Source of the DNA: Verrucomicrobiota bacterium
GTDB lineage: Bacteria > Verrucomicrobiota > Verrucomicrobiia > Verrucomicrobiales > Verrucomicrobiaceae
NCBI GenBank assembly: GCA_017301975.1
Contig: JAFLEI010000009.1
Span: 1-64,000 of the forward strand
DNA length: 64,000 nt
Reading direction: 5' to 3'
Below the pieces are notes generated by a model that worked only from the letters and a program-made list of their open reading frames with translations, ran no database searches and was not told the DNA's origin. A program made the position numbers and the translations under genes. Below are positions 1-64,000 of the stretch, one piece after another. The first letter of the stretch is position 1. Each line of letters begins with the position of its first letter.

Positions 1-2
1 AG

Positions 3-221
3 GCTCTTGTTTGTCGCGATGCTCTTGGTAGTTTGCTTGGCCATGTGGGTGGTGTGTTCAGGGTTCTTTCAACACTCCCTTCTTATCACCGATCCGCTTC
101 GGTGACTCCGCCCACATGGTATCTACCCGATACCTATGGGTTCAAAGCCGAGGATCTCGCTGAGGTGATGAACCAGATGAAGCAACTCGAGCGCTTGGAG
201 TCTGGTGCGCTGATGTTTTGA
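3..221 (+). CDS. possible 3' end of a gene entering from the left edge
   Basis: This frame is open from the window edge to a TGA at 219-221, giving about 72 residues with no recognisable domain. The last third (YGFKAEDLAEVMNQMKQL onward) could be an amphipathic helix. It could equally be a chance open frame in an intergenic region. Nothing ties it to the next gene, which has its own promoter-like elements. Confidence 0.25.
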   Translation, partial: ALVCRDALGSLLGHVGGVFRVLSTLPSYHRSASVTPPTWYLPDTYGFKAEDLAEVMNQMKQLERLESGALMF

Positions 222-233
222 GGCATTCTCTGC

Positions 234-263
234 TTGGAATCCCACGCGGCATCCGTGTAGGAT
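234..263 (+). promoter_or_regulatory. promoter for the TIM-barrel gene, leaderless geometry
   Basis: TTGGAA (234-239), an 18-nt spacer and TAGGAT (258-263) resemble sigma70 -35/-10 boxes. The -10 ends 6 nt before the ATG at 270, so transcription would be expected to start at or next to the start codon. The AGGA inside TAGGAT could alternatively be read as an SD. Confidence 0.45.
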
Positions 264-269
264 TTGGGA

Positions 270-1172
270 ATGACTCCAAACCACCTTTCCCGCCGCCAGT
301 TCGGAACTCTTGCCAGTGTCAGTGCGATCGCGGCGATGCTGCGGACGCAGATTGAAGCGGCTGACAAGGCAGCGGCTGGTGCAGGCAAGGTGAAGCACTC
401 GGTGTGCAAGTGGTGTTACAAGCAGATCCCGCTGGAGGATTTTTGCATCGCGGCGAAGGAGATCGGGCTGGAGTCGGTGGAGCTGCTGAATCCGGAGGAT
501 TTTGCGACGGTGAAGAAGCATGGGCTGCACTGCGCGATGGTGAGCTATCCGACGATCGAAGCGCCCGGCGGCGTGAAGCTGGGGCCTATCCCGAAAGGCT
601 GGAACCGCATGGAGCATCATGACCTGCTGGTGCAGGCCTACGAGCCGCTGCTCAAGACGAGCGCGGAGGCGGGATTCAAGCAGGTGATCTGCTTCAGCGG
701 AAACCGCGACGGGATGGATGAGGCGCAGGGCCTGGAGAACTGCGCCAAGGGCCTGACACGGCTGATGCCGCTGTGCGAGAAGCTGGGCGTGACGCTGGTG
801 ATGGAGCTCCTCAACAGCAAGGTGAACCACCCGGACTACATGTGCGACCACAGCGCCTGGGGCGTGGCTTTGTGCAAAAAGATCGGCTCGCCGCGCTTCA
901 AGCTGCTCTATGACATCTACCACATGCAGATCATGGAGGGCGATGTGATCGCGACGATCCAGCGGGATCATGAGTACTTTGCGCATTATCACACGGGCGG
1001 CGTACCGGGACGTGCGGAGATTGATGAGACGCAGGAGCTGAACTACCCGGCGATCATCAAGTCGATCCAGGCGACGGGTTACACGGGCTATCTGGGCCAG
1101 GAGTTTATCCCCAAACGCGCGGACAAGCTGGCCTCACTGAAGCAGGGAGTGCAGATTTGTACGGTGGCCTAA
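270..1172 (+). CDS. Tat-exported hydroxypyruvate isomerase-like TIM-barrel protein
   Basis: A 300-residue xylose-isomerase/AP-endonuclease-2 type TIM barrel, closest in style to hydroxypyruvate isomerases. The N-terminus SRRQFGTLASVSAIAAM is a twin-arginine-like signal, so export is likely. Acidic and His residues expected for metal and substrate binding are visible (VMELLNSKVNHP, LYDIYHMQIMEGD, HYHTGGVPGR, LGQEFIP). ATG 270 is preferred over the in-frame TTG at 264 because the promoter-like boxes end at 263. Substrate is unproven: many Planctomycetes/Verrucomicrobia paralogues carry this label without biochemistry. Confidence 0.85.
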   Translation: MTPNHLSRRQFGTLASVSAIAAMLRTQIEAADKAAAGAGKVKHSVCKWCYKQIPLEDFCIAAKEIGLESVELLNPEDFATVKKHGLHCAMVSYPTIEAPGGVKLGPIPKGWNRMEHHDLLVQAYEPLLKTSAEAGFKQVICFSGNRDGMDEAQGLENCAKGLTRLMPLCEKLGVTLVMELLNSKVNHPDYMCDHSAWGVALCKKIGSPRFKLLYDIYHMQIMEGDVIATIQRDHEYFAHYHTGGVPGRAEIDETQELNYPAIIKSIQATGYTGYLGQEFIPKRADKLASLKQGVQICTVA

Positions 1173-1200
1173 AAGCGGGGTGAGTTTGGGAGAAAGAATC

Positions 1201-1596
1201 ATGCTGCACCACCTCTCCTTTGCCGTCACTGACATCGCGCGCTCAGCCGCCTTCTATGACGCGGTGCTGGCTCCGCTGGGGTATGGGCGGGTGTGGGAGG
1301 ATGAGACGTTTGTGGGGTATGGGACGGAACCGGGCACGGATGTGTTTGCGCTGAAGCTGAGACCGGAAAATGCATGCGTGCCGGGGGATGGGTTTCATGT
1401 GGCGTTTGCCGCGCCTTCACGGGAGGCGGTGGCGGCGTTTTATGCAGCAGCGCTGGCGCAGGGTGGCATGGACAATGGTGGGGCGGGGCTGCATCCGGAG
1501 TATGGGCCGGACTATTATGCGGCGTTTGTCATTGATCCGGATGGATATCGGATCGAGGCGGTGATCGTGGGTTCTGCGTCACTCAGCCGGAGATGA
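1201..1596 (+). CDS. VOC (glyoxalase/bleomycin resistance) family protein
   Basis: A 131-residue single VOC module. The N-terminal MLHHLSFAVTDIARSAAFYD is the typical first beta-strand with a metal-ligand His and the helix after it, and the C-terminal DYYAAFVIDPDGYRIEAV is the typical last strand pair. It lies 28 nt after the isomerase-like gene, probably in the same transcript, with purine-rich GGGAGAAAG upstream of ATG 1201. The substrate cannot be told. It overlaps the convergent gene 1583-1969 by 14 nt. Confidence 0.85.
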   Translation: MLHHLSFAVTDIARSAAFYDAVLAPLGYGRVWEDETFVGYGTEPGTDVFALKLRPENACVPGDGFHVAFAAPSREAVAAFYAAALAQGGMDNGGAGLHPEYGPDYYAAFVIDPDGYRIEAVIVGSASLSRR

Positions 1597-1969
1597 CCAT
1601 CCCAGTGGGAGACTGAACTTTGCACGCCCGGCAGATGGCGATGACCTCTTCGTCGCCACCCTGGCCTGTGTGGCGCCCTCTGAGCTCTGTGTTTTTCCCG
1701 CAGGAGGGGCAGCGTACCCGCTTCAGGCGAAAGGCCCCGAGACAGGTGCCAAAGAAGCTTCCCACCCCGAGGGCGGCCAGAATTCCTGAAACGGGCGGCG
1801 TGGAGGCCGGGCAAAGCCAGTGCGTGGGAATGGAGCCCGCCACGAGTGCGAAGGAGAGCGAGAAGCCACGAATGAGGAAACGCTTCTTGGCCGAGACGTA
1901 GGCAAGCACTCGTGCGTCCAGCTCGTCGGACCTTCGAAAAGCACACTCATCACCCGCAAGGTTTTTCAT
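1583..1969 (-). CDS. small membrane protein with zinc-ribbon tail
   Basis: 128 residues. Two hydrophobic segments (about residues 35-50 and 60-80) are followed by a C-terminal CPSC ... CRAC pattern, consistent with a membrane-anchored zinc ribbon. No family was recognised. Its 3' end overlaps the convergent VOC gene. Confidence 0.6.
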   Translation of the reverse strand: MKNLAGDECAFRRSDELDARVLAYVSAKKRFLIRGFSLSFALVAGSIPTHWLCPASTPPVSGILAALGVGSFFGTCLGAFRLKRVRCPSCGKNTELRGRHTGQGGDEEVIAICRACKVQSPTGMVISG

Positions 1970-2093
1970 TCACTGCGATTAAAACCCGGGCTCAAGCCAG
2001 GAGCCATTGCAAAACCAGCCGATGTTTTGCACCGGTGCAGGGCTCTCGGCAGGGAGGGTGGCTGATTTGGTGAAAACTTGACAACGAACAGCC

Positions 2094-3140
2094 ATGGCCG
2101 AGTGCCCACAAGTTTCTGACATGATTCTGGACGAACATCTGGCGCTGCTGGCGAGGCCCTATGGGTTTGCGCCAGGGGATTTTGAGTTTCTGCGCAGTAG
2201 CCAGAATCATGTTTATCTGGTCCGACACGACGGGGCAAAGTCCATCCTCCGTGTCTCAAAGGGAAGACACCGCACCCGTCAGGATGTGGAGGCAGAGCTG
2301 GCTTTTGTCGAGTTTTTGGCGGCGCGCGGCGTGAATGTTTGCAGTCCGGTGCCTGCACTCGACGGCGAGGACTGCGTGGCGCTCTCCCTTGACGGTGATG
2401 ACCACGTCGTGACGTGCTTTGAGCATGCGCCGGGGCGCAAGATCACGCCGGAGGACATTGCACCGCCGGTCTATGAGAAGCTGGGCGAAATGCTGGCTGA
2501 GCTGCACCGCCACGCGCTGCACCTGCCTGCAGATCATGCAGCGCAGGCGCGACCTCATTGGCAGGAGTCACGGCTGCTGCGGCAGGATATGGCGGAGCTG
2601 TGCGGACGTCTGTCGCCAGCCTTTGTGGAACGTCTGACGGAGCTGATGGAGAAGCTGCGGTGGCTGCCGGTCACTCCTGATAGTTACGGGCTCGTACATG
2701 CTGACGCCTGTCTGGGGAATTGCTTTCTGGATGGGGACAATCTGTGGATCTTTGACTTCGACAACTGCGAGCACGGGCACTTTGCGCAGGACTTTGCGAC
2801 CATCCTGTATGACTCGATCTATTGCAGGATGCTCAACCAGTTCGCCGATGACGGATTGAATGACCGCATCGCGCCACTGTGGGCGGGGCTATGGAGAGGA
2901 TATGCCAAGGCCGGTCCGCTGGCAGCCATTGACGCATTCCAGCTCAAGCACTTTTTCCTTTTGCGTGAAGCGGTGATCTACATCCACTACCACCGGACTC
3001 TGGACCTGTCCGCAGTGCCGGATTCATTCAAAGCAGGACTGGAAGTGATGCGGAAGAATGTCGAAGACCAGGCGCACCAAGTGGACTTTGAGAGACTGGT
3101 TTCGCTGAGCCAGGACGAGCAGATCAGCACTGTGATCTGA
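2094..3140 (+). CDS. aminoglycoside-phosphotransferase-like kinase
   Basis: 348 residues of the APH/choline kinase/homoserine kinase fold, similar in layout to SrkA-type stress kinases. It has an N-lobe with a VYLVRHDGAKSILRVSK strand-Lys region, the catalytic-loop motif LVHADACLGNCFLDG (Brenner HxDxxxxN) and metal-binding IFDFDNCEHG. It probably phosphorylates a small molecule or protein side chain; the substrate is unknown and drug resistance should not be assumed. ATG 2094 gives the full ORF and ATG 2121 is an alternative; neither has an SD. A TTGACA lies at 2078-2083. Confidence 0.8.
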   Translation: MAECPQVSDMILDEHLALLARPYGFAPGDFEFLRSSQNHVYLVRHDGAKSILRVSKGRHRTRQDVEAELAFVEFLAARGVNVCSPVPALDGEDCVALSLDGDDHVVTCFEHAPGRKITPEDIAPPVYEKLGEMLAELHRHALHLPADHAAQARPHWQESRLLRQDMAELCGRLSPAFVERLTELMEKLRWLPVTPDSYGLVHADACLGNCFLDGDNLWIFDFDNCEHGHFAQDFATILYDSIYCRMLNQFADDGLNDRIAPLWAGLWRGYAKAGPLAAIDAFQLKHFFLLREAVIYIHYHRTLDLSAVPDSFKAGLEVMRKNVEDQAHQVDFERLVSLSQDEQISTVI

Positions 3141-3155
3141 ACTTTGCCGCAGACT

Positions 3156-3836
3156 TCAAGGCACGATCTTCACAGGCGTGCCCACGGAGGACTCGTGGTA
3201 GAAAATCTCGGCCATGCGGTGTGGAAGGCGGATGCAGCCGTGAGAGGCGGGGTAGCCGGGGAGATAGCCTTCGTGCATGCCGGTGGCACCGGTGATGCGC
3301 ATGAAGTAAGGCATTTTAGCGGCGTCAAACAAGGCACCGGGCGGACGAGGGTCTTTGCGCACGTCGATCTCACGCTTCAAGACGGTGCCGTCCCGGCTGA
3401 CGTAGTCTCCGAACAAGGAGGAGGCATGATGCATGTCTTTTTCCGTGACGGAGAAACTGCCAGCTCTGGTGGCCATGCCTTCGCGCCCAGACGAAATGGG
3501 CGAGGTGCCGGCAAGCTGGCCGCCCTTGTAGAAGTACACTTTTTGCTCGCCCAGAGAGATCACCATGCGCGGGGAGCCGACGAGGTGGTCTCCATGCCAC
3601 TGCCCCTGATCAAAGGCGAGGGATTGAAGCCGGGAAGATCCGCGGTCGCGGGGAGGAGGCTGTTTTTTGACCACGATCTTTTCCACCCAGTAGCCGCCTC
3701 CGCCGGGAATCGGACGGCGGATCAAGACCTCTCTCTGATCTGAGCAGGCCACAAGGCTGAACGACAACAGCAGCAGCGGCAGCAGGACGCGCACCGTATC
3801 AAGCCGCAAACAGAGCTCATGGGATGATAAGTTCAC
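3156..3836 (-). CDS. L,D-transpeptidase (YkuD) lipoprotein
   Basis: 226 residues. A hydrophobic stretch ending LLSFSLVAC is a lipoprotein signal with the lipobox Cys. The C-terminal YkuD domain has the catalytic SHGCIRLP motif, with HEGYLPGYPA upstream. The enzyme would cross-link peptidoglycan stem peptides or attach proteins to the wall. The start given is GTG 3836; an internal GTG near 3794 (MRVLLPLLLLSFSL) would give a more usual short signal peptide. Confidence 0.85.
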   Translation of the reverse strand: MNLSSHELCLRLDTVRVLLPLLLLSFSLVACSDQREVLIRRPIPGGGGYWVEKIVVKKQPPPRDRGSSRLQSLAFDQGQWHGDHLVGSPRMVISLGEQKVYFYKGGQLAGTSPISSGREGMATRAGSFSVTEKDMHHASSLFGDYVSRDGTVLKREIDVRKDPRPPGALFDAAKMPYFMRITGATGMHEGYLPGYPASHGCIRLPHRMAEIFYHESSVGTPVKIVP

Positions 3837-3902
3837 CCAGCCGGGTAAACACAGCCCCTGTCTGCATGCAACCGTTTTCAGCGGGCTGCCTCTCCTGCGT
3901 GA

Positions 3903-5765
<1,863 letters not shown>

Positions 5766-5855
5766 GGGGGAAAGGGGGCGCGCACTGTGGCGAGGCTTTG
5801 CCCAGTGTCGAGGGCGCAGGCGGGGAGGTAGAGTGTCGGCAGATAAAATGAGGGC

Positions 5856-5882
5856 TTGGCAAAGCGGGTCGGGGGGTATTAT
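5856..5882 (+). promoter_or_regulatory. candidate promoter for gene 5891, leaderless geometry
   Basis: TTGGCA (5856-5861), a 15-nt spacer and TATTAT (5877-5882), ending 8 nt before ATG 5891. The spacer is short for sigma70, but the placement matches other genes in the window. Confidence 0.35.
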
Positions 5883-5890
5883 CCCCATCC

Positions 5891-7186
5891 ATGATGAGAT
5901 TCCTTTTTACCCTGGTATTCGGCCTGTTGGTTGTCGCGACTGCGATGCATGCCAATGGGGGTGGATATTCGAAGGGCGTCGTTTCGACGTCGGCTTTTCA
6001 GCCGATCGGCGTGGAGCAGGTAGAGATGCTGTCCGAGCTGCTGGAGATCAATCTGCACATCGAGCATGCCGACATCCGGATTGAGTACGTGCTGCATAAT
6101 CCGGGGAAGAAGGTGACGGTGGAATGCGGGTTTCCGGCGGTCTTTGACGAGGTCAACCTGTTTGCACCTCCGCCGAAGACGCCACCAAAAGCAAAGATGC
6201 TGGAAGAGTTTTCTTTGCTCGCTGACGGCAAGACAATTGCCGCGACACTTCGTGAAGACGAGGCTGGAGTCCCTGGCCACTCAGGCCGCAAGATCGAATC
6301 CTGGCACGTGGTCAAAATAACTTTCAGCGCAGGCCAGACAAGACACATCCAAGTCCGCTACCGGAACCCTTATCACATCTCTTTTTATTCGGTCTCTGAG
6401 ACGTGGAGCCGCGCCGCGCCAAGTCTGACCTATGCCTTCTCCGCCGCCGCTTTATGGGCAGGTCCCATCAAGCAAGGCACCGTGATCGTCAATGCGACCG
6501 CTGTGGATCCAACTCAGGTGCGGTTCAATCATCCAAAGCGTTTTGTGGGAGAGAACGGCACCTGGAAGTGGTCTTTCAGCGACTTTGAGCCCACATTGGA
6601 GGACGATCTTGTGATTGAAACACGGCCGGGTTTGGGAGGTTACAATGGCGGTTATGTTGTCGAAGGTGGCACAAATGACGACGGATCTCACAAAGGAGGC
6701 CGGTGGATGCGGTATGCCGATTTCACCGCCTCGGCATCCTCGGTTTTGAAGGAGCCGGACGGCACTGAGCATCAGGCGGAAAATGTGGCGGATTGGGACC
6801 GTGCAACCGCCTGGGTCGAAGGGCAGGAAAGCGATGGTGTGGGGGAGTCCATCACACTGAGGTTGAACAAACCCGCCAAGGTGAGCCGCGTGGGAATCGT
6901 GAACGGCTATGCCAAATCACGTGAGCTTTACGCGGCGAACAACCGCGTGATGATGCTCAAAGTCAGTGTCAATGATGGCAAGCCTTTCGATGTTGAGATT
7001 CCGGATGAGTATCTTGCCGATGAACATTTCTGGTTTGATCTCCCCAAGCCCGCCACGTTGGTGAAGACGATCAAAATGGTGATCGCAGCCATCTATCCAG
7101 GTTCCACCTACAAGGACACGGCCATGTCTGACATCGATCTTCTGGTTCCATTGGATAAAGCTCCGAAGATTGGGCCCGTGCGATGA
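5891..7186 (+). CDS. secreted protein with DUF4424-like region and NADase-type glycan-binding domain
   Basis: 431 residues with an N-terminal signal peptide (MMRFLFTLVFGLLVVATAMHA). The first half is a beta-rich region resembling DUF4424. From about residue 275 it resembles the NADase-type glycan-binding, discoidin-like domain: ASSVLKEPDGTEHQAENV, DRATAWVEGQ, GESITLRL, VSRVGIVNGYAKS. It likely binds a carbohydrate or cell-surface ligand in the periplasm. It overlaps the next gene by ATGA, indicating translational coupling. Confidence 0.75.
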   Translation: MMRFLFTLVFGLLVVATAMHANGGGYSKGVVSTSAFQPIGVEQVEMLSELLEINLHIEHADIRIEYVLHNPGKKVTVECGFPAVFDEVNLFAPPPKTPPKAKMLEEFSLLADGKTIAATLREDEAGVPGHSGRKIESWHVVKITFSAGQTRHIQVRYRNPYHISFYSVSETWSRAAPSLTYAFSAAALWAGPIKQGTVIVNATAVDPTQVRFNHPKRFVGENGTWKWSFSDFEPTLEDDLVIETRPGLGGYNGGYVVEGGTNDDGSHKGGRWMRYADFTASASSVLKEPDGTEHQAENVADWDRATAWVEGQESDGVGESITLRLNKPAKVSRVGIVNGYAKSRELYAANNRVMMLKVSVNDGKPFDVEIPDEYLADEHFWFDLPKPATLVKTIKMVIAAIYPGSTYKDTAMSDIDLLVPLDKAPKIGPVR

Positions 7187-9600
7187 AGGCGTGGTGTATC
7201 CTCTGCCTCCTCGCCAGCCAAGCACTGGCGCAGACGCTGCCGGTTCATATTGAAGAGTCGCATGCTGGTGCTTTCTACCATCTGGTGGAGACGCTGCCGC
7301 TGCGGAAGGCGCATACGCTGGTTTTGATTGATGCGCATTGTGATGCAAATGGCATGGCGAACTCGGATGAGATCCGCAAGGCGATCCGACGTGGGCCGAC
7401 GGTGAAGCAGCGTGGGGAGATGCTGAAGGAGTGGCGGCGGGCGGGGAAAATCCAATGCTACAACTGGATTGAGCCGCTGATGCCTGCGCCGATCGCGGAG
7501 GTGATCTGGATTCCCGCGGCACGGCTGAGCGAAGCGGAGCGCGTGGCGATGGAAACGGATGCGCGGGAATATCTGGATGCGCATGAGGAGGCGCTGCCAC
7601 GCGAAGCGGGAGCACTGGGACCGAGGTATCGGGTGATGAGCCTTGAAGGCTTTGCGCGAGAAGCGCAGACCTGGCCGGAGACGAAGCCAGTGGTGGCGAG
7701 CGTGGATCTGGACTACTTTGCCAAGAGTGCGGATGCGGAACTGGAAGGGCAAGTGGAGGGTGTGATGGATCTGCTGCTGCGGATGCGCGCGCTGCGCAGC
7801 CTGAGCTTTGCGATTTCATCGCCCTATCTGCGGAATGCGGCACAGGCGGAGCGGCTGACGACGCTGGCACTGGATTCGGCGTGGCGGATTCCGAATGCGG
7901 AGGTGCATTTTGATCCGTTTGCGAAGACGGGGCCGGATCGCTCGCTGATGGCGCGGCTGCTGGAGAGGCAGGGGAAAAGATTGCCGGTGTTTGATGTGAA
8001 GAAGGCGGGTCCGGAGCTGCGCAGCGTGCTGCTGCAAAAATGGCGGCATACGCAAGCGGAGGAACTGCTGGCGGAGTGGGCGGGAACTCCGTTTCAGCAC
8101 CGGATTGAAGTGCCGGGAAAGCTGAGGACGACGAAGAGCACGTGGGAGATGGAGTTCGATCCCAAGGCCAGCCTGGAACTGGTGCCGCCGCCGACCGGTT
8201 CGAGGGTGCGCTGGTGGGCTCTGGAAGCTGCGGAAGCGAGCTACCGGATCAGTGATGCGAATCTGGGCTTTGCCGTGAAGGCACCACGCTGGATCTGGCA
8301 GAAGCGGCGGCTTTTGGCGGAAGGTCCTGCGCTGGGGAGTCTTTCGCTCGAACAGCTTACAGGTGGCGCTGATTGCGGCACGTTTGAGGTTTATGCGGAA
8401 ATCATCCGGGATGGTGAGAGCACGCGCACGCCTGCAGAGATCGTGCGCCTGAGCAAACCGGGGACCACGGGGGGGCGGGCGGAGTGGAGCCGTCAGTTTG
8501 GGCTGCCGTATGTGTTTGATTCACGACTGCTCGTTCGTGGCGCACACACGGGAGCGGAGGCTTGTTATGGGGCAGATTGTGCGAACTTCATCACGGCGGC
8601 GCTGCGAGCGGAGGGGTGGCTGCTGCCGTGGGGCAGTCCGGCGGATGTGAAGCCGTTTTTGACGCGCTGCGATTCACGTGAGACGCCTCTGCTGCTGCAC
8701 TTTGGGTCTCATCTCGCAGCTTTGTGGGATGACCGTCCGCCAGTGGGACAGCTGGACGACGCGGACTTGTGTGTGCACCAGCTAGAAGGGCGGCCAGAAA
8801 TCCTGCCGTTCGGGAAGCTGCGTCAAAAACGAGCTGAGCCGGTGCTGATGACGATCCAGGAGCCGGAAGAGGTCATACGCATTGCGATTTGCGGAGATTT
8901 GATGCTCGGGCGCAGCGTCGCTGATCATGCGGATCCGCTGAAAAATGTGGCTCCGATTTTGAAGCGGGCAGATCTGGCGCTGGGAAATCTGGAATGCGTG
9001 ATCGGCACGGAGCAGCCGAGGGACCGCCTGCAATTGATCGCGCCGCCGAAGTGTGTGCGCCTGCTGCGGGAAGGTGGGATAGATGGTGTGAGCGTGGAAA
9101 ACAATCATGCGCTGGATTTGGGTCCGGAGGGCCGGGTGGCCACGCAGTCGGCTTTGCAGGCTGAGGGCATCGCTACCATCGGTTCGCAGGTGAAAGTCTT
9201 TGAGGTGAAGGGCAAGCGCATTGCGGTGTTTGCCTTGGATGATTCGCGGGAGGATGCCAGCGTACCGGAGCTGAATGTGAAGGCGGATTATGTCATCGCC
9301 CTGCCGCACTGGGGCAGAGAACACCGGACGACACCGACGGCGCGGCAGCGCGAGGTGGCGGTGAAGCTCCTGCAAGGCGGGGTGCATCTCATCGCGGGCA
9401 GCGGACCGCATGCCCTTCAGCCACTGGAGCACGCCTATGCGGGCAGCGTGGCCTTTTCTCTGGGCAATACTGTTTTCGACGGCCCCGGGCCGGATGCGGA
9501 ATGGGACCGGGGCGCGGTGCTGGAGGTGACGCTGGAGGCCCAAACCTGCCGGGCGGTGCGAATGCGCCTGATCGAGGTGCGTGCGCTCCCGGCAGAATGA
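7183..9600 (+). CDS. secreted three-module protein: UPF0489-like, NlpC/P60-like, CapA-like
   Basis: 805 residues with signal peptide MKAWCILCLLASQALA. Residues about 20-305 resemble the UPF0489 (C5orf22-like) arginase-fold family: VLIDAHCDANGM and VASVDLDYF carry metal-ligand-like His/Asp. Around residue 455 YGADCANFITAALRAEGW looks like the Cys-bearing helix of a papain-like NlpC/CHAP peptidase, with a candidate His in LLHFGSHLAALWDD. Residues from about 565 match CapA/PGA_cap metallophosphatases: IAICGDLMLGRSV, DLALGNLECVIG, VSVENNHALDLG, GSGPHALQP. ATG 7183 overlaps the previous stop. Enzymatic roles are inference; the fusion is seen directly. Confidence 0.75.
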   Translation: MKAWCILCLLASQALAQTLPVHIEESHAGAFYHLVETLPLRKAHTLVLIDAHCDANGMANSDEIRKAIRRGPTVKQRGEMLKEWRRAGKIQCYNWIEPLMPAPIAEVIWIPAARLSEAERVAMETDAREYLDAHEEALPREAGALGPRYRVMSLEGFAREAQTWPETKPVVASVDLDYFAKSADAELEGQVEGVMDLLLRMRALRSLSFAISSPYLRNAAQAERLTTLALDSAWRIPNAEVHFDPFAKTGPDRSLMARLLERQGKRLPVFDVKKAGPELRSVLLQKWRHTQAEELLAEWAGTPFQHRIEVPGKLRTTKSTWEMEFDPKASLELVPPPTGSRVRWWALEAAEASYRISDANLGFAVKAPRWIWQKRRLLAEGPALGSLSLEQLTGGADCGTFEVYAEIIRDGESTRTPAEIVRLSKPGTTGGRAEWSRQFGLPYVFDSRLLVRGAHTGAEACYGADCANFITAALRAEGWLLPWGSPADVKPFLTRCDSRETPLLLHFGSHLAALWDDRPPVGQLDDADLCVHQLEGRPEILPFGKLRQKRAEPVLMTIQEPEEVIRIAICGDLMLGRSVADHADPLKNVAPILKRADLALGNLECVIGTEQPRDRLQLIAPPKCVRLLREGGIDGVSVENNHALDLGPEGRVATQSALQAEGIATIGSQVKVFEVKGKRIAVFALDDSREDASVPELNVKADYVIALPHWGREHRTTPTARQREVAVKLLQGGVHLIAGSGPHALQPLEHAYAGSVAFSLGNTVFDGPGPDAEWDRGAVLEVTLEAQTCRAVRMRLIEVRALPAE

Positions 9601-9662
9601 TATGTGGCGAAACTCCAGCTTGGCGCGGGGCGTTCTTTGTGAAAGCTTGCCTGCTCCACCCT

Positions 9663-10772
9663 ATGAAATTGAGTCTCGTCTGTTTGTTGGCCCTTGCCGC
9701 TGTGTCTTTGCAGGCGGCGGAGGATTTGTCGAAACCCATCGAAGCGCTGCGTGCCGTGGGGAAAGAAGGCCAGGGAAATGAGGCGGCGGGCAAGGCATGG
9801 CAGGAGATCGTGAAGGCGGATCCAGCCACTTTGCCGGAGGTGCTGAAGGGGATGAACGGTGCGAATCCGCTGGCGGAAAACTGGCTGCGGGCGGCGGTGG
9901 GGGTGATCGCGGATGAGGCGCTGAAGGCGAAGAAGCTGCCGGTGGAGGCACTGGTGGCGTTTTTGAAGGATACGCACAACAACCCGGGAGCGCGGGTGGT
10001 GGCGTTTGACCTGATTCACCGGGCAGACGAGAAACTGGCGGAAGAACTGACACCGACGCTGCTGGAGGACCCGAGTTCGGATTTGAGAAGACATCCGGTG
10101 GCGAAGCTGATCGCCGCAGGTGATGCGGCACTGGAGAAGAAGGACAAGGACGCGGCGATCGTGGCCTATGGCAAGGGATTGGGCGGAGCACGAGATGAGG
10201 ACCAGATCAAGGTGCTGGCAAAGAAGCTGCGCGCCCTGGACCAGAAGGTGGACCTGCCGAAGCATTTTGGATTTTTGATGAGCTGGAAGATGATCGCGCC
10301 GTTCAGCAATGCGGATCGCGCAGGGTTTGACACGGTGTATCCGCCTGAGAAGGAGCTGAAGTATGATGCGGTCTATGAGGGCAAGACGAAGGAGGCGAAG
10401 TGGGTGGATTTCACGAGCGCCGATGAGTACGGCAAGATCGACTTCAACAAGCCCTTCGGGATGGAGAAGAGCGTGGTGGGTTATGCGGCGACGGATTTTT
10501 TCAGCACGGAAGACCGTCCGGCGGAGATCCGCATCGGCTGCAAGGACGGCTGGAAGGTGTGGCTGAACGGCGAGCTGCTGTTTGCGCGTGATGAGTACCA
10601 CCGTGGTGCCAAGCTGGATCAGTACAAGCTGCCGTGCCAGCTGAAGAAGGGGAAGAACACGATCCTGGTGAAGTGCTGCCAGAACGAGCAGACGGAGCAG
10701 TGGACGGTGGAGTGGGAATTCCAACTGCGTGTGTGCGATGCGACCGGGACGGCGATCCTGGCGGCGAAGTGA
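9663..10772 (+). CDS. secreted protein of unknown function with HEAT-like helices and a C-terminal beta domain
   Basis: 369 residues. The signal peptide is MKLSLVCLLALAAVSLQAA. The first 200 residues are helical and charged, with repeats of the type seen in HEAT/TPR solenoids. The C-terminus (IRIGCKDGWKVWLNGELLF ... KGKNTILVKCCQ) looks like the galactose-binding or PA14-like beta-sandwich often appended to Verrucomicrobia/Planctomycetes exported proteins. ATG 9663 is chosen because it begins the signal peptide. It precedes the PQQ-propeller gene by 11 nt. Confidence 0.7.
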   Translation: MKLSLVCLLALAAVSLQAAEDLSKPIEALRAVGKEGQGNEAAGKAWQEIVKADPATLPEVLKGMNGANPLAENWLRAAVGVIADEALKAKKLPVEALVAFLKDTHNNPGARVVAFDLIHRADEKLAEELTPTLLEDPSSDLRRHPVAKLIAAGDAALEKKDKDAAIVAYGKGLGGARDEDQIKVLAKKLRALDQKVDLPKHFGFLMSWKMIAPFSNADRAGFDTVYPPEKELKYDAVYEGKTKEAKWVDFTSADEYGKIDFNKPFGMEKSVVGYAATDFFSTEDRPAEIRIGCKDGWKVWLNGELLFARDEYHRGAKLDQYKLPCQLKKGKNTILVKCCQNEQTEQWTVEWEFQLRVCDATGTAILAAK

Positions 10773-10783
10773 TTTTTAACGTG

Positions 10784-11959
10784 ATGACGACCATGAAAAC
10801 GATTTCGATGTGTTTGATGATGTGCCTGGCAACGGGCGTGGTGCGTGCGGACTGGCTGCAATTTCGCGGGCCGAATGCGACGGCGGTATCCACGGAGGCC
10901 AAGGTGCCTGGGGATGACCTCAAGGTGGCATGGTCGGCGGATCTGCCGGGGCGCGGGCTTTCGGCACCGATCGTGGTGGGAGACCGTGTGTTTGTGACGT
11001 GCTCGAGCGGGCCGGGGCAGGAGACGCTGCATGTGTTTTGCTTCAATGCGGCGGATGGCACGAAGCGTTGGGAGCGTGCGATGCGCACGACGGGCCGCAC
11101 GATGACGCACAACAAGACCTGTGTGGCGGCGAACACGCCATGCAGCGACGGGGAGCGGGTGTTTGCGCTGTTTTCGTCGAATGATCTGTTTGCCTTTGAC
11201 CTCGATGGAAATCTGCTGTGGCTGCGCGGGCTGACGTTTGATTATCCGAATGCGAGCAACAGCCTGGGGATGTCGCAGAGTCCGGTGGTGATGGACGGGA
11301 CGCTGGTGGTGCAGAGCGAGAATGACAGCGAGTCCTTTGTGGCGGGGCTGGATGTGGCCACGGGGCGCAACAAGTGGAAGCTGGAGCGACCGAAGGCGGC
11401 GAACTGGACGAGCGCGACGGTGTGGAAGAACACGGTGGCCCTGCAGTCGAGCAAAGGCATTCTGGCGGTGGAACCGGCGACGGGAAAGACGGTGTGGGAT
11501 TACAGCGACGGGGCGAGCACGATCCCTTCGAGCGTGGGCGCAGGCGAAACGATTTATGCGGTGTCTCATGGCATCACGGCACTGGCACCGGAGAAGGGCG
11601 CGGTGACGCAGCTGTGGCGCAATGAGAAGCTGAACCCGGGCACGGCGAGTCCGCTGGTGCTGGGTGATTCCATCTATGTGGTGAATGGCGCGGGCGTGCT
11701 GATCAAAGCGAGCCTCAAGAATGGAGATGAGGCGTGGAAGCTGCGCATGAAGGGGCCTTTCAGCGGCTCTCCCGTGGCGGCTGGCAAGCGGATCTACATT
11801 GTGAATGAGCGCGGGATTTTTCAGGTGATTGATCCCGAAGCGCCTGAGGGCAAGGTCTTGAAGGAGATTGAGCTGAAGGAAACTGTGCTGACGACGCCCG
11901 CGGTTTCCGGCGGGGCGATCTACGTGCGCAGTGACTCGAAACTTTGGAAGCTGCAATAA
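10784..11959 (+). CDS. secreted PQQ-binding-like beta-propeller protein
   Basis: About 391 residues. After a signal peptide (MTTMKTISMCLMMCLATGVVRA) the chain begins DWLQFRGPNATAVS, the hallmark opening of the outer-membrane biogenesis/PQQ-like propellers common in Planctomycetes and Verrucomicrobia. Blade repeats follow (FAFDLDGNLLWLRG; VAGLDVATGRNKWKLE; LAVEPATGKTVWDYS). No catalytic dehydrogenase residues are obvious, so a binding or scaffold role is likely. ATG 10793 is an alternative start. The stop TAA overlaps the next ATG (TAATG). Confidence 0.8.
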   Translation: MTTMKTISMCLMMCLATGVVRADWLQFRGPNATAVSTEAKVPGDDLKVAWSADLPGRGLSAPIVVGDRVFVTCSSGPGQETLHVFCFNAADGTKRWERAMRTTGRTMTHNKTCVAANTPCSDGERVFALFSSNDLFAFDLDGNLLWLRGLTFDYPNASNSLGMSQSPVVMDGTLVVQSENDSESFVAGLDVATGRNKWKLERPKAANWTSATVWKNTVALQSSKGILAVEPATGKTVWDYSDGASTIPSSVGAGETIYAVSHGITALAPEKGAVTQLWRNEKLNPGTASPLVLGDSIYVVNGAGVLIKASLKNGDEAWKLRMKGPFSGSPVAAGKRIYIVNERGIFQVIDPEAPEGKVLKEIELKETVLTTPAVSGGAIYVRSDSKLWKLQ

Positions 11960-12699
11960 TGGCGACCAAGGACGAGCCCGCAGCAGAGCCTGAAGAGCTT
12001 GATGTCTCCATCACGAGCGAGGTGGAGCAGGAAACCTCGCGTGCGCTGGGAAAGGAGACGCGGCAAGTGCTGTTTGCGGTGCTGCTGGTGGCGGCTTTCA
12101 TGGCGCTGGCGCATTTCACAGGTCTGAAGGCGTGGATCACGAATGTGCAGACTTGGAAGGAGATGGTGCGCCAATTTGGCTGGGGGGCGCATGCGATCTT
12201 CATGATCGCGTGTGCCGGAACTGTGATGCTGGGGGTGCCGCGTCTGCCGCTGTGTGCCGCCGCCGGGCTGGTGTTTGGCTTTGGTGAAGGGCTGGTGCTC
12301 TCGCTGGTGGCATCAACTTTGGGTTCATATGGAGCATTTGTCTTATCACGACATGGGCTTCGAAGAGCGGTGGAATCGCGGGCGGAAAAGTGGCCATGGC
12401 TCAAAAAAATGCTGAAAAAGCCTTCCGTGCTGCGGGTTTTCTGGGTGAGGCAGCTGATGGTGCCGGGACTGGTCTTGAACGTGCTGCTGGGCATGACGCC
12501 CGTGAAACACACGCGTTTTCTGCTGGGAACGCTGCTGGGCTACCTGCCGCTGAACGTGGCCTTCAGCCTCGTGGGCAGCGGACTGGGTAAAGACAGTCTT
12601 GCGACGACGCTTACACAACTCCTCGCTGCCATGGCGGTGATCAACATCGCCGCATGGCTGGTGTATCGAGTGATGAAGAAGCAGAAGACGAACGGCTGA
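11959..12699 (+). CDS. TVP38/TMEM64 (DedA/SNARE-associated) membrane protein
   Basis: 246 residues with an acidic cytoplasmic N-terminus and about five hydrophobic segments. The family core is visible: GVPRLPLCAAAGLVFGFGEG and a later conserved region FWVRQLMVPGLVLNVLLGMTPV. DedA-superfamily proteins act in lipid transport/flipping and membrane homeostasis. ATG 11959 overlaps the TAA of the upstream propeller gene, so co-translation is likely. The substrate is unknown. Confidence 0.8.
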   Translation: MATKDEPAAEPEELDVSITSEVEQETSRALGKETRQVLFAVLLVAAFMALAHFTGLKAWITNVQTWKEMVRQFGWGAHAIFMIACAGTVMLGVPRLPLCAAAGLVFGFGEGLVLSLVASTLGSYGAFVLSRHGLRRAVESRAEKWPWLKKMLKKPSVLRVFWVRQLMVPGLVLNVLLGMTPVKHTRFLLGTLLGYLPLNVAFSLVGSGLGKDSLATTLTQLLAAMAVINIAAWLVYRVMKKQKTNG

Positions 12700-12706
12700 G
12701 GCAGGC

Positions 12707-13147
12707 TCAATTCATGGCGTGCCAGGTCAGTGTGTGATGTTCCGCATCCTCAGCGTCGGCTTGCAGTGCAGATGCCGCGACAGCACCGCAGCCGACGAGC
12801 ACGGCGACAGGGAAGATGACGATGAGCATTGGCAGCAGCATGATGAAGGCGAGCGGGCCAAGGATGATGCTCAGCGCGATGGTTTCCCATCCGAACTGCT
12901 TCAGGTGAAGCCCGACGGGAGGGGTGCCATGCTGGCCGCTCTCCACAAATATGTGCTCCTGCCGGAGCCAGACGAGCAGAGGGCGCAGGGCCTGGCGGAA
13001 GGGCCGGAGGAAGGTGGCCTTCATGCGCCGGAACTGCCAGACGCGGTGAAGATTGCGGGTGACGAAACGCGCTTCGGCGTTATGAGCGGTGGCGGCTTGC
13101 TGAAACGAGGCCGCCTGTCCTCGTTGAGGTGCAGGGATCGTGTTCAT
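12707..13147 (-). CDS. small membrane protein, unknown
   Basis: 146 residues. A basic, Arg-rich N-terminal half is followed by a long hydrophobic stretch (IALSIILGPLAFIMLLPMLIVIFPVAVLVG, about residues 88-118) long enough for one bent or two short membrane helices, and a short acidic/His tail. No family recognised. The start may instead be the ATG at residue 42. It ends 7 nt from the convergent TVP38 gene. Confidence 0.55.
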   Translation of the reverse strand: MNTIPAPQRGQAASFQQAATAHNAEARFVTRNLHRVWQFRRMKATFLRPFRQALRPLLVWLRQEHIFVESGQHGTPPVGLHLKQFGWETIALSIILGPLAFIMLLPMLIVIFPVAVLVGCGAVAASALQADAEDAEHHTLTWHAMN

Positions 13148-13218
13148 ATGGATGGGATGGTTTCCTATGATCTATAACGGATGACCCGCCCACAATCTTG
13201 ACACAAACTCTTCAGGAT

Positions 13219-13446
13219 TCAGCAGCCCCGGCCGTGCATGGAGCATGCGCGGCATCCGGCGCAGAGGTCACAACTGACCGTGTGCGGATTCTCCAGACAC
13301 TTCGGACAATGAACGCAGAGCATACAAAACGGACGCTGCGTGCTGGTCACGCTGGAAGCGCAGGGAATTCTTTTGGCAGCACTGTCCGATGCAGAACACG
13401 CCCTCGACGAGCGTGTTTTGATGGGTTCCAAAACATCAGTTTTCAT
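13219..13446 (-). CDS. possible small cysteine-rich (zinc-ribbon-like) protein
   Basis: A 75-residue frame whose last 35 residues carry nine Cys in CxxC-type pairs (FCMLCVHCPKC ... CDLCAGCRAC), as in double zinc ribbons. There is no SD and no known family, and the ORF is in a 424-bp region (13148-13571) that otherwise holds only regulatory-looking sequence for the FHA-LuxR gene. Cys-rich reading could be a composition artefact. Confidence 0.3.
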   Translation of the reverse strand: MKTDVLEPIKTRSSRACSASDSAAKRIPCASSVTSTQRPFCMLCVHCPKCLENPHTVSCDLCAGCRACSMHGRGC

Positions 13447-13496
13447 GAGTGCGGGGGTGAACGAGCACACGCATCGAACTGAACCGAAAAACGCGC

Positions 13497-13516
13497 TATT
13501 GGCAGACCTGCCAATA
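13497..13516. promoter_or_regulatory. 20-bp palindromic operator candidate upstream of the FHA-LuxR gene
   Basis: Arms TATTGGCAG and CTGCCAATA are perfect 9-bp inverted repeats with a 2-bp centre (AC). It lies 55 bp upstream of the ATG at 13572. Symmetry and size fit a homodimeric regulator, possibly the LuxR-type protein itself. Confidence 0.5.
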
Positions 13517-13537
13517 CGTAACTTTTTTTCACCCGCG

Positions 13538-13566
13538 TTGCACATCGCATGCTCCTGCGCAAAATC
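13538..13566 (+). promoter_or_regulatory. weak promoter candidate for the FHA-LuxR gene
   Basis: TTGCAC (13538-13543), exactly 17 nt, then AAAATC (13561-13566), 5 nt before ATG 13572. The -35 is reasonable and the -10 is poor; the position matches the window-wide leaderless pattern. Confidence 0.3.
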
Positions 13567-13571
13567 TCCTG

Positions 13572-14453
13572 ATGTCAGTGAAAGCCGGGACGAAGGATCA
13601 ACCAGCCTTTTTGAAGTGGAGCGGAGGGATGCACACACTTGTGGGTCCCTGTTTCATTGGCCGTCGTTCGGACAATGACATTCCCATCAACAATGTGCAG
13701 GCTTCAAGACGCCACGCGGTGCTGATGAACTTGAACGACGACTGGTGGGTCAATGACCTCGGGAGCCGGAACGGAGTCATCGTCAATGGGCTGCGCCTGA
13801 GCTGCGCCCGCCGGCTGCGGAACGGGGATGAGATCCGCATCGCCAATCAACGGCTGATGTTCTGCAACTCGGCACAGCCTGCTCCGCATCACAGCTCAAT
13901 CATGGGCAAGACCACGGAGCTTGCGCCTCAGACCTTGAGCGATGCGCCGCTCTCTTCGTCCGCCTGCGAACTCCTCATCGTCACAGAACAGGGAGAAATC
14001 CTTGAGGGGGACAAAGCGGCGCACTGGTTCTTCGGTAAAACTCTGGAGCGCGCCCCAGGTGCTCTCCATTATTTTCTGCCGCCGACGGTGCGCCAATGGC
14101 TGCAGCAGCTTGCCGAAGAAAATGAGAACATCTTTCCTCCGTTGGAAATGGAGCAGGAGGGGCATCGCATCGTGCTCTCGCTCGCGCGTTGCAGGGACAA
14201 CCGATACTATTTGCTGGGCCGCGTGGAATCACTGGAGGTCTCCATTGAACGCCTGCAGAGCCTCGGCCTCACCGAGCGTGAGGCTGAAGTGATGCACTGG
14301 GTCTGCGAGGGCAAGAACAACCCCGAGATCGCACAGATTCTTGACGTCACGCTGCACACGGTGAACCGGCACAACGAGCATATCTTCAAAAAGCTGGCGG
14401 TGGACAACCGGCACAAGGCCATCAAGACCGTGAAAGAGCGGCTGGGGTTGTGA
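13572..14453 (+). CDS. FHA domain / LuxR-type HTH transcriptional regulator
   Basis: 293 residues. Residues about 15-100 form a forkhead-associated phosphothreonine-binding domain (GPCFIGRRSDNDIPI, ASRRHAVLM, VNDLGSRNGVIVNG). Residues about 130-215 are a PAS-like or unassigned linker. The C-terminus is a GerE/LuxR helix-turn-helix (LTEREAEVMHWVCEGKNNPEIAQIL, TVNRHNEHIFKKLAV). The design implies a transcription factor that senses Ser/Thr phosphorylation rather than aspartate phosphorylation or acyl-homoserine lactone. No Ser/Thr kinase is in the window. A palindrome upstream may be its own operator. Confidence 0.88.
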   Translation: MSVKAGTKDQPAFLKWSGGMHTLVGPCFIGRRSDNDIPINNVQASRRHAVLMNLNDDWWVNDLGSRNGVIVNGLRLSCARRLRNGDEIRIANQRLMFCNSAQPAPHHSSIMGKTTELAPQTLSDAPLSSSACELLIVTEQGEILEGDKAAHWFFGKTLERAPGALHYFLPPTVRQWLQQLAEENENIFPPLEMEQEGHRIVLSLARCRDNRYYLLGRVESLEVSIERLQSLGLTEREAEVMHWVCEGKNNPEIAQILDVTLHTVNRHNEHIFKKLAVDNRHKAIKTVKERLGL

Positions 14454-14480
14454 GACGAATCTCATGATTCGCCCACAACC
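14446..14480. terminator. hairpin between convergent genes, overlapping the FHA-LuxR stop
   Basis: Outer arms GGTTGTG (14446-14452) and CACAACC (14474-14480) enclose inner arms CGAATC (14456-14461) and GATTCG (14466-14471) with loop TCAT. There is no U-tract. Its place between convergent genes suggests a shared terminator or RNA 3'-end structure. Confidence 0.45.
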
Positions 14481-14499
14481 ATGACAGCGGCGAATGGTC

Positions 14500-15477
14500 T
14501 TACTTCACCACTGGAGTCAGGACCATGTTGCGGTAGTCCACGTTGGTGTGGTCTCCTTGCAAATAGATCGGGCCGGGCTTGAATTCGTCGCTGCTGATGG
14601 CGCCGCCAGTGCAGCCGAGCACGGGGGCATTGTCGATGATGGTCTTGCCATTGAGGATCACGGTGAGGTGGCGGTCCACGAGGGTGATGTCGAGGGTCTG
14701 CCATTCGCCAATGGGCTTCTCCGCAGCGACGCTGGGGGTGATGCGGCTGTAGAGCGCGCCCATGTGGTGTGAATCCAGAGGCTGGCCGAAGCTTTCCATG
14801 ACCTGCACTTCATAGATGCCGCGGAGGTAGATGCCGCTGTTGCTGCCTTCCTGCGTACGCACTTCGGTCTTGAGATTGAAGTCTTCGAATTCAGCGTCGG
14901 TGCGAAGATTGCCGAAGTGCTTGTCCTTGGCCTTCACCACGCGGTTTTGCAGGATGCCATCGACGACGTTCCAGCCGTTGTCGACGCCTTCCTTGAGCAG
15001 ACGCCAGCCGGTGAGGTCCTTGCCGTTCAGAAGCTGGATGGGTGCGCCATATTTCACCTTGGAGAGATCCGGAGCCGGTGGCACGTCAGCGATGCGCTTG
15101 CCGGCGAACTCCTGGGCCTTGCCGATCTCCTTGCCCTCCGCATTTTTCTTGGAGGTGGAGAGTTTCAAAACTTCGCCCTCGGCTTTGGCCGTGATCGTTT
15201 CGATGGCAGCGAGCTTGCCTTCCTTGTTCTTCTGCTCGCGGGTCACGATGAGGGTATCGCCCTCGACCTTGGTGCTGGCGGTTGGCAGCACGCTGCCGCC
15301 GCCCCAGAGCACGCTGGAGCTGAGAGCGCCGTCTTTGGACTCCACACCGAGCCAGCCTGCGCCGCCACCAGGAATGGTGAGAGCCCAGCGGCCGACGAAG
15401 GGATTGTCAGCGGCATTCAAAAGGGTGCCGAGGCTGAAGACGGCTGCGATGGTGAGAGGACGGAGCGAGAGACGCAT
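14500..15477 (-). CDS. secreted DUF1080 (3-keto-disaccharide hydrolase-like) protein
   Basis: 325 residues with a signal peptide (RPLTIAAVFSLGTLLNAA). An N-terminal beta region (about residues 25-130) precedes a DUF1080/LamG-like sandwich (about 145-325) with family landmarks LLNGKDLTGW, NSGIYLRGIYEVQVM and LTVILNGKTIIDN. Some members hydrolyse 3-keto-glycosides and others only bind. Third gene of a probable unit pheA-hydrolase-DUF1080. Confidence 0.85.
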   Translation of the reverse strand: MRLSLRPLTIAAVFSLGTLLNAADNPFVGRWALTIPGGGAGWLGVESKDGALSSSVLWGGGSVLPTASTKVEGDTLIVTREQKNKEGKLAAIETITAKAEGEVLKLSTSKKNAEGKEIGKAQEFAGKRIADVPPAPDLSKVKYGAPIQLLNGKDLTGWRLLKEGVDNGWNVVDGILQNRVVKAKDKHFGNLRTDAEFEDFNLKTEVRTQEGSNSGIYLRGIYEVQVMESFGQPLDSHHMGALYSRITPSVAAEKPIGEWQTLDITLVDRHLTVILNGKTIIDNAPVLGCTGGAISSDEFKPGPIYLQGDHTNVDYRNMVLTPVVK

Positions 15478-15513
15478 AAGGGGAGCAGGTTGGAGGATGG
15501 AGTTGGGCGGGAT

Positions 15514-16527
15514 TTAACGGGATGATTTGCGCTGATCCTTCACGCAGTCGGGATCGGCGGGGGTGGGGGAGCCGATTTGATCCACCGGGTGATTGAAGAG
15601 ATAATGCCAGACAGCTTCGTGGATGAATTTGCCGTCCTTGTCCTTCACGGCTGCACCGCCGGGCGTGACGGAGCTGTGGGCGCGTTTGTCGTCGCCTTTC
15701 ACATCGGCATTGGTGATGAGGCGGCGGGTGTTTTGAAAAGGCGGGGCGCTGATGTCCACATCCACGATGGGGCCATACTGGTTCAGCCCCATCATCTCCC
15801 AGGAGCGGCAGTAGTGATCGGCGGACCAGCCGCCATCGAGGACGTGGCTGAAGCCGAAGATGCGGTTCCCCGGTGTGGCGGAGGGCAGGGACTGCCAGCT
15901 GTCGTAGTTGTCGCGCGGGCCGCAGAAACAGACGACGCGGTCGACTTTTTGATGCTTGGCGAAACGAGCGGAAGTGGTGGCACCGTGCGAGGCGCCGGAG
16001 ACGATGACCTTGTCCCAGCGCAGACCTTTGCCGTCTTCGGTGATGAACTGGCCCCATTTGCCCTCGGGGTGCTCTTTGGCGAGCCATTTCACAAACTGGA
16101 AGGAGCGCTCCATCATGCTGTCTGGCTGCGGAATGCTCACGACATCGCTGACGTCCTCGCCGGTGCAGGCTTCGAGGCGGATGTCTCCGAGCGTCTTGCC
16201 GTCATCGCGCCGGGCGGCAGGAATGATGCCGAACCACTTGTTGGCGTAATGCGGCTGGATGGCGTGCAGGCCGTAGCTGTTGAGGCGCTCGAACAAGGGA
16301 GCGCTGTGGCCCATGAGCCAGATCACGAGTTTTCCCTGGAGCTTGACGCTGGTGTCCACACTGGCGTTCTGCAGGTCCTGCGGCTTGCCCTTTTTGTCGG
16401 TGAAGACGAAGTCGATTTCAGGATGCTCCTTGGCGCGGGGGTCGATTTCGCTGGCTCGTTTGGAGATGGTGGGTGCGGCGTTAAGGCTGGCGGCAAGGGC
16501 CAGCAGGCAGGCGAGGATGTTCTTCAT
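15514..16527 (-). CDS. secreted alpha/beta-hydrolase-like protein
   Basis: 337 residues with signal peptide MKNILACLLALAASLNAA. The nucleophile elbow is GASHGATTS (GxSxG), in the usual place after a beta-strand (WDKVIVSG). A candidate acid/base region follows (CFCGPRDNYDSW) and a late His (HEAVWHYLFNHP). It resembles the BPSS1187-like poorly characterised hydrolases. It lies 8 nt downstream of pheA and 36 nt upstream of the DUF1080 gene on the same strand. Confidence 0.75.
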   Translation of the reverse strand: MKNILACLLALAASLNAAPTISKRASEIDPRAKEHPEIDFVFTDKKGKPQDLQNASVDTSVKLQGKLVIWLMGHSAPLFERLNSYGLHAIQPHYANKWFGIIPAARRDDGKTLGDIRLEACTGEDVSDVVSIPQPDSMMERSFQFVKWLAKEHPEGKWGQFITEDGKGLRWDKVIVSGASHGATTSARFAKHQKVDRVVCFCGPRDNYDSWQSLPSATPGNRIFGFSHVLDGGWSADHYCRSWEMMGLNQYGPIVDVDISAPPFQNTRRLITNADVKGDDKRAHSSVTPGGAAVKDKDGKFIHEAVWHYLFNHPVDQIGSPTPADPDCVKDQRKSSR

Positions 16528-16535
16528 AAGGTGGG

Positions 16536-17369
16536 TCAGGATTCGAAGCGCAGATCGGCGGAGTAAGAGCCCACGCTGCGGATCGTCGCGCCATCGGCGC
16601 GGGTTTGATTCAGCGCCTTTTGCACGCGGGGGTCGGCGGTGGAGCCTTCAATCTCAATGTAGAAACGGTACTTGTTCGGCTGGCCGCGAATGGGACGAGA
16701 CTCAAGGCGCTTCATGTTGATGCTGTTCTCGCTGAGCGGGGTCAGGAAACGGCACAGGCTACCGGGGCGGTCGGGAAGCTCGACGACGAGGGCGGTGCGG
16801 TTGTGTTCGAGCCCCGGCGTGTTTGCCATGTGGCCGATGAGGTAGAACTGCGTGATGTTGGGCACCTCGCCGGCGATGGGAAAATGGAGGATCTGCAGGC
16901 CATGACGCTCGGCATTCTGGCGCGGGCCGATGGCGGCGGCGCCCGGAGTGGCGACGGCTTTTTCGGCAGCTTTGGCGGTGCTGGGCTCCACCACGCGCTT
17001 CACCTCGGGGTAGTTGGCCTTGAGCCAGTCGTCGCCATGGTAGAAGGGCATGGCGTGGGAGTGGATGGAGGTGATGGGCTCCCCTGCCCTGCCGAGGAGG
17101 GCGAGCTTCACATCCAGCGTGAGTTCTTCGAGGATGGAAAGGGTACTGCGTGAGTCCACGAGACGGTCAACGGTGTCGATGATGAAGCCGCCGGACGAGT
17201 TCTCGATGGGGACGATGCCCAGTGCGTCTGGATGAGTGGCGAGGAACTCGAACACATCGCCCACGTTGTCGCGCAGGCTGACCGCCAGACCGGGAAAGCG
17301 CATCTGCGTGATTAGATGCGAGAAACTGCCTTCGGGGCCGAGGCAGGCGATGGTTGGCGGTGGATTCAT
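16536..17369 (-). CDS. pheA: prephenate dehydratase with ACT domain, TRF motif altered to TQF
   Basis: 277 residues: prephenate dehydratase domain (1-180) plus phenylalanine-binding ACT domain (about 190-270), no chorismate mutase domain. It converts prephenate to phenylpyruvate in Phe synthesis. Landmarks: ACLGPEGSFSH, GIVPIENSSGG, AAIGPRQNAERHGL; ACT motifs DRPGSLCRFL and ESRPIRG. The catalytic TRF motif reads TQF (residues 173-175). Thr is kept but Arg is replaced by Gln, which could lower activity or reflect a lineage variant. It heads a minus-strand unit with two secreted proteins. Confidence 0.88.
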   Translation of the reverse strand: MNPPPTIACLGPEGSFSHLITQMRFPGLAVSLRDNVGDVFEFLATHPDALGIVPIENSSGGFIIDTVDRLVDSRSTLSILEELTLDVKLALLGRAGEPITSIHSHAMPFYHGDDWLKANYPEVKRVVEPSTAKAAEKAVATPGAAAIGPRQNAERHGLQILHFPIAGEVPNITQFYLIGHMANTPGLEHNRTALVVELPDRPGSLCRFLTPLSENSINMKRLESRPIRGQPNKYRFYIEIEGSTADPRVQKALNQTRADGATIRSVGSYSADLRFES

Positions 17370-17474
17370 GCGGGCCGTGCATGCTGCGATGGTGGGGGGC
17401 TGCGGTCAAGCTGAGTCATTGGAGGAGAGGGGGGGAGTGCGCGAAGCGTCGTGCGAGGGCGCGGCATCTGATTA

Positions 17475-17508
17475 AAAGGACTGAAAGGACAAAAAGGACG
17501 GAAGGGAC
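17475..17508 (+). repeat. four-copy 9-bp tandem repeat (AAAGGAC core)
   Basis: AAAGGAC occurs at 17475, 17484 and 17493, followed by AAGGGAC at 17502, all in strict 9-nt steps. It sits between divergent pheA and pbpC. If translated it would give repeating x-Arg-Thr, but no gene is supported there. Confidence 0.7.
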
Positions 17509-17577
17509 GCTGGAGTTTGAGGTCTATGGGAGCGTTCACGGCAAGGCGTGAGCGCTGGGCTCAGCTTGCGGAGCGAG

Positions 17578-19884
17578 ATGGCTACTTTATTTCAGTGCCA
17601 GAGCGCGTTGATTGGGGGCATGTGGCGTCGCTGGAAAATCCTTGTCATCTCTTTGCTTGTCTCGGTGGCAAGCGGGTGGTGGGGAGTGCCGTGGCTGGTG
17701 GGGCTGCCGGAGGAGCTGACGAAGGCGCCGGCTTCATCGACCCTGTATCTGGCGAGGGACGGGACGCCGCTGCGGCATTTGCTGGATGAGAAGGGGGCGA
17801 GGTCGGCGCCGCCGGTGAGGTATGCGGAGATGCCGCAGGCGCTGGTGCATGCGCTGCTGGCGGCGGAGGACAAGCGCTTCTTTTCGCATGGGGGGATTGA
17901 TCTGCTGGCGGTGATGCGGGCAGGGCGGGACAATGTGAGGAGCGGGAGGATTGTTTCAGGGGCTTCGACGATTCATCAGCAACTGATCAAGAATGCGACG
18001 CCCCAATCTGGAAAACGGACGCTGTGGGTGAAGGTGGTGGAGGCGCTGCGGGCGCGGCGGCTGGCGATGTCTTGGAGCCGTGAAGAGGTGCTAGCGGCGT
18101 ATGCGAACCGGGTTTCGTTTGGCAATCTCATGACGGGGGCTGCGACGTCGGCGTCGGGTTATTTCCACAAGCCGCCGGGGGATCTGACGCCGGCGGAGTG
18201 TGCGCTGCTGGCGGCGCTGCCGCAATCTCCGGCGCGGCTGAATCCGTTTCGGAATCTGGAGGGTGTGCTGCCAAGGCAACGGCGCATTCTGGACAAGATG
18301 CATGAACTGCACTGGCTGAGTGATGAGGAGCATCGGGTGGCTTTGGATCAGAAGATCGTGCTGCAGCGGTTCAGCGGTGGGTTTGAGGCGCCGCATGCGA
18401 TTGAGATGCTGCGGGGTGAGGCGAGTGGAGCGACAGTGCGCACGACGCTGGATGCGACGCTGCAGCAGCAGGTGGAGACAATCATTGCGCAGAGATTGGA
18501 GTCGCTGAAAGGACGCCATGTCACGCATGCCGCAGTGGTAGTGATCGAGAACGCAACGGGCGCGGTGCTCGCGCTGGCGGGATCGCGTGATTTTTTTGCG
18601 CAGGATGGCGGGCAGCTCAACGGGGCGTGGGCCGCGCATTCACCGGGATCGGCGATGAAGCCGTTTACCTATGCGCTCGCTTTCGAACGCGGGGCGACGG
18701 CGGCGAGCATTGTGGAGGATATGCCGGTGGAGTTTGCGACGGCTTCGGGGACGTACAGACCGGAGAATTTTTCGCTGCGTAGCTATGGACCGATGACGTA
18801 CCGCTACGCGCTGGGAAACTCATTGAACATTTCGGCGGTGCGGGTGCTGGATTCGATCGGCGGTGCGGAGACGTTGCTGCCGAAGCTGCGGGAGCTTGGC
18901 ATGAGCACGCTTGGCGAAGATGCGGCGCACTACGGGCTGGGGCTGACGATTGGCAATGCCTCGGTGCGGCTGGTGGAGCTGGCCAACGCGTATGCGTGTC
19001 TGGCGCGGCTGGGGAGGTATAAGCGATGGACGCTGAGGCAGGAAGAGGATGGGGCTGAGGAAGAGCGGCGGGTTTTGGGGGAGAATGAGAGCTGGCTGAT
19101 CGCGGATATTTTGAGCGACAATCAGGCGCGTGAGATGGCGTTTGGGAGCTGGTCGGTGCTGAGGCTGCCGTTTAAGTGCGCGGTCAAGACGGGGACGAGT
19201 TCGACGTTTCGCGACAACTGGACGCTGGGGTACACGGCTGAGTTCACGGTGGGGGTGTGGGCGGGGAACTTTGACAACACGCCGATGCAGGATGTGAGCG
19301 GTGTGACAGGCGCCGGGCCGATCTTCAAGGATGTGATGCTGCATCTGCATGAGAAACATCCCTCCACGTGGTTTGCGATGCCGAAGGACATCGTGAGTGC
19401 GCGCATTGACCCGCGCACAGGCAAACGGCTGACACCGCAGACGCCCCCTGCAAGGGTGAGCCGGGAGGAGTTTTTCATAGCGGGCAAGCTGCCTCCGGTG
19501 GCGCAGGCGGCAGACTACGATGCGAAGGGCCGTGCGATCCTGCCGCGCGAGTATGCGGCGTGGATCGGCAGCAGCGGTAACTGGCTGGGGGATCTGGTGA
19601 CGAAGGTGGAGACGGAGGCTAGGCCGGTGCTGCGGATCACGAATCCGATTCCGGGAACGGTGGTGATTTTGGACCCGGATATTCGGAACCATGGAAACCG
19701 GCTGCTGCTGCAGGCGGTGGGAGCGGATCGACCGCGCTGGAATTGCAAAACACTTGAGCTGAGGAACGAGGGTGCCCACACCTTCGCCATCCTCAAGCCT
19801 GGGAGGCATGAGATTGAGGCGAGTGATGAAGCAAGCGGCTTGAGCGCGAAGACGTTTGTGATTGTGCAGGAGGAGGGACCCTGA
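17578..19884 (+). CDS. pbpC: penicillin-binding protein 1C, bifunctional peptidoglycan synthase
   Basis: 768 residues: one N-terminal membrane helix (KILVISLLVSVASGWWG), a GT51 glycosyltransferase (LLAAEDKRFFSHGGID, GASTIHQQLIKNA), a transpeptidase (SPGSAMKPF with SxxK; NSLNISAV; KTGTSSTF) and a C-terminal PbpC domain (about the last 90 residues, PVLRITNPIPGTVVILDP). It polymerises and cross-links lipid II in the periplasm. ATG 17578 has GGAG at 17570-17573; ATG 17620 (MWRRWKIL) is possible. The alpha2-macroglobulin gene often beside pbpC is absent. Confidence 0.93.
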   Translation: MATLFQCQSALIGGMWRRWKILVISLLVSVASGWWGVPWLVGLPEELTKAPASSTLYLARDGTPLRHLLDEKGARSAPPVRYAEMPQALVHALLAAEDKRFFSHGGIDLLAVMRAGRDNVRSGRIVSGASTIHQQLIKNATPQSGKRTLWVKVVEALRARRLAMSWSREEVLAAYANRVSFGNLMTGAATSASGYFHKPPGDLTPAECALLAALPQSPARLNPFRNLEGVLPRQRRILDKMHELHWLSDEEHRVALDQKIVLQRFSGGFEAPHAIEMLRGEASGATVRTTLDATLQQQVETIIAQRLESLKGRHVTHAAVVVIENATGAVLALAGSRDFFAQDGGQLNGAWAAHSPGSAMKPFTYALAFERGATAASIVEDMPVEFATASGTYRPENFSLRSYGPMTYRYALGNSLNISAVRVLDSIGGAETLLPKLRELGMSTLGEDAAHYGLGLTIGNASVRLVELANAYACLARLGRYKRWTLRQEEDGAEEERRVLGENESWLIADILSDNQAREMAFGSWSVLRLPFKCAVKTGTSSTFRDNWTLGYTAEFTVGVWAGNFDNTPMQDVSGVTGAGPIFKDVMLHLHEKHPSTWFAMPKDIVSARIDPRTGKRLTPQTPPARVSREEFFIAGKLPPVAQAADYDAKGRAILPREYAAWIGSSGNWLGDLVTKVETEARPVLRITNPIPGTVVILDPDIRNHGNRLLLQAVGADRPRWNCKTLELRNEGAHTFAILKPGRHEIEASDEASGLSAKTFVIVQEEGP

Positions 19885-19887
19885 CCG

Positions 19888-22200
19888 TCACTCTGCCAAT
19901 CTCTCGCGATATACTTTTCGGGCGTGGTCGTAGGCTGTGACGGCATCGGCATGCTCCCTAGGATCAATGAGTGCTTCTTTTTGGGACCAGCATTGATCGA
20001 CGGATTTGAGGCACCATTCGAGGCTGCGCTTTTCGCGGATGGGTTTGTCGGCGACGATGACGAAGATGGGATTGGTGTGGGAGCTGGCGCGGATGCGGAG
20101 GGCGACCCAGCAGCTTTTGGTGATGGGCACGTCGAAGCTCATATCGCGAGTGACGCCATCTGCGGTGATGTTTTTCTGGGCGACGGAGATGCCGTTTACG
20201 ATGACTTCGACAGGGACGTTGTGTGAGGCGCCCCGGCGTGCGCGCTCGAGATCCCAGAAGGGTTTGTGATCGACGGGTGCGGATTGGATCTCGGGATGCA
20301 GTTTGTCATCCAAACGTGCGGCGACTTTGGCGGTGAGTTTGATGGTGGTGGGTTCGGCGAGTTTGAGTTCACTGCCATTCACGCCGAGTTCGTGATTGTT
20401 GGCCTTGAAGTCCATGAGGTGGCTTTTGCCATCGCTGACGTAGGCGCGACCGGCGCGGATGCCTTCGCACCAGGCGTCGTAGCTGAGGCGGCCGTCAAGT
20501 TTGACATAGGCGCGGCCGAGGCCGACGCGCTCGCCGTAGATGCAGGGGAAATCGGTCTCACCGCTGATGCGGGTGCGGAAGCCGGCGTTGAGGGTGTGGT
20601 ACCAGATGTTGAGCTCCCAGGTATGCGGGGTATCGACTGTGGACAGGAAATCGACGGCAGGGACGGGTTTGCCATCCGGGCCTTCCACCATGTGCGTGAC
20701 ATCGACGATGTATTCGTTGGCACCGATACCATTGAAGGGCGGGATGACATAGTTCGGCAGTTCGTCGGTGGCGCTGGGGATGCCGAGTTTGTAGTTCTGC
20801 TTCCGTGCCGGGTCATTTTCCGCAAGCGGCTGCAGGCCCCAGCCGCTGTGGGCGGGGCCGCAAAGGGCACCCTGTTTTTTCGCCCACTTCAAAGTGTTCA
20901 GGCAAAGGGTGGGCCAGTGAGCGGTGCTGTCGCCGCCGGGGTACATCTGCTCCTTGAGCTTGAGCAGGCAGAGGTGGCCGCTTTTGTGAGAGCCGAAGCC
21001 GCTGACCTCGACATCGTAGCGCAGGAGGAAGGGGAAGCGGGATTCCTTGTCCTCCTTGCCGGTGAAGAACTGTTTTTGGTAATCGAAGCAGGGCCCCCAG
21101 GTGAGGTTCGCGCCGATTTTCAAATCCTCGCCCATGCAGTGCCGCGCCATGTCGGACGCATGGACGCCCATGGTCGGCACGGAGTAATGGGCGCAGCCGG
21201 CGGCGTGGATGTGGTGATCGCCGCTCCACCAGCCGAGCTGGCTGGGATCGATCCAGCGCTGGACCTGAAATTTCAGCGGCGTGTTATTGCCTGCGATCTT
21301 CAGTTTGCGCTGCTCGGGTATGGATTCAGGGCCGCGACGGAAGGTGATGTCGTAGTCGCCATCGGGGAGTTTTAGTACTTCGCCGTCGCCGCGATAGATC
21401 TGCGGGTGGAAGAAGAAGTCCGGGGCGAGGCGCTTGATCTGGCTGGGGTAGATGCGCCCGGCGTGGTCTTTGATGAGGAGTTCGGCGATGCAGGGTTTGC
21501 CGTTTTCATCGGTGATGCTGAGAGTCACATCGCGTGCAGGCTGGCAGTCGAAAAGGACGCTGGTTTCATTGCGGAAACCGAGATCCTGGGTGCCCTGGCC
21601 GGTGTCGAAACTGAAGACGGCTTCGCGTTTGCCGGGTTCGCTGGCATAGAGCTGGATGATGCGGTATTCGACGGCGAGTCCGCTGAGTGTGGGCTGCAAG
21701 GGCGGTGCTTCGTACATCTGCATGTCGAGCCAGCGAGAGGAGAGTGGAGGTGGGCCGGGATCGCGGGGCTGGGCATGCGGTGCCACGGGTGGGGAGCCTT
21801 TCACATAGACTTCTTTTCCCTGCGGACTGCTGGCGGCGAGCTTGGCGGTGACGCCGGCTTCATTCTCCACACGCACGAGGTACTGCCGCCAGCCGGATTC
21901 ATCGAGCAGGGCTTTGGCTGCGCCGCGCTCGACTTTCACGCGCTGTTCGGGTGTGATGGTGACGTGGAAGAGAGCGTGTGCATCGAGCACGGCCTGTGCC
22001 TTGGCGACGGAGGCTGCGTCGTGGGCCTTGATGCAGGCGCGCAGGGTGGCGAGCTCGGTCTGATCAAAGGGCGAGCCGAGGAAGGCTGCCGCATCGATGA
22101 GTCGCTGGGTGGCGGTGAAGAAGGGCTGGGGTTCGACTTCTGCGGCGTGGCTCGGAGCCCCGAGGGCGACACACAGGCAGAGCAGGAGCGACGTTTTCAT
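19888..22200 (-). CDS. secreted CehA/McbA-family metallohydrolase
   Basis: 770 residues with signal peptide MKTSLLLCLCVALGAPSHAA. The PHP-like motif GDHHIHAAGCAHYS (about residue 330) and later His residues (GPAHSGWG, VDVTHMVEG) match CehA/McbA metallohydrolases, named after carbaryl hydrolases but mostly of unknown substrate. Beta-rich flanking regions probably fold as carboxypeptidase-regulatory-like or Ig-like domains. It sits alone between the convergent pbpC and the EamA gene. Confidence 0.78.
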   Translation of the reverse strand: MKTSLLLCLCVALGAPSHAAEVEPQPFFTATQRLIDAAAFLGSPFDQTELATLRACIKAHDAASVAKAQAVLDAHALFHVTITPEQRVKVERGAAKALLDESGWRQYLVRVENEAGVTAKLAASSPQGKEVYVKGSPPVAPHAQPRDPGPPPLSSRWLDMQMYEAPPLQPTLSGLAVEYRIIQLYASEPGKREAVFSFDTGQGTQDLGFRNETSVLFDCQPARDVTLSITDENGKPCIAELLIKDHAGRIYPSQIKRLAPDFFFHPQIYRGDGEVLKLPDGDYDITFRRGPESIPEQRKLKIAGNNTPLKFQVQRWIDPSQLGWWSGDHHIHAAGCAHYSVPTMGVHASDMARHCMGEDLKIGANLTWGPCFDYQKQFFTGKEDKESRFPFLLRYDVEVSGFGSHKSGHLCLLKLKEQMYPGGDSTAHWPTLCLNTLKWAKKQGALCGPAHSGWGLQPLAENDPARKQNYKLGIPSATDELPNYVIPPFNGIGANEYIVDVTHMVEGPDGKPVPAVDFLSTVDTPHTWELNIWYHTLNAGFRTRISGETDFPCIYGERVGLGRAYVKLDGRLSYDAWCEGIRAGRAYVSDGKSHLMDFKANNHELGVNGSELKLAEPTTIKLTAKVAARLDDKLHPEIQSAPVDHKPFWDLERARRGASHNVPVEVIVNGISVAQKNITADGVTRDMSFDVPITKSCWVALRIRASSHTNPIFVIVADKPIREKRSLEWCLKSVDQCWSQKEALIDPREHADAVTAYDHARKVYRERLAE

Positions 22201-22341
22201 GAGATGGTAAACGCATGGAGATGAAGCGGGCTTCCAAATGAGGGCATGCCTCGGACTGCTTCGCTACGGGAGGGTGCGCGAATCATCGAACGCTCGAAAG
22301 CGCCGGAGGACCGGCGCACTCCAGGACGCTGGCGCGCCTTT

Positions 22342-23238
22342 TTACACGACGACCAAAACGATGGCGCTCATCATCAGGAGGGCTCCGGCCATGCGCCAGC
22401 GCATGACCTTGGGGCCGAGGTGCTGTTCGGCGTTCATGAACCAGTGGCCGATCATCCAGACGAGCACCACGCTGAGGAGGCCGCGGGAGGCATAGACGAT
22501 GTTGGCGGAGGTGGCCTTGCCAAAGACGGCGAGAGTGCTGACAAAAATGATGCTCTGGATGCCGAGCAGGGCGGAGCCGCCGACGAGCCAGGGCCAGGCC
22601 TGGACCCGGATGGCGCTCAGGGGGGCGGAAAAACGGAAAATGAGGCCGAAGGAGAGGAGGGCATTGATCCAGAAAATGCAGGGCAGCAGACGGCCGACAC
22701 CCCAATAGGGGCCCCACTTTTGCACGAGCACATCAAAGATAGCGAAGGCCACCGCGCCGATGCCACCCGCGACGAAGGTGATGAGCAGATGCCGCGGCGG
22801 CTGGCCGGCATCTTTGCGGTTGAGGAAGGTGATGCCCAGGACGCTCAGAAAGGCGGCGATCCAGAGCTTCACGCCGACGGCCTCCCCGATCAGCAGCGGC
22901 GTGAAAAAGGCGACGAGGATGACCTTCAACCCGAAAACAGGGACAGCGACGGATACGTCTCCTTTTTCCAAGGCCAGAAACTGTGCGAGCTGGCCGATGA
23001 AAAGGCACATGGCAATGACGCCGGGCTGCCACAGATCGACGATTTCCACCGGAGGCCCGCCGAGCAGCCAGAGGAAGGAAAACAGCCCCGCGACGATCAA
23101 ATTTGCGACAAAGGTGGTGCGCCAGAGGCCGACGCCGAGATCGCTGGAGCGTTTCAGCACGAGCGCGCCAAAGGCGTACAGGAGGGCGGCGATGAGCGGA
23201 AAAAGCGTGGTGGCGAAGGCTGGGGACACCCCCGCCAT
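22342..23238 (-). CDS. EamA/DMT-superfamily transporter
   Basis: 298 residues with about ten hydrophobic segments in two EamA-like halves (PLIAALLYAFGALVLKR; AVAFAIFDVLVQKWGP). Drug/metabolite transporters export amino acids, sugars or other small molecules; the substrate cannot be told. ATG 23238 is preferred over a TTG at 23262. Divergent from pfkA. Confidence 0.82.
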   Translation of the reverse strand: MAGVSPAFATTLFPLIAALLYAFGALVLKRSSDLGVGLWRTTFVANLIVAGLFSFLWLLGGPPVEIVDLWQPGVIAMCLFIGQLAQFLALEKGDVSVAVPVFGLKVILVAFFTPLLIGEAVGVKLWIAAFLSVLGITFLNRKDAGQPPRHLLITFVAGGIGAVAFAIFDVLVQKWGPYWGVGRLLPCIFWINALLSFGLIFRFSAPLSAIRVQAWPWLVGGSALLGIQSIIFVSTLAVFGKATSANIVYASRGLLSVVLVWMIGHWFMNAEQHLGPKVMRWRMAGALLMMSAIVLVVV

Positions 23239-23350
23239 TAACACGGGGGAGCGGGGTAGCAAGCCCGAGGAATTTCATCCTCTTAAGCAGCCACTTGCCA
23301 CGCGCAGAGTGCTCGCTAAGCAGACAATCCCCCATTTTCCATTTCCTCCC

Positions 23351-24499
23351 ATGAGCGCCACTTTTCCTGAACAATCCGTCGCCGTCCTTTTCAGTGGTGG
23401 TGACGCGCCCGGCATGAATGCATTTCTGCGTGCCATAGTGCGACTGGGCCTGAACCGTGAAAAGATCGCGGTGCTCGGCATCCGAGACGGCTACCGAGGC
23501 CTCGTCCGCACCGCACGTGCTGTGAATGACGATGCTGAAGCTTTGGTGCGCCTGAAAAAGGACATCGCCACCCATACGGGCCGGGCGGGTCTGATCTCCG
23601 AGCAGCTCCATGTCATCCAAATGGACCACGCGAGTGTGAGCGGCATCATGGGCAAAGGTGGCACGATCCTTGGATCCGCACGCTGCCTGGAATTCCCCGA
23701 GAAAAAGGTGCGTGACAGTGTCATCAAGCTCCTCAAGAACCTCAACGTGCGTGCGCTGGTCGTCGTGGGCGGAGATGGCTCGCTCACGGGGGCCCGGCTG
23801 CTGGCGCAGGAAAGCGACCTGCGCGTCATTGGCATTCCGGCGACGATTGATAACGACCTGCAATTTACCGACATGGCGCTGGGAGTTGATACGGCGGTCA
23901 ACACGCTCGTCTGGGCGGTGGATCACTTCATTGACACGGCACGCAGCCACCGTCGGGTGATGGTGCTGGAGACGATGGGCCGTGCGAGCGGTGATCTGGC
24001 GCGGATGGCTGGCCTGGCTTCCGGTGCGGAGATGATCGTCACCCCGGAGTCGGGAGCGCTGAACGAGGAGGCGATGAAAAAGCTCGCAGCCAAGATCGAA
24101 GGTGCCATGACACGCGGACGCGGCCACGCCATCGTGCTGGTGGCGGAAGGCGTGGAGTTTGACCCGCCGCAGAAGCGCAACCGCGCCTACGTGCTGATGG
24201 ATGCCTTTCAGCAGTATTTCCAGCGTGCCGGAGCCCCCTTCCCTGACCTCGAGGTGCGTCCTTCCGTGCTCGGCCATTTGCAGCGCGGCGGTCACACCAC
24301 GCCGCAGGATTGCATCCTTGCCGCACGTTTTGCGGATTGCGCATGGAACAGCATTCAGCAGGCTGACGGGGGCAGCGGCATCACCGTGCTGCGCAAGAAC
24401 GTCGTCGAGATCGTGCCTTACGGCGAGCCCGACATGCCGGAGCGTGCGGCCTTCTCCCGCGAGATGGAACGGCTGCATGATGACCTGAGCTCGTGGTAG
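23351..24499 (+). CDS. pfkA: 6-phosphofructokinase, ATP-type
   Basis: 382 residues. It phosphorylates fructose-6-phosphate in glycolysis. Motifs: VLFSGGDAPGMNAFLRA (nucleotide loop), VVVGGDGSLTGA (Gly after GGD, as in ATP enzymes; PPi enzymes have Asp), GIPATIDNDL (catalytic Asp), ETMGRASGDLARMAG (substrate Arg) and a late basic HLQRGG (F6P binding). Slightly longer than the 320-residue E. coli enzyme. ATG 23351 has no SD; the 197 upstream codons are antisense to the EamA gene and are rejected. Confidence 0.92.
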   Translation: MSATFPEQSVAVLFSGGDAPGMNAFLRAIVRLGLNREKIAVLGIRDGYRGLVRTARAVNDDAEALVRLKKDIATHTGRAGLISEQLHVIQMDHASVSGIMGKGGTILGSARCLEFPEKKVRDSVIKLLKNLNVRALVVVGGDGSLTGARLLAQESDLRVIGIPATIDNDLQFTDMALGVDTAVNTLVWAVDHFIDTARSHRRVMVLETMGRASGDLARMAGLASGAEMIVTPESGALNEEAMKKLAAKIEGAMTRGRGHAIVLVAEGVEFDPPQKRNRAYVLMDAFQQYFQRAGAPFPDLEVRPSVLGHLQRGGHTTPQDCILAARFADCAWNSIQQADGGSGITVLRKNVVEIVPYGEPDMPERAAFSREMERLHDDLSSW

Positions 24500-24538
24500 C
24501 CGCAGGAAGGTCAAGATGGGCCTGAGCGTAGCTTTGGC

Positions 24539-25669
24539 CTACTTGGCAGGATTTCCATTTTTCACCCAGCGGTCCATCCATGCCACCGTCTTCTCCCACA
24601 TCTCGGGGAGGTAAACGTGGCCGACGCCGGGGTAGATCGTGTTTTCAAAATGGGTGGCGGAATCCTGGCCATGCAGCGCATACACGCGGCTGACGATGTC
24701 GCCGATATGATGCACCCCGTCGGTGGGCGAGCCGCCGTCCTGGTCTCCGGTCATGAAAAGCATGGGTCGCGGGGCTCCCAGCGCGATGACGGCTTCGGTG
24801 TCGAAGTGTTTGAGCATGCCGGGAACGAAGTAGTAAATGCCGTGGGCTTTGAGCATGCCGGCGCGGATGAGCTCCTCGTAGCGTGTCATGCAGCCGACGC
24901 ATACCGCTGCACGGGGGCGGTCATCGAGCGCCATGATCCACCAGCTTCGAGTGGAGCCCATGCTGATGCCAGTGACGCCGATGCGCCGGGCATCGACCTC
25001 GGGGCGTGAGCAGAGATAGTCGAGCGCGGTGAGGTCATCGCGCAGCATCATGCCCCAGAGGGTGCGGCCAACCCAGAGATTGAACTTGGAGGCGGTCATT
25101 TCGCCGCTGGAACCTTTCTGCTGCGGGCCGTCTGGGCCGTGTCCATTGCGCTCGCCAAAGCATGGAGCGTCGATGGCGAGAACGACGTAACCGGCTGCTG
25201 CCAGCGCGGGGCCTGCGGCAACGGGTGTGGCATTCGTCTGCAGGAGCTCCTGTTTGCCGATGTCGTACTGCCCGCCATGCCAGTGGCAGTAGAGGATGGC
25301 TGGGGCTTTGCTCTGCGCTGTGGCTGCCTTTGGTACAAAGACGTAGCCTTTCACGATTTCGCCGGCGCCATTGTCAAACTGGAGGGTCTCCAGGGTGTAG
25401 CTGCCTTTGTCTTCGCGGGTGAGCACTTGAAATGCGGAGGTGGGTGGGCGTGGGGGGAGATCGCCGAGGAGGTCGAGCAACTTCGTGCGGATCTGTGTCC
25501 GCTGCTGCTGCCATGCCTCCATTGTGGCAGGCACCTGCATTGGTGGAGCTATTGTTGCTTTCGCCAGCCAGGCATCGGCGGCGGCATTGGGTTCGGCGGC
25601 TTGCATGTGGGTGAGCAGGAGAATGAGGCAGGCCGTGATCGTGCGCATGGCAGCTTTCCGTAAGTTCAT
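24539..25669 (-). CDS. secreted alpha/beta-hydrolase, acetyl-xylan-esterase/dienelactone-hydrolase type
   Basis: 376 residues with signal peptide MNLRKAAMRTITACLILLLTHMQA. The nucleophile elbow is GISMGSTRSW, the oxyanion region is ILYCHWHGGQYDIG and a late GVGHVYLPE supplies the His. Probably an exported carbohydrate esterase. ATG 25669 overlaps the upstream stop (ATGA), so it is translated with the STN-like gene. Confidence 0.82.
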   Translation of the reverse strand: MNLRKAAMRTITACLILLLTHMQAAEPNAAADAWLAKATIAPPMQVPATMEAWQQQRTQIRTKLLDLLGDLPPRPPTSAFQVLTREDKGSYTLETLQFDNGAGEIVKGYVFVPKAATAQSKAPAILYCHWHGGQYDIGKQELLQTNATPVAAGPALAAAGYVVLAIDAPCFGERNGHGPDGPQQKGSSGEMTASKFNLWVGRTLWGMMLRDDLTALDYLCSRPEVDARRIGVTGISMGSTRSWWIMALDDRPRAAVCVGCMTRYEELIRAGMLKAHGIYYFVPGMLKHFDTEAVIALGAPRPMLFMTGDQDGGSPTDGVHHIGDIVSRVYALHGQDSATHFENTIYPGVGHVYLPEMWEKTVAWMDRWVKNGNPAK

Positions 25670-26190
25670 TTGGGGTGGCCTTTGCCATCTTTCACATTCG
25701 GCGCAAATGGATCAGGAGCGGCCTCGTTGCGATCCTGCCCACCAGTGGCATTTTTAGCTGGCTCACCAATAATGATCGTGACTGGCGCAAGCGTCCATGT
25801 TGTCTTCGCCGCGCCACAGATGGCATCAATGACTTCCAAGGCGTTCTTTCTTTTCAAGAGAATGTCGATCCTGACCGTGCTCAAATCCGGATTTGCATTT
25901 CCGCTCCTTATAACGAATCCACCGATCATCCTGCCTCCGGGGGTCACTGCCCTCGACTCGCTCATCAAATAGGAAATCGCCTCTCCGAGGGTGCCGGAGA
26001 ATTTGAACTCCGGGAAGATCGTGGCGGTCATCCACGCGCGTATCGTCATGCCCTCAATGACTGGTTCGTTCGAGAGTGCAGGCTTGCCTGACCACGGCAG
26101 TTCATGCGGGAAAAGCCGTAGCTCGCCTGCTTCCAACATTAATCCAGCCAACAACGAAATCAGCACGATGGATACATACGTCGGCTTCAT
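25666..26190 (-). CDS. secreted small protein, possible STN/secretin-N-like fold
   Basis: 174 residues with an N-terminal hydrophobic signal (YVSIVLISLLAGLMLEAG). The segment VRIDILLKRKNALEVIDAICGAAKTTW then TIIIGEP matches the pattern of STN domains (strand, helix, strand), a weak match. No function is claimed. Coupled by ATGA to the esterase. Confidence 0.6.
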   Translation of the reverse strand: MKPTYVSIVLISLLAGLMLEAGELRLFPHELPWSGKPALSNEPVIEGMTIRAWMTATIFPEFKFSGTLGEAISYLMSESRAVTPGGRMIGGFVIRSGNANPDLSTVRIDILLKRKNALEVIDAICGAAKTTWTLAPVTIIIGEPAKNATGGQDRNEAAPDPFAPNVKDGKGHPK

Positions 26191-26196
26191 GGTCAA

Positions 26197-26225
26197 ATAC
26201 TACGGTTTCAGGACTCACAGTTCAA
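26197..26225 (-). promoter_or_regulatory. promoter for gene 25666-26190, leaderless geometry
   Basis: On the minus strand TTGAAC (26225-26220), 17 nt, TAGTAT (26202-26197), then 6 nt to the ATG at 26190. The best-matching -35/-10 pair with optimal spacing in the window; the transcript should begin at the start codon. Confidence 0.5.
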
Positions 26226-26268
26226 GTCTGATGCAATTTGACCGCGGACTCATCGTTCACAACGCCCC

Positions 26269-27006
26269 ATGAAACACACCTCCCTGCTCACCCTGACGCT
26301 CGCTCTTGCCGCTCTTGCCGCTTTTGCTGCACGTGCCGAGGACAAGCCGCTGCTCGCCATTCCTGGCAAGGTCATCTATGAAAACAATCTCAGCTCTGGT
26401 GCTGGCGCTCCGTGGAAGGCGGCCAAGGGCAAGTGGGAGCCGGTGGATGGCGTGCTGCGCGGCTCTGAACTTGAGGCAGACAAGCATGGCGCGGTCACGC
26501 GTCTGCCGAACAAGCTGAAGGATTTCGTTGTTGAGTACGAGTTCAAGTTTGCCGGGGCCAAGAGCACGAGCCTTTCGATCAATGCCATCAAGGACCACAT
26601 GGCGCGTATCAGCATCACGCCGAAGTCGGTGGCCATCCAACGCGATGACAATGACCATGATGGGCCGGACAAGGCCGTGGTTTTCGCCCGCTTCCCCACG
26701 GAGCTCGGTGAGGGCTGGCACAAGGTCCGCCTGGAAATGGTGGGGGACAAGATGCTGGGCAAGGTGGATGACCTCGTGGCCTGGGGTGCCAATGATCTTT
26801 TCATGACGGAGAAAGCCAGCCCTGGCTTCACCGTGAGCGGCCAGTCGGTGGACTTCCGCAATTTTGCCATGTACGAGGCCACGCTGAATCCTGTCTGGGA
26901 AGAGGTGAAGGCCACGCTGCCGAAGCCCGGCGAAAAGGTGGTGGCTGCCGCCAAACCGGCCGCCAAAGGCAATGCCAAGGGCAAGGGAAAGAAGAAGGCT
27001 GAGTAA
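26269..27006 (+). CDS. secreted DUF1080/LamG-like protein with Lys/Ala-rich tail
   Basis: 245 residues with signal peptide HTSLLTLTLALAALAAFAARA. The body is a jelly-roll like DUF1080 (WEPVDGVLRGSELEADKHG, FVVEYEFKFAG, GWHKVRLEMVGDKMLGKVDD). The last 20 residues are a basic, Ala/Lys-rich tail (KPAAKGNAKGKGKKKAE) that may contact polyanions or wall. No catalytic residues known. Confidence 0.78.
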   Translation: MKHTSLLTLTLALAALAAFAARAEDKPLLAIPGKVIYENNLSSGAGAPWKAAKGKWEPVDGVLRGSELEADKHGAVTRLPNKLKDFVVEYEFKFAGAKSTSLSINAIKDHMARISITPKSVAIQRDDNDHDGPDKAVVFARFPTELGEGWHKVRLEMVGDKMLGKVDDLVAWGANDLFMTEKASPGFTVSGQSVDFRNFAMYEATLNPVWEEVKATLPKPGEKVVAAAKPAAKGNAKGKGKKKAE

Positions 27007-27016
27007 GGGCGGCGAA

Positions 27017-27045
27017 TTGACTTTGCCATGCGTCCCCGCTAAAAA
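27017..27045 (+). promoter_or_regulatory. promoter candidate for the DUF5069 gene, leaderless geometry
   Basis: TTGACT (27017-27022), 17 nt, TAAAAA (27040-27045), then 5 nt to ATG 27051. Confidence 0.4.
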
Positions 27046-27050
27046 GGCGC

Positions 27051-27482
27051 ATGGCATTTCCCATTCGTTCCCCTCGTGATCTGGTCGGCGGCATCGCCGT
27101 GTTTGGCCGCATCTTGGACAAAATCCGTCTCAACGCCAAGGAAGGCAAACTGCCAGACGGCTATCATCTGGGCTATCTGACGGGAAGCCGCACCTTTGAC
27201 GAGCGTGTGTGCAAGTTTCTCGGGGTCGATTTCAATGAGCTGACCCAGCGCACGCTGGAAGGCGGCACGGACGAAGAAGTCCTGGAATGGTGCTGCCAGA
27301 ACGGCAACCGGCCGACGGCGGAGCAGATTGAAATCTGGAACGGCTTCATGCACAAACGCGGCTGGCGCGATGCGGCGAGTGAAGGACTCATCAAGCAGCG
27401 GGCCGAGGCCGGTCTGGCGCACCGTGAGGACTTGGTGACGTTCTTTGACGTGATGGATGCCGAGGAAGGCCGAGCGCCCTGA
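27051..27482 (+). CDS. DUF5069 family protein
   Basis: 143 residues, soluble. The opening PIRSPRDLVGGIAVFGRILDKIRL and following LGYLTGSRTFDERVCKFLGVD match DUF5069, a small alpha-helical family common in Verrucomicrobia. Function unknown. It has its own promoter-like boxes and abuts the convergent C39-like gene. Confidence 0.75.
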   Translation: MAFPIRSPRDLVGGIAVFGRILDKIRLNAKEGKLPDGYHLGYLTGSRTFDERVCKFLGVDFNELTQRTLEGGTDEEVLEWCCQNGNRPTAEQIEIWNGFMHKRGWRDAASEGLIKQRAEAGLAHREDLVTFFDVMDAEEGRAP

Positions 27483-29276
27483 TCAGAAACCGCGCGGTGC
27501 CATGGAGTAGAGGCCGAGGGTGACATCGTAGGCATCCAGCATGGCCATGCGCTTGAGCTCATGGCCTGCGCCCCAGGAGTCGGTGAAGAGCACCTGGTTT
27601 TTGGCGAGGTTGTAGCCGATGATCATGCGCATGTGGCCGCCGCTGACCTGTCCGCCACCCGGCAGCGGTGGATCTTCGGGCTTCTCACCAAGGAACAAAC
27701 CCCAGAGCAGAGGCACGCCTTTGTCGGTGTATTCTTTGATGATCGAAAAGAATGCTTTTTCGGAAACGCGGCGCTTGCGGCCGTCTGTGTAGTACTGCTC
27801 GGGATTGATCAACGGCTTGAAGGTGACGTTGAAGGCTCCATCGATTTTGGCGAGACTCTTCTGCATGGTGGTGATGTCCGCGCCGCCTTCAGCATCAATG
27901 CTGACGAGCTTTGCCATCTCGTGCTGATCACAGGGAATGCGCATGTACTCAAACAAGCGCTGGCAACTGGCGGCGACGCAGTAGCCTTTCTGGCCCTGGT
28001 CCACCATGGGCACGCCAGAGATGTACACGTCGCCATCCGGTTTTTTGGTGACACGCTGGAGCAGTTCCATGCGCTGCACGCCGGTGGCCATCTTTCCCAT
28101 GCTCCAGTCGGCCTGGTTCGGGGCGGCGAGTTTCAAGCGCAGGAACTCCGGCTTCGTCACTTTGCCGGGGGTGTTGTACTCATTGTATTCAAGCAAGGCG
28201 ATGCCCCCTGGGGCCGTCCAGTTCCACCCGGCGACCGGCAGCGCTGCATTGGAGGAGAGGATCTGCCGCTTGGGTGCGACTTTCATGACCTGACCGAGGT
28301 TTTGACCGATCAGTTTGAAAATGCGGTCGAATTCCTTCGCTTCGATGTCACCCGAGTCGCCACGATTGTAGATGGAGATGGTGGCGCGTGCGGCTTTACC
28401 GTTCACGAATTCCAGAATGGCTTCCTCCACTTTGATGGAACCGCCAAACATGGTCAGATTCGTCTCTGCGTTGCTGAACATGTGACGGGAGAAGCGTGCG
28501 CGGTCCTTGCTGGCGCTGACCCATTCAAACTGCGGCGGCTTCTGCTGCTTTTCCTGGTCTTCGAGTTTTAGCACGTAGTGCTTTTCCAGATCGGCTGGAG
28601 TCCATTTCCAGAGGTCTGCAAAATTTAGCAGCGAGTCGAGATTGGCGGAGATCTCCGGTTGTGTTTCCGGCTCCTTTTCCACCGGCGGCTGGGGAGGCTT
28701 GCGGGGCTGGGAAGGCTGCATTTCGACTGGCAGCCCTTGAATTGAAAACCAGAGGGAGGTGTTACTGGCATGGCAATGAACCACGTATTTGGAGTTTACC
28801 CAATTTGGCGCTTTCAGGATGACCGGGCCAAAGGAGACATCCTTCTGTGGCGCGGAGTCTCCCGTTTTCTCTGTCAAAAGCATCTCCAGGGCGGTCAGCT
28901 TTTTACGTGTCAGGTTCTTGCCGTCGAGATAGATGTTAAACGAAGGATGCGATTGATAAAAACTCACCGTAACTTCCTTAACTTTAAAGAGCCCGCCAAA
29001 CATGGTGTCTTCCAGAAGGCTGCCCTGCTCCGCGCTGCCGGGACTAAAAGTGACCTCAGTCGCGGTCTCGGTCACAATGTTGTAAGGAGACCTGCCGCGG
29101 TCTTTTTTATGAGCGTCTAGGAAACTGATGAGATTTTGCTGCGTCAGTGCGAGAGGGTCATTCCAGTCGATCAGGTCATCGATGGAAGGCCCGGAGGATT
29201 TCGCCTGCGCATTGGCCACAGAGTGGAAACTTGTCCACGCGAGCAAAACAGCACTGACGAGCAGCCGCGATTTCAT
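27483..29276 (-). CDS. exported papain-like (C39-type) cysteine peptidase with duplicated N-terminal module
   Basis: About 597 residues with signal peptide LLVSAVLLAWTSFHSVANA. The C-terminal third is a C39-like domain: MVDQGQKGYCVAASCQRLF (catalytic Cys), GGHMRMIIGYN (His), FTDSWGAGH (Asp). The N-terminal part holds two related modules, each ending TMFGG-x2-KV-x-E with a strand after it. Target unknown. ATG 29276 is chosen because TTGACA at 29312-29307 lies 36 nt upstream; ATG 29285 is possible. Confidence 0.75.
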   Translation of the reverse strand: MKSRLLVSAVLLAWTSFHSVANAQAKSSGPSIDDLIDWNDPLALTQQNLISFLDAHKKDRGRSPYNIVTETATEVTFSPGSAEQGSLLEDTMFGGLFKVKEVTVSFYQSHPSFNIYLDGKNLTRKKLTALEMLLTEKTGDSAPQKDVSFGPVILKAPNWVNSKYVVHCHASNTSLWFSIQGLPVEMQPSQPRKPPQPPVEKEPETQPEISANLDSLLNFADLWKWTPADLEKHYVLKLEDQEKQQKPPQFEWVSASKDRARFSRHMFSNAETNLTMFGGSIKVEEAILEFVNGKAARATISIYNRGDSGDIEAKEFDRIFKLIGQNLGQVMKVAPKRQILSSNAALPVAGWNWTAPGGIALLEYNEYNTPGKVTKPEFLRLKLAAPNQADWSMGKMATGVQRMELLQRVTKKPDGDVYISGVPMVDQGQKGYCVAASCQRLFEYMRIPCDQHEMAKLVSIDAEGGADITTMQKSLAKIDGAFNVTFKPLINPEQYYTDGRKRRVSEKAFFSIIKEYTDKGVPLLWGLFLGEKPEDPPLPGGGQVSGGHMRMIIGYNLAKNQVLFTDSWGAGHELKRMAMLDAYDVTLGLYSMAPRGF

Positions 29277-29283
29277 GCGGTTC

Positions 29284-29312
29284 ATTTACCTGACCCGGCC
29301 TGATTCTGTCAA
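29284..29312 (-). promoter_or_regulatory. promoter candidate for the C39-like gene
   Basis: Consensus TTGACA (29312-29307), 17 nt, weak GTAAAT (29289-29284), 7 nt to ATG 29276. Confidence 0.35.
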
Positions 29313-29362
29313 TGCTTATCGGCAAGACACTCCGTCAAGGCACCTAAAAATCTTTCTTCCCA

Positions 29363-30835
29363 TCACTTCGCTACGACAGCGGGGCGATCTGATGTCAGCA
29401 CCTTCTGCAACGGCTTGGGATAGACTCCAAGAATCAAGATGGCGAGTGCAAGGGCACCGGCGACGGCTTTGGCGGGACCGGAGAAAGTCAGCGCGGGGAC
29501 GTCGGTGCCTTCGGTGGTGTACATCGCGAGGATGGTCTTGAAGTAGTAGTAGAAGCCGGCGGCGGCGGCGATGACGGCGCAGCTCAGAGCACCCCAGTAG
29601 CCGTGATCAGCGAGACCGAGGAAGACGAAGAGCTTGCCAAGGAAACCGGCGGTGAGAGGCAGACCGGCGAGGGAGGCGAAGGAGAGGGTCATCAGCAACG
29701 CGAGCAGCGGATTGCGTTTGGCGAGGCCGGTGAAGTCCTTGATGTCCTCCCCAAGACCGTTGGCGCGCATGAGGCCGAGGCCGAGGAAGCCGAGGACGGT
29801 CATGGGCAGGTAGGTGGCGAGGTAGAAGGCGACGACGCCCCCGGAAGAGAGATCAAAGCGGGCGCTTTCACGACAGGCGAGTGCGAGGAGGAGGTAGCCT
29901 GCGTGGGAGATGCTGGAGTAGGCGAGCAGGCGCTTGACGCTGGCCTGGAACATCGCGGGCAGGCTGCCGAGCAGGACGGTGAGCGAACCGACGACGAGGA
30001 TGAGTGCCTGAATCTCGCTGCCAATGATGGAACCTTCGGCCATGAAGGCGTTCAACGCACGAGTGAGGACGACGAAGCCAGCGGCTTTGGAGCCGACGGA
30101 GAGGAAGGCGGTCACGGGAGTGGGAGCTCCCTGATACACGTCTGGAACCCACATGTGGAAGGGAGCGGCGGCGACCTTGAATCCGAGGCCGCAGAGCAGG
30201 ACGGCGGCCCCGAAGAGCGCGGTGGTTTTGCTGGTGGCAGGATTGGCGAGCGCCTTGGCGATGCCGTCGAAGCTCATCGTTCCGGTGGCACCGTAGATCC
30301 AGGCGATGCCATAGACGAGGACACCGGTCGAAAGAGCGCCGAGGATGAGGTATTTGACGCCGGCTTCAAGACTGAAGGCGCTTTTGCGGGCGAAGGCGAC
30401 GAGGACGTAGAACGAGACGGTGACGAGTTCGAGCGCGACGAAAACGGTGACGAGGTCGCGTGCGGAGGCCATCCACATCATGCCCGCGCAGACGATGAGC
30501 GGGAGGCTGAACATTTCGGCCAGCTTGCCGTCCACGGTGAAGCGGGTGAGATACGGGGCGCATTCCAGCGTGAGCCAGAGCACGAGGATGGTGATGACGA
30601 GCGAGAAGCCTTTGTAGAAAAGGGCGAGGCTGTCGAGCTGATGCCAGGGCTGGATGAAGCCGGGCAGGCTGGCGTTGTCATGCGGCGCGAAGATGAACAG
30701 CACAAGCGCAAGCGAGGTGCCGGCAATGGCGGTGAGACCGAGGGTGCGGCGGGAGATGTCGGGCTTGAAGGCCTCAAGCAGCAGCAGTGCGAGTCCGAGG
30801 AGGGCGAGGCCGGCTTCGATGGTGAAAACGCTCAT
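29363..30835 (-). CDS. nuoN: NADH-quinone oxidoreductase subunit N
   Basis: 490 residues with about 14 membrane helices of the Mrp-antiporter-like family. Proton-pumping membrane-arm subunit of complex I. Conserved regions include FVALELVTVSFYVLVAF (Glu in TM5), GLGFKVAAAPFHMWVPDVYQG (Lys and HxW of the broken helix) and LLAYSSISHAGYLLLA. Last gene of the nuoIJKLMN unit, 7 nt after nuoM. Confidence 0.95.
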   Translation of the reverse strand: MSVFTIEAGLALLGLALLLLEAFKPDISRRTLGLTAIAGTSLALVLFIFAPHDNASLPGFIQPWHQLDSLALFYKGFSLVITILVLWLTLECAPYLTRFTVDGKLAEMFSLPLIVCAGMMWMASARDLVTVFVALELVTVSFYVLVAFARKSAFSLEAGVKYLILGALSTGVLVYGIAWIYGATGTMSFDGIAKALANPATSKTTALFGAAVLLCGLGFKVAAAPFHMWVPDVYQGAPTPVTAFLSVGSKAAGFVVLTRALNAFMAEGSIIGSEIQALILVVGSLTVLLGSLPAMFQASVKRLLAYSSISHAGYLLLALACRESARFDLSSGGVVAFYLATYLPMTVLGFLGLGLMRANGLGEDIKDFTGLAKRNPLLALLMTLSFASLAGLPLTAGFLGKLFVFLGLADHGYWGALSCAVIAAAAGFYYYFKTILAMYTTEGTDVPALTFSGPAKAVAGALALAILILGVYPKPLQKVLTSDRPAVVAK

Positions 30836-30842
30836 GGCAGGA

Positions 30843-32303
30843 CTACAGCGCGGATTTCATGAGGTTAAGCAGCAGCCAAGGGCAGCAGCCGGTGACAAGC
30901 AACGTGGTGGCGAGAAAGATGAACGGCACACGCTGTGAGAACGCAGGATCGATCATGAACAGGCCGGTGGCGGGGCTGCCGTGGAAGATGCCGCGATAGG
31001 CTCGCAGCATATACACGGCGGACATCACCACCCCCCAGAGCGCCAGGATGACGGTCCATTGCAGGTTGGTCAGGGCGCCCGCTTTGAACTCGGTGAAGTT
31101 GCCGAGGAAGATCATCACCTCACCCGCGAAGTTGGTGAGCCCAGGGAGGCCGATGGAAGCGAAGGTGCCAAAGGCGAAGAGCACGGTGAAAGCCGGCGCA
31201 TGGGTGGCGAGGCCGCCGAGCTTGTTGTATTCGAGAGTGCCGAGCTGATTGCGCATGCGGCCACAGAGGCCGAAGAGCAGGGCAATGGAGATTCCGTGAG
31301 CGAACATGAGGATGACCGCGCCTTTGAGAGCGATCTCCGTGCCTGCGGCAATGCCGAGGAAGATGTAGCCCATGTGCATGACGCTGGAATTGGCCAGGGT
31401 GTCATCAAGACGGTTCGCATGGATGGTGACGAGGCCCATGACTAGGATGTTGCCCAGCAGCATCAGCAGCAGCGCGTTTTGCACCCATTCCACATGAGCC
31501 CCGTGCGGCAGCAGCGGCAGGGCGATGCGAATGAGGCCGTAGAGCCCGAATTTTTTCAGCACGCCGGAATGAAGCATGGCCACGGGTGTGGGTGCGGTGG
31601 CGTAGGCCGGCGCGGCCCAGCTATGAAAGGGGAAAAGACTGACGAGCGAGCCAAACCCCAGCAGGAGGACGAAGAAGATCTGCGCCTGCTTCGCATCGGG
31701 CAAGGGTGTAAGCCGGGCCTGGCTGCGCAGAGCTTCGAGGTCAAAGGTGAGTTTGGAGCCGCCGCTGAATTCGAGCACCAGCCAGACCAGACCGGCGAGC
31801 AGCACGAGGCTGCCGGCACCGAGATAGATGGTGGCCTTCCAGGCGACGGCCTTGCGCTGGGCGGGCTCGGCACGCCCATGGAGCGCGATCATGAGGAAGG
31901 TGGGGATCAACGCGAGCTCATGAAAGGCGTAGATGAAGAAAACATCCGTGGTGAGGAAGGCGCCCAGCGCGCCGCCGCCGATGAGCAGCGAGGAGACGTA
32001 GAAGATGGCGGGGCGATCCTGGATCTGCCAGATGGCCGCGAGCATCACCAGCGTGGTGAGCAAGGCGAGGATGATGGAAATTCCATCCGCACCGACGGCG
32101 AAGCTGAGCGATGGATTTTCGAGGATCGGGCGGGAATGAGTGAAGGCGAGGCCGGTTTTGCCCCAGTACTGCACCGCCGTGTAAAACACGAGGATGAGAT
32201 TGATGAACGTGGCGCCGAGGGATGCAGCGCGGGCAGGCGCACCGAGCCAGACCGCCAGGGCGGCGAGCAGCGGGAGTGCGATGATTAATTCAAGGACGCT
32301 CAT
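30843..32303 (-). CDS. nuoM: NADH-quinone oxidoreductase subunit M
   Basis: 486 residues, about 14 membrane helices. Antiporter-like complex I subunit. Landmarks: FIYAFHELALIPTFLMI (TM5 Glu), SLFPFHSWAAPAYATAPTPVAMLHSGVLKKFGLYG split across the conserved broken helix, and a late antiporter region. Lies 12 nt after nuoL and 7 nt before nuoN. Confidence 0.95.
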   Translation of the reverse strand: MSVLELIIALPLLAALAVWLGAPARAASLGATFINLILVFYTAVQYWGKTGLAFTHSRPILENPSLSFAVGADGISIILALLTTLVMLAAIWQIQDRPAIFYVSSLLIGGGALGAFLTTDVFFIYAFHELALIPTFLMIALHGRAEPAQRKAVAWKATIYLGAGSLVLLAGLVWLVLEFSGGSKLTFDLEALRSQARLTPLPDAKQAQIFFVLLLGFGSLVSLFPFHSWAAPAYATAPTPVAMLHSGVLKKFGLYGLIRIALPLLPHGAHVEWVQNALLLMLLGNILVMGLVTIHANRLDDTLANSSVMHMGYIFLGIAAGTEIALKGAVILMFAHGISIALLFGLCGRMRNQLGTLEYNKLGGLATHAPAFTVLFAFGTFASIGLPGLTNFAGEVMIFLGNFTEFKAGALTNLQWTVILALWGVVMSAVYMLRAYRGIFHGSPATGLFMIDPAFSQRVPFIFLATTLLVTGCCPWLLLNLMKSAL

Positions 32304-32315
32304 TCAGATTCTCCA

Positions 32316-34202
32316 TCAATGGCCCAGACGGGGCAGGACAAACACGACAAGATAAACAACACCAATGACGCCACCGCCCAGCAGGAAGGTGTAGCCCTGC
32401 AGATGGCCGCCCTGCAGCATGCGGGTGGCGGCACCGAGACGGGCGACCAGCGCCGTGGGCAGGCGGGCGATCAGGCCATCGACAAAAACACGCTCCAAGG
32501 CGGTGACGATCCACGCGAGGCGGTCCTGGCAGATGCGGACGATGACGGCGTAGATTTCGTCGAAGTAGAATTTGTTGGCGAAGAGCTTGATGTTGATGGG
32601 CTCCTTGGCCTTGCCGCGGTAAAAATAGATCGCAGCACCGGTGCCGATAAGAAATGCCAGGATGGAAGCGAAGAGGACGGTGGCGTGGGGCGTCTCATGC
32701 GCCGGCTTCAGGGCTTGAAGCGGGGTTGCGAAGCCGTCCCAGGCAGAAAGGATGGAAAAGACGGCCAGAATGATGAGCGGCAGCAGCATGGCCAGCCCGA
32801 CGCCGCCCTCGGCAGCATGATGGGCTGAATCGGTGCGTGATTTGCCGAAGAAGGCGACAATGACCAGCCGCATCATGTAGAAGGAGGTCAGCACTGCCGT
32901 GAGAGTTCCGGCATGGAAGAGGATGCTGCAGCCGCTGTCATAAGCCGCCCCCAAAATGCCTTCCTTGCTGTAGAATCCACTGGTGACCCATGGAAGGCCC
33001 ATCAATGCCAGGGTACCGATGAGAAAGGTCCAGAAGGTGATGGGCATGTGCTTGCGCAGGCCGCCCATCTTCCAGATGTCCTGCTCGTGGTGGCAGGCAT
33101 AAATAATGGCACCGGAGCCGAGGAACAGCAGCGCCTTGAAGAAGGCGTGTGTGTAGAGATGGAACATGGCCGGATGGCCGGGATTCGGGCCGTGCGCCTC
33201 ATGGCCATGCTGGACGGCCATCGCTACGGCACCGACGGCCATGACCATGTAGCCGAGCTGAGAGAGGGTGGAGTAGGCGAGAATGCGCTTGATGTCATTT
33301 TGCTGCGTGGCCATCAGGGCGGCCATCAGGGCGGTAAAGGCGCCGATGCCTGCGATGATTTCCGCCGCGAGGGGCGAAGCCTCAATGAGGAAGCTCACAC
33401 GCACCAGCATGTACACACCGGCGGCGACCATGGTGGCGGCGTGAATGAGGGCGGAGACGGGAGTGGGGCCCTCCATGGCGTCCGGCAGCCAGACATGGAG
33501 AGGGAACTGGGCGGATTTGCCGACGGCACCGAGGAAGATGCACAAAGCGGCAGCGGTGGTGAAACCGGCATGATAACCAGGGGACCCGAGACCGAGCGTG
33601 CCACCGGGCGCGAAGGCCGATTTGAGGTCGAAGAGATTCACACTGCCGCCATTCGCACCGAAGAGCAGCAGGATGCCGATCATGAAGCCGAAGTCACCGA
33701 TGCGGTTGGTGAGGAAGGCTTTTTTGCAGGCTTCAGCAGCGCTGGCTTTTTGATACCAGTGACCGATGAGCAGGTAGGAACTCAGACCGACGAGCTCCCA
33801 GAAGATGAACATCATGATCAGGTTTCCCGCCAGCACGATGCCGGTCATGGAGAACATGAACAGGGAGAGAGAGCCGAAGAAGCGGGGCTTCGCATCGTCG
33901 TCCTTCATGTAGCCGAGCGAGAAGATATGGACCAGCATGCCGATGAAGCTGACAATGAACATCATGCCCCGGCTCTGCTTGTCGATCAGGACATCAATGT
34001 TGGCATGGAAATGACCGACATCGAGGAAGGGGAGGAGGAGCTTGTTGTCATTCTCCGCGGCCAGGAAAAACAGGCAGGCAATGAAGGAGATGATCGAGGA
34101 GCCGACCGAGATGAGCACGGCGGCACCTTTGAGGTGGCGGTGGCCAAGGAGGATGACGAGCGCCGAAAAGAATGGCAGCAGTAGGATGATGCTGGCGTGC
34201 AT
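32316..34202 (-). CDS. nuoL: NADH-quinone oxidoreductase subunit L
   Basis: 628 residues. The distal proton-pumping subunit, with about 16 membrane helices and the long lateral helix at the C-terminus. Landmarks: FIFWELVGLSSYLLIGHW, AVGKSAQFPLHVWLPDAMEG (Lys and HxW), VSALIHAATMVAAGVYM and ILAYSTLSQLGYMVMAVG. Length is normal for NuoL. Confidence 0.96.
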   Translation of the reverse strand: MHASIILLLPFFSALVILLGHRHLKGAAVLISVGSSIISFIACLFFLAAENDNKLLLPFLDVGHFHANIDVLIDKQSRGMMFIVSFIGMLVHIFSLGYMKDDDAKPRFFGSLSLFMFSMTGIVLAGNLIMMFIFWELVGLSSYLLIGHWYQKASAAEACKKAFLTNRIGDFGFMIGILLLFGANGGSVNLFDLKSAFAPGGTLGLGSPGYHAGFTTAAALCIFLGAVGKSAQFPLHVWLPDAMEGPTPVSALIHAATMVAAGVYMLVRVSFLIEASPLAAEIIAGIGAFTALMAALMATQQNDIKRILAYSTLSQLGYMVMAVGAVAMAVQHGHEAHGPNPGHPAMFHLYTHAFFKALLFLGSGAIIYACHHEQDIWKMGGLRKHMPITFWTFLIGTLALMGLPWVTSGFYSKEGILGAAYDSGCSILFHAGTLTAVLTSFYMMRLVIVAFFGKSRTDSAHHAAEGGVGLAMLLPLIILAVFSILSAWDGFATPLQALKPAHETPHATVLFASILAFLIGTGAAIYFYRGKAKEPINIKLFANKFYFDEIYAVIVRICQDRLAWIVTALERVFVDGLIARLPTALVARLGAATRMLQGGHLQGYTFLLGGGVIGVVYLVVFVLPRLGH

Positions 34203-34211
34203 GCGGGCGCG

Positions 34212-34529
34212 TTATCCTTGAAGTTTGGTGACGGACTCGACATCCACGCTCTGCTTGGAGCGGAAGAGAGCCACGATGATGGCGAGGCCCACGGCCACTT
34301 CAGCAGCGGCCACGGTGATGGTGAAGAACACGAGCGACTGCGCGGTGTAATCCGGCAGGCCGTTGGTGAGATGAAAGCGGGAGAAGCCGACGAGCGCGAG
34401 GTTTGCGGCGCTGAGCATCATCTCCAGGCACATATAGACGATGATGATGTTTCTCCTGGCAATGACGCCGGCGAGACCGAGGGAGAACAGCATGCCGCTG
34501 ACAACGAGATAGTGGCCGAGGGTGATCAT
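34212..34529 (-). CDS. nuoK: NADH-quinone oxidoreductase subunit K
   Basis: 105 residues with three membrane helices. The conserved Glu is in CLEMMLSAANLALVGF and a second Glu in AAAEVAVGLAIIVALFR, both in the complex I proton path. ATG overlaps the nuoJ stop (ATGA). Confidence 0.95.
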   Translation of the reverse strand: MITLGHYLVVSGMLFSLGLAGVIARRNIIIVYMCLEMMLSAANLALVGFSRFHLTNGLPDYTAQSLVFFTITVAAAEVAVGLAIIVALFRSKQSVDVESVTKLQG

Positions 34530-35104
34530 GGGGCGCTCCTTTCGCGTTTGCTGAGAACGACGACACCGATGGTGCCGACCAGCAGCAGCAGGCCAATCAC
34601 TTGAAGGTGGAAGCCGTATTGATCAAAAAGGGTGAAGCCGATGAGCTTGGCATCCGGCAGCGTACCGGCCTTGAGGTCATTCGTGATGGTGGGCAGCGCC
34701 GCCCTGCCGATCTTGGTGGCGGAATCAGCCAGAGCCAGAGGGGTGCCCTGGACGCTTTTGCTGGCGAGGTCAGTGCCGCCAGCCACCATAATAATTTGCA
34801 GAGTGAGCAGCACGGCAAGCAGCACACCGGAGACGATGGCGGAGAGATTCAGCTTTTTGCCTTCCTCCGTCTTGATGTCCAGCAGCATGATGATGAACAG
34901 GAAGAGCACCATGACCGCGCCGGCATAGACGAGGATCTGGATGACCCCGATGAAGTAAGCGTCGAGGCTCAGGAACAGCGCCGCGAGACCGACGAAGCTG
35001 GCCGCGAGGGCAAGAGCGCAGGTGACCGGATTGCGCCCGGTGACGACCAGGAAGCCGAAGCCCAAGGTGATCAATGCAAAGAGATAGAACAGCAGCGGGG
35101 GCAT
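34526..35104 (-). CDS. nuoJ: NADH-quinone oxidoreductase subunit J
   Basis: 192 residues with five membrane helices; conserved AYFIGVIQILVYAGAVMVLF carries the TM3 pi-bulge region and Tyr. ATG 35104 overlaps the nuoI TAA as TAATG, so the six-residue upstream extension is rejected. Confidence 0.94.
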   Translation of the reverse strand: MPPLLFYLFALITLGFGFLVVTGRNPVTCALALAASFVGLAALFLSLDAYFIGVIQILVYAGAVMVLFLFIIMLLDIKTEEGKKLNLSAIVSGVLLAVLLTLQIIMVAGGTDLASKSVQGTPLALADSATKIGRAALPTITNDLKAGTLPDAKLIGFTLFDQYGFHLQVIGLLLLVGTIGVVVLSKRERSAP

Positions 35105-35649
35105 TACTTGAGCTCGTTCCACTTGTTCACCAGCCCCACGCGCTGGCCGCCGATTTCATAGAGGCGTTTTTTGTTGTGCACCATCTCCTGACGTGAGAGA
35201 CCGGTGATGGCGTAGTCCTTGCGCAGGAAAATGGCCTGCTCCGGGCAGACCTCCTCGCACATGCCGCAGTAAATGCAGCGAATCATGTCGATGTCGAACT
35301 CCTTGGGGCGCTTTTCGACCTTGGCCCACGGATCGTCGCTGGGGATCTCTCCGGGGATGATTTTGATGGCCTTGGGCGGGCAGATGAACTCGCAGAGCTG
35401 GCAGCTGACGCAGCGCTCGCGATCCTGCTCGTCCGTGACAAGGGCGGGGGCGCCGCGGTAGTATTCCGGCAGATGCGAGTCCCACTTCTGCTCAGGGTAT
35501 TCCATCGTCACCTTGGGCTTGCCACCGGCGATCTGGAGGAAGGTCCTGATGCCGTGCCCAATCGTGATTTTCAGCCCTTTCAGCAGCGTGGAAATGAACC
35601 AGCGTTCATGCCAGGCAAGTTTGGGACGTTGTACAATGATAGTGGCCAT
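35104..35649 (-). CDS. nuoI: NADH-quinone oxidoreductase subunit I, 2x[4Fe-4S] ferredoxin-like
   Basis: 181 residues. Two clusters: CVSCQLCEFICP and CIYCGMCEEVCP, the N6a/N6b [4Fe-4S] sites that pass electrons towards quinone. An amphipathic N-terminus (WFISTLLKGLKITIGHGIRTF) anchors it to the membrane arm. It starts the operon, which is unusual because nuoH normally lies just upstream. Confidence 0.95.
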   Translation of the reverse strand: MATIIVQRPKLAWHERWFISTLLKGLKITIGHGIRTFLQIAGGKPKVTMEYPEQKWDSHLPEYYRGAPALVTDEQDRERCVSCQLCEFICPPKAIKIIPGEIPSDDPWAKVEKRPKEFDIDMIRCIYCGMCEEVCPEQAIFLRKDYAITGLSRQEMVHNKKRLYEIGGQRVGLVNKWNELK

Positions 35650-35684
35650 GTAGGAGCAGAGAACCGCAGGGAGAGTCGGATTTG

Positions 35685-35712
35685 ATTATCCGAACGTCCC
35701 GCAGTGCGGCAA
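35685..35712 (-). promoter_or_regulatory. promoter of the nuoIJKLMN operon
   Basis: On the minus strand TTGCCG (35712-35707), 16 nt, GATAAT (35690-35685). Predicted start near 35678 gives a leader of about 29 nt before nuoI. There is no SD in the leader. Confidence 0.5.
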
Positions 35713-35719
35713 CCGCTAT

Positions 35720-35737
35720 TTGTGAAAAATTTCACAA
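35720..35737. promoter_or_regulatory. CRP/FNR-family binding site upstream of nuoI
   Basis: TTGTGAAAAATTTCACAA has perfect 8-bp arms and contains TGTGA-N6-TCACA, the textbook CRP half-site arrangement. Its centre (35728.5) lies about 50 bp upstream of the predicted nuo start, consistent with control by a CRP/FNR-type regulator. Whether the regulator responds to cAMP, oxygen or something else is not known. Confidence 0.6.
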
Positions 35738-35813
35738 GGCCCGGCCAGATTCCCAAAATGAGCCAAATTCTGGCTTTGAATCGTCCCAAGGCTCCAAAGC
35801 TCCCCTCTGGAGG

Positions 35814-36221
35814 CTATTTTGAGGCCGGGGCGTCCGTTTTTGGAGCTGAGGACTTCTTTTTTGCGGCTGGTTTTTTCTCCGGCGATGGAAATCCAGCCTT
35901 CGCGTAGGCGACCATTTGAGCAAAGAGCCCGTCTCCCACTCCATTAGCGTTCACCACATGAGCCACGTCAGCCAAAGGGCGAACCTGCTGAATGGCCTTG
36001 GCCCGGGCCTCACCGATTCCCGGGATCGCCATGAGCGATGCCAGATCACCATTATTGAGAAGAAAGAGCAACTGATCCCTTTGCGGAGGAGTCAGCGTCT
36101 TGGCAACCGCCTCGACCTTGGCTGACGGCTTGGCCGGACTTTTCTGGGCTGAACCAGAGTCTGCGGCAGGGAGAGAGGCACCCAAGACAATGAGGACTAG
36201 AAATGCGATGAAGGATCTCAT
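35814..36221 (-). CDS. exported helix-hairpin-helix (ComEA-like) protein
   Basis: 135 residues with signal peptide MRSFIAFLVLIVLGASLPA. The middle holds one HhH motif (LASLMAIPGIGEARAKAIQQVRPL), as in ComEA, which binds DNA without sequence specificity in the periplasm. The C-terminus is a Lys/Ala-rich tail (EKKPAAKKKSSAPKTDAPA). Possible role in DNA uptake or wall/DNA contact. The ATG at 36221 is chosen as the start of the signal peptide. Confidence 0.7.
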   Translation of the reverse strand: MRSFIAFLVLIVLGASLPAADSGSAQKSPAKPSAKVEAVAKTLTPPQRDQLLFLLNNGDLASLMAIPGIGEARAKAIQQVRPLADVAHVVNANGVGDGLFAQMVAYAKAGFPSPEKKPAAKKKSSAPKTDAPASK

Positions 36222-36402
36222 AAAAGTTTGTTTAAAGCTGCATGGCAAAGTTATTAGAAGAACCCAAGCTATGGCGAGCAAAAAATGCTGCCCTTCCTGA
36301 ATTTCAGCAGGGAGATGACGGATGCGAACGAGCAAAATCCTCAAAAACGCCAGCCTCGCCCTAGGCGTAGCTGCCCCCGATTCTCACCAATCAAATAAAA
36401 GA

Positions 36403-36445
36403 GGTTAGAATTCCTATGGCGTTTCTAATTCATATCGGTTAGAAT
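36403..36445. promoter_or_regulatory. repeated GGTTAGAAT elements upstream of the hybrid kinase
   Basis: GGTTAGAAT at 36403-36411 and again at 36437-36445, with TTCTAA in the opposite sense at 36423-36428. TAGAAT at 36440-36445 also resembles a -10, 18 nt before ATG 36464, but no good -35 was found. The arrangement looks like an operator cluster. Confidence 0.4.
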
Positions 36446-36463
36446 AGTTGCACTACCGGGGAA

Positions 36464-38773
36464 ATGACCAATTCTGACCGCATCCGCATCTTGATTGTCG
36501 AAAACGAGGGCCTCGTGGGCTGTGACATGGCCACGACACTCGGCAAGCTCGGCTATGTGGTTGTCGCCATCTGTGCCTCCGGAGAAGAAGCGCTGGAGCG
36601 CTTGGATGAGTTTCGCCCTGATCTCGTTTTGATGGATGTTCATCTGGCGGGCCAGCTTGATGGCATCGACACGGCCCGTGAGTTGCAGCGCCGCAGCCCG
36701 GTGGCCATTGTGTATGTAACCGCCTGTGCGGATCTCGACACGGTGGCGCGTGCACGCCAGACACACCCGCATGGCTATTTGCTCAAGCCTTTCAATCATG
36801 ACGAACTGCGGCTGGCCGTGGAGGTGGCTGCGCAGCGCCATTTTGAAGAGAATGAGCGTCAGCGCCGGGAGCACAGCTATTTTGAGGCCTTCCAAAGTCT
36901 TGCGGATGGCGTCATCGCCGCCGATTTGTCCGGAGGCGTGGTGTTCATGAATCCCTCCGCCGCCCGCGCGACCGGCTGGGATGCCCAAGAAGCGGTGGGC
37001 CACTCCCTGAATGAGGTCTTTCGTATTTACCAAAGCACCGGCGAACCCGCTGAGATCCTTTCTGCGGAGGCCGCCACGCAGGCTGCCGAACGCACCGTTT
37101 ATCTGACCACCCAGGCAGGCGAACGGGTGCCGATCCAAGACCGCACGGCTCCGCTGCGCGATGCACAGGGCCACCTGACCGGACTCATCATTCTCTTCCG
37201 TGCCGCTGCGGTGCCAGCGCCGGCGGAAGCCCCGACCATCCCGAACCGCAGCACGGCGCCGCTCGTGGATGTGGTCGAAAGCATTTCTGACCCGCTGTTT
37301 GCCCTGGATGCCCGCTGGCGGGTGACCTATGCCAACGCGAGCGCCCTGCGTCTCTTTGACCGCAACCTGCAGAACATGCTGGGCCTTTCTTTGTGGGACA
37401 TCATGCCCACCGCCACGCGTGAACTGCACCATGAGGCCTTTGCCCATGCGATGCTGCATCGCGAGACGGTGAACCGTGAGCTGTACCTGGACGAAAAACA
37501 GATCTGGCTGGAACTGCGCGGCTACCCCTTCGGTGAAGGCCTGCTGCTGCTGGTGCAGGATGTGACGGCACGACGCGAGGAAGCCGAGCGTCGCAACCGG
37601 ATCGACCGCCTGGAATCACTTGGGCTGCTGGCGCGCGGCTTTGCCCACGATTTCAACAACCTGCTCACCGTTCTGCTTGGCAACATCTCGCTGGCCGAAA
37701 TGCGGCTGCGCAACGCCATCACGCTGCCAGAGCTGCACACGGCCAAACAGGCCACCCTGCAGGCGCAGAACCTTGTGCAGCAGCTTCTTACTTTTGCCCG
37801 CGGGGGTGCGCCGATCAAAACGCAGCTCCGGCTTGGCGACCTTATTGAGACCTTCTTTGCGCATCACACGCGTGCGAATCGCGTTGAGTACCGCATTGAA
37901 GTGCAGCCGGGCCTGCCGCAGATCGCCATTGATGGTGCGCAGATCCGCCGCCTGCTGAGCAATCTGATCCGAAACGCGGAGCAGGCGCAGCCCGATGGCG
38001 GTGAGATCACGGTGCGCTGCTTTGCGCCTGATCATGCCGAGATGTTCCCCGGTGAAATGGTCGCCGACACGAACTTCCAACCCTCCGGCCTCGCCATCGA
38101 AGTCGAAGACAAAGGCGAAGGCATCCCGACGGAGCACCTGCCGCATATTTTTGAGCCCTACTTCAGCACGCGCAAAGCCGACAATGCCACGGGACTGGGC
38201 CTTACGGTGTGCGAATCCATTGCCAAAGCTCACGGCGGCTCGCTGACCGTTAGTTCAGAGCAGGGCAAGGGGACGACGGTGCGGTTTTACCTCCCTCTGG
38301 ATTCTGATGGCGAGGAAGCCGATGCCTTTGGCCTGAGCAAGGTGTTCGACGTGTCGCCGGAACTCAACGCCGCCAATCCGCGCATTCTGGTGCTGGAAGA
38401 CGATCCGCTGGTGCGCTCGCTGATCGTTCGCAATCTCACCGGCAATGGCTTTGACGTCGCCGAGAGCTCTGAGGGCAGTGAGACCGTGCGCATGTACCAG
38501 GAGAGCGTGACGCAAGGCCGCACCTTTGACCTCGTCATTCTCGACCTCAGCATTCCCAATGGAATGGGTGGCGTGCGTGCGATGGAAAAACTCCGCGCGA
38601 TTGACCCCGAAGTCTTTGCCATCGTTTCCAGCGGCTACTCGGATGATCCGGTTATGGCCAACCCTGCCTCCTATGGCTTTGCCGCCGTGCTGCCAAAACC
38701 GTATGAGCCCGCTGACATGCTGCGGCTGGTGCGCAACATCCTGGCCACTCGCGGCATCCGCAGAACCTCGTAA
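36464..38773 (+). CDS. hybrid sensor histidine kinase (REC-PAS-PAS-HisKA-HATPase-REC)
   Basis: 769 residues, cytosolic, no membrane helix. Receiver 1 (residues 8-125, phosphoacceptor Asp58 in LVLMDVHL), two PAS-like domains (about 135-250 and 270-370), HisKA with His395 in GFAHDFNNLL, HATPase with LIRNAEQAQ, VEDKGEGIP and ATGLGLTVC, and a C-terminal receiver (about 640-765, Asp694 in LVILDLSIP). It lacks a DNA-binding or HPt domain, so the partner is elsewhere. Alone on its strand, with repeats upstream. Confidence 0.93.
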   Translation: MTNSDRIRILIVENEGLVGCDMATTLGKLGYVVVAICASGEEALERLDEFRPDLVLMDVHLAGQLDGIDTARELQRRSPVAIVYVTACADLDTVARARQTHPHGYLLKPFNHDELRLAVEVAAQRHFEENERQRREHSYFEAFQSLADGVIAADLSGGVVFMNPSAARATGWDAQEAVGHSLNEVFRIYQSTGEPAEILSAEAATQAAERTVYLTTQAGERVPIQDRTAPLRDAQGHLTGLIILFRAAAVPAPAEAPTIPNRSTAPLVDVVESISDPLFALDARWRVTYANASALRLFDRNLQNMLGLSLWDIMPTATRELHHEAFAHAMLHRETVNRELYLDEKQIWLELRGYPFGEGLLLLVQDVTARREEAERRNRIDRLESLGLLARGFAHDFNNLLTVLLGNISLAEMRLRNAITLPELHTAKQATLQAQNLVQQLLTFARGGAPIKTQLRLGDLIETFFAHHTRANRVEYRIEVQPGLPQIAIDGAQIRRLLSNLIRNAEQAQPDGGEITVRCFAPDHAEMFPGEMVADTNFQPSGLAIEVEDKGEGIPTEHLPHIFEPYFSTRKADNATGLGLTVCESIAKAHGGSLTVSSEQGKGTTVRFYLPLDSDGEEADAFGLSKVFDVSPELNAANPRILVLEDDPLVRSLIVRNLTGNGFDVAESSEGSETVRMYQESVTQGRTFDLVILDLSIPNGMGGVRAMEKLRAIDPEVFAIVSSGYSDDPVMANPASYGFAAVLPKPYEPADMLRLVRNILATRGIRRTS

Positions 38774-38786
38774 TTCGGGGCGGCCG

Positions 38787-38815
38787 TTGACAACAGCGTC
38801 TGGTTTGAGAAAGAA
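38787..38815 (+). promoter_or_regulatory. weak promoter candidate for gene 38821
   Basis: Consensus TTGACA at 38787-38792, exactly 34 nt before ATG 38821. The expected -10 region (38810-38815, AAAGAA) is poor. Confidence 0.25.
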
Positions 38816-38820
38816 CCGGC

Positions 38821-39252
38821 ATGCGCGAACAGGATCTCCTCGACAAGCTCAGCAAGATCGAGCGCCTCTATGCCGGGGCCGCGACACTCGGCGAGAAGGA
38901 AGCTGCCGCCGATGCGATGGAGCGCATCAAACGGCGGCTGGGTGAGACAGCGAAGATCGAGCGCCCCATCGAGTACAAGTTCACGCTGGCCGATGGCTGG
39001 TCGAAAAAACTCTTCACCGCCCTGCTGCGACGGTATGAACTCAGGCCGTACCGCTACGCGCGTCAGCGCCGGAACACCGTCATGGTCCGGGTGCCGCGAA
39101 GTTTTGTGAACGAGACGCTGTGGCCGGAGTTTCTGGAACTCAGCAAGGTGCTGCAGGCCTACCTTGATGAGGTGACTGAACGCGTCATCTCAGGCGCCAT
39201 TCATGAGACCGAAGGAGAGGAGGAAATCATCGCCGGAGAGTTCCTGGAGTGA
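38821..39252 (+). CDS. conserved protein of unknown function
   Basis: 143 residues. The first 40 residues (LDKLSKIERLYAGAATLGEKE) are helical and resemble the start of DUF2786-type proteins. The rest is mixed, with a basic stretch RRYELRPYRYARQRRNTVMVRV and an acidic C-terminal helix. Cytosolic. It follows the hybrid kinase by 47 nt. Confidence 0.6.
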   Translation: MREQDLLDKLSKIERLYAGAATLGEKEAAADAMERIKRRLGETAKIERPIEYKFTLADGWSKKLFTALLRRYELRPYRYARQRRNTVMVRVPRSFVNETLWPEFLELSKVLQAYLDEVTERVISGAIHETEGEEEIIAGEFLE

Positions 39253-39258
39253 TGCAGG

Positions 39259-40449
39259 CTACTTGCCATCCTTCCAGAGAATGCGAGCGGCATAGACGCT
39301 GTTGTCAGCGCCGTGCTTGTTGTCGGGCTTGATGACAATGTCGGGGCCGTTTTTCTGCATCCACTCGGCCACCGTGACCCAGGTCTCGTTTTCACTGACC
39401 TCGCACACGCCGAAATTCCCGAGCCGTGCGCCGCGCTCCGGCACGAGGATGCGTTCGGTTTCGCGTTTCACCGTGAGCGTATCCTTGTCCACCTCCGCCA
39501 TGAACAAGGGCGCACGATGACGGAAGACGTGATCGTTGTTCGCACCTTTGCGGGTGTAAACGAGATAGAGGTGATCCTTGTGTGCGACCCAGTGCTGCTG
39601 GGTGTTGTAGTTGCCCAGATCGGTGCCGTCAGTCCAGTTCCAGCGTTTGGGTTCGCTGAAATGCAGGCCGTCATCGCTGACGCAGACGTAGCCTGCGGTG
39701 TCGTTGCGCAGGGTCAGATAAAATTTGCCCGCGCAGCGGATCAGGGAGGGCTCATAGACGCCACGGCCTGATTCAAGCGAGAGGTCATTGCCCTGTTCGA
39801 CATAGCGCAGCGTGCTGCCGTCAAAGCTGCAACGAAGGACGGTGACGCGGTAGTATTTTTCGCCCTTGGCCTTAAAGTAGATGGGCAGGAGGATGTCGCC
39901 GTTTTCCAGATCCACGCGCTGCACACTGCCCGCACCGGCGTTGTAGAACTTCGGGCCTGCGGGCATGGGCATCACCGCCCATGGCGTCCAGGTGGAGTGC
40001 TGCGGGTCATAGACGGAGAAGCAGGTTTCGCGCGGACGCTCGTGAATGACTTTGTTGTCCGAATAACGCACGGTGTGGCCGATGCCGAGGAGTTTGCCTG
40101 ACTTGGCGTGCCACTTCGGGGTGAAGTCGCAGGCGGCCACGATGACGCCGCCCGGCTCCTCGCGCCGGCCGAGGGTGTCGGCGTTCTCGACGGGCTGAGT
40201 CCATGTTCGGCCAAGATCGGAGGTGCTGAGATGGTTCAGGGCGTAGAAGACATCGCTGCCGGTGAGCAGCAGCTTCTGCATGGTCAGCACGACCTGCGGC
40301 GGGCTGCCGGGGATGGTGCCTGCACGCGGGTGCACCCAGCATGTTTTTCCATCGTAACCCTGGGTGATGGTTTCGAGCTTCAATTCATACGGTTCGGCGG
40401 CATGGAGCAACGAGACAGCAAGAAGGAAGGGAGTCAGTAGACGAATCAT
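39259..40449 (-). CDS. secreted BNR-repeat/sialidase-like protein
   Basis: 396 residues with signal peptide (LTPFLLAVSLLHAA). Beta-propeller strands with BNR/Asp-box-like turns (STSDLGRTWTQPVEN; CVSDDGLHFSEPKRW) point to a six-bladed sialidase or related glycosidase. An Arg triad is not proven. Adjacent to an MFS carrier (6 nt), which suggests a sugar-release-and-uptake pair. Confidence 0.72.
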   Translation of the reverse strand: MIRLLTPFLLAVSLLHAAEPYELKLETITQGYDGKTCWVHPRAGTIPGSPPQVVLTMQKLLLTGSDVFYALNHLSTSDLGRTWTQPVENADTLGRREEPGGVIVAACDFTPKWHAKSGKLLGIGHTVRYSDNKVIHERPRETCFSVYDPQHSTWTPWAVMPMPAGPKFYNAGAGSVQRVDLENGDILLPIYFKAKGEKYYRVTVLRCSFDGSTLRYVEQGNDLSLESGRGVYEPSLIRCAGKFYLTLRNDTAGYVCVSDDGLHFSEPKRWNWTDGTDLGNYNTQQHWVAHKDHLYLVYTRKGANNDHVFRHRAPLFMAEVDKDTLTVKRETERILVPERGARLGNFGVCEVSENETWVTVAEWMQKNGPDIVIKPDNKHGADNSVYAARILWKDGK

Positions 40450-40455
40450 CCGCAG

Positions 40456-41697
40456 TCAACGTGCCGCAACCGCCGGGTCGTTCGACTTTCGCCTGTCCCA
40501 GAGGAGCTTCATGGCGATGACGCCGAGCCACGGGACCAGACCAGCCACGGCCATGCCGAGATCGAAGGACTTCGTTTCATCCACCAGCCGGCCAAAGAGC
40601 TTGTGCATGGGCGATGACACCGCCCACACCCAGGTGCTGAGCAAGCCGGTGAGCCGTCCCACATGCCGGTCTGAAAGCTCCTGCACGAAGCTGTAGTAAC
40701 ACGGGAACAAAGCCAGGGCGCCGGCACCGACGATGAGGATCGCGCCCATCAGCGGCCAGCCTTTGGGCAGCCAGAGCAGCAGCACGCTGAAAGAGGTCAT
40801 CATGCAGGCTCCCGCATACACCCAGCGGCGGGCACCATGGGCCGAGATGGCAAAGCGCCGCGCCAGCCATAGAGAGATGATCCCGGCGGCGATGCAGCCG
40901 ATGTCCGTGCCGATATAGTAGGCGGAATTAAACGCCAGAGCCTCCGTCTCCGAGTAACCACGCCCTTCCTGCATGAACTTGGGCAGCCAGACACGGAAGA
41001 GATGCCAGCAGGTTTGTGCACCGAAGATCAAAATGGCCAGGGCCCAGAAGCGACCGCCCAGTAGAATGTCCCACATGCTTTCGCGTTTCGCGGGATCATC
41101 CTCCACCACGACATCCAGGTCGCGTTTGCGCATGGACACAAACCACAGCACGACCCATAGCAGGCCGATATAGCCGATGGCTTCAAAAGCCAGTCGCCAG
41201 CTCGAAAGCTCATCGGTCATGAGCCAGAGCATCAGCGGCGGCGTCACGACCGCACCGATGGAGGCACCGCTTTGCAGCACGCTGTTTCCCATGGTGCGAT
41301 CCTTGGGTTCCAGCAGTGCGAACGTCGTCTTCAGCGCACACGGCCAGTGCCCTGCTTCAAAAAAGCCCAGCAGCACCCGGCACGTCAGCAGCGGCCAGTA
41401 GCCTTCTGTCTGCGCGGAGGCAATGCCCATGAGCGACCAGCCGCTGAGCACCACGGGATAGAGCCAGTAAACGCGAAACCGGTCCGCCAGAAAGCCGAAG
41501 ATCAGCGATCCCACCGCAAAAGCCCAGCCGAAGGCGAGCTCCATGTCGCCGTACTGCTCCTGCGACAGATGGAATTCCTTCGTCACGCGGGTGGAGGCAT
41601 TCGCCAGCGTCTGGCGGTCCATGTAATTGATGGTCGTGGCGAGCAGCAGGAGGCCGCAGAGGTACCATTTCCAGAGGGAGGAGCGGGGTGTGGGCAT
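40456..41697 (-). CDS. MFS transporter, ACS-like (hexuronate/anion) family
   Basis: 413 residues with 12 predicted membrane helices. The ACS-like opening INYMDRQTLANAS and GYWPLLTCRVLLGFFEAGHWPCALKT resemble ExuT/GarP-type carriers of organic anions. Probably imports a sugar acid or sialic-acid-like anion. Transcribed with the sialidase-like gene. Confidence 0.8.
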   Translation of the reverse strand: MPTPRSSLWKWYLCGLLLLATTINYMDRQTLANASTRVTKEFHLSQEQYGDMELAFGWAFAVGSLIFGFLADRFRVYWLYPVVLSGWSLMGIASAQTEGYWPLLTCRVLLGFFEAGHWPCALKTTFALLEPKDRTMGNSVLQSGASIGAVVTPPLMLWLMTDELSSWRLAFEAIGYIGLLWVVLWFVSMRKRDLDVVVEDDPAKRESMWDILLGGRFWALAILIFGAQTCWHLFRVWLPKFMQEGRGYSETEALAFNSAYYIGTDIGCIAAGIISLWLARRFAISAHGARRWVYAGACMMTSFSVLLLWLPKGWPLMGAILIVGAGALALFPCYYSFVQELSDRHVGRLTGLLSTWVWAVSSPMHKLFGRLVDETKSFDLGMAVAGLVPWLGVIAMKLLWDRRKSNDPAVAAR

Positions 41698-41785
41698 GTT
41701 GTTGAGTACGGGAGCAAATGGAGATCACTGCATTTTTCTTCTCATGCGAAAATCACCAACTGAGCTGAGCGAGATCGCGGCATTC

Positions 41786-41820
41786 GTGTCCGCCAGCCTC
41801 ATTAGCAGACGGACACTTTT
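41786..41820. terminator. hairpin with T-run between creatininase and MFS genes
   Basis: Arms GTGTCCG (41786-41792) and CGGACAC (41810-41816), loop 17 nt, then TTTT on the + strand (41817-41820). It lies 13 nt downstream of the creatininase-like stop on the minus strand, where it lacks a U-run, so it may only weakly terminate that transcript. Confidence 0.4.
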
Positions 41821-41832
41821 AGGGCCGTGAGA

Positions 41833-42591
41833 CTATCCTTCCCAGCTTTTCCCATCCCATGCGATGACGCGTTCCAGCATCTTCACGACGGATTCGCTGA
41901 AGCATTGAAACAGCACCTCGCCTTTTTCGGCGGTGGCGGAGCGGGGATCGCCGACGTGGCCGGGCTCGCTGCGGTCTGTCATGATCCAGCCGCGGGAGGC
42001 GGGTTCGAAGGGATTGCCGAAGGGGACGTCGCCTGTTTTTGACAAATCGACGACGAGTCCGGGGCGGAGGCGGAGCACCATGCTGGTCTCCCATTCGCAG
42101 GCGTGGCCCATGACGCGCTGCTGGATGGAAGGATCACGAGTCCAGGGTTCGGCCCCGAGGTTCCAGTAGGTGGCGAAGAGGAGCAGCAGATCGCTGCGGT
42201 CGCGACATTTCTGGCGGGTCTCAAACACGGCCTGCTTGCCGGGGATGTCGTTGCCGCCGTGGCCATTGAGGAAGACGAGTCGTTTGAAACCGTGGGCGAT
42301 GAAGTTCTCCATCAGGCCATTGAGCAGATCGAGATAAAGGCGAGGCTCCGCCGACAGGGTGCCGGGGAAATCCATGTGATGGTGCGAATTTCCGAGCCAG
42401 GTGAGTGGTGCGATCAAAACGCGATCTCCCAGCGCCGCCTCGGTACGGCGGACGAGCTCGTTGGTCAGCATGCTGTCCGTGAAGACTGGCATGTGCCGCC
42501 CGTGCTGCTCCAAGGCAGCGACCGGGAAAATGACGGGGGTGTTTTTGTCGAGAGCGGCCACAGCGGGCCAGGTGAGATCAGCCAGGAGCAT
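41833..42591 (-). CDS. creatininase-family amidohydrolase
   Basis: 252 residues. Metal motifs: FPVAALEQHGRHMPVFTD (Glu, His, Asp), NSHHHMDFPG and LNGHGGND. The family opens cyclic amides (creatinine, MftE-type peptide cleavage, 2-amino-5-formylamino-pyrimidines). In Planctomycetes and Verrucomicrobia it often has a sugar-metabolism neighbourhood; here the MFS and sialidase-like genes are downstream, past a hairpin. Confidence 0.85.
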   Translation of the reverse strand: MLLADLTWPAVAALDKNTPVIFPVAALEQHGRHMPVFTDSMLTNELVRRTEAALGDRVLIAPLTWLGNSHHHMDFPGTLSAEPRLYLDLLNGLMENFIAHGFKRLVFLNGHGGNDIPGKQAVFETRQKCRDRSDLLLLFATYWNLGAEPWTRDPSIQQRVMGHACEWETSMVLRLRPGLVVDLSKTGDVPFGNPFEPASRGWIMTDRSEPGHVGDPRSATAEKGEVLFQCFSESVVKMLERVIAWDGKSWEG

Positions 42592-42642
42592 CCGAATAGA
42601 ACGTGGTCAGCGATTTAATTTTGACAGGCTTGCATCTTTATT

Positions 42643-44226
42643 ATGCGCAGGAACCTTATTCTAATGACATCTTGGTCCCGACCGCTGGTATTTGGCAGCT
42701 TCCTGCTGGGAATGACATCCTGCGGAAGCTTCACCCCGCCAAAAAATGGTGCGATCCCCACCGTGGGATTTGTCAGCCAGGAAACCATCGCGCATGCCTG
42801 CCGCCAGCACACCGTCCACCGCGAGGGCACGGCAGGGTTTGAAATGCTGCCGGATGGCCGGGAATCGTTCATCGCACGACTGGCCATGGTGGAGGCAGCG
42901 CAGCGCACGCTGGACCTGCAATACTACCTTTGGAAAGACGATGTGACCGGAACCACCTTCGCCGACCGCCTGCTGGCAGCCGCCGACCGCGGTGTGAAAA
43001 TCCGGCTGCTGCTGGACACCACGAGCGATGCGCAGGCGGAGGTGAGCTCTGCTGCGCTGGCAGCGCATCCAAACATCCAGGTGGCCTTCTTCAATCCGCT
43101 GACGGATCTGAAGGGCATTTTTGCGGGGAACCCCATTCCGGTGATCGGCGAGATCGACCGCATGCAAAGCCGGATGCACAACAAGGTCATGATCGCGGAC
43201 GGCACCCTGGTGATGGGTGGCGGACGCAACCTAGGCGACGCGTATTTTGGCATCCACCGCGAGCGCAACATGCGGGACCTAGATTTCATCGCCGCAGGGC
43301 CTGTGGTCAATGCCTCGGCGAAGTCCTTTGAACTGTACTGGAAGTCGCCGCTCACGCGAAAAGGTGACCCCTCCAAAATCACCGAAAATGAACGCGAAAA
43401 TTTGCGTGAACTGCGCCGTCACGTGCTGCGCAAGAAGCGCAGCCTGGCGGCGAAAAGCGGCCGCCCCTACCCTCTCTCCCTTAGCCGGACGGAGGCCCTG
43501 GACGTCCTGCACAATCTGGTGAACCGCATGATCTGGGCTGAGTATGAGTTTGTGGCCGACCCGCCGGAGCGCATGCTGCGCCTGAAGCAGGTGGCTTCAC
43601 CGGTCTGGCGCAAAATAGAAACAGCGGTGCGCGAGGCCAGGTCCGAGGTAGTGGTGCATGCCGCCTATTTCATCCCCCAGACAGACACCTTGGAACTGCT
43701 GCGGAAAGTCACCGCGCGCGGAGTGCGTGTGGAGGTGCTGACCAATTCCCTGGCTTCCATCGATGGAGTGGCCGCCATGGCGGGGATTGCCAACCGCCGC
43801 GCTGGCATTCTCGACAGCGGGGTCACCCTTTTTGAACTCAATGCGCGTGCGGCGGACCGTAAGGACTACATTCATTTCCGCAGACTCACCCCGCTGGGCA
43901 TGCACACGAAAGGGTTCGTGGTCGATGACCGCCTGTCTTTCATCGGCTCCTGCAACATGGATCCGCGCTCCAAATACATCAACACGGAGACTGGCGTGAT
44001 CATCCATAGCACGGCATTCGCCACACGGCTGAAATCCTATCTTGTGAAGGGCTTGGAGGCCGAGAACAGCTGGCGGATCACGCGTGCGGCCAACGGCTCC
44101 TTCCTCTGGAAAGGACGGCTTCCCAATGGCAGGCAAGCGGTTCGCAGGATGGAGCCGGGAGCATCACTGCTGCGCCGGCTGGAGTATTGCATCTACCGCT
44201 GCCTGCCGTGGGAAGACTTTCTGTGA
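42643..44226 (+). CDS. phospholipase-D-family lipoprotein (cardiolipin-synthase-like)
   Basis: 527 residues. Lipobox in FGSFLLGMTSCGSF. Two HKD motifs, HNKVMIADG (about residue 180) and HTKGFVVDD (about residue 425), form the phosphatidyltransferase site. Acts on phospholipids at the periplasmic side; cardiolipin or glycerophospholipid exchange is likely. ATG 42643 or the in-frame ATG 42664 could start it. Confidence 0.85.
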   Translation: MRRNLILMTSWSRPLVFGSFLLGMTSCGSFTPPKNGAIPTVGFVSQETIAHACRQHTVHREGTAGFEMLPDGRESFIARLAMVEAAQRTLDLQYYLWKDDVTGTTFADRLLAAADRGVKIRLLLDTTSDAQAEVSSAALAAHPNIQVAFFNPLTDLKGIFAGNPIPVIGEIDRMQSRMHNKVMIADGTLVMGGGRNLGDAYFGIHRERNMRDLDFIAAGPVVNASAKSFELYWKSPLTRKGDPSKITENERENLRELRRHVLRKKRSLAAKSGRPYPLSLSRTEALDVLHNLVNRMIWAEYEFVADPPERMLRLKQVASPVWRKIETAVREARSEVVVHAAYFIPQTDTLELLRKVTARGVRVEVLTNSLASIDGVAAMAGIANRRAGILDSGVTLFELNARAADRKDYIHFRRLTPLGMHTKGFVVDDRLSFIGSCNMDPRSKYINTETGVIIHSTAFATRLKSYLVKGLEAENSWRITRAANGSFLWKGRLPNGRQAVRRMEPGASLLRRLEYCIYRCLPWEDFL

Positions 44227-44235
44227 GCGAAGGCC

Positions 44236-45486
44236 TCAGCGAACTTCCTCGACCTTGATCGTGTGCGTGACGGGTTTGACCAACTTGCGGACGTTGGCAT
44301 CCGGCTTGGCATGCTCGTCGGCGAGCTTCTTTTTCAGTTTCACCAGCGCAGCGGCCACTTTGGGATCTTCGGCAGCTTCAGCTGCGATCACGCGCATGTG
44401 GGTGACGAGGTTTTTGACCAGCAGCGTTTCAAAGTTCTCCTTCAGCGTGATGGCGGCGGTCAAAGCGGCAAAGGCGTCATCAAACGGTGTCTTGGTGAAT
44501 TCGGCGGCGAGATTGATGCCCGCTTCGAGCTGTTCGCGGGTGAACTCCTTGCTCTGGCTGCCCCAGGTGACTTTGGCCTTGGCGCTGCCGAGGTTCAGCA
44601 CGCGCAGCGTGAAGCGATTGAGGTCCTCATTAAAGCTGGTGAAGGGCAGGATGCTGCGGTTGCTACCTGCAGAGGTGGGATCTGCATCGAACACAAACGG
44701 CCACTTCGTGCTTTCCAGGGTGACGCTGCCAAGTTGCAGCCCTTGGACCGTGTGACCGGTGCTTGCGGTGTTGGGGCCTTTCATGTCGATCGTAACCCGG
44801 CCGATGTCTCCGTCAAAACCCAGCGCCTTCAAAAACGCCTGGGCCATCAAAAGCTGGCCTGCGGGAGCCGGATGGAAGCCGTCGCCTCCGAAAGGGCCGT
44901 ATTCTTTGCCCAGCGCCGCCTTCGACTTGGTGAGCGCGCTGATCATCGTGTCATACACGTTGGCAAAGGGCTGCTTATTTTCTTCAGCGAGCTTTTTGGC
45001 GATGTCGCGCAGGTGGGCGAGGTTGTCGTTGTAGTCCTGGCCGGTGACGTTTTTCTTGAAGTAATCCGGGTCCACACCGCCGGGAGAGCCGATGGCCATG
45101 GCCTTCACACCCACCTTCTTCAGGCCGTCGATGACCAGACGCATGTTCTTCTCGTACTCAGCGCCGATCTCGGGAGCGTAGGGTTTGTAGCTGGCGTCGT
45201 TCATGCCGTAGCATGTGGTGGCGACATTGGGATTGAAGACCGCGAGATCGTTTTCGAGACGTGCGGCGAAGCCGCCGGCACGCTCGCCGCTCCAACCAAA
45301 CTGAAAGACTTTGATGTCGCTGCGCCCGGTGCAGGCGAGGAGATAGGTCTCGATGTATCTCGAATAGATCTTCTGCTCCGTGATGCTGTCACCAATAACG
45401 GCGACACGGGCGTTTGGCGGCAGGATGGATTCAGCACGCAGGCTGACTGCGGCGAGGAGGATGGAAAGGAGCGGGAGAATGCGCAT
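44236..45486 (-). CDS. secreted SGNH/GDSL hydrolase
   Basis: 416 residues with signal peptide MRILPLLSILLAAVSLRA. SGNH block I VAVIGDSITEQ (Ser), block III CYGMNDAS, block V DGFHPAPAGQLLMAQ (Asp, His). A C-terminal extension of about 180 residues is unassigned. Likely an esterase on acylated polysaccharide. ATG 45486 begins the signal peptide; TTGCCA and a GTAT-type -10 lie upstream. Confidence 0.85.
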   Translation of the reverse strand: MRILPLLSILLAAVSLRAESILPPNARVAVIGDSITEQKIYSRYIETYLLACTGRSDIKVFQFGWSGERAGGFAARLENDLAVFNPNVATTCYGMNDASYKPYAPEIGAEYEKNMRLVIDGLKKVGVKAMAIGSPGGVDPDYFKKNVTGQDYNDNLAHLRDIAKKLAEENKQPFANVYDTMISALTKSKAALGKEYGPFGGDGFHPAPAGQLLMAQAFLKALGFDGDIGRVTIDMKGPNTASTGHTVQGLQLGSVTLESTKWPFVFDADPTSAGSNRSILPFTSFNEDLNRFTLRVLNLGSAKAKVTWGSQSKEFTREQLEAGINLAAEFTKTPFDDAFAALTAAITLKENFETLLVKNLVTHMRVIAAEAAEDPKVAAALVKLKKKLADEHAKPDANVRKLVKPVTHTIKVEEVR

Positions 45487-45655
45487 GGTGGTTGAATGGA
45501 GAGAGGGACATACCTCCAAAAAAGGGGCTTTCTGGCAAGGAATTGTTTTTACGCCTCCGTCAAGAAGGTCGTTCAGACACGAGGACTCGAAACCATGTTC
45601 ACGTGCCGATGGACAATGCGTTGCTGTCGGCTAGACTGCCACCGCCTCATCAACG

Positions 45656-46084
45656 ATGAAATTTCGCGGGCATCTTTTTTGGCTGTGCACTGCAACTGTG
45701 GCGATCTTTTTGGCATATGCCTCTTGGGTCTCAGTCACAAAATATCAGCATCGGATCATGGTGCTTTTGCCTGATGGGACGATGGCACCCAACCCGACGG
45801 TGATTTTGGATTACGACCCTGTTTATCGTTACCAACCCACGCGGCTCAAGGGCAGCCAATACGGAATTGTTTTCATTCCTCCCGCACACGCATACGGGCG
45901 GGGATGGGAGGTGATGAAAATTCACGCATCCGTTGGCACCCGGAACTATGTGGCTGCACGGAAGCCTGCGCAGTGCCTCTATCCAATGACGGTCGTGCTG
46001 ACGGAGACACCTGGGGTGCCGGAACGAGGCGTGTTCCAACAACTTCGCGATTTGACCGACCTCGTGAAGCAAGTGCTGAAATAG
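45656..46084 (+). CDS. membrane-anchored protein, unknown
   Basis: 142 residues. One N-terminal membrane helix (FWLCTATVAIFLAYASWVSV) followed by a beta-rich periplasmic domain with an acidic/basic mix and no recognised family. Upstream bases 45487-45655 hold the divergent promoter region with the SGNH gene. Confidence 0.6.
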   Translation: MKFRGHLFWLCTATVAIFLAYASWVSVTKYQHRIMVLLPDGTMAPNPTVILDYDPVYRYQPTRLKGSQYGIVFIPPAHAYGRGWEVMKIHASVGTRNYVAARKPAQCLYPMTVVLTETPGVPERGVFQQLRDLTDLVKQVLK

Positions 46085-46089
46085 CACCC

Positions 46090-48036
<1,947 letters not shown>

Positions 48037-48104
48037 GCCCACTCATGCCACATTCCAGCTTCGGCATGCAATGCAAACCTTGCCCGTGGCGTTTTCTCAC
48101 GACC

Positions 48105-48830
48105 ATGAAGACACTGCTTTGCTCCCTCCTCACCCTGTCAGTGACCACATTTGCCGCCGATGACGGCTTCACCCCGCTGTTTAATGGCAAGGACTTCACG
48201 AACTGGACGGTGCCTGCGGGTGACAACGGCCACTGGAAGGTGATCGACGACGTGATCGACTACGATGCGTGCAGTGAATCCCCCGACAAGTCCAAGGACT
48301 TGTGGACGGCCAAGGAATATGGCGACTTCACGCTGAAGATCGACTGGCGGCTCAAACAGACGACGGGGCTCTACCCGATGCCGGTCGTGCTGCCGGATGG
48401 CACTCACAAGCTGGATGAAAACGGCAAGGAGATCAAAATTCCCACGCCGAATGCCGACTCGGGCATCTACCTGCGTGGTGCTGGCAAATCCCAGATCAAC
48501 ATCTGGTGCTGGCCCATTGGTTCAGGTGAAGTTTATGGCTACCGCATGGACAAAACGATGCCGCCTGAAGTACGCGCTGGAGTGACGCCGAAAGTGAAGG
48601 CCGACAAGCCGGTGGGTGAGTGGAACACCTTTGAAATCACGATGAAGGGCGACAGGCTGACCGTGGTGCTCAACGGGCAGAAGGTGATCGAAAACGCGCA
48701 ACTGCCGGGCGTTCCCACCCAGGGCAGGCTGGGCCTGCAGCACCACGTCGGTAAAAATGCGAAGACCGGCGAACTTTCGCCGGCCTCCAGCCTGATTCAA
48801 TTCAGGAATATTTCGATCAAGGAGCTGTGA
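48105..48830 (+). CDS. secreted DUF1080 protein
   Basis: 241 residues with signal peptide LLCSLLTLSVTTFA. DUF1080 landmarks: FTPLFNGKDFTNWTVP, GIYLRGAGKSQINIWCWPIG, LTVVLNGQKVIEN, LGLQHHV. Single domain, the classic form that may act on 3-keto-sugars. Divergent from recQ with 68 nt between starts. Confidence 0.88.
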   Translation: MKTLLCSLLTLSVTTFAADDGFTPLFNGKDFTNWTVPAGDNGHWKVIDDVIDYDACSESPDKSKDLWTAKEYGDFTLKIDWRLKQTTGLYPMPVVLPDGTHKLDENGKEIKIPTPNADSGIYLRGAGKSQINIWCWPIGSGEVYGYRMDKTMPPEVRAGVTPKVKADKPVGEWNTFEITMKGDRLTVVLNGQKVIENAQLPGVPTQGRLGLQHHVGKNAKTGELSPASSLIQFRNISIKEL

Positions 48831-48927
48831 GGAAGGTCAAGGCTGCGCCGGTTTGATTTTCATGATCCGGGATGATCGTACGGCCGCCTGTCCGTCCGGA
48901 GTCGAAGTACGTGAACAACTACCCGCC

Positions 48928-49641
48928 ATGAAAACGTACGCCTTGTCAGGAAGAAGGGGCTTCATCAACAGCGCAGGCAGGATCATCACTGCGGCTTCAG
49001 CGGCCACCATGATCGGCCGTACCTGGGCCGCGGAAGAAAAGGAGGACGAAGGAGAGGAGGATGTTTCGCCCGCCGAGGATCTGATGCGGGAACATGGTCT
49101 GCTCAAGCGGGTGCTCCTGATTTATGGAGAGTCGATCCGGCGCATGGAAAAGGGGGAAGACCTGCCACCTTCAGCCGTGGCGGAATCGGCCAAGATCATC
49201 CGCAGCTTCATTGAAGACTACCATGAGAAGCTGGAGGAGAATTTCCTGTTCCCCCGCTTTGAAAAGGCGGGCAAGCTGGTGGAGCTGGTCGAGACGCTGC
49301 GCGTCCAGCATCAAGGCGGCAGGCGTCTCACCGACATCACTCTGGGACTGGCCAACGCCAAGTCCCTCAAAGTCGCGGATGAGCGGAACAAGCTGGCGGA
49401 TTCACTGAAGCAGTTCATCCGCATGTATGAGCCGCATGAGGCACGAGAGGACACCATACTCTTTCCTGCTTTTCGTCAGATCGTCAGCAAGCATGAATAT
49501 GACTCGCTGGGTGAGGACTTTGAAAAGAAGGAGCACGAGCTTTTCGGGAAAGAGGGCTTTGAAGGCATGGTGGACAAGGTCGCGGAAATCGAAAAGACAC
49601 TGGGCATTCACGACCTCTCCCTTTTCACACCGAAGTTTTAA
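48928..49641 (+). CDS. exported hemerythrin-domain protein (Tat-like signal)
   Basis: 237 residues. The N-terminus SGRRGFINSAGRIITAASAAT is a twin-arginine-like signal. The four-helix bundle has hemerythrin ligands REHG, DYHEKLEENFLFP, RVQHQGG and EPHEAREDTILFP (His and Glu/Asp), so it should bind a di-iron centre in the periplasm for O2/NO sensing or iron handling. An acidic stretch (EEKEDEGEEDVSP) lies between signal and domain. Confidence 0.8.
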   Translation: MKTYALSGRRGFINSAGRIITAASAATMIGRTWAAEEKEDEGEEDVSPAEDLMREHGLLKRVLLIYGESIRRMEKGEDLPPSAVAESAKIIRSFIEDYHEKLEENFLFPRFEKAGKLVELVETLRVQHQGGRRLTDITLGLANAKSLKVADERNKLADSLKQFIRMYEPHEAREDTILFPAFRQIVSKHEYDSLGEDFEKKEHELFGKEGFEGMVDKVAEIEKTLGIHDLSLFTPKF

Positions 49642-49664
49642 AGCGCGGCGCGTCATGAAACGAA

Positions 49665-49702
49665 CAAGGTCAAGCGGCCGCAAAACGACCAGCTTGACCT
49701 TG
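49665..49702. terminator. hairpin between convergent hemerythrin and tig genes
   Basis: Perfect 11-bp arms CAAGGTCAAGC (49665-49675) and GCTTGACCTTG (49692-49702) with a 16-nt loop; no U-tract. Suits a bidirectional terminator between two convergent genes. Confidence 0.45.
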
Positions 49703-49731
49703 CTGTGAACTTTGGACGGCTTGCCGTCAGA

Positions 49732-51081
49732 TCATTTGCTGTGGGTGTCGCAGTGTTCCGCTTCGGGCTCGGTTTCTTCGACGATGGCCTTGGACTTGAG
49801 GAACTCCATGGCTTCCTGCAGGAGCAGGTCGCCGCGGACGTTGTCGATAAGACCGTTCTTCTGCGCCTCGGCCATGAACTTCTTCGCAGGAGTCTTCTGA
49901 CGCTCGGCGATCTGGGCGAGGGCCATGGCGATCTTCTGGCCGGGAACTTCGAGGGCTTCCTTCTTGGCGATCTGCTCAAGAATGAAGCTGACTTTGACGT
50001 TCTGGCGGGCCTGATTGGTGGCGCTGTTGAGGATCTCGTCCTGCTGCTTCATCAGCTCTTCTTCGCCGATGCCCTGCTGCATGGCGCGCTGGGCGATCTC
50101 GTTGGTGCGGCGCTGGGCTTCGCGGTTCACGACTTCCTGCGGCAGTTCGAACTCCACCTTTTCAAAGAGGTGGGCGATGACCTGATTGGACTTGGCGGCA
50201 TCGCGGGCCTGCTCCTTGCGGCGGCGGATGGCGTCGCGCACTTCATCACGCAGGGTTTCGAGGGTCATTTCCTCACCGGCGATTTTTTTGATGAACTCTT
50301 CGGTGAGCTCCGGCACCGCCTTGTTCTTCACGCCGTGGCATTTGGCCGTCAGGGCGATGGTCTTGCCGCGCAGGGCTTCAAAGTTGAAATCGTCTGCCAG
50401 AGTGATGTTCAGCGTGCGCTCTTCATCTTTGGTGATGCCGACGAGGCCTGCGTAGAAGCCGGGGAGGAAATCGTCCTCTTCGGCGAGGAGGAACCAGTTT
50501 TCCTTCATCTCCTTGAGATGGGAGGGAGCATCTGGCATGGCTTCGCCGAGGGGCTGGCCGTCGAGGCTGCCGGTGACGCTGAGAACGACGACATCACCCA
50601 CGGCGGCGGCGCGGTCCACGTCTTCGTAGGTGGCCTGGTTTTCACGGAGGTGGAGGAGGTCGTGGTCCACATCAGCATCGGTGACTTCAATGCGCGGGAG
50701 CTTGACGGGAATGCCGGTGTACTCGGGCAGCTCAAACTTGGGCGCGAGGCTCATCTCGATGGTGAAGCTGAAGCTCTTGTCCGTGTCGTGATACATCTTG
50801 TCGTTCACGGCGAGGACGTTGAGGAGTTCGAGTCCTTCGCTCTTCACAGCCTGACGCAGGCCTTCGCTGATGAGCTTCTTCTCGAGTTCGTCCTTCACTT
50901 CGTTCTCATAACGCTTGGCGACGATGCTCTTCGGCGTTTTGCCGGGGCGATAGCCGGGGAGGCGCACCATGCTGGCAAAGTAGGTGATGATTTCGTCACG
51001 TTCTTTGCCGACCTGGTCGGAGGGAACGCGGACGTGGGCGACGGCGCGGCAGTTGGGCTGATGTTCGACGTTGATGTTCAT
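49732..51081 (-). CDS. tig: trigger factor
   Basis: 449 residues. Ribosome-docking N-terminal domain with LPGYRPGKTPKSIVAKRY (signature GxRxGKxP), a central FKBP-type peptidyl-prolyl isomerase domain (about 155-235) and a long helical C-terminal chaperone domain. Binds nascent chains at the ribosome exit. ATG 51081 (MNINVEHQPN) is chosen over the 41-residue upstream extension. It is not followed by clpP/clpX, as in many bacteria. Confidence 0.92.
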   Translation of the reverse strand: MNINVEHQPNCRAVAHVRVPSDQVGKERDEIITYFASMVRLPGYRPGKTPKSIVAKRYENEVKDELEKKLISEGLRQAVKSEGLELLNVLAVNDKMYHDTDKSFSFTIEMSLAPKFELPEYTGIPVKLPRIEVTDADVDHDLLHLRENQATYEDVDRAAAVGDVVVLSVTGSLDGQPLGEAMPDAPSHLKEMKENWFLLAEEDDFLPGFYAGLVGITKDEERTLNITLADDFNFEALRGKTIALTAKCHGVKNKAVPELTEEFIKKIAGEEMTLETLRDEVRDAIRRRKEQARDAAKSNQVIAHLFEKVEFELPQEVVNREAQRRTNEIAQRAMQQGIGEEELMKQQDEILNSATNQARQNVKVSFILEQIAKKEALEVPGQKIAMALAQIAERQKTPAKKFMAEAQKNGLIDNVRGDLLLQEAMEFLKSKAIVEETEPEAEHCDTHSK

Positions 51082-51183
51082 GAGAAAGAGGTTAGGGGGC
51101 GAAGTGTTTTCCATCGCAACAACCGGGCGGTGGGGAACCGCGTCCGGGCCGGAGGGGCGCGCATGATAGACAGTTTGACGGTT

Positions 51184-51214
51184 TTGACAAACAGAGAACG
51201 ACATCCCCGATTTT
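51184..51214 (+). promoter_or_regulatory. promoter candidate for gene 51222
   Basis: Consensus TTGACA at 51184-51189 and a weak GATTTT at 51209-51214 (spacer 19), 7 nt before ATG 51222. Confidence 0.3.
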
Positions 51215-51221
51215 AGCCTTC

Positions 51222-51719
51222 ATGCGTATTTTTCAGAGATTTGAGGTCTGGCTGCTGCTTATCGCAGGAGGAATCGCCATTTGGTGGTCATTTGAACCTG
51301 CCCCAAAACTGTCAGAAACGGAGCGCGGAGCCGAAATAAGTGCGGATTCCCCCCTGCAGCTCCGCCGCTGCACGCTGGAGCGTGATTTTGGCAATGCCCG
51401 GCTGGATCTGGAAGTGCGCTACAAGAATACCAGCCCACGGCCGCTCTCCATGCAGGCGCCCGACGTGCGTCTGGTCAACGGTGCTGGCAAGGATGTTCCT
51501 CCCTTCATTCTGCCCGTGGAGCGCCCGCCGAGCATCGATGCGCAGACGACGGGAGACATCCGCCTGCGGTTTTGGCTGGAAAAAAGCGATCTCGCCGGCC
51601 CCCTGACGCTGGAAATCCGTGGCCAGAAGCTCGAAGTCAAGAACGGTACGCCGCTTGATCTGGAGAAACTGGAAAACGCCAAGCCCAGAGTGTGGACGAG
51701 TGCTGCTTGGGCTCCCTGA
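51222..51719 (+). CDS. membrane-anchored protein, unknown
   Basis: 165 residues. One N-terminal helix (VWLLLIAGGIAIWWSF) then a beta-sandwich-like domain (LDLEVRYKNTSPRPLSMQ, TTGDIRLRFWLEKSDL). No family recognised. Divergent from tig; convergent with the Smr gene. Confidence 0.6.
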   Translation: MRIFQRFEVWLLLIAGGIAIWWSFEPAPKLSETERGAEISADSPLQLRRCTLERDFGNARLDLEVRYKNTSPRPLSMQAPDVRLVNGAGKDVPPFILPVERPPSIDAQTTGDIRLRFWLEKSDLAGPLTLEIRGQKLEVKNGTPLDLEKLENAKPRVWTSAAWAP

Positions 51720-51725
51720 AGAACT

Positions 51726-52022
51726 TCAGTCGCGTAAAATGACCCAGGTGGCGCCCCAGGAGCCGCTCATTTCATCGGCAGGCCAGATGAACTGCTGTAC
51801 CTCGGGCAGTTTCGCGAGCAACTGGTGCACACCGGTTCTGAGGGTGCCGCTGCCTTTGCCGTGAATGATGCGGACGCGCAGGATTCCGCGACTGCGGCAT
51901 TCGGCGAAGTATTCAGGCAGGAGGCTGCCGATTTCCTGCGGACGGAAGGTGTGCAGATCGAGTTCGGGACCGATGGGATGCTCCACCACTTCCGGGATTG
52001 GTTCCTCTGCATCTTCGGGCAT
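51726..52022 (-). CDS. Smr-domain protein
   Basis: 98 residues. Smr motifs ELDLHTFRPQE and RIIHGKGSGTLRTGV match the small MutS-related nuclease domain. Stand-alone Smr proteins cleave RNA or DNA, for example at stalled ribosomes. ATG 52022 is chosen; a GTG at 52076 would add 18 residues. Confidence 0.8.
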   Translation of the reverse strand: MPEDAEEPIPEVVEHPIGPELDLHTFRPQEIGSLLPEYFAECRSRGILRVRIIHGKGSGTLRTGVHQLLAKLPEVQQFIWPADEMSGSWGATWVILRD

Positions 52023-52124
52023 GAGGGAAGGTGATTCGACACCGCCATGAGTCCAGCGGCAATCGTATCTTTGCACAGTGCTTGTGATCTGGGCTGAGAC
52101 GTCTAGCTTGGGCCAAGCGTTTCC

Positions 52125-52130
52125 AAGGAG
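52125..52130 (+). promoter_or_regulatory. strong SD deciding the TTG start of the SulP gene
   Basis: AAGGAG, 6 nt before TTG 52137. It is one of the few canonical SD sites in the window and supports the TTG start over the ATG at 52278. Confidence 0.6.
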
Positions 52131-52136
52131 TTCCTA

Positions 52137-53990
52137 TTGCGTCCCCAACTACGATCCTGGTTCCAGCAAGTGCGTGATTCCTCACGCCGGGGACGGACAT
52201 GGTTGCAAACCTTAGTCGCCCAAAGTGACCTGGACCCCTTTCCACTGAGGCAGACGCTCAGAGGGTATGACCGGGAAATGGCGAAGGCGGACTTTAGGAG
52301 CGGGCTGGATGGTGCGCTGCTGGCCATCCCCCAAGGGATGGCATTTGCGGTGGTGGCCGGGCTGCCGCTTGCGTATGGCATCACCTGCTCGGCGGTGGCC
52401 TGCGTGGTGGGCGCGCTGCTGATGAGCTCACGGCATTCCATCTATGGGCCGACGAATGCCACGGCATTCATGGTGTCATCCTATTTCGCGGCTTTTCCCA
52501 ATCTGAACCAGCTGGCCTTGATGCCGATGCTCGTGTTCCTTGTGGGTGCGCTGCTGATTTTCGGGGCCTATTTTCGCGTGGCGGACATGGCGCGGTTCAT
52601 CAGCCGGGCGGTCGTGGTGGCCTACCTCACGGGTGCGGCGCTGCAAATGTTTGCGCATCAGCTCCCGGTAGTTCTGGGCCAGCAGATCTCCGGACCTTCC
52701 GGCAAACCCGTGGCGAGAACGCTGGTCTCTGACGTGCATGAGGTGCTGGGAAATCTGGAGACCATCCACTGGCCGAGCGCGCTGATCTGCGCCCTTGCCA
52801 TTGGCTGCTACTACGGCCTCAAACGTTTCGGCAAACGCTTCCCGGCGCTGACGCTGACGCTGATTCTGATGTCTCTTCTCGCGGTGATGATGAACAAGGC
52901 AGGTCTGCACGTGGCCACTTATTCGGATCTGTCGTTCACCTGGCGCACGCTGCTGCCGCCATTTCCCGACTTCACCAGCGGAAAGGCCTCAGCGCAGTTC
53001 AGCCAGCTTTTTGGGCTGGCCCTGTCACTGGCGTTTGTTTCGATGATGGAAAATTCCGCGATGGCGCGCACGCTGGCCAGCCGGTCAGGTCATAACGTCG
53101 ATGCCAATCAGGACATGCTCAGTCTCGGTGTGGCGAATCTGGCCTGCTCGTATCTCAGCGGGATGCCCGCATCCCACTCACTGACACGTTCTTTGGCGGC
53201 GTATGAGAGCGGTGCGCTGACGCCCGTTTCCGCCATTGTGAGCGGCGTTGTATGCCTGGTGGCGGCGCTGACGATCGGCCCGCTGGTGGCGTTCATCCCC
53301 AAGGCCGCGCTGGGGGCGATGGTGATCTGCGTGGCGGTGGCGCTCATCAACAAGCGGCAGATCCAGATTTCCCTGCGAGCCACGGGGGCGGATGCGGCGG
53401 TGTTTATCACAACTTTCGTGGCCACTCTGATGGTGCCGCTGCATGTGGCGATCTTCACCGGCGTGGGGATCTCGATCATTCTTTACCTGCACAAGGCCAG
53501 CCAGCCTTCCCTGGTGGAATATGTCTTCAATGAAGAGGGAAATCTGGCCGAGGCCGATCAGGGCGGACGCCAGCATCCGGCCATCTCCATTGTGCATGTG
53601 GAGGGCGACTTGTTTTTTGCCTCAGCGGATCTGTTTCGTACGCAGATCCAGGGTTCCTGCACTGACCCCAATCTGCGGATTGTCATCCTGCGGCTCAAGA
53701 ATGCCCGCCACCTCGACGCCACGTGTGCCATGGCGATCGAGGAGCTGATACGCACGCTGCGTGCCGACGGGCGGGACCTGATCGTCAGCGGCGTGTCGAA
53801 AGATTTGTACCGTGTGCTGAAAGGTGCCGGCATGGTGGATGTGATCGGGAAGGACAATCTCTTCCCGGCGAGTCCGTCCAACCCCAATCTTTCCACCCGC
53901 AACGCCTTGCGCCGTGCGCAGGAGATTTTGGGCATCAAGGACGCCGATGTGCGTATCTACTACGATCCCTCAAAATCCCCCAAGCCCTAG
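52137..53990 (+). CDS. SulP-family anion permease with STAS domain
   Basis: 617 residues. About 12-14 membrane helices of the SulP fold (LLAIPQGMAFAVVAGLPLAYG, SIYGPTNATAFMV, NLACSYLSGMPASHSLTRS), then a C-terminal STAS domain (about 490-600: RIVILRLKNARHLDATCAMA). Imports sulfate, bicarbonate or dicarboxylates; the substrate is not evident. TTG start supported by AAGGAG. Followed 17 nt later by the S2P gene. Confidence 0.87.
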   Translation: MRPQLRSWFQQVRDSSRRGRTWLQTLVAQSDLDPFPLRQTLRGYDREMAKADFRSGLDGALLAIPQGMAFAVVAGLPLAYGITCSAVACVVGALLMSSRHSIYGPTNATAFMVSSYFAAFPNLNQLALMPMLVFLVGALLIFGAYFRVADMARFISRAVVVAYLTGAALQMFAHQLPVVLGQQISGPSGKPVARTLVSDVHEVLGNLETIHWPSALICALAIGCYYGLKRFGKRFPALTLTLILMSLLAVMMNKAGLHVATYSDLSFTWRTLLPPFPDFTSGKASAQFSQLFGLALSLAFVSMMENSAMARTLASRSGHNVDANQDMLSLGVANLACSYLSGMPASHSLTRSLAAYESGALTPVSAIVSGVVCLVAALTIGPLVAFIPKAALGAMVICVAVALINKRQIQISLRATGADAAVFITTFVATLMVPLHVAIFTGVGISIILYLHKASQPSLVEYVFNEEGNLAEADQGGRQHPAISIVHVEGDLFFASADLFRTQIQGSCTDPNLRIVILRLKNARHLDATCAMAIEELIRTLRADGRDLIVSGVSKDLYRVLKGAGMVDVIGKDNLFPASPSNPNLSTRNALRRAQEILGIKDADVRIYYDPSKSPKP

Positions 53991-54007
53991 CTGTGACTTC
54001 CCCCTCT

Positions 54008-55108
54008 ATGAAATGGTCCTTCCGCCTCTTCACCCTTGCCGGCACGGAGGTTCGTGTTCATGTCACCTTTCTCCTGCTGCTGCTGTTTGTCGGCAGCCAG
54101 AGTTATCTCAGCGGACAGGGGCTTCCTGCCGCGCTGGAATCGACGCTCTTCATCACCACGATGTTTGCATGCGTGGTGCTGCATGAATTTGGCCACGTCA
54201 TGGCGGCGCGTGGCTATGGCATTCGTACGCCGGACATCACGCTGCTGCCCATCGGCGGCGTGGCGCGGCTGGAGCGCATGCCGCGCAAACCTTCGCAGGA
54301 GCTGGTGGTGGCCGTCAGCGGCCCGCTGGTGAATGTGATCATCGCGGCGGCGATCTGGCTGGGCCTTGGCATCAACACGGCGTTCCATCCCGGCTACGAT
54401 TTTCTGCAATCAGGCCATTTCTTCCAGAAGCTCATGATGTGGAATATCCTCATGGTCGTGTTCAACCTGATTCCCGCGTTTCCCATGGATGGCGGGCGTG
54501 TGCTGCGCGCTTTGTTCGCCATGTTCATGGAATACGGGGCGGCGACACGGCGTGCGGCGTCCATCGGGCAGGGAATCGCCATGATGGTGGCCATTTACAT
54601 GCTGCTGAATCACACGTTTCAGCCCATGCTGCTGCTCATCTGCTTCTTCATCTTCATGGCGGCAGGTCAGGAAGCAGCGACCGTCACCCAGCAGGAAGCC
54701 ACGCGGAATCTGCGTGTGCGTGATGCCATGCTGACGGATTTCCGCAGCCTGCCGCCGGAGGCAACGCTGCGGGACGGGGTCACTCTGCTGCTTGCCGGAG
54801 CGCAGCAGGATTTTCCGGTGCTCGACACCCACGGCGGCATTCAAGGCATGCTGACGCGCCATGACCTGATTTCAGCACTGGCGGAAAAAGGCCCCGGGCA
54901 GCCGGTGGTGGACGTCATGCGCCCCTGCCCTGAATCAACTCAGGCAGGACTGGAGCTCACCCAGGCGCTTGAAACCTTGAATGCCAGCAATTGCCCTGCC
55001 CTGCCGGTCCTTGACCCGCTCAATGGTGAACTCGTCGGTCTGCTCACCAATGAAAATGTGGGTGAGACCCTCATGGTGCGTGCGGCGCTGATGAAACTGC
55101 GCGCCTAG
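54008..55108 (+). CDS. site-2 protease (M50) with CBS domains
   Basis: 366 residues. The membrane part carries VVLHEFGHVMAARG (HExxH zinc motif) and LIPAFPMDGGRVLRAL (the NxxPDG-type second motif), then two CBS domains (about 230-360: MLTDFRSLPPEATLRDG; VMRPCP). Rip1/SpoIVFB-like intramembrane protease with adenylate-sensing CBS tail. ATG 54008. Ends 4 nt inside the convergent HD gene. Confidence 0.85.
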   Translation: MKWSFRLFTLAGTEVRVHVTFLLLLLFVGSQSYLSGQGLPAALESTLFITTMFACVVLHEFGHVMAARGYGIRTPDITLLPIGGVARLERMPRKPSQELVVAVSGPLVNVIIAAAIWLGLGINTAFHPGYDFLQSGHFFQKLMMWNILMVVFNLIPAFPMDGGRVLRALFAMFMEYGAATRRAASIGQGIAMMVAIYMLLNHTFQPMLLLICFFIFMAAGQEAATVTQQEATRNLRVRDAMLTDFRSLPPEATLRDGVTLLLAGAQQDFPVLDTHGGIQGMLTRHDLISALAEKGPGQPVVDVMRPCPESTQAGLELTQALETLNASNCPALPVLDPLNGELVGLLTNENVGETLMVRAALMKLRA

Positions 55109-56175
55109 GCCGCACCCTCCGGCGGTGGCAAATGCACGGCTGGCAATGGGGCGACGATGTTCACCGGCCACGGGGAGAATTTTTCAAAGATGCCGGGAGC
55201 CAGTTCTTTGCTGCTGGCATAGCCGCGCCTGAACATTTCGAGCTTGGCGTCGATGTTATCGACATGATGCAGAGCCACAGCCTCCGGCGTCTTGGGCAGA
55301 ACGGGGGAACCGAATTCAAGGCTGCCGTGATGTGCCGCGATGAGATGCAACAGATGGAGGCGCACGATTTCAGAAGCGGGATCAAGGGAGGCCCATTCAG
55401 CGGCAGCAGGATCTTCCAGCAGATCCCGCCAGAGTTTGTTCACCAGTTCAAGCCCCAGCGGGATGTGGCCAAGCATTTCCGCAGTGAGATTGTAAGGCAT
55501 GGTGAAGCCGGACTCCGCGTAGGCGTTCTCCCAGAGCTTGCCACAATCGTGAAACAACACGCCCGCGATCATCAGATCACGGTTCAACTGCGGATAGAGG
55601 CCCGCCAGCGCCACGGCGCAGCGCATCATCTGCGCCACGTGCTCCACCAGGCCGCCACGGCGGGCATGATGGTTTTTGCGCGCAGCACCGGTGCGGCGGA
55701 AGCGCTCGCCATAACGTTCAAGAAACGCGCTGCAGAGCTTCAAGAGACGCGGGTCCCGCATGGAGTCGACGAACGCCACGACGTCTGCGTAATCGGCCTG
55801 CTGGCGCGCGGCGAGATCGGGATCTCCCAGCAGCAGCGTGCTGGTTTCGTCTTCGGTGAGCGTGCGCATCTGCACCTGCCGCGGTTCGAGCCCATACTTG
55901 CCCTCCACCCACTGACCTGCGAGCTGGATGAAGACGTTGCGCGCCAGTCTGGCCGCATCCTGAAACAGCGGATTGTTGTCGAAGATACGCCAGATGAAGC
56001 CATCGCCTGCATCAACGAGCTTCACTTCGAAGAACGGACTGCCGGAGCTTGTGGCCTTTTCGATGCGTGATTCCACCTGCAAGTGCAGCCGGTAGGGCTG
56101 CGGCGTCTGATTCGCCACCTGCCGCAACTGGGTGATCGTGATGAGGTCGAGGTCGTCTGGCATGAGGTCGCTCAT
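55105..56175 (-). CDS. HD-domain phosphohydrolase, YhaM-like
   Basis: 356 residues. An N-terminal OB-like nucleic-acid-binding part (about 15-95: ITITQLRQVANQ, SPFFEVKLVDAGDGFIWRIFDNN) and a C-terminal HD domain (HHARRGGLVEHVAQMM, LFHDCGKLWEN, AHHGSLEFG, LHHVDNIDAKLEMF). Layout as in YhaM/CBF1 3'-5' exoribonucleases. ATG 56175 overlaps the upstream stop by ATGA. Confidence 0.83.
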   Translation of the reverse strand: MSDLMPDDLDLITITQLRQVANQTPQPYRLHLQVESRIEKATSSGSPFFEVKLVDAGDGFIWRIFDNNPLFQDAARLARNVFIQLAGQWVEGKYGLEPRQVQMRTLTEDETSTLLLGDPDLAARQQADYADVVAFVDSMRDPRLLKLCSAFLERYGERFRRTGAARKNHHARRGGLVEHVAQMMRCAVALAGLYPQLNRDLMIAGVLFHDCGKLWENAYAESGFTMPYNLTAEMLGHIPLGLELVNKLWRDLLEDPAAAEWASLDPASEIVRLHLLHLIAAHHGSLEFGSPVLPKTPEAVALHHVDNIDAKLEMFRRGYASSKELAPGIFEKFSPWPVNIVAPLPAVHLPPPEGAA

Positions 56176-56477
56176 GAGGCTGAGTCTTTGGTGTGGCCGA
56201 GATTGGTTTGCCACGGCGTCCCGGCGGTGTCGGAAAGCGCAGTGCGTCGTTTGGCAGCGTCTTCAGCAGAAATCTTGTCGTCTTCGCTGATGAAGACAAA
56301 CAACAGAATGCCGATGACAGGTGCAAATGTAACGACGAGGAACCAGAGGATGCGCTCGTGGGTGTCGAAACGTTTGCGGTTAAGCAGGTAGGCAAGAGTG
56401 ACGCAATAAACCAGGGTGTAAACAACCCAGGCTGCGAACCAGACAGGTCCTGGGCTGGCGAATTTGAGTTCTGGCAT
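56172..56477 (-). CDS. PLDc_N-type small membrane protein
   Basis: 101 residues with two membrane helices (PVWFAAWVVYTLVYCVTLAYLL; RILWFLVVTFAPVIGILLFVFI), as in the N-terminal membrane hairpin of PLD-nuclease/cardiolipin-synthase proteins, without a catalytic domain. ATGA overlap with the HD gene implies coupled translation. Confidence 0.75.
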   Translation of the reverse strand: MPELKFASPGPVWFAAWVVYTLVYCVTLAYLLNRKRFDTHERILWFLVVTFAPVIGILLFVFISEDDKISAEDAAKRRTALSDTAGTPWQTNLGHTKDSAS

Positions 56478-56529
56478 GATGCTGCAAACTCAAGCGGCTG
56501 CGCCCAGAAAAGCAATCTGTAAGCCGGAG

Positions 56530-57948
56530 CTACATGACGGGCTGCCCGATCTCACGCCACGGGCCCTGCTTGAGCACGATGTCCGGCACAAGGGCCTGCC
56601 AGTGGAGATCGCGGGCGTTGATCATGTTGCGAACTTCGGCGCTGGTATGGAAGAGGAAATCCTGATTGGGCTCCTCCAGTGCACGCACGCTTTTGGTTTC
56701 AATGAGGTAGCGCAGCAAATGTTTTTGCTCCGGAGTGACACGCGAGTCATTCACCCCGAGAATCTGACCGTTCATCGGGTTGCCCATGGGATAGACATAG
56801 ACACGCACCTGGTTTTTGAAGAGCCGGCCAAAGGCTTCAAGCAGGCCGCCTTCGAGATCGGTGCACCACCGTTCATTGAACAGTTCCTGGAACAGGGGCA
56901 GACCAAGCACGATGCCGATGGGGCACTGCGTGTGACGTGCGAGGTAGCTGCTGACGCGGTGGAACTCCGGATACTTTGAAATAAGCACGTTTTTGCCGAG
57001 CGCCTGCAGAACATCCGCACGTGCCAGGAATTCGCTGTCCGGCACCTCGGCGCCACTGGCGAGGAGGTTGTGCATGGTGATTTCGAGAATCTCGATGTTG
57101 TTGCGGGCGGCCTCACCAAAATCTGCCTGAAACGCGGCCTGGCCGCGCTCGATCATGTCGAGATTGAGCTTGGTGATGGGATCAAAGCTGCCGCGCTTGA
57201 GGAAGACCGGCTTTTTGTAAAGCACATCGGACGCCTGCCAGATTTCGCCGTCGGCTCCAAACAGGGCCGCATCCGCCAGACCGAGGCGGACGAGTTTCAG
57301 TGCCACCAGACGGTCCTGAAACTCTGAAGCGGTGAAGGCCGGGCCGGTGAAGTCGATCATGTCGATCTCCACGCGCTTTCGGCTCAGATCGTCGAGAAGG
57401 CTCTGTAGAAAAATGGAAAGGTCATCCCGCAGATGGAAGGCGGCATAGACGAAATTGACGCCCAGCTTGCCGAGGGCGTCCGCCTGGCTCGCGTTGGAGT
57501 CGTCAAGGAGACGCACATGCATCTGAATTTCATTGGCCGGACCGCCCGGCTCTGTCTGAAAACGCAAGCCGATCCAGCCGTGGCATTCCTCCTTGGTGTC
57601 GCGATAGGACCGCGCGCGCACAGTGTCAGCCAGCGTGAAGAAGGTGGTGGTGGCGCCACGTTTGGTGTTCAACCGCTGAATGAGCATGGGGTACTCGTGC
57701 TCCAGCATGTCGCACATGCGCTGGCGGGAGACGTAGCGGGAGCATTTGCCATAGATCTCGTCACTGATGGTCATGTCATAGGCGGACATGGTTTTGGCCA
57801 CGGTGCCGGAGGCGCCGCCTGCGCGGAAGAACCAGTTGGCGATTTCCTGACCGGCGCCGATTTCCGCAAAGGTGCCGTAGATGGTTTGCGCGAGATTGAT
57901 CTTGAGCGCTTTTTCAAGCGTGCCCGGACGGTCGTTAACAGAATTCAT
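56530..57948 (-). CDS. large conserved protein of unknown function
   Basis: 472 residues, cytosolic. Recognisable by the opening LEKALKINLAQTIYGTFAEI followed by GAGQEIANWFFRAGGASGTV, a block shared with a widespread bacterial family that databases label inconsistently (for example as a nicotinate-nucleotide enzyme). No catalytic motif is visible. The gene is 9 nt downstream of the MidA-like gene. Confidence 0.72.
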   Translation of the reverse strand: MNSVNDRPGTLEKALKINLAQTIYGTFAEIGAGQEIANWFFRAGGASGTVAKTMSAYDMTISDEIYGKCSRYVSRQRMCDMLEHEYPMLIQRLNTKRGATTTFFTLADTVRARSYRDTKEECHGWIGLRFQTEPGGPANEIQMHVRLLDDSNASQADALGKLGVNFVYAAFHLRDDLSIFLQSLLDDLSRKRVEIDMIDFTGPAFTASEFQDRLVALKLVRLGLADAALFGADGEIWQASDVLYKKPVFLKRGSFDPITKLNLDMIERGQAAFQADFGEAARNNIEILEITMHNLLASGAEVPDSEFLARADVLQALGKNVLISKYPEFHRVSSYLARHTQCPIGIVLGLPLFQELFNERWCTDLEGGLLEAFGRLFKNQVRVYVYPMGNPMNGQILGVNDSRVTPEQKHLLRYLIETKSVRALEEPNQDFLFHTSAEVRNMINARDLHWQALVPDIVLKQGPWREIGQPVM

Positions 57949-57957
57949 GGGATGTTT

Positions 57958-58923
57958 TTATGATGCGCACTGCGGACGGCGATGCACGAAGCATTTGAAG
58001 GCAGTTCCGGCTCCATCGGGGTCGGTGAGCGCGGCTGGCGCAGCGTGTAAATGCAGAAATTCGGCCAAGTTCTGGTGCGAAGCCTCTGTGAGGCCCAGTT
58101 CACGCAGCCAGGCGGCGTAGTCGGTGAAGTTGATGTCGGCGGTGATGTCCTGGCGTCCAGGATTGGCATAGATGTCGGCTCCGGTGAGTCTTTGATGCAG
58201 CAGATAAGCACGCAGCGTGCCGTGTGGCCGTCGATGGTAGAGCCGGGGAAATTCGTCACCGTAGTCGATGGTGAGCATGGCGCCGCTTTTCCAGTGGGGG
58301 GTCCATTTTTGGAGCCACTCACGAATGCTGGGGTGAAGCTCGCAGCGCTGGCGGTCTGCAAAGTTGGTGTGACGTAGCGCGCTGTAGTGGGCGGGATCGA
58401 AGGACTGCGGACAAAGCTGTTCGGGGACCCAGACTTCAAGCCAGCGCTGCTCGGCGGCGCTCCACTGCACCAGCGTGGCGGGAAAGGCGTCGAGCAGTTC
58501 GTTGTGGTAGATGAGCGCCTGGCCTTGCGCAGCAGCGAGTGCGGATTCGAGATCTTGGTGCCATGTCACCTTGCTGCCCAGCTTCTTCTGCTGCTCCTGC
58601 CGCAGCACCAGGGAGGTTTCGACGATGTGAAAGGTGAAGCGACGACGCGCCCACCAGCCGAGCGATTTGCGCACCGCATGCATGAGTGATCCATCGCCTG
58701 CACCGACCTCGATGACATGACGCACGTGAGGCTGAAGGCGGGATTCGGTTTTGAGCCAGTCTGCGATGGCGTGACCCAAGGATGGCGATAGAGTGGCCGA
58801 AGTGGAGAAATCTCCGCGTGCGCCGACGGTCTTGATGTGGCGGGTGTAGTAGCCGCGCTCAGGATCGAACAGGGCACGCGCCATGAAGCCGGAGAAGGGC
58901 TCAGAAACTGCGGATGATTTCAT
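57958..58923 (-). CDS. SAM-dependent methyltransferase, MidA/NDUFAF7 family
   Basis: 321 residues. FSGFMARALFDPERGYY, the SAM loop VIEVGAGDGSLMHAV and MLTIDYGDEFPRLY match MidA, the bacterial relative of mitochondrial NDUFAF7, which methylates an Arg of complex I subunit NDUFS2/NuoD. ATG 58923 lies 23 nt inside the aminotransferase gene; the longer upstream frame is antisense-like shadow and is rejected. The N-terminus is short for the family. Confidence 0.85.
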   Translation of the reverse strand: MKSSAVSEPFSGFMARALFDPERGYYTRHIKTVGARGDFSTSATLSPSLGHAIADWLKTESRLQPHVRHVIEVGAGDGSLMHAVRKSLGWWARRRFTFHIVETSLVLRQEQQKKLGSKVTWHQDLESALAAAQGQALIYHNELLDAFPATLVQWSAAEQRWLEVWVPEQLCPQSFDPAHYSALRHTNFADRQRCELHPSIREWLQKWTPHWKSGAMLTIDYGDEFPRLYHRRPHGTLRAYLLHQRLTGADIYANPGRQDITADINFTDYAAWLRELGLTEASHQNLAEFLHLHAAPAALTDPDGAGTAFKCFVHRRPQCAS

Positions 58924-60151
58924 CAGCGATGATTTCCAGGCCTTCGCGCACGATGTGCTCCGGCTGCGAGTAGGTGAGGCGGAGGCATTCGTGTGGATGA
59001 CGCCACTCTTTCTCCAGGCCATAGGCGAAGTAATGCCCCGGTATGACGAGCACCTTGCGCTCTTTGAGCCGGCGATACAATTCAGCGGCAGGGATGGGCA
59101 GGCCGTTGATCCAGAGCCAGAGGAAGAAGGCGCCCTCCTGAGCATGCAAGGCCCACGGCACGCGATCTCCGAGCGCCGACGCGAGAACAGATTTGGCGAA
59201 GTCCGAACGTTCACGGTAGAAAGGCCGGATGACCTCAGGCCCAAGTTTGACGAGGGTGTCGTCTTTGAGCAGCGGCATGAGGAGCGCCTGGCCGAGATTG
59301 CCGTTCGCGAGCGACACAATGGCGTTCATGTTTGAGAGCGCCTTCACGATCTGCGGATCGGCCACGATCATGGCCGTGCGCACGCCGGGCAGGCCGACCT
59401 TGCTCATGCTGATGCTGAAGATCATGCCCGGCTGCCATTTCGGCTGGAAGCCGTTGTGGATGACCCCGGGGAAAGGATGGCCGTAAGCGTTGTCGATGAT
59501 GAGCGGGATGCCGTGCGCATCCGCCAAGGCATGCAGGCTGTCGAACTCGTTTTGCGTGAGCACGTTGCCCGTGGGATTGGTGGGGCATGAGACGCACATC
59601 GCGGCGATGTCAGGCGTGATGCGCAGTTGATCGAAATCGACGTGGTATTTGATCTCGTGGGGGGCGGTTTCGACAATGCGTGGAAGGCAGGCGGTGAACT
59701 GCCCCTGGCTCAGCGCCTGATTGGCGTAGCCGATGTATTCCGGCAGCAGCGGAAAGAGAATGCGGCGCTTGGTCGTGCCCGTTTGGCCGGCGAGAAGATT
59801 GAACAGCAGAAAGAAAGCCGACTGCGAACTGGGCATGACCGCGATGTTTTCATGCGTCACGTTCCAGCCGCATTCGCGATTGAGAAAGGCGGCGAAGGCT
59901 TCGCGGAAGAGCGGATTGCCGCCCGGAGGATCGTAGTTGAGCAGCGTACGGTCCATGCTGCCGTCATCGAGCATGGCGTGCATGCGGTCGCGCCAGAGCT
60001 GTTGCACCGCAGGAATGGCGGCGGGCTGACCGCCGCCGAGCATGCGCATGTCCGGATGGGTGGTGAGCGCGGCTCCGCAGTCATCCATGAGCTCCTGGAT
60101 GCCGCTGGGGCCGGCGAGACGCTGGCCGATGTCTGAGAAGGTGGGTTGCAT
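58901..60151 (-). CDS. avtA: valine--pyruvate aminotransferase
   Basis: 416 residues, close to the E. coli AvtA length. Fold-type I PLP enzyme: LNYDPPGGNPLFREAFAAFL, CVSCPTNPTGNVLTQNE, IDNAYGHPFPGV and SISMSKVGLPGVRTAM with the Schiff-base Lys. Interconverts alanine and valine keto acids. ATG 60151 overlaps the TGA of the DUF2452 gene (TGATG). Confidence 0.9.
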   Translation of the reverse strand: MQPTFSDIGQRLAGPSGIQELMDDCGAALTTHPDMRMLGGGQPAAIPAVQQLWRDRMHAMLDDGSMDRTLLNYDPPGGNPLFREAFAAFLNRECGWNVTHENIAVMPSSQSAFFLLFNLLAGQTGTTKRRILFPLLPEYIGYANQALSQGQFTACLPRIVETAPHEIKYHVDFDQLRITPDIAAMCVSCPTNPTGNVLTQNEFDSLHALADAHGIPLIIDNAYGHPFPGVIHNGFQPKWQPGMIFSISMSKVGLPGVRTAMIVADPQIVKALSNMNAIVSLANGNLGQALLMPLLKDDTLVKLGPEVIRPFYRERSDFAKSVLASALGDRVPWALHAQEGAFFLWLWINGLPIPAAELYRRLKERKVLVIPGHYFAYGLEKEWRHPHECLRLTYSQPEHIVREGLEIIADEIIRSF

Positions 60152-60606
60152 CACGAGGCGACGGATGTCTGCACCCAGTCGCGAATATTGAAATCTGCCG
60201 CAGCTTTTTCAATCTGCCAGCGGCCATCCGCATTGAGTCTGACACTGCCGAGCCAGCGCTGATGCCATTCTTCTGGAGCGATCATGCTGAGCTGGCGCCC
60301 GCCTTCGACCTCATAGAGATGATACACTTCACCGCAGACGGGTTCGAAGCCGAAGCGGCTTTCGTAGATGAGCTTGTTCCAGTTGAAGGCGTCAATCACC
60401 TCCATGTAGCGTTCCTGGATTTCGACCATCTCCTGCTGGAGGACACGCTCGACACGGGAGACGCCACGGGATTTAAAGCTGGTGAGATCCTGCGGGATGA
60501 TTTTGGCAGCCAGGCGCGAAACCGGATATGACAAGTAGTTGCCACGGGGTTCGGGGGCTTGCAGTGCTGCGTCGATGGGGTCCAAAGCAGGGGCGTTTTT
60601 ACTCAT
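60151..60606 (-). CDS. DUF2452-like protein
   Basis: 151 residues, cytosolic. Sequence GNYLSYPVSRLAAKIIPQDL, a long coiled helix (VERVLQQEMVEIQERYMEVIDAF) and FGFEPVCGEVYHLYE match DUF2452, a small family of unknown function. First gene of the seven-gene minus-strand unit. ATG 60606 is chosen; upstream codons lie in the divergent promoter region. Confidence 0.75.
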   Translation of the reverse strand: MSKNAPALDPIDAALQAPEPRGNYLSYPVSRLAAKIIPQDLTSFKSRGVSRVERVLQQEMVEIQERYMEVIDAFNWNKLIYESRFGFEPVCGEVYHLYEVEGGRQLSMIAPEEWHQRWLGSVRLNADGRWQIEKAAADFNIRDWVQTSVAS

Positions 60607-60647
60607 AATTTGGTCTGATGGCGAAGGGGATGCAACCGTGCTTTGAT

Positions 60648-60675
60648 TTGAAAAGCCACGGCGGGGGCTTAGATT
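60648..60675 (+). promoter_or_regulatory. promoter for gene 60681, leaderless geometry
   Basis: TTGAAA (60648-60653), 16 nt, TAGATT (60670-60675), then 5 nt to ATG 60681. Confidence 0.45.
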
Positions 60676-60680
60676 GCGGC

Positions 60681-61232
60681 ATGAAGAACGTCTCCAAACC
60701 GCTGCTGGCCGCACTGCTCTCCGCTTTGCTGGCTTCGTGCGCAAGCACCACGATGCACAGCATCCCGACGCTGGCGGAACTCAATGCTTATGAAAAAGTC
60801 GTCCGCGCCAGATATCAGGGCCAGTACGATGAACTGGAGCACAAGCGGGCCAGCGGAGCCCTCAGCAAAGCGGAATATGCGGAGCAAAAACGCTGGCTGG
60901 ATTCCAAAGTCGCCGAGGGTGTCAACAACGCCGCATGGAACAAGCACTACCTGGCGGAGTCAGAGCGCAAATCAGACGGCGTGCCGACGCCTGATCAGCC
61001 AGTGGCTTTAGGCACTGCGACCTCAGTAGGCGGGGGATTTTACATGCCCTCCTATCAAAATTACGGCGCGGTGACAGGAATGGGAGGTTCGGCTGGCATG
61101 GGCAGCATGCGCTCCGCCAACGAACAGATCAGCAGCGGTAAAAGTATCCGCAATGATGCCATGTCTGCCGGGGGCACCTACCTTTCTGCTCCCCCGCCCG
61201 GATCCATTTACGATCAGGATGTGAAGCGGTAG
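60681..61232 (+). CDS. lipoprotein, unknown
   Basis: 183 residues. Lipobox in LLAALLSALLASCAS. A charged helical middle (LNAYEKVVRARYQGQYDELE; RASGALSKAEYAEQKRWL) and a Gly/Ser/Met-rich C-terminus. No family recognised. ATG 60681 begins the signal sequence. Confidence 0.7.
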   Translation: MKNVSKPLLAALLSALLASCASTTMHSIPTLAELNAYEKVVRARYQGQYDELEHKRASGALSKAEYAEQKRWLDSKVAEGVNNAAWNKHYLAESERKSDGVPTPDQPVALGTATSVGGGFYMPSYQNYGAVTGMGGSAGMGSMRSANEQISSGKSIRNDAMSAGGTYLSAPPPGSIYDQDVKR

Positions 61233-61296
61233 CAGCCTCCCGCCTTTTGCAGCACCGGCCTCGCCCGCGGAAAAGCAAGCGACTTCAAAACGAGAA

Positions 61297-61329
61297 AGCC
61301 CTGTGAGGAGTGATCCCCACAGGGCTTTT
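61297..61329. terminator. bidirectional terminator between gene 60681 and ppdK
   Basis: Arms AGCCCTGTG (61297-61305) and CACAGGGCT (61318-61326), extended by AA/TT pairs, followed by a T-run on the + strand (TTTT, 61326-61329) and a broken T-run on the minus strand. It lies between two convergent genes. Confidence 0.65.
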
Positions 61330-61376
61330 GGCGGCGGATTTCTCCGCCACATTGACCTCCCTAGGAGGCCAATGCG

Positions 61377-64000
<2,624 letters not shown>

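What the first reader, a model, noticed from the sequence alone, without database searches (positions are those of the whole stretch)
7183..9600. Three-module secreted protein: UPF0489-like + papain-like Cys region + CapA-like
Seen: an 805-residue exported protein joins an arginase-fold-like domain, a CADCANF-type Cys helix with candidate His, and a full CapA metallophosphatase-like domain. Known: each family occurs separately; I do not know of this order. Inference: wall or capsule polymer processing enzyme. Coupled by ATGA to a lectin-like protein.
Basis: partly seen in the sequence, partly recalled or inferred. Interest (0 to 1): 0.55.

Follow-up and report, generated by a model that had tools for sequence, protein, structure and literature searches.

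The report
Exported three-enzyme peptide-processing fusion protein
A probably exported bacterial protein joins three enzyme-like modules (an arginine-trimming fold, a wall-type peptide cutter and a capsule-type metal enzyme) and is inherited together with a partner gene that looks sugar-binding, which points to an uncharacterised machine for processing peptides outside the cell.

Summary
Window 7183-9600 (+) is one 805-residue gene, overlapping by ATGA the upstream gene 5891-7186 (NADase-type discoidin domain). It is not a frame error: relatives lie in stop-free frames in 42 of 386 genomes of the order; 41 of the 42 are matched at least over residues 35-651. AlphaFold (pLDDT 89.7) gives three catalytic folds. 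Residues 18-280 resemble peptide arginase OspR (Z 17.2), all six metal ligands kept. Residues 428-556 are NlpC/P60-like (Z 10.8; Cys466, His510, His532). Residues 562-805 are CapA/PGA_cap (E 1e-42; nearest solved structure the peptide epimerase MslH, Z 26). In 40 distinct sequences these residues never change where aligned, except one His510 to Tyr. The partner lies directly upstream in 35 of 38 distinct loci; all 31 partner-positive genomes also carry the enzyme, G077 as a fragment. The order UPF0489-like, NlpC/P60, CapA is a new architecture of known families, seen only in Verrucomicrobiota in these searches. The capsule reading is weakened for poly-gamma-glutamate: CapC in 0 of 20 carriers. 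Best reading: an exported peptide- or amide-processing enzyme with three active sites, held to a glycan by its partner. Substrate and activities are untested.

The parts
5891..7186 (+). Partner gene, 431 aa: signal-like start (by eye), weak DUF4424-like part, C-terminal F5/8 (NADase_transloc / NADase_discoid) putative glycan-binding domain
   Evidence: NADase_transloc 107.8 bits vs cut-off 27; NADase_discoid 127.3 vs 38; DUF4424 21.3, below its cut-off 27; directly upstream of the target in 35 of 38 distinct loci with room
7183..7186 (+). ATGA stop/start overlap of the two genes
   Evidence: sequence; a start at the same -4 overlap is possible in 18 of the 35 loci with the partner
7183..7233 (+). 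Residues 1-17, putative Sec signal peptide, no lipobox seen
   Evidence: read by eye; model residues 1-14 have pLDDT under 50
7234..8022 (+). Residues 18-280, UPF0489/peptide-arginase-like module; putative metal ligands H27, D50, H52, D54, D175, D177
   Evidence: OspR 8brp Z 17.2, 214 aligned, rmsd 4.1, model 18..248; best PDB chain by profile but weak, E 0.084 for the sequence and 2.7 for the stretch; ligands invariant in the rows with a letter there, 38 to 40 of 40
8023..8463 (+). Residues 281-427, helices then beta-rich linker domain, fold not assigned
   Evidence: strands between 307 and 424 in the model
8464..8850 (+). Residues 428-556, NlpC/P60-like module; Cys466, His510, His532
   Evidence: VIA Z 10.8 to 4xcm, 105 aligned, 2.5 A; Foldseek best E 0.024, none at 0.001; hhalign to 18 NlpC/P60 segments of relatives E 2e-7, prob 93.6, with two unrelated controls negative; helix begins at C466
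8866..9597 (+). Residues 562-805, CapA/PGA_cap calcineurin-like module; D572, E604, N641, H642, D645, H709, G711, E713, H743
   Evidence: Pfam PGA_cap 146.5 bits vs cut-off 27; MslH Z 26.4, 237 aligned, 2.6 A, 24-25% identity

Best explanation
This is an exported enzyme with three separate active sites that processes peptide (or isopeptide) chains outside the cytoplasm, working with the co-inherited glycan-binding-type protein encoded just upstream. Proposed steps, all inferred: (1) module 1, a two-metal UPF0489/arginase-type centre, hydrolyses guanidino groups of arginine residues in a peptide to ornithine plus urea; (2) module 2, an NlpC/P60 Cys-His-His site, cuts an amide bond of the chain, gamma-glutamyl bonds being the usual choice of this family (recalled); (3) module 3, a CapA metal centre, acts on the chain or its end; (4) the partner's discoidin-type domain holds the enzyme on a glycan (peptidoglycan or exopolysaccharide). 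Shown here: one reading frame, three folds (two of them by predicted model plus distant profile match), conserved candidate catalytic residues, purifying selection on every module, and co-inheritance with the partner. Not shown: export, any activity, the substrate, or the cellular site.
For: Folds. Residues: six arginase metal ligands, Cys466, His532 and the CapA centre invariant in the rows with a letter among 40 distinct sequences (window protein included), His510 in 39 of 40. dN/dS against 4 orthologues: 0.12-0.13 (module 1), 0.08-0.12 (module 2), 0.19-0.24 (module 3). Architecture: relatives in 42 of 386 order genomes, 41 matched at least from residue 35 to 651; the profiles of modules 1 and 2 rang in the phylum samples only in these long proteins (7 of 288 genomes; 8 of 387). 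Partner: directly upstream in 35 of 38 distinct loci; the only other same-strand gene family shared by most of 21 diverse neighbourhoods, 18 of 21; all 31 partner-positive genomes of 239 are among the 42 enzyme-positive ones. Published relatives of both outer modules act on peptides: OspR (PMC10028609, passages and section 4), BipC (PMC12707348, passages), MslH (PMC10406935, passages).
Against: Window protein scores for UPF0489 (13.2 bits, cut-off 27) and NlpC/P60 (no hit at E 1) are below curated cut-offs. The residue next to the first metal-binding His, Glu11 in OspR and proposed there to hold the guanidine, is never Glu here: Ser 20, Asn 17, Asp 1 of 38 rows with a letter. One MslH metal ligand (His261) is an invariant Gly711 here, so epimerase chemistry in module 3 is not indicated. 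MslH was the only molecule among PDB sequences matched by this protein and OspR the only arginase-type row in the list, so 'nearest to peptide enzymes' partly reflects what has been solved. The profile match to OspR is weak. No third gene family is linked that could supply a peptide substrate (ORFs under 90 residues not examined). G077 has the partner but only a fragment of the enzyme.
Confidence: 0.5

Rival explanations
1. Peptidoglycan remodelling enzyme: the NlpC/P60 module cuts stem peptides, the CapA module acts on the same gamma-D-glutamyl chain, the arginase-fold module acts on a wall-linked group rather than on Arg residues, and the partner binds wall glycan.
For: Many of the NlpC/P60 rows in the fold list are peptidoglycan hydrolases by title; signal-like start; glycan-binding-type partner.
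Against: Present in only 8 of 24 genomes of the genus, own genome included, so not a core wall enzyme; no wall-binding Pfam domain on the enzyme at E up to 1; module 1 has no obvious wall substrate.
Confidence: 0.25
2. Capsule or poly-gamma-glutamate processing.
For: PGA_cap domain well above cut-off; NlpC/P60 and CapA are both linked to gamma-glutamyl chains by family knowledge (recalled).
Against: CapC of the PGA synthase found in 0 of 20 carrier genomes, B. subtilis control positive; apart from the partner no same-strand gene family is shared by most of 21 neighbourhoods (neighbours were not annotated one by one). A foreign polymer as food is not excluded.
Confidence: 0.12
3. Nutritional hydrolase: the protein degrades arginine-rich polymers of the environment and frees urea, ornithine and short peptides.
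For: Signal-like start, patchy distribution (42 of 386), partner with a discoidin-type domain.
Against: Apart from the partner no same-strand gene family, hence no common transporter or catabolic gene, is shared by most of 21 neighbourhoods.
Confidence: 0.13

Closest known systems
Peptide arginases (OspR, BipC; pfam12640/UPF0489)
   Same: Arginase-type fold, six metal ligands, DxHxD, invariant DLD in the third motif, mostly Phe four residues after the first His (36 of 38) (motifs from PMC10028609 and PMC12707348)
   Different: Signal-like start and fusion to two other modules; Ser/Asn (one Asp) in place of the Glu that precedes the first His; below the Pfam cut-off; no third gene family shared nearby
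NlpC/P60 endopeptidases (e.g. 4xcm, LytE 8i2d)
   Same: Fold and Cys-His-His arrangement
   Different: Extra segment of about nine residues before the Cys in the profile alignment; embedded in a larger enzyme; below Pfam detection in the window protein
CapA/PGA_cap proteins and the lasso peptide epimerase MslH
   Same: Calcineurin-like fold, D572/E604/N641/H642/D645/H709/H743
   Different: HWGxE-type stretch in place of MslH's HxH metal pair; fused behind two other modules; carriers lack CapC (0 of 20)

Membership tests
Peptide arginase / UPF0489 | Six metal-binding residues (H; DxHxD; DxD) | tested here: met
   H27 38/38, D50, H52, D54 39/39, D175, D177 40/40 of rows with a letter
Peptide arginase / UPF0489 | Motif EEH(N/H)EAF with Glu before the first His | tested here: not met
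   that position is Ser 20, Asn 17, Asp 1 of 38; motif from PMC10028609 section 4
Peptide arginase / UPF0489 | Pfam UPF0489 gathering score 27 bits | tested here: not met
   window protein 13.2 bits; 15 of 28 relatives match at E up to 1, best E 0.0014
Peptide arginase / UPF0489 | Arginase fold | tested here: met
   OspR Z 17.2, 214 aligned, rmsd 4.1; other arginases were not ranked against it
Peptide arginase / UPF0489 | Arg to Orn plus urea on peptides | not testable with these tools
   needs an assay
NlpC/P60 | Fold | tested here: met
   Z 10.8, 105 aligned, 2.5 A, NlpC/P60 rows lead the list; Foldseek's first four rows are NlpC/P60-type, best E 0.024
NlpC/P60 | Catalytic Cys, His and third polar residue | tested here: met
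   Cys466 40/40, His510 39/40, His532 40/40; Cys and first His aligned with the NlpC/P60 profile; third residue assigned by position, inference
NlpC/P60 | Pfam NLPC_P60 match of the protein itself | tested here: not met
   no hit at E 1 for the window protein; 1 of 28 relatives, E 0.0013
CapA / PGA_cap | Pfam PGA_cap over cut-off | tested here: met
   146.5 bits vs 27; 28 of 28 relatives match at E up to 1
MslH lasso peptide epimerase | NCBIfam NF038314 cut-off 700 bits | tested here: not met
   47.3 bits
MslH lasso peptide epimerase | Metal ligand His261 of the HxH pair | tested here: not met
   Gly711 in 39/39 rows with a letter (alignment)
Poly-gamma-glutamate capsule system | CapC in the same genome | tested here: not met
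   0 of 20 carriers, control positive

The most novel reading that the evidence does not exclude
An extracytoplasmic peptide arginase fused to its own peptidase and a third metal enzyme: one polypeptide that converts Arg to Orn in exported peptides, trims them and edits their ends, held to a glycan by a dedicated co-inherited partner. In the papers seen here (passages only) the characterised peptide arginases are separate enzymes of RiPP gene clusters; that those act in the cytoplasm is my inference.
Probability: 0.2. Interest if true: 0.8.

Novelty: new variant of a known kind. Interest (0 to 1): 0.5.

Why it matters
Modules 1 and 2 fall below the Pfam cut-offs in the window protein, so by such annotation it would be called only a CapA family protein. 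The fusion puts an arginase-type, a cysteine-amidase and a CapA active site in one probably exported chain, with a co-inherited partner, so the role of CapA and UPF0489-like domains outside capsule and RiPP systems becomes directly testable. If module 1 really deguanidinates peptides outside the cell, it would be a new place and purpose for that chemistry and a ready-made tool enzyme.

Tried and rejected
Frame-error reading: rejected. PGA capsule reading: no CapC in 20 carriers. MslH-type epimerase: one metal ligand replaced by Gly, score far below cut-off. RiPP cluster: no third same-strand gene family shared by most of 21 neighbourhoods (only the 14 largest clusters were printed, ORFs under 90 residues were not examined, neighbours were not annotated). 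Plasmids: 38 records, none with one place covering 80%; the 8 listed match in the CapA region only. Profile search of the middle in the PDB gave only chance-level hits, with an NlpC/P60-type protein (3pbi) last at E 1.7. hhalign of module 1 to stand-alone UPF0489 proteins: E 0.00029 but prob 40, 37 columns only. My first NlpC/P60 comparison (E 4.9e-7) contained one wrong-frame fragment, L193, among its 19 segments; repeated without it: E 2e-7, prob 93.6, with negative controls A2 (E 0.4) and A5 (E 0.07). In the full-model fold lists shown, no arginase other than OspR and no NlpC/P60 row appear, because the CapA domain fills them. Literature: searches for UPF0489, peptide arginase, MslH and combinations listed no title on this fusion; searches matched thousands of papers of which 12 and 8 were listed, so this is weak. 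PMC12703449 was seen in passages; the papers as listings only. Rows dropped: alignment A1 used 28 of the 31 strong relatives (L003, 88% identical to the window protein, and partial L017, L019 left out); one search reduced 69 ORFs to 40 distinct; the partner count of 38 leaves out L017 (no upstream room), duplicates L039, L040, L041, L047, and L124, which one search did not examine; in L030 the upstream partner is cut by the contig end. The samples differ in size (386 and 239 genomes); 11 enzyme-positive genomes are not partner-positive, and one search does not show which of them it sampled.
Full report
Observation. The ORF at 7183-9600 on the + strand is a single 805-codon frame whose ATG overlaps the TGA of the upstream ORF 5891-7186 as ATGA. 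Pfam finds PGA_cap at residues 567-766 (146.5 bits, cut-off 27), UPF0489 only below its cut-off (13.2 bits, residues 21-111) and nothing in the middle. NCBIfam's MslH epimerase model scores 47.3 bits against a cut-off of 700.

Relatives. Among 386 genomes of the order (own genome included), 42 have a match at E 1e-20 or better, all in frames without internal stops; 41 of the 42 are matched at least from residue 35 to 651, and G077 only over residues 19-146. Among the 24 genomes of the genus (own included), 8 carry it and the other hits are CapA-only, so it is an accessory gene. Profiles of module 1 and module 2 rang only in these long proteins in phylum samples (7 of 288 genomes; 8 of 387). 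The full profile rang in 107 of 387 genomes, 8 of them at full length (one, G608, with an in-frame TGA) and the others over its CapA end.

Structure. AlphaFold on 28 relatives gave mean pLDDT 89.7 and pTM 0.87. VIA-align placed residues 562-805 on MslH (Z 26.4, 237 aligned, 2.6 A) and residues 18-248 on the peptide arginase OspR (Z 17.2, 214 aligned, 4.1 A, 16% identity). OspR is also the first PDB chain for the module 1 profile, but weakly: E 0.084 for the sequence, 2.7 for the stretch itself. The middle alone (39 sequences, pLDDT 87.0, pTM 0.81) resembles NlpC/P60 structures: Foldseek's first four rows (best E 0.024, probability 0.99; none at 0.001) and the head of the VIA list (Z 10.8 to 4xcm, 105 aligned, 2.5 A). 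hhalign against 18 NlpC/P60 segments of related genomes gives E 2e-7, probability 93.6, and aligns Asp-Cys466 with the Asp-Cys of those proteins and His510 with their His; the same profile against module 1, and the middle against stand-alone UPF0489 proteins, gave nothing (E 0.4 and 0.07). The beta-rich region of about residues 300-425 was not assigned.

Residues. In 40 distinct sequences, the window protein included (69 ORFs before removal of duplicates), the six arginase ligands, Cys466, His532 and the CapA centre (D572, E604, N641, H642, D645, H709, H743) are invariant in every row that has a letter; His510 is Tyr in one, L027. OspR uses His12, Asp39, His41, Asp43, Asp165 and Asp167, with Glu11 proposed to hold the guanidine (PMC10028609, passages); the residue at the Glu11 place is Ser, Asn or Asp here. 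MslH uses Glu44, Asn87, His259 and His261 for Ca(II) and the dyads His88/Asp91 and His295/Asp11 (PMC10406935, passages); all but His261, which is Gly711, are matched. The third module 1 motif reads DLD in 40 of 40, followed by Tyr or Phe in 31 of 40 and then Phe in 36 of 40, nearer to the LDIDLDYF of peptide arginases than to the SxDxDxxDP of conventional ones (motifs from PMC10028609).

Selection. Against 4 orthologues (84-89% identical) dN/dS is 0.12-0.13 for module 1, 0.17-0.25 for the linker, 0.08-0.12 for module 2 and 0.19-0.24 for module 3. All modules are under purifying selection.

Partner. The upstream protein has an NADase_transloc/NADase_discoid domain. A relative lies directly upstream on the same strand in 35 of 38 distinct loci with room; L006, L032 and L033 lack it there. 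In genome G015 (locus L006) a copy exists on another contig. In 21 diverse neighbourhoods the only same-strand gene families shared by most are the enzyme (21) and the partner (18); the other large clusters are opposite-strand shadow frames, and the rest occur in 7 loci or fewer at scattered places. Of 239 order genomes, 31 have the partner at E 1e-25 or better and all 31 are in the enzyme-positive list, G077 with an enzyme fragment; G221, enzyme-positive, has a contig-end partner fragment weaker than that limit. The pair is therefore a two-gene unit. In 10 of the 31 genomes two copies of the partner were found, the second matched only from about residue 100 in G071 and G095.

Capsule test. 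CapC (PF14102) was found in 0 of 20 carrier genomes with B. subtilis positive.

Interpretation. The protein has three intact-looking hydrolase or metal sites whose characterised relatives act on peptides or gamma-glutamyl amides, has a signal-like start, and travels with a protein bearing a glycan-binding-type domain. I commit to an exported peptide- or amide-processing enzyme tethered to glycan (0.5). Peptidoglycan remodelling (0.25), nutritional degradation (0.13) and capsule processing (0.12) are the rivals. Against my reading stand the low family scores, the missing Glu11 equivalent, the missing His261 equivalent, the absence of a linked third gene, and the fact that MslH was the only PDB molecule matched by sequence and OspR the only arginase-type row seen, so the nearest solved relatives say less than they seem to.

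Novelty. Each module belongs to or resembles a known family; the order of the three and the signal-like start before an arginase-like module were not described in any title listed by the searches. I file it as a new variant of known kinds. I do not file module 1 as a peptide arginase or module 3 as an MslH epimerase, because a defining feature of each was tested and not met; they may still work alike.

Noticed in passing
L210, L211, L212, L221, L225; genomes: The partner gene is often present as two tandem copies in front of the enzyme (5 of 21 neighbourhoods; two copies in 10 of 31 genomes, the second matched only in part in two of them).
   Followed up: partly
L164-L187: Stand-alone UPF0489 proteins in other Verrucomicrobiota families, 24 of 194 genomes at E 0.001 and 20 over the cut-off, most with EEHH- and DIDLDYF-like motifs; possibly peptide arginases, not followed further.
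   Followed up: partly
L005 (G013): The partner gene is split into two frames while the enzyme stays open; may be an assembly error.
   Followed up: no
window 13572-14453 (+): By eye, a protein joining an FHA-like domain to a LuxR-type helix-turn-helix; not tested.
   Followed up: no
window 9663-10772 (+): Downstream protein of 369 aa without a convincing family match (MATH 16.2 bits, cut-off 21.2); found beside the enzyme in L002, L003 and L005 but not in the more distant loci.
   Followed up: partly
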